10,567 nucleotides of DNA, taken from the NCBI RefSeq assembly GCF_015207245.1, contig NZ_JADEXF010000033.1:1-10567 (forward strand). The letters run 5' to 3'. Both the position numbers and the translations under genes were made by a program. Below, one piece after another: positions 1 through 10,567 of this stretch. Source of the DNA: Nostoc cf. edaphicum LEGE 07299. Its GTDB lineage: Bacteria > Cyanobacteriota > Cyanobacteriia > Cyanobacteriales > Nostocaceae. How positions within the stretch are numbered: the first letter of the stretch is position 1; each line of letters begins with the position of its first letter. The notes beneath the pieces were generated by a model. It ran no database searches and was not told the origin of the DNA. It was given only the letters and a program-made list of their open reading frames with translations.

Positions 1-288
1 GAGAAACTGCCACCAGAGTTATTGCCAGAAGCCCTTACTGCTGCCAGGGAAATTCAGGATGAGTCAAATCGTGCCAATGTCTTGAGAGCCTTAACTGAGA
101 AACTGCCACTAGAGTTATTGCCAGAAGCTCTTGCTGCTGCCAGAGCGATTCAGAATCAGTCAAATCGTGCCTATGCCTTGATTGCCTTAGCTGAGAAACT
201 GCCACCAGAGTTATTGCCAGAAGCTCTTGCTGCTGCCAGGGAAATTCAGTCTGAGGATTATCGTGCCAATGTCTTGAGTGCCTTAGCT
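1..288 (+). repeat. 96-bp in-frame tandem repeat, three copies
   Basis: Three consecutive 96-bp units start at 1, 97 and 193 and differ at only a few positions each. They encode the 32-residue helical repeats of the partial gene. The high nucleotide identity, beyond protein constraint, suggests recent expansion or gene conversion. The array probably continues upstream of the window. Confidence 0.9.
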
Positions 289-486
289 GAAAGTTTGTCA
301 CAAATGCCATCTACGGAACTTTTCCCCCTTTGGCAAGATACAGCTCATGAGCTATCCCTTCACACTCGCCCTAATTTGCTGCAAGATATCAAGGCATTGT
401 TTCCAGTTATCTTTGCATTAGGTGGCGAAACTGTAACGGCAGAAATTGCTTGTGCGATTGTGGATGTGGGGCGATGGTGGAAATAA
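1..486 (+). CDS. C-terminal part of a 32-residue helical-repeat protein (5' end outside window)
   Basis: The frame is open from the first base, so the true start lies upstream. The TTG at 22 is inside a repeat and should not be taken as the start. Three near-identical 32-residue units begin at bases 1, 97 and 193, each of the form EKLPPELLPEALxAAREIQ followed by a NRANVLxAL-like segment. A fourth, degenerate unit (ESLSQMPSTELFPLW) is followed by a non-repeat tail ending in VDVGRWWK. The pattern of paired amphipathic helices suggests an alpha-solenoid scaffold. From memory, such repeats and this kind of tail occur at the C-termini of large cyanobacterial multidomain proteins, some with NACHT/NB-ARC-type ATPase domains. 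No N-terminal domain is visible here, so any signalling or defence role is inference. The stop codon overlaps a heptamer repeat. Confidence 0.8.
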   Translation, partial: EKLPPELLPEALTAAREIQDESNRANVLRALTEKLPLELLPEALAAARAIQNQSNRAYALIALAEKLPPELLPEALAAAREIQSEDYRANVLSALAESLSQMPSTELFPLWQDTAHELSLHTRPNLLQDIKALFPVIFALGGETVTAEIACAIVDVGRWWK

Positions 487-531
487 TTTGTAATTCGTAA
501 TTCGTAATTCGTAATTCGTAATTTGTAATTT
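485..531 (+). repeat. Heptamer tandem repeat (AATTCGT), six units
   Basis: Six 7-bp units run from 485 to 526: an AATTTGT, four AATTCGT and another AATTTGT, followed by AATTT. The first unit overlaps the TAA stop (484-486) of the helical-repeat gene. This is a typical short tandemly repeated repetitive (STRR) sequence of filamentous cyanobacteria. The following stretch, to about 660, shows no gene. Confidence 0.85.
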
Positions 532-617
532 AAGAGAGTTAGATTTAACTTGTATCTGTAGCCTGATTTCGGTCAATTGGTATAAGGAGATGCAGAATCT
601 ATAGTTTTAAGCAAAGT

Positions 618-753
618 GCGATCGCTATTTACAGCTACTCAACCATCAATCAGGTATCGAATTTACAAACTCTCTTTGGTGTCCATGAGTGAGCGATCGC
701 AATTAATTATAAAATCATCAAATAAATTGTCTAGACTGTCAATGAGCGATCGC
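618..753. repeat. Cluster of three HIP1 octamers (GCGATCGC)
   Basis: HIP1 palindromes lie at 618-625, 693-700 and 746-753. Others in the window are at 2240-2247, 2261-2268, 2402-2409, 3054-3061, 3446-3453, 6360-6367, 8543-8550 and 9143-9150. HIP1 over-representation is a hallmark of many cyanobacterial genomes, so this supports the taxonomic guess rather than a local function. Confidence 0.9.
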
Positions 754-797
754 CAGGGGTTATCTTTGGCAATGAGAACAATCGCGTTACCAAATAC
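663..797 (-). pseudogene. VapB-like (AbrB-fold) antitoxin remnant, C-terminal half
   Basis: Read on the minus strand in the frame ending at the TAA at 663-665, the codons give GNAIVLIAKDNPW, then RSLIDSLDNLFDDFI and a short tail ending TKESL. From memory, VapB/MazE-like antitoxins of cyanobacteria end with a stretch like GNAVVLLP...W..LIDSL..FSDDF, so this matches their C-terminal half well. The DNA-binding AbrB half is missing. In this frame the sequence reads back into the DUF433 gene without a start. Just downstream on the same strand the sequence can be read IRYLID before a stop, which resembles the start of a VapC PIN toxin (RYLLDTN-like), but that is too short to call. This is the best account of the 487-810 stretch, which has no intact gene. 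Confidence 0.6.
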
Positions 798-814
798 AAG
801 CGAATTCGGCTCAT
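791..814 (-). pseudogene. First eight codons of a DUF5615-like toxin gene
   Basis: The ATG at 814-812 overlaps the TGA of the DUF433 gene by four bases (ATGA), the usual coupling of DUF433 antitoxin genes with a downstream DUF5615 (PIN-like) gene. It encodes MSRIRLYL, the start I remember for DUF5615 proteins (MSRIRLYLDED...). The reading then diverges and stops at codon 28, because at about base 790 the DNA becomes the VapB remnant in another frame. I infer a deletion that joined two toxin-antitoxin loci and removed the toxin body. Confidence 0.5.
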
Positions 815-1104
815 GAAAGTTTTTGAGTTTTATGCAGTTTCTCTAATCTGTCTCCCTCTGCCTCTTCTGCTGCAATGTCAGCGTCAATTTGGTCGCGGTT
901 AGCATGATAATAAGCTAAAGCTGCATAAACCTGCGCTAAAGTCAAATGACTAATTTGATCTGCAATCTCTTCAGCGCTGTAACCTTGTTTGTACCAGATG
1001 GCTATGCGCTTTACTGTCACCCCTGTACCAGCAATAATCGGGCAACCGCCGTGTATTCCAGGATGATGGTTAATTAGTGTACCAATATCAGTAATAGCTG
1101 CCAA
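811..1104 (-). CDS. DUF433 family antitoxin-like protein
   Basis: This protein of about 97 residues carries the DUF433 hallmarks: an N-terminal DIGTLINHHPGIHGG block, then GxPIIAGTGVTVKRI, a GYSAEEIADQISHLTLAQVY segment predicted to be a helix-turn-helix, then AALAYYHANRDQID. I chose the TTG start at 1104 because GGAGA lies 7 bases upstream of it and family members begin close to this point. An ATG at 1164 in frame would add 20 unrelated residues, overlap the upstream gene by 29 bases and lacks an obvious ribosome site. The usual GTR in the central motif is GTG here. Family knowledge makes it the antitoxin or regulator partner of a DUF5615 PIN-like toxin. That partner is reduced to eight codons just downstream, so this copy is orphaned. 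It is probably co-transcribed with the gene ending at 1136. Confidence 0.8.
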   Translation of the reverse strand: MAAITDIGTLINHHPGIHGGCPIIAGTGVTVKRIAIWYKQGYSAEEIADQISHLTLAQVYAALAYYHANRDQIDADIAAEEAEGDRLEKLHKTQKLS

Positions 1105-1135
1105 AACTTGTTCTCCGAAATTTTTTACATTATCT

Positions 1136-1375
1136 CTAATTTGACCAGTTAGCAAGATATTCATTTAGAGTCATTGACTTACCATCGCTATACTCAGCAC
1201 GAACTTCTTCAATTTCTGCCAGTGTTTCTGCATCGTCTTCGTACAACGCTTCTTCGGCTTCAAAAATTTGTTGCTCAATTAGCTCTTGAAGTTGACGTTT
1301 TTCTGTTAAATCAAGAGAAGATATTGCTTCTGCTAAAGTTTCTAAGGAGAGTTGTAGTTTAACAATGGCTGGCAT
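1136..1375 (-). CDS. Small antitoxin-like protein, orphan
   Basis: This 79-residue acidic helical protein reads MPAIVKLQLSLETLAEAIS, then LTEKRQLQELIEQQIFEAEEALYEDDAETLAEIEEVRAEY with a C-terminal LNEYLANWSN. The ATG at 1375 has AGGAG four bases upstream, so I prefer it to the in-frame ATG at 1405. From memory, cyanobacterial genomes hold many such proteins, often annotated as hypothetical or as the antitoxin side of RelE/ParE-type modules. The EIExxRxEYxxG...xEYL ending is typical of them. No RelE-like toxin follows: 31 bases downstream comes the DUF433 gene instead. Function as an antitoxin is inference from size, charge and neighbourhood. Confidence 0.7.
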   Translation of the reverse strand: MPAIVKLQLSLETLAEAISSLDLTEKRQLQELIEQQIFEAEEALYEDDAETLAEIEEVRAEYSDGKSMTLNEYLANWSN

Positions 1376-1599
1376 TTTTCTCCTATTGGGTGTATAATTT
1401 CGCATTTTGACACCATTATGCTGATTTTAACAGTTATATTTTTGTCAAACCCAAAGTCTTGGGGTTGTATTTCACGCTTGTGGGGTGCAGCGCAGCAATT
1501 GGATTTGTCTAACCTGGGTTTGCGTAGTTTACCGCCGTAGGCATCGCCTACGCATTCGGTGTTATCGTAAAGAATATTAGGAATTAATTACCAAGGCAG
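1376..1599. promoter_or_regulatory. Divergent intergenic region between two antitoxin genes
   Basis: The 224 bases separate the minus-strand antitoxin-like gene from the plus-strand phd-like gene, so both promoters should lie here. A TTGACA box on the minus strand (1448-1443) has a CATAAT 22 bases downstream, which is too wide for a convincing pair. A weak hairpin (1448-1466, AACCCAA/TTGGGGTT with one bulge) and the repeat hairpin at 1521-1554 occupy the rest. No gene is seen. Confidence 0.4.
1521..1554. repeat. Palindromic dispersed repeat (CGTAGGC/GCCTACG hairpin)
   Basis: CGTAGGC (1536-1542) and GCCTACG (1546-1552) form a perfect 7-bp stem with a 3-base loop. The outer words TGCGTAG (1521-1527) and CTACGCA (1548-1554) are also complementary, allowing an alternative fold. 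From memory, GTAGGC...GCCTAC palindromes are frequent small dispersed repeats in Nostoc-type genomes. Confidence 0.7.
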
Positions 1600-1848
1600 A
1601 TGACTATTACTGTCAACGTTGCCCAAGCAACTGCCAAATTTAGTGAACTTCTGAGTCAGGTATTGCTCGGTGAAGAAGTCGTAATTGCTGAACAGGGGAT
1701 TCCAGTTGCACGTTTAGTGGCTCTCACAAATACCAGTTATCCTCGCATTCCAGGCTTAGATAAAGGTAAAGTGTTTATTGCACCAGATTTCAACGAGCCT
1801 TTACCAGAAGAAATCTTAAGTGATTTTGAAAATTCTAACCTCGTTTAG
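1600..1848 (+). CDS. Phd/YefM-family antitoxin of a VapBC-type module
   Basis: This 82-residue protein begins MTITVNVAQATAKFSELL, followed by GEEVVIAEQGIPVARLVAL, the classic Phd/YefM fold in which the N-terminal domain dimerises and binds the operon's own promoter. The C-terminal part (roughly residues 45-82, with PGLDKGKVFIAPDFNEPLPEEILSDFE) is the flexible region that typically wraps the toxin. The PG.DKGKV.I..DF..PLPEEIL pattern is characteristic of antitoxins paired with PIN toxins of the Sll0205 type. AAGG lies 5 bases upstream of the ATG. The toxin gene starts two bases after the stop, indicating translational coupling. Autoregulation through the upstream divergent region is expected from the family but no operator is identified. 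Confidence 0.92.
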   Translation: MTITVNVAQATAKFSELLSQVLLGEEVVIAEQGIPVARLVALTNTSYPRIPGLDKGKVFIAPDFNEPLPEEILSDFENSNLV

Positions 1849-1850
1849 TA

Positions 1851-2237
1851 ATGAGAGCTTTACTGGATACCCATGCATTCATTTGGTGGGTAACAAATGA
1901 TCCTCAATTATCTGCCAATGCTCGTAACGTAATTGCTGATTCAGGTAACATCCTATTTTTGAGCGTGGTAAGTGCATGGGAAATTGTCATCAAAAATAAA
2001 TTAGGGAAACTGACTTTACCTGAACCTGTAGAACAATATATTCCAACTCGTCTGGCAATCAATCGCTTTGAAAGTTTACCTATTCAAATGAGCCATGTTT
2101 TGCAAGTTGCTAGTTTACCAAATATCCACCGAGATCCATTTGATCGGATTTTGATTGCTCAAAGCCAAGTAGAGAATTTGCCAATTGTGACAATTGATCG
2201 GCAAATTACACAATATCTTGTTCAAACTATATGGTGA
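1851..2237 (+). CDS. vapC: PIN-domain ribonuclease toxin, VapC family
   Basis: This 128-residue PIN-domain protein is of normal family length. The acidic metal-binding residues are all present: Asp6 in LLDTHAFIWW, Glu44 in VSAWEIVIK, Asp95/Asp98 in HRDPFDRILIAQ and Asp116 in IVTIDRQI. These should coordinate Mg/Mn for endoribonuclease cleavage, most likely of a tRNA or other structured RNA, as in VapC toxins. The HRDPFDRILIAQ motif places it in the PIN_Sll0205-like branch. It follows the antitoxin gene by two bases with almost no separate ribosome site, so expression probably depends on coupling. This module looks intact, in contrast to the broken ones on the other strand. Confidence 0.93.
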   Translation: MRALLDTHAFIWWVTNDPQLSANARNVIADSGNILFLSVVSAWEIVIKNKLGKLTLPEPVEQYIPTRLAINRFESLPIQMSHVLQVASLPNIHRDPFDRILIAQSQVENLPIVTIDRQITQYLVQTIW

Positions 2238-2272
2238 TGGCGATCGCCCTTCTATAAACTGCGATCGCCTAT

Positions 2273-2378
2273 ATATAGCAATCCTAAATGAGTTGTGAAA
2301 ATCCAGAGACTTAGATCCCCGACTTCTCAAAGAAGTCGGGGATCTTAATTGTTCACGACTGATTTAGGACTGCTATAT
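2273..2378. mobile_element. 106-bp foldback (MITE-like) element with nested hairpin
   Basis: The outer arms (about 2273-2299 and 2352-2378) are complementary with three mismatches in roughly 26 bp and begin/end with ATATAGCA/TGCTATAT. Inside is a perfect 15-bp stem, AGATCCCCGACTTCT (2313-2327) with its complement at 2331-2345 and a CAA loop. There is no coding capacity. I recall very similar GATCCCCGACTTC hairpins with TAGCA-type ends scattered through Nostoc genomes. A non-autonomous element is therefore likely. A possible ATAT target duplication is ambiguous because it is palindromic. The element lies 35 bp after vapC and could also stop its transcription. Confidence 0.75.
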
Positions 2379-2473
2379 CGGTCTTTCTTACAGAATACTA
2401 AGCGATCGCTTACAAAAGTTTTACCTACGCACGAATATTCATTAACAAGCCACTTTGCGTTTATGCACTCCCC

Positions 2474-2593
2474 AACTTACGGGAGCAGCTACAGAACTTA
2501 CGGGAGCAGCTACAGAACTTACGGGAGCAGCTACAGAACTTACGGGAGCAGCTACAGAACTTATGGGAGCAGCTACAGAACTTATGGGAGCTT
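2474..2593 (+). repeat. 21-bp tandem repeat, five copies plus partial sixth
   Basis: Full 21-bp units begin at 2474, 2495, 2516, 2537 and 2558, with a 15-base partial copy from 2579. The last two differ from the others by one base (ACGGG to ATGGG). All three plus-strand frames are open through the unit. One frame gives the coiled-coil heptad LREQLQN (LWEQLQN in copy 5), running from a stop at 2399-2401 to a TAA at about 2614-2616, with no ATG, GTG or TTG start. Another gives YGSSYRT. Neither has a ribosome site, so this is either a remnant of a coiled-coil gene or a non-coding array. The length, three times seven, fits the heptamer theme of the window. The bases from 2379 to 2473 hold nothing recognisable apart from a HIP1 site. 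Confidence 0.85.
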
Positions 2594-2740
2594 ATAAATA
2601 CTAATATCTCGTAATTAACTTACGAAAAATTACTGTTATCAATAAAAAATTTTAGTAAAAAAAATTGCGAGTTTTACTGAACCGAAACGCAGTTTAACTG
2701 AGGCAAGCTAGCTCTAGCAGCATCTTAAAGAAGTAATTTT
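2594..2740 (+). promoter_or_regulatory. AT-rich leader of the 131-aa hypothetical gene
   Basis: The 147 bases before the gene contain an inverted repeat TCGTAA (2609-2614)/TTACGA (2620-2625), A/T tracts around 2640-2665 and a small palindrome GCTAG/CTAGC (2707-2718). No clear -35/-10 pair or riboswitch fold is apparent. Confidence 0.3.
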
Positions 2741-3136
2741 ATGTCTCGTAAAAAACGTACATCCCGTGTTTTAGAAAAAGCTCAGTTAAGATCGGCTGGA
2801 CTGAAATCGATTGTTCCAAGCGTCAAATTTGATGAAGATTATAGTCTAGAAAAATTAGTTGAGTCAATCGACCAGTTACGCAGCAAAATTGATGTTTATA
2901 ATACTGCTCTGTCTGTAGTTGACTCTTCTAAAACTGAAATTGAAGAGATGGAAAAAAACTTGAGTCAGCTTTCTGAAAAAATGCTGATGGTGGTTGGTAT
3001 CAAGTACGGCAAAGACAGCCGCGAATATGAGATGGCGGGTGGTGTTCGCTATAGCGATCGCACCCGTAAAATCAGGTCGAGTCGCTTGAAAAATGTTGCA
3101 GAACAAGCATCTGATGAAAATGCTAAAACTGCATAA
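2741..3136 (+). CDS. Conserved cyanobacterial hypothetical protein (131 aa, coiled-coil centre)
   Basis: The protein has a basic N-terminus (MSRKKRTSRVLEKAQLRSAG) and a central helical segment of about residues 40-85 (LEKLVESIDQLRSKIDVYNTAL, later KTEIEEMEKNLSQLSEKML) that looks like a short coiled coil. A conserved-looking block follows, GIKYGKDSREYEMAGGVRYSDRTRK, then a basic, polar tail. I recognise this pattern as a protein family found in several copies in heterocystous cyanobacteria with no assigned function. The ATG at 2741 is preceded by AAAGAAG, a weak ribosome site at suitable distance. The basic ends with an acidic coil could suit nucleic-acid or complex binding, but this is speculation. 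It stands alone, with repeats on both sides. Confidence 0.8.
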   Translation: MSRKKRTSRVLEKAQLRSAGLKSIVPSVKFDEDYSLEKLVESIDQLRSKIDVYNTALSVVDSSKTEIEEMEKNLSQLSEKMLMVVGIKYGKDSREYEMAGGVRYSDRTRKIRSSRLKNVAEQASDENAKTA

Positions 3137-3164
3137 AATGCAGGATAAGGTAAGAAGCGCAATG

Positions 3165-3220
3165 AATCGCCGTTTTTACAAAAGACTGATTATTGTAGAG
3201 ACGGCGATTTATCGCGTCTT
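3165..3220. repeat. Inverted repeat downstream of the hypothetical gene
   Basis: AATCGCCGT (3165-3173) is complementary to ACGGCGATT (3201-3209). The second arm can also pair with the following ATCGCGTCT (3211-3219) as AGACG-GCGAT/ATCGC-GTCT with one bulge. These mutually exclusive stems lie 28 bases after the gene's stop. GAGACG.CGATT..ATCGCGTCT hairpins are common dispersed repeats in cyanobacteria. It may act as a terminator, but there is no proper T-run. Confidence 0.55.
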
Positions 3221-3307
3221 TAAAAAATCCGGGAGAAATTGTTTCCAAAGTACCACCTACGACTTTAGAGTGTTGAAATAACTCAAATAGCTATTTAAAG
3301 GCGAGGT

Positions 3308-4375
3308 ATGATAACAAACTTTAGTCGGCGTGAATTTATCTTGCTCGGTTCAGCAGGGTTTGGTACTAGTTTACTGCTGCAAGCTTGCAGTAATCAGACG
3401 ACACCAACAGCGACAACAACGGGTGGTACTGAAGGGTTTAAAATAGCGATCGCTCTCCCTGGAGTGATTACCGATAAAGGCTGGAATCAATCTGGTTATG
3501 AAGGAATCAATTTAGCAAAACAAAAGCTAGGTGCCGAAACCGCCTATGTCGAAAAAGTACCACAAGCAGATCAAACAGAAGTATTAACAGATTTTGCTCG
3601 TAAAGGCTACAATCTCATCTTCGCGCATGGCGGACAATTTGATGCCGCAATTGAACAAGTCGCCTCACAGTTCCCCAACACATTTTTTGTGGGAGTAAAT
3701 GGTAATCTCAAGGGTGAAAATATTGCTTCTTTACGAATAGATCACCTACAAACTAGTTATTTGTGTGGCATTATCGCTGCTTCTGTGACTAAATCTAATA
3801 AATTAGCTTATATTGCTGGAGAGAAGTTCCCTGCTACCGAGGGAGAACTGCGGGGGTTTGAATTAGGAGCAAAGTCTGTTAAACCAAATATTCAAATTAC
3901 TTCTACTTTTACGGGTGATTGGAATGATGTTGCCAAAGCCAAGGAAGCGACTCTCGCATTAATTTCTTCTGGGGCTGATGTCATCTATCAATGGTTAGAT
4001 AATGCCTCAGCCGCAGTCTTACAAACAGCAGGTGAAAAAGGAATATATGCTTTTGGTAACACCAAGGATCAATTAGATGTTGCACCAAAAGCTGTCTTAA
4101 CCAGCGCTGTCAAACGCTTGGATTTAGCCATAGGTTATATAGCAGAATTAGCCAAACAAAAACAAATTAAAGGACAAATATATACAATTGGGCTAGAAAA
4201 AACAGATATATTATTTTTAGGGCAATTTGGAGCAATTATACCGGAAGCAGTTAAGCAAAAGGTATTGAATGCAAACCAAGAGATTGTTAATAAAAAAATC
4301 GTTTTTGAAGATTGCAAAGAGGCTGGTAAGGATACGCGCTGTTTAAAATATGTTGGTAATGATAAGACCTTATAA
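3308..4375 (+). CDS. BMP/PnrA-family ABC transporter substrate-binding lipoprotein
   Basis: This 355-residue protein has a combined export signal: SRREFI at residues 6-11 is a twin-arginine motif, followed by a hydrophobic stretch and the lipobox LLQAC with Cys27 as the lipid-modified residue. The mature part starts with a Thr/Gly-rich linker, then KIAIALPGVITDKGWNQSGYEGI, the signature of the BMP (basic membrane protein/Med/PnrA) family of periplasmic binding proteins. Later family features are LIFAHGGQFDAAIEQVA, FVGVNGN, YLCGIIAASVTKSNKLAYIAG, and GADVIYQWLDNAS. Known members bind nucleosides such as purines, or related small molecules, for an ABC importer. No ATPase or permease partner is nearby, so it is a solitary receptor serving an unlinked transporter. 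The ATG has GAGG 2-3 bases upstream, an unusually tight spacing. Confidence 0.92.
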   Translation: MITNFSRREFILLGSAGFGTSLLLQACSNQTTPTATTTGGTEGFKIAIALPGVITDKGWNQSGYEGINLAKQKLGAETAYVEKVPQADQTEVLTDFARKGYNLIFAHGGQFDAAIEQVASQFPNTFFVGVNGNLKGENIASLRIDHLQTSYLCGIIAASVTKSNKLAYIAGEKFPATEGELRGFELGAKSVKPNIQITSTFTGDWNDVAKAKEATLALISSGADVIYQWLDNASAAVLQTAGEKGIYAFGNTKDQLDVAPKAVLTSAVKRLDLAIGYIAELAKQKQIKGQIYTIGLEKTDILFLGQFGAIIPEAVKQKVLNANQEIVNKKIVFEDCKEAGKDTRCLKYVGNDKTL

Positions 4376-4431
4376 AGGGGGACTTTGATTCCAGTTTCCG
4401 CCTTTTAAGGGGAGTTAGGGGGGATCAATAA

Positions 4432-4581
4432 CCCGCATTTCTCACAAGCTTTAGGCGTTTGATGGAGCAGAGGGGCAGAGGGGCAGAGGGGCAGAGGCGA
4501 AAGACTTACTGCAACTTCTCCCCTGCTCCCCTGCTCCCCTGCACAAGCGCAGGCTTTGAGAGGTGTGGTGAGAAATCCGGG
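4432..4581. repeat. 150-bp foldback repeat with octamer G-rich and C-rich arms
   Basis: The outer arms CCCGCATTTCTCAC (4432-4445) and GTGAGAAATCCGGG (4568-4581) match in 13 of 14 positions. Inside, the octamer CAGAGGGG is repeated about 3.75 times (4468-4497) and opposed by three copies of CTCCCCTG (4518-4541), so the arms can pair. Both flanking genes converge on it (BMP gene ends at 4375, TolC gene at 4626), so it may act as a bidirectional terminator. The preceding bases 4376-4428 look like an eroded copy of another G/C-run repeat. No gene is present in the 250-base gap. Confidence 0.7.
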
Positions 4582-4625
4582 AATAAGTGCCTAAAATCAT
4601 AGCCAACTACTTTTCAAACAACCTT

Positions 4626-6038
4626 TTAACGCGAAGCTCTGGATGTTACCGATCTTTGTAAATTAGCTAGAGCGCGATTGTAATCCAAAATAGCTGTGAC
4701 TCGATTACCTTCTGCTCTTGTCAGGTCATTTTCAGCATCAATTACCTCTGTTTGAGTGCCTACACCAGCTTGGAACCTCAACCTTGCTAAATTCAGAGCT
4801 TCCCTAGCTTGATTTAGAGCCACACTAGAAGTCTGCACATTATTTAAATTGGATTGCAATTGAGCATAGTACCGTTCTACGTCAAAGCGAATTAGGTCAC
4901 GCTGGTTAGCAAATCGAGCCTCTGCGATCCCAATATTAGCTCTCGACTGAGCCGCCCTTGCCCTTGCTGCTCCCCCATCAAACACCGTTAGATTTCCTTG
5001 AAGTTCCGCTGAATAGCCATCAGTAATGCTCGCGCCATCGTTATATTCATCTAGGAGATTGTAGTTTCCTGTCAAACTAACTTGCGGCCCTAGTTGTGAA
5101 AGTGCCTGTCGTCGCTGTTGCTCGGAAATATTACGTTGTCCCAAAAACTGTTGCAACTCTGGACGATTTTGAAACGCTTGGACAATACTTTGTTCTACCG
5201 TCTGCGGCCAAAGACCCGCTAATTGTACGGGATCTGAGGCACTGATATCAGCCGACTGCGATAAACTTAACAACGTAGCAAGCTGACGACGGGCAATTTG
5301 CTGCTGTGAGATCGCATTAGTCAGCTGTTGTTGGGCATTTGCTAAATTCACCTGAGCTTGCAGCACATCGAACCGCGTACCCACTCCAGCCCGTTCTCTG
5401 GCTTGAGTATCCCGCAAACTAGCCTGAGCATTTTGCACAGCAGATTGATTAATTCTGACTTGTTGATCTGCTTGTTGCAAATCGTAGTATTGAGTGGTGG
5501 CATCCAAATTAATGACCAAAGACTGACTTTCAACATTTAATTCATCTACCCGTAACTGTTCCTCTGCGGCTCGGATCCTCGCTAGTGTGTTCCCAGAAGT
5601 ATAGAGATTATAATTCAGTTCTGCTGAACCATTAAAAGAGGTACGGGCTTGAGATGAATTGTTATTAAAACCATTACCACTATTAGTCACCCTACTGTCA
5701 ATACCAAGAGTAGGAAATAAGGCAGCTTGAGACTCGCGGAGCTCCGAGCGACTGCGTTGTAGCTGTAATATAGCTACCTGTAAGTCTCGATTGTTGCGTT
5801 TTGCTAGTTCTAAAGCTTGTGCCAAACTGATTGGTACAGTTCCCTGAATTCTTACTTCCTCCGGTTTAGTCGGAAATTGCAGAGGATTGGGATTGGGGTT
5901 GAGGCGATCGGGAACTTGTACAGCGCTTGAGGAATTCTGTGCTTTTGGCGGAGTTGCTGCACTTACTAAAGTTGGAAGAAGAATCGCGAACGCGACAGGA
6001 ACCCAGGTAAAATGCACGAAGAATAAGCTGAAATTCAT
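4626..6038 (-). CDS. TolC-family outer membrane efflux channel
   Basis: This 470-residue protein has a hydrophobic N-terminal signal (about residues 3-28, ending LVSAA), then a proline-rich linker (LNPNPNPLQFPTKPEE) common in cyanobacterial TolC proteins. Two outer-membrane-efflux repeats follow. The first runs from ISLAQALELAKRNNRDLQ at about residue 71 to the LLSLSQSADI region. The second runs from TVEQSIVQAFQNRPELQQF to the end. Each has long helices with FPTLGIDSRVTNSG-like or GPQVSLTGNYNL strands for the beta-barrel, and the RAGVGTRFDVLQAQVNLANAQQQL and QAGVGTQTEVIDAENDLTRAEG segments typical of TolC. It should trimerise into the outer membrane tunnel for the adaptor, permease and ATPase encoded just upstream in the same direction. 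The start lacks a clear ribosome site, and the 116-bp gap before it includes the 12-bp palindrome AGATTTAAATCT at 6110-6121. Confidence 0.93.
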   Translation of the reverse strand: MNFSLFFVHFTWVPVAFAILLPTLVSAATPPKAQNSSSAVQVPDRLNPNPNPLQFPTKPEEVRIQGTVPISLAQALELAKRNNRDLQVAILQLQRSRSELRESQAALFPTLGIDSRVTNSGNGFNNNSSQARTSFNGSAELNYNLYTSGNTLARIRAAEEQLRVDELNVESQSLVINLDATTQYYDLQQADQQVRINQSAVQNAQASLRDTQARERAGVGTRFDVLQAQVNLANAQQQLTNAISQQQIARRQLATLLSLSQSADISASDPVQLAGLWPQTVEQSIVQAFQNRPELQQFLGQRNISEQQRRQALSQLGPQVSLTGNYNLLDEYNDGASITDGYSAELQGNLTVFDGGAARARAAQSRANIGIAEARFANQRDLIRFDVERYYAQLQSNLNNVQTSSVALNQAREALNLARLRFQAGVGTQTEVIDAENDLTRAEGNRVTAILDYNRALANLQRSVTSRASR

Positions 6039-6154
6039 AATTTAGATATAGTAATTAATTAGGTTCTTTTGAGGATATAATCAAAAGTTTCATCCTGATT
6101 TACCGGCAGAGATTTAAATCTTAAATTCCTCCTCCAAGGGTTGATCTTAACAAA

Positions 6155-6826
6155 TTAGCCGACAATCAAACCATCCTGAACTCGAATAATCCTTTGGGTT
6201 TGAGCAGCGATATCTGGTTCATGAGTGACAATCACAATCGTGATCCCTTGGTTATTAAGTTCAGTCAGTAAATTCATCACCTCATGGGAAGTTTCAGTAT
6301 CTAAAGCTCCTGTTGGCTCATCTGCTAAAACTAATGCAGGTCGGTTGACCAAAGCACGAGCGATCGCTACCCGTTGTTGTTGTCCGCCAGAGAGTTGACT
6401 AGGACGGTTAGCGATGCGTTCCCCTAATCCTACCTTTTCTAAGGCTTCTAATGCCCTTTCCCGGCGTTTTGGCTTGGGTAAGTTAGCGTAAACCATTGGC
6501 AACATGACATTTTCCAAAGCTGTCGCCCGCGCCAATAGGTTAAATTGTTGGAACACAAAACCTATCCTTTGGTTACGAATATAGGCTAATTCATCATCAT
6601 CAAAAGTCGTCAGGTTTCTGCCTTCAAAAATATAGTTTCCAGTTGTGGGACGATCCAGACATCCCAAAATATTCATGAGTGTAGATTTACCCGAACCTGA
6701 CGCACCCATAATTGAGACATATTCCCCTTCCTCAATAGAGAGTTCAATTCCCTTGAGTATGGGAACACTAACTTCTCCCAAGTGATAGGTTTTGGTAATA
6801 GATTCCATCCAAATCATTGTTGGCAT
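6155..6826 (-). CDS. MacB/LolD-type ABC transporter ATPase
   Basis: This 223-residue ATPase is complete by motif. Walker [10 protein letters not shown] spans residues 41-49, the Q-loop glutamine is at 93 (FVFQQFNLL), the signature LSGGQQQR is at 145-152, Walker B VLADE at 166-170 with the catalytic glutamate, and the switch histidine is at 202 (VTHEPD). The sequence between Walker A and signature ([23 protein letters not shown]) is that of the MacB/LolD/YknY group, which drives mechanotransmission-type export rather than channel transport. It should pair with the permease encoded at 8185-9465. The ATG at 6826 sits only four bases from the last heptamer of a 54-unit repeat array, with no Shine-Dalgarno sequence. 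ATGs at codons 4 and 7 are alternatives but likewise lack a site. Its original leader has therefore probably been displaced. Confidence 0.95.
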
Positions 6827-6830
6827 AAGT

Positions 6831-7208
6831 GAGTGCTGAGTGCTGAGTGCTGAGTGCTGAGTGCTGAGTTATGAGTTATGAGTAGTGAGTAGTGAGTGCT
6901 GAGTGCTGAGTGCTGAGTTATGAGTTATGAGTGCTGAGTTATGAGTTATGAGTTATGAGTAGTGAGTAGTGAGTAGTGAGTGCTGAGTGCTGAGTGCTGA
7001 GTGCTGAGTTATGAGTTATGAGTAGTGAGTAGTGAGTGCTGAGTGCTGAGTTATGAGTTATGAGTAGTGAGTAGTGAGTAGTGAGTGCTGAGTGCTGAGT
7101 GCTGAGTGCTGAGTGCTGAGTTATGAGTTATGAGTAGTGAGTGCTGAGTGCTGAGTTATGAGTTATGAGTTATGAGTTATGAGTAGTGAGTAGTGAGTAG
7201 TGAGTAGT
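6831..7208 (+). repeat. Heptamer array 1: 54 uninterrupted units
   Basis: Fifty-four contiguous 7-mers with no indel use only three variants: A = GAGTGCT, B = GAGTTAT, C = GAGTAGT. The order on the plus strand is A5 B2 C2 A3 B2 A1 B3 C3 A4 B2 C2 A2 B2 C3 A5 B2 C1 A2 B4 C4. Apart from one B-to-A step the blocks always cycle A to B to C. The array abuts the start of the ATPase gene. A 77-bp unique spacer (7209-7285) with no recognisable gene follows it. Confidence 0.97.
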
Positions 7209-7285
7209 GAGAGTTCATTTATAGCAGTAGTCACATAGGTTATGACTGTGTTGATTGCTCAAAGGCTTGAGAAAACTGTGTTTTT

Positions 7286-7337
7286 ACTCAGCACTCAGCA
7301 CTCACTACTCAGCACTCGCTACTCAGCACTCAGCACT
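7286..7337 (+). repeat. Heptamer array 2: about seven units, supplies S23 stop codon
   Basis: Seven ACTCNNN units plus ACT: ACTCAGC twice, ACTCACT, ACTCAGC, ACTCGCT, then ACTCAGC twice. It is in the opposite orientation to array 1 and the same as array 3. The minus-strand TGA of the S23 gene (7332-7330) and its last Cys codon are read from the repeat. Confidence 0.95.
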
Positions 7338-7737
7338 TTTCTTTAGTGGTGGGGGTTGAGTTTTTTTGATGTTTTTGTTTACTAACTGAGATGCGAAGAC
7401 CGCCAATAATTTTGCCCACTTCTTCTGCTTGATTTAAAAGTTGGTTGAATTTAACTTGATCGAGGTAGCCAACATCTAGAGCTATATAAAGTTGAGAACG
7501 CAGTTCTGCACAAGATGACTTAGCTATAGAAAGAAACTGATGAAATTCTCCTAAATAACTTCTTTCAAAACCCTCAGCAATGTTAGACATGATAGACACT
7601 GCTGCCCTTTGTATTTGTCCCGATAGTCCAAAGTCTCTAGCAAACGCACCCTGCTGAGTAACCTGATAAATATCTTTAGTAAGAATTCTTGCTTTTTGCC
7701 AAGCAATCAAATCTTCAAAACGCTCAACTTTACTCAT
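7330..7737 (-). CDS. Four-helix-bundle protein, S23 / 23S rRNA intervening-sequence family
   Basis: This 135-residue protein carries the family landmarks: [18 protein letters not shown] near the N-terminus, [23 protein letters not shown] in the middle (residues about 37-59), then [22 protein letters not shown] and a C-terminal helix [10 protein letters not shown]. The fold is a pentameric four-helix bundle in solved members. Genes of this family were first known from intervening sequences inside 23S rRNA genes, and the DGR accessory protein Avd is a structural relative that binds nucleic acid. Its biochemical role is otherwise unknown. The gene lies in the same direction as the efflux operon it interrupts. 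There are 38 bases between its ATG and array 3, with no good ribosome site (GTAG near the ATG). The lysine-rich tail STPTTKEKC and stop run into array 2, so the C-terminus may have been recast by the repeat. Confidence 0.9.
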
Positions 7738-7775
7738 TCTACTGACTACTCAAATTTCAAAATTGACACTAAATA

Positions 7776-8178
7776 ACTCAGCACTCAGCACTCACCACTC
7801 ACTACTCACTACTCACTACTCATAACTCATAACTCATCACTCATAACTCATCACTCAGCACTCATCACTCAGCACTCAGCACTCATCACTCATCACTCAT
7901 CACTCAGCACTCAGCACTCAGCACTCAGCACTCACCACTCACTACTCACTACTCACTACTCATAACTCATCACTCATAACTCATAACTCATCACTCAGCA
8001 CTCATCACTCAGCACTCATCACTCAGCACTCAGCACTCATAACTCATAACTCATCACTCATAACTCATAACTCATCACTCAGCACTCATCACTCAGCACT
8101 CAGCACTCATCACTCATCACTCAGCACTCAGCACTCAGCACTCAGCACTCAGCACTCAGCACTCAGCACTCAGCACTC
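7776..8178 (+). repeat. Heptamer array 3: 57 uninterrupted units, inverted relative to array 1
   Basis: Fifty-seven contiguous ACTCNNN units (7776-8174) plus ACTC, without indels. Five variants occur: ACTCAGC (A), ACTCATA (B), ACTCACT (C), ACTCACC (D) and ACTCATC (E). The block A A D C C C B occurs at units 1-7 and again at units 21-27, pointing to segmental duplications of about 20 units (140 bp). The last eight units (8119-8174) are all A. The array ends 6 bp from the permease stop codon. Confidence 0.97.
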
Positions 8179-8184
8179 TTAAAC

Positions 8185-9465
8185 TTAGTCGCTTCTTAAA
8201 GCGTTGATTGGATCTAATTTGGCAGCGTTCCGTGCTGGAATCACGCCAGCGATTAAGCCAACGGTTAACGAGAGTGCAAAGCCAGCAACGATCGACAAGA
8301 AAGAAATTACAAAGGGAAATTTGAAAACGCTTGCAGCCACAAAGGCTAATAAAACGCCAGTGACCATGCCAATACCTCCGCCGACAATGGAAATCACGAT
8401 CGCTTCGGCTAAAAATTGATTGAGTATGGCTGAATTGGTTGCTCCTACGGCTTTGCGAATCCCAATTTCCCGCGTCCGCTCAACCACAGAAACTAGCATA
8501 ATGTTAGCAATACCAATACCACCAACCACTAGAGAAATTCCAGCGATCGCTACCACCATTACTGTAAATAAACCTACAATATTAGTGAAGGTACTAACAA
8601 TATCAGCTTGATTGGTCAGTCGGAAATCATCAGCTTGTGGCGGATAAATATTATGACGTAGCCGTAAAAGATTGGTAACTTGAAACTGAGCGGCTTCTAA
8701 CTGCTCCTGATTAGCGCCTTTAACTAAAATTCCACTTACAGAAACGCCCACCAGGGCATTGTTCCCAACTAGTCTCTTCGACATACTAGTTAAAGGAATA
8801 AAAATCTGGTCATCTCGATCCATTGGCCCTTGAGAGCCTTTAGGTTCCATCACCCCAATTACTTCATAAGCCTCTCCCTGAATCCGAATTTTCTCACCGA
8901 TCGGATTTACACCTTGTCCAAAGAGTGTTTTTTGCACTGTCGGGCCAAGAATAGCAAGCTGTGCGGCAGTATCTAGTTCATCCTGAGTAAAATATCTCCC
9001 TTGTTGGGGGCGAGTATTTCTGACTTCTGGGTAGTTCAAATCAGTGCCATAAATGGTTGTTGAGGTGTTCTGTCCTGCATAGACAACTTGAGCGCTGCGT
9101 TGGAGATAAGCAGAAACCATCTGTGCTGATGGCGCTTGTGTAGCGATCGCCTTTGCATCTTCCCAAGTCAACGTGCTGCTAGAACCTACTCCTTGACGGA
9201 CATTCCCGCTTCTTGCTGCACCCGCCAAGATTTGGATCACATCTGTACCCAATGCTTGTATCTGTTGCTCAACTCCTTTTTGCACTCCCTGACCGACAGA
9301 AGTAATGGCAATAACTGAAGAAATCCCAATAATCACGCCCAACATAGTTAGACCTGTGCGTAATTTGTTACTCCACAGAGTCTCTGCTGCCATTGTCAAG
9401 ATTTCCAGCAATGGTACTGTGCGGGTATTCTTCGCTTTGTAAAAGCCCTTAGATATCTTAAACAT
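8185..9465 (-). CDS. MacB/FtsX-type ABC transporter permease
   Basis: This 426-residue protein has the MacB permease plan. A first membrane helix lies at about residues 37-57 (LTMLGVIIGISSVIAITSV), followed by a periplasmic core of about 230 residues (QALGTDVIQILAG, then RYFTQDELDTAAQLAILG, KIRIQGEAYEVIGVM). Three C-terminal helices lie at about 295-327, 350-376 and 385-412. The coupling motif RTREIGIRKAVGA is at residues 330-342 and the end is DPINALRSD. It lacks a fused ATPase domain, so it needs the separate ATPase encoded at 6155-6826. The start at 9465 has no evident ribosome site; Met25 is an alternative, since homologues often begin near AxTLWSNKLR. The gene order adaptor-permease-ATPase resembles both MacAB/YknXYZ and cyanobacterial DevBCA systems, and the substrate cannot be told from sequence. 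Confidence 0.93.
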   Translation of the reverse strand: MFKISKGFYKAKNTRTVPLLEILTMAAETLWSNKLRTGLTMLGVIIGISSVIAITSVGQGVQKGVEQQIQALGTDVIQILAGAARSGNVRQGVGSSSTLTWEDAKAIATQAPSAQMVSAYLQRSAQVVYAGQNTSTTIYGTDLNYPEVRNTRPQQGRYFTQDELDTAAQLAILGPTVQKTLFGQGVNPIGEKIRIQGEAYEVIGVMEPKGSQGPMDRDDQIFIPLTSMSKRLVGNNALVGVSVSGILVKGANQEQLEAAQFQVTNLLRLRHNIYPPQADDFRLTNQADIVSTFTNIVGLFTVMVVAIAGISLVVGGIGIANIMLVSVVERTREIGIRKAVGATNSAILNQFLAEAIVISIVGGGIGMVTGVLLAFVAASVFKFPFVISFLSIVAGFALSLTVGLIAGVIPARNAAKLDPINALRSD

Positions 9466-9482
9466 AATGTTTTATTTAAAAA

Positions 9483-9594
9483 AGAATGCAGAATTTAGAA
9501 TCCAGAATCAAGTTAGTGGAGGAATTAAACCCACATATTTATCCGCTAGTCAAACTCGAATTCATACTGAATCCTGACTCCTGACTCCTGAATT
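9483..9594. repeat. Short heptamer repeats in the adaptor-permease gap
   Basis: Four AGAATNN units (9483-9510) and four CTGANTC-like units (CTGAATC, two CTGACTC, CTGAATT; 9567-9594) occupy most of the 149-bp gap between the adaptor and permease genes. They are of the GAATTC/CAGGAGTCAGGA type found in Nostoc intergenic DNA. No gene is present. Confidence 0.75.
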
Positions 9595-9614
9595 CTTTAT
9601 TGTTAAAACTAACT

Positions 9615-10567
9615 TTAAGGAGAACCACCGCCTTGAGAACGCCCACCACCAGAACCTCCGCCTGAACGACCTCCGCCGCCACCTGTTCCTCTTCCACCTC
9701 CACCTAGACCAGGGAAAACTCCTCCTCTTGGTGTTGATTGCGGACGCAATCCTGGTGGGAAACTGAGCAATACCCTTTCGTCTCCTGTCAATCCAGACTT
9801 AACTTCGGTAAAGTTATTCGCGGTGACGCCAGTCTCTATGCGAGTAAATACAGGTCTGTTATTTTTTCCTTGCACAAACACGCCTGTGGCATTTTCTTGG
9901 CGTACCACCGAGGCTGTTGGCACTACTAAAACATTTTGAACTTGACCGACTTGAAAATCTACTTCTGCATTCATCCCAGACCGCAGTAGTCTTTGAGGGT
10001 CTGAAAGTGATACTCTCACTTCAAAACTGGTGACGTTTTGCTCTACTATTGCTTGGGCAGCAATTTGGCTCACTTTACCTTCAAAGGTCTTTCCTGGGTA
10101 GGCATCTGCTTTAATCGAGACTTTTTGACCAAGGCTGATTTTGGAAATATTTGTTTCTGCTAAATTGGCGACGACTTCATTTGTGGAAGCTAGAGACAAG
10201 ATTGAAGAAGAAGAAGAAGAAGCTACTTCACTACTGGCAGTTGTGGGTGTCACGAAAGCGCCGGGATCGGCATACTTCTTTGTCACTACACCATCAAAGG
10301 GTGCGCGAATAATTGTGTCATTGATTTCGGCTTGGATGTTTTGCAGCGAACCACGAGCCGATGTTACTTGGGCACGGGCTGCGTTAATATCTTCTTGGCG
10401 CGTTCCGGCTTTCAGGAGTGCCAAAGCTTGCTGTCTCTGCTTCACCACGGCTCGTGCTTGCTCAACATCTTCTGGACGCGACCCGGCTTTTTGCAGAGCC
10501 AGTGCTTGCTGTGCTTCATTTACATTAGCTTGGGCGCTGTCACGATTAGAACGGCTTTGGTTAAGAG
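9615..10567 (-). CDS. HlyD/MacA-family efflux adaptor (5' end outside window)
   Basis: The frame is open to the window end, so the gene starts beyond it and the internal GTG at 10448 is not the start. In order, the visible part has a coiled-coil hairpin with a 24-25-residue duplicated motif (QQALALQKAGSRPEDVEQAR and QQALALLKAGTRQEDINAAR). The lipoyl-domain return strand is NDTIIRAPFDGVVTKKYADPG. An unusual six-serine loop follows (VASSSSSSILSL, encoded by a GAA-type trinucleotide run on the plus strand). Next come the beta-barrel domain (LGQKVSIKADAYPGKTFEGKV) and a membrane-proximal domain (VPTASVVRQENATGVFV). The protein ends in a low-complexity Gly/Arg/Ser tail of about 35 residues. It should bridge the permease to TolC in the periplasm. 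It is first in the operon, 149 bp before the permease gene. Confidence 0.93.
   Translation of the reverse strand, partial: LNQSRSNRDSAQANVNEAQQALALQKAGSRPEDVEQARAVVKQRQQALALLKAGTRQEDINAARAQVTSARGSLQNIQAEINDTIIRAPFDGVVTKKYADPGAFVTPTTASSEVASSSSSSILSLASTNEVVANLAETNISKISLGQKVSIKADAYPGKTFEGKVSQIAAQAIVEQNVTSFEVRVSLSDPQRLLRSGMNAEVDFQVGQVQNVLVVPTASVVRQENATGVFVQGKNNRPVFTRIETGVTANNFTEVKSGLTGDERVLLSFPPGLRPQSTPRGGVFPGLGGGGRGTGGGGGRSGGGSGGGRSQGGGSP

Follow-up and report, generated by a model that had tools for sequence, protein, structure and literature searches.

The S23 gene of Nostoc cf. edaphicum LEGE 07299 and the mirror-image arrays of heptameric repeats on its two sides probably constitute one small mobile element, which has the build of the intervening sequences (IVSs) of 23S rRNA genes but lies free between genes. 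We consider gene and arrays to be one unit because inverted periodic flanks are found at most S23 loci and very rarely at control open reading frames (ORFs), because the two arms of a cassette match each other, and because the heptamer sequence follows the S23 lineage. Mobility is suggested because near-identical cassettes occupy unrelated sites, occur in both orientations, and are present, truncated, or absent in close relatives. To our knowledge, no function has been assigned to S23 genes, although they have long been known, and we know of no origin for the heptameric repeats of cyanobacteria. The shared architecture and the lineage-specific match open both to testing.

An S23 cassette within an exporter operon

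The window analyzed here is a stretch of 10,567 nucleotides from a draft genome of 4.99 Mb in 997 contigs, which is 72.7% complete (G000). On the minus strand, it carries a tripartite exporter in the order HlyD-type adaptor, MacB-type permease, ABC ATPase, and outer membrane efflux protein, as assigned by Pfam. A preliminary description of the window proposed that a cassette of 1.36 kb with an S23 gene parts the permease from the ATPase. The Pfam assignments bear this out, with a gap of 1358 bp between the two genes, outside any rRNA gene. The features of the region are as follows:

8185–9465, minus strand: MacB-type permease (MacB_PCD + FtsX; Pfam PF12704 and PF02687), flanking the cassette upstream
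7776–8178, minus strand: heptamer array A, 57 TGAGTNN units in the same sense as the S23 gene (repeat scan)
7330–7737, minus strand: S23 gene (23S_rRNA_IVP / four helix bundle protein), 135 amino acids (Pfam PF05635, TIGR02436)
7284–7340, minus strand: seven heptamers oriented as array A, linking S23 to the dispersed repeat (repeat scan)
7206–7290, minus strand: core of a dispersed MITE-like repeat, the former "spacer" (matched in 32 of the 53 Nostoc genomes)
6830–7212, plus strand: heptamer array B, 54 ACTCANN units, inverted relative to array A (repeat scan)
6155–6826, minus strand: ABC ATPase of the exporter (Pfam PF00005), flanking the cassette downstream

The repeat scan reproduced the 54, 7, and 57 heptamers originally reported, together with their coordinates, although the counts of 57 and 54 rest on a short-contig draft assembly and may be inexact. 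Among the seven heptamers after S23 (about 7340–7284), four TGAGT units run without interruption, and the S23 stop codon falls within the first of these downstream heptamers. The near-exact fit of the cassette between stop and start codons was confirmed as well: a gap of 12 bases lies between the permease stop and the first perfect TGAGTNN unit, and one of 3 bases between the last unit of array B and the ATG of the ATPase. The "spacer" is indeed present, yet it is not a plain spacer but a separate dispersed repeat. No Rfam family matched the window at the gathering score. Folding of the cassette RNA predicts a single long stem with −752.4 kcal/mol, a value computed without a shuffle control at such length.

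Four-unit TGAGTNN matches number 213 in the 5-Mb draft genome, including 106 in the window. With 411 and 389 bp, the window arrays are the longest among the 112 paired loci described below, where the next longest measures 257 bp. The window cassette is the most expanded copy of the S23 element that we encountered.

The S23 protein shares its fold with Avd

The 135-residue protein scores 128.5 bits against PF05635 (cut-off 33.8, E = 1.5e-37) and 116.7 bits against TIGR02436 (cut-off 24). A structure model built from 33 aligned S23 proteins has a mean pLDDT of 93.3. In a structure search, it came closest to two S23 proteins, 2gsc (E 4e-7) and 2rld (E 8e-5), and next to the Avd chains 8ub7_B and 4dwl_D with E-values of 0.007–0.008 and TM-scores of 0.68–0.70; 4dwl and 8ub7 represent Avd alone and in the complex with reverse transcriptase, respectively. 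The relationship to Avd named in the preliminary description stands at the level of the fold, whereas the Avd profiles score below their curated cut-offs (NF033474, 25.1 versus 80 bits; bAvd, 28.4 versus 40 bits). Avd works together with reverse transcriptase and RNA, which makes it plausible that S23, with a model of the same fold, may bind nucleic acid. A Pfam scan of 10 window proteins identified no reverse transcriptase.

Inverted heptamer arrays mark S23 genes across phyla

We compared about 250 bp upstream of each S23 gene with the stretch running downstream from near the gene end, scoring inverted matches (score at least 14) with a periodicity of 5–11 bases at an identity of at least 0.6. 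Other ORFs of at least 100 codons from the same loci served as controls and were tested alike. Inverted periodic flanks were found at 112 of the 149 S23 loci (37 failed the test) but only at 11 of the 2364 control ORFs, six of which turned out to be S23 by Pfam, and another two overlap an S23 gene or lie next to one. Because S23 flanks were allowed to start further into the gene than control flanks, the controls were also retested in trimmed form, giving 11 of 2338 when begun 75 bp inside the ORF and 8 of 1098 for ORFs of 100–160 amino acids. A variant starting at the ORF end detected 81 of 149 S23 loci versus 11 of 2351 controls. A chance neighborhood of S23 and heptamers is ruled out by these control ORFs. 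The enrichment of heptamers in S23 flanks that the preliminary description had asked about is therefore found, and more broadly than first proposed.

The period is 7 at 106 of the 112 loci, 8 at four, and 9 at two, with median array lengths of 5.1 units upstream and 5.7 units downstream. The positives comprise 7/7 of the nearest cyanobacterial loci, 52/70 of the others, and 21/32 and 32/40 of two sets from the genus. By phylum, named records were positive in Chloroflexota (12/16), Nitrospirota (10/12), Cyanobacteriota (7/7), Acidobacteriota (7/7), Myxococcota (5/7), Planctomycetota (5/5), Pseudomonadota (2/8), and Thermodesulfobacteriota (2/6), as well as in six phyla with a single record each (6/6) and in unclassified records (3/3). 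These non-Nostoc loci are the best 80 of 554 relatives, that is, the S23 lineage of the window itself, and they mostly stem from metagenome bins, the phylum labels of which may err (L031 and L032 carry two phyla for apparently the same sequence). The genus loci consist of 29 among the matches listed, five from G000 including that of the window, and 40 lower-scoring ones chosen non-randomly for long contigs; 5 of 154 loci were dropped because of short flanks. Among the best 80 of 554, the nearest named relatives of the window S23 belong to Nostoc and Calothrix. On plasmids, 25 records match S23, and all three copies that we read, two of them near-identical and one strain accounting for these, have inverted heptamers. 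No match to S23 was found in phages. At L086, in G041, S23 is followed by a 45-unit GGTTAGC array, for which a matching upstream array was not found; it is another expanded case.

Heptamer arrays also occur alone, and we compared the two situations in 47 Nostoc loci. An inverted partner within 600 bp was present for 49 of the 65 arrays near S23 and for 4 of the 68 arrays away from it, where random placement would yield 2 and 1, respectively. A coarser partner test gave 25/65 near S23 and 4/68 away (shuffled mean 4.1). In a stricter scan for spaced periodic pairs, 26 inverted pairs were located at S23 and one in the remaining 418 kb, as opposed to four direct pairs at S23 and three elsewhere. 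Inverted pairing is characteristic of S23 rather than of heptamers as such. The idea that the solitary arrays are inverted pairs that lack S23 is accordingly unsupported in Nostoc.

The arms match each other, and the heptamer follows the S23 lineage

In 92% of 84 loci, the upstream heptamer matches the downstream array of its own locus in the inverted sense, versus 19% for the downstream arrays of other loci and 7% for its own array in the direct sense. Across 75 sites sharing no flanks, protein identity correlates with heptamer similarity (Mantel rho 0.525; reached in 0 of 999 permutations, the highest permuted value being 0.197). A heptamer similarity of at least 0.8 is seen for 67% of the pairs above 80% protein identity, 35% of those at 60–70%, and 0–1% of those below 50%. 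The relatives of the window S23 in other phyla mostly have units such as TGAGTGC, TGAGGAC, TGAGTCC, or TGAGTGA, with some exceptions. Such a correlation would be expected if the cassette moves together with its ends, and it is by itself no proof of recognition.

Probable movement, flips, and losses

Four S23 copies in the genome G031 (L325–L328) are 99.7–100% identical, each located at a contig end, and the left flanks readable for three of them are all unrelated. Beyond the heptamers, these copies share an extra inverted repeat of 24 bp at their termini, GGGAGCRATGCGATTTTGTGAGAT, and they may therefore have been mobilized by an ordinary transposase; one flank resembles an IS5-type transposase gene by eye. 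The S23 genes at L257, L264, and L340 are 96–99% identical and reside at three sites whose flanks are not homologous; the 24-bp repeat is missing there. By eye, their similarity extends roughly as far as the outer array ends.

We also inspected two sites shared by many genomes, with 30 loci at site 1 and 26 loci at site 2, chosen to include forward, inverted, and empty states, so that the proportions are not frequencies. At site 1, 16 loci carry S23 in the forward and 7 in the inverted orientation, and 7 lack it or hold a truncated copy; at site 2, the corresponding numbers are 2, 9, and 15. In the loci displayed, the outer arrays keep a constant orientation while S23 flips. On quick trees of the flanks with SH-aLRT support only, the inverted state at site 1 amounts to three changes, two of which are forced by well-supported branches, the two forward copies at site 2 to two changes, and absence to seven (site 1) and nine (site 2) changes. 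The arms are fused head to head in L299 and L300. S23 remnants, detected by eye or by a match, persist in L297, L301, L302, and L303 and, at site 2, in L319, indicating that some of the absences are losses. Other site-2 loci devoid of S23 bear other heptamers, some of them inverted. The distances of S23 and of its flanks agree weakly (Mantel r 0.40, with 11 of 999 permutations as high, and 0.30, with 20 of 999), a level compatible with vertical descent and loss as well as with re-insertion. Five of the 15 full-length S23 genes at site 1 contain internal stops; when these five copies are left out, dN/dS is 0.127 (44 pairs) and 0.153 (45 pairs), and S23 at the shared sites is under purifying selection.

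Cassette edges lie within 15 bp of an open-frame end in 45 of 75 cases on the left and 36 of 85 on the right, compared with 7% of 1361 random points and with 38/157 and 30/135 for the edges of solitary arrays; all of these array figures are inflated, as heptamers can hold stop codons. We read no clean target-site duplication, and the sites without S23 still contain arrays. A companion gene was rejected: five gene clusters recur at three or more of the 75 sites, the largest at eight sites and histidine-kinase-like by eye, and the remaining ones, where recognizable by eye, are common families too. No recombinase, transposase, or reverse transcriptase was recognized by eye among these clusters.

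The MacB site in Nostoc relatives

The permease has matches in 52 of 53 Nostoc genomes, and we read the interval behind it in 50 of the 52 (G011 and G017 were left out). S23 resides at this MacB site in four genomes, G000, G005, G002, and G040; the copies in G002 and G040, two of the three other than that of the window, are each interrupted by one TAA. Near full-length matches to the S23 DNA of the window occur only at the MacB site of these four among the 53 genomes (12 candidates scored in each), and hence the window's own S23 DNA was discarded as a multi-copy element. The giant arrays are confined to G000; the other three copies have uninterrupted runs of 3–7 units. Inverted heptamers without S23 occupy the site in three genomes, G030 (permease 99% identical), G036, and G019, and in G041 no ATPase was found within 3.5 kb of the permease. 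The other 42 intervals have a median length of 82 bp; 25 of them contain at least one TAATTCG or TAATTTG unit, and six measure at least 800 bp. The preliminary description had taken heptamers without S23, and S23 at this site without repeats, as arguments against its reading: the former are common, whereas no relative among the 50 genomes read has S23 at the MacB site without any repeats.

The intervals of 880–1060 bp at L135, L142, L149, L157, L158, and L164 contain neither S23 nor a heptamer of the TGAGTNN type.

The dispersed repeat in the cassette is found at many sites lacking S23. Its fuller copies (e.g., L231, L237, and L239) extend over about 120 bp from TATAGC to GCTATA and have their own internal GTGCTGAGTGCTG stretch. 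G040, G019, and G017 each hold at least 15–17 matches, many being fragments, and the repeat gave no signal as a structured RNA (z −0.45). In G030 and G036, it is kept while S23 is missing, and the junction runs through heptamers. This state would fit a deletion between the direct heptamers around S23; alternatively, S23 may never have been there.

Heptamer counts and alternative explanations

The preliminary description suggested that S23 might be a repeat-spreading or repeat-maintaining unit. In its stronger form, this would mean that the protein acts in trans, recognizing the heptamer of its lineage and driving the growth and spread of arrays, with the dispersed heptamer STRRs as its products. 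Among 242 cyanobacterial genomes of the class, S23 at least 75% identical to that of the window is found only in G000, G181, and G103, and precisely these lead in matches to three TGAGTGC units (86, 135, and 128; next 16 and 14; none in 231 genomes), for which the odds by chance are 4.3e-7 with kinship ignored. Sixteen of the 86 matches in G000 lie in the window. Within the genus, the four S23 carriers have 86, 10, 55, and 110 TGAGTGC matches versus a median of 2 in the 49 others (p = 0.0007, kinship ignored; in descending order of count, ranks 1, 2, joint 3, and 8 of 53). On the other hand, G030, G038, and G031 are also rich in TGAGTGC (55, 54, and 30 matches) with no full-length match to the window S23 DNA among the 12 candidates scored in each. 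For a second heptamer type, AGGGTGT, we saw no amplification in the genomes known to carry its S23, G004, G028, and G008, to which this comparison is limited: they have 1, 1, and 0 matches, the two being the S23-flanking arrays themselves, and G030 has 5. Most solitary arrays are without an inverted partner, and the MITE-like repeat bears the same heptamer. The spreading role thus agrees with the TGAGTGC counts and disagrees with those of AGGGTGT and with the three rich genomes. An action of S23 on heptamers elsewhere is possible from these counts, and the full account of arrays driven in trans seems to us somewhat doubtful.

Passive hitch-hiking appears unlikely. It would take the arrays to be recombination-prone and S23 to be a passenger that enters, flips, and leaves via array homology. 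Solitary arrays are common enough for this, with 68 away from S23 in the 47 loci, and flips and losses from arm to arm require no special enzyme. However, a passenger would hardly retain matched inverted arms across phyla or a lineage-specific heptamer, and, since a solitary array has one orientation, entry by homology yields no inverted arms. A role in cis, in which the arrays serve the S23 mRNA or the neighboring genes as a stabilizing stem, a terminator, or an operon-processing site and S23 is an ordinary slow-moving gene, would suit the predicted long stem and the cassettes' frequent start at the end of an upstream open frame, but it leaves unexplained the near-identical cassettes at unrelated sites, their presence and absence among close relatives, and the many different heptamers for one job, and is quite improbable.

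Proposed mechanism of the S23 element

For the S23 gene and its inverted arrays as one mobile element, we envisage that the arrays are the ends of the element and that S23, which has the Avd fold, would bind them either as DNA or as the RNA stem that they could form. Cutting or copying would be left to a host enzyme, and flips could arise by recombination or template switching between the arms. In the window, slippage may have expanded the usual 4–7 units to 57 and 54. In the operon RNA, pairing of the arms would give a stem several hundred base pairs long and accessible to RNase III.

A wider and more tentative hypothesis regards S23 elements as a class of minimal mobile elements across bacteria, each about 0.5 kb long, which combine an Avd-fold protein with lineage-specifically recognized inverted heptamers and might be mobilized without a recombinase of their own, for example by way of a hairpin or an RNA intermediate with the help of host enzymes. 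Members that inserted into rRNA genes would then be the rRNA IVSs, and many heptameric repeats of cyanobacteria and Xanthomonas could be footprints of S23 elements. If true, the rRNA intervening sequences would be a special case of a wider element.

Comparison with known systems

The IVS in the 23S rRNA of Coxiella burnetii is described as a selfish genetic element; its terminal stem measures 28 bp, the S23 ORF occupies the loop, and tandem heptameric repeats precede the start of S23 (PMC4990558). The window cassette resembles such S23-bearing rRNA IVSs in its complementary ends enclosing an S23 ORF, here as inverted arrays with a predicted stem. Unlike the C. burnetii IVS, it lies between protein genes, has arms of 54–57 heptamers, and differs in the heptamer sequence. 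S23-type ORFs within rRNA insertions are also noted for CPR bacteria (PMC11270868), and passages of PMC8700078 and PMC5524665 merely list S23-type genes.

Tandem heptamers of Xanthomonas and Nostoc mostly comprise four units, according to PMC4692102; inverted pairs number 70 and 75 in two genomes of Xanthomonas and are few in Nostoc PCC 7120, and no general association with mobile elements is reported. Our solitary arrays are likewise seldom paired in Nostoc. In contrast to the heptamers described there, the inverted pairs found here enclose S23, and the text of that article mentions neither S23 nor four helix and has no occurrence of "intervening" or "transposase" (PMC4692102). A literature search, with most subscription journals and bioRxiv preprints outside its coverage, returned no paper tying S23 to flanking heptamers outside rRNA genes.

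With the Avd of diversity-generating retroelements, S23 has in common the fold and weak profile scores; it differs in staying under the profile cut-offs and in the absence of a reverse transcriptase among the 10 window proteins. As a class, S23 cassettes display the terminal inverted repeats and the near-identical copies at unrelated sites that characterize MITEs and insertion sequences. Unlike these, their ends are tandem heptamers of varying length and a conserved gene lies inside; the cassette itself carries no transposase, and no clean target duplication was read.

Other repeats in the window

Several further repeats and genes are present in the window. At 4466–4543, between PnrA-like and TolC-like genes, octamer arrays of four GCAGAGGG and three CTCCCCTG units are inverted relative to each other across a spacer of some 20 bp, without S23, and their unit resembles those at the S23 loci L281, L336, and L338. 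Heptamer-like stretches of the AATTCAG/TCAGGAG type, in inverted order by eye, lie at 9495–9596 between the permease and the HlyD gene; this type also surrounds the S23 loci L109, L112, and L114. An array of 6.7 TAATTCG units is located at 484–530, and TAATTCG is also seen in the MacB–ATPase interval of many relatives. Positions 1–290 contain three in-frame 96-bp repeats encoding EKLPPELLPEALAAAREIQ-like protein repeats, and positions 2474–2591 a 21-bp tandem repeat with 5.6 copies at 98%. A Phd-type antitoxin, scoring under its cut-off, and a PIN-domain protein at 1600–2237 are likely a toxin-antitoxin pair.
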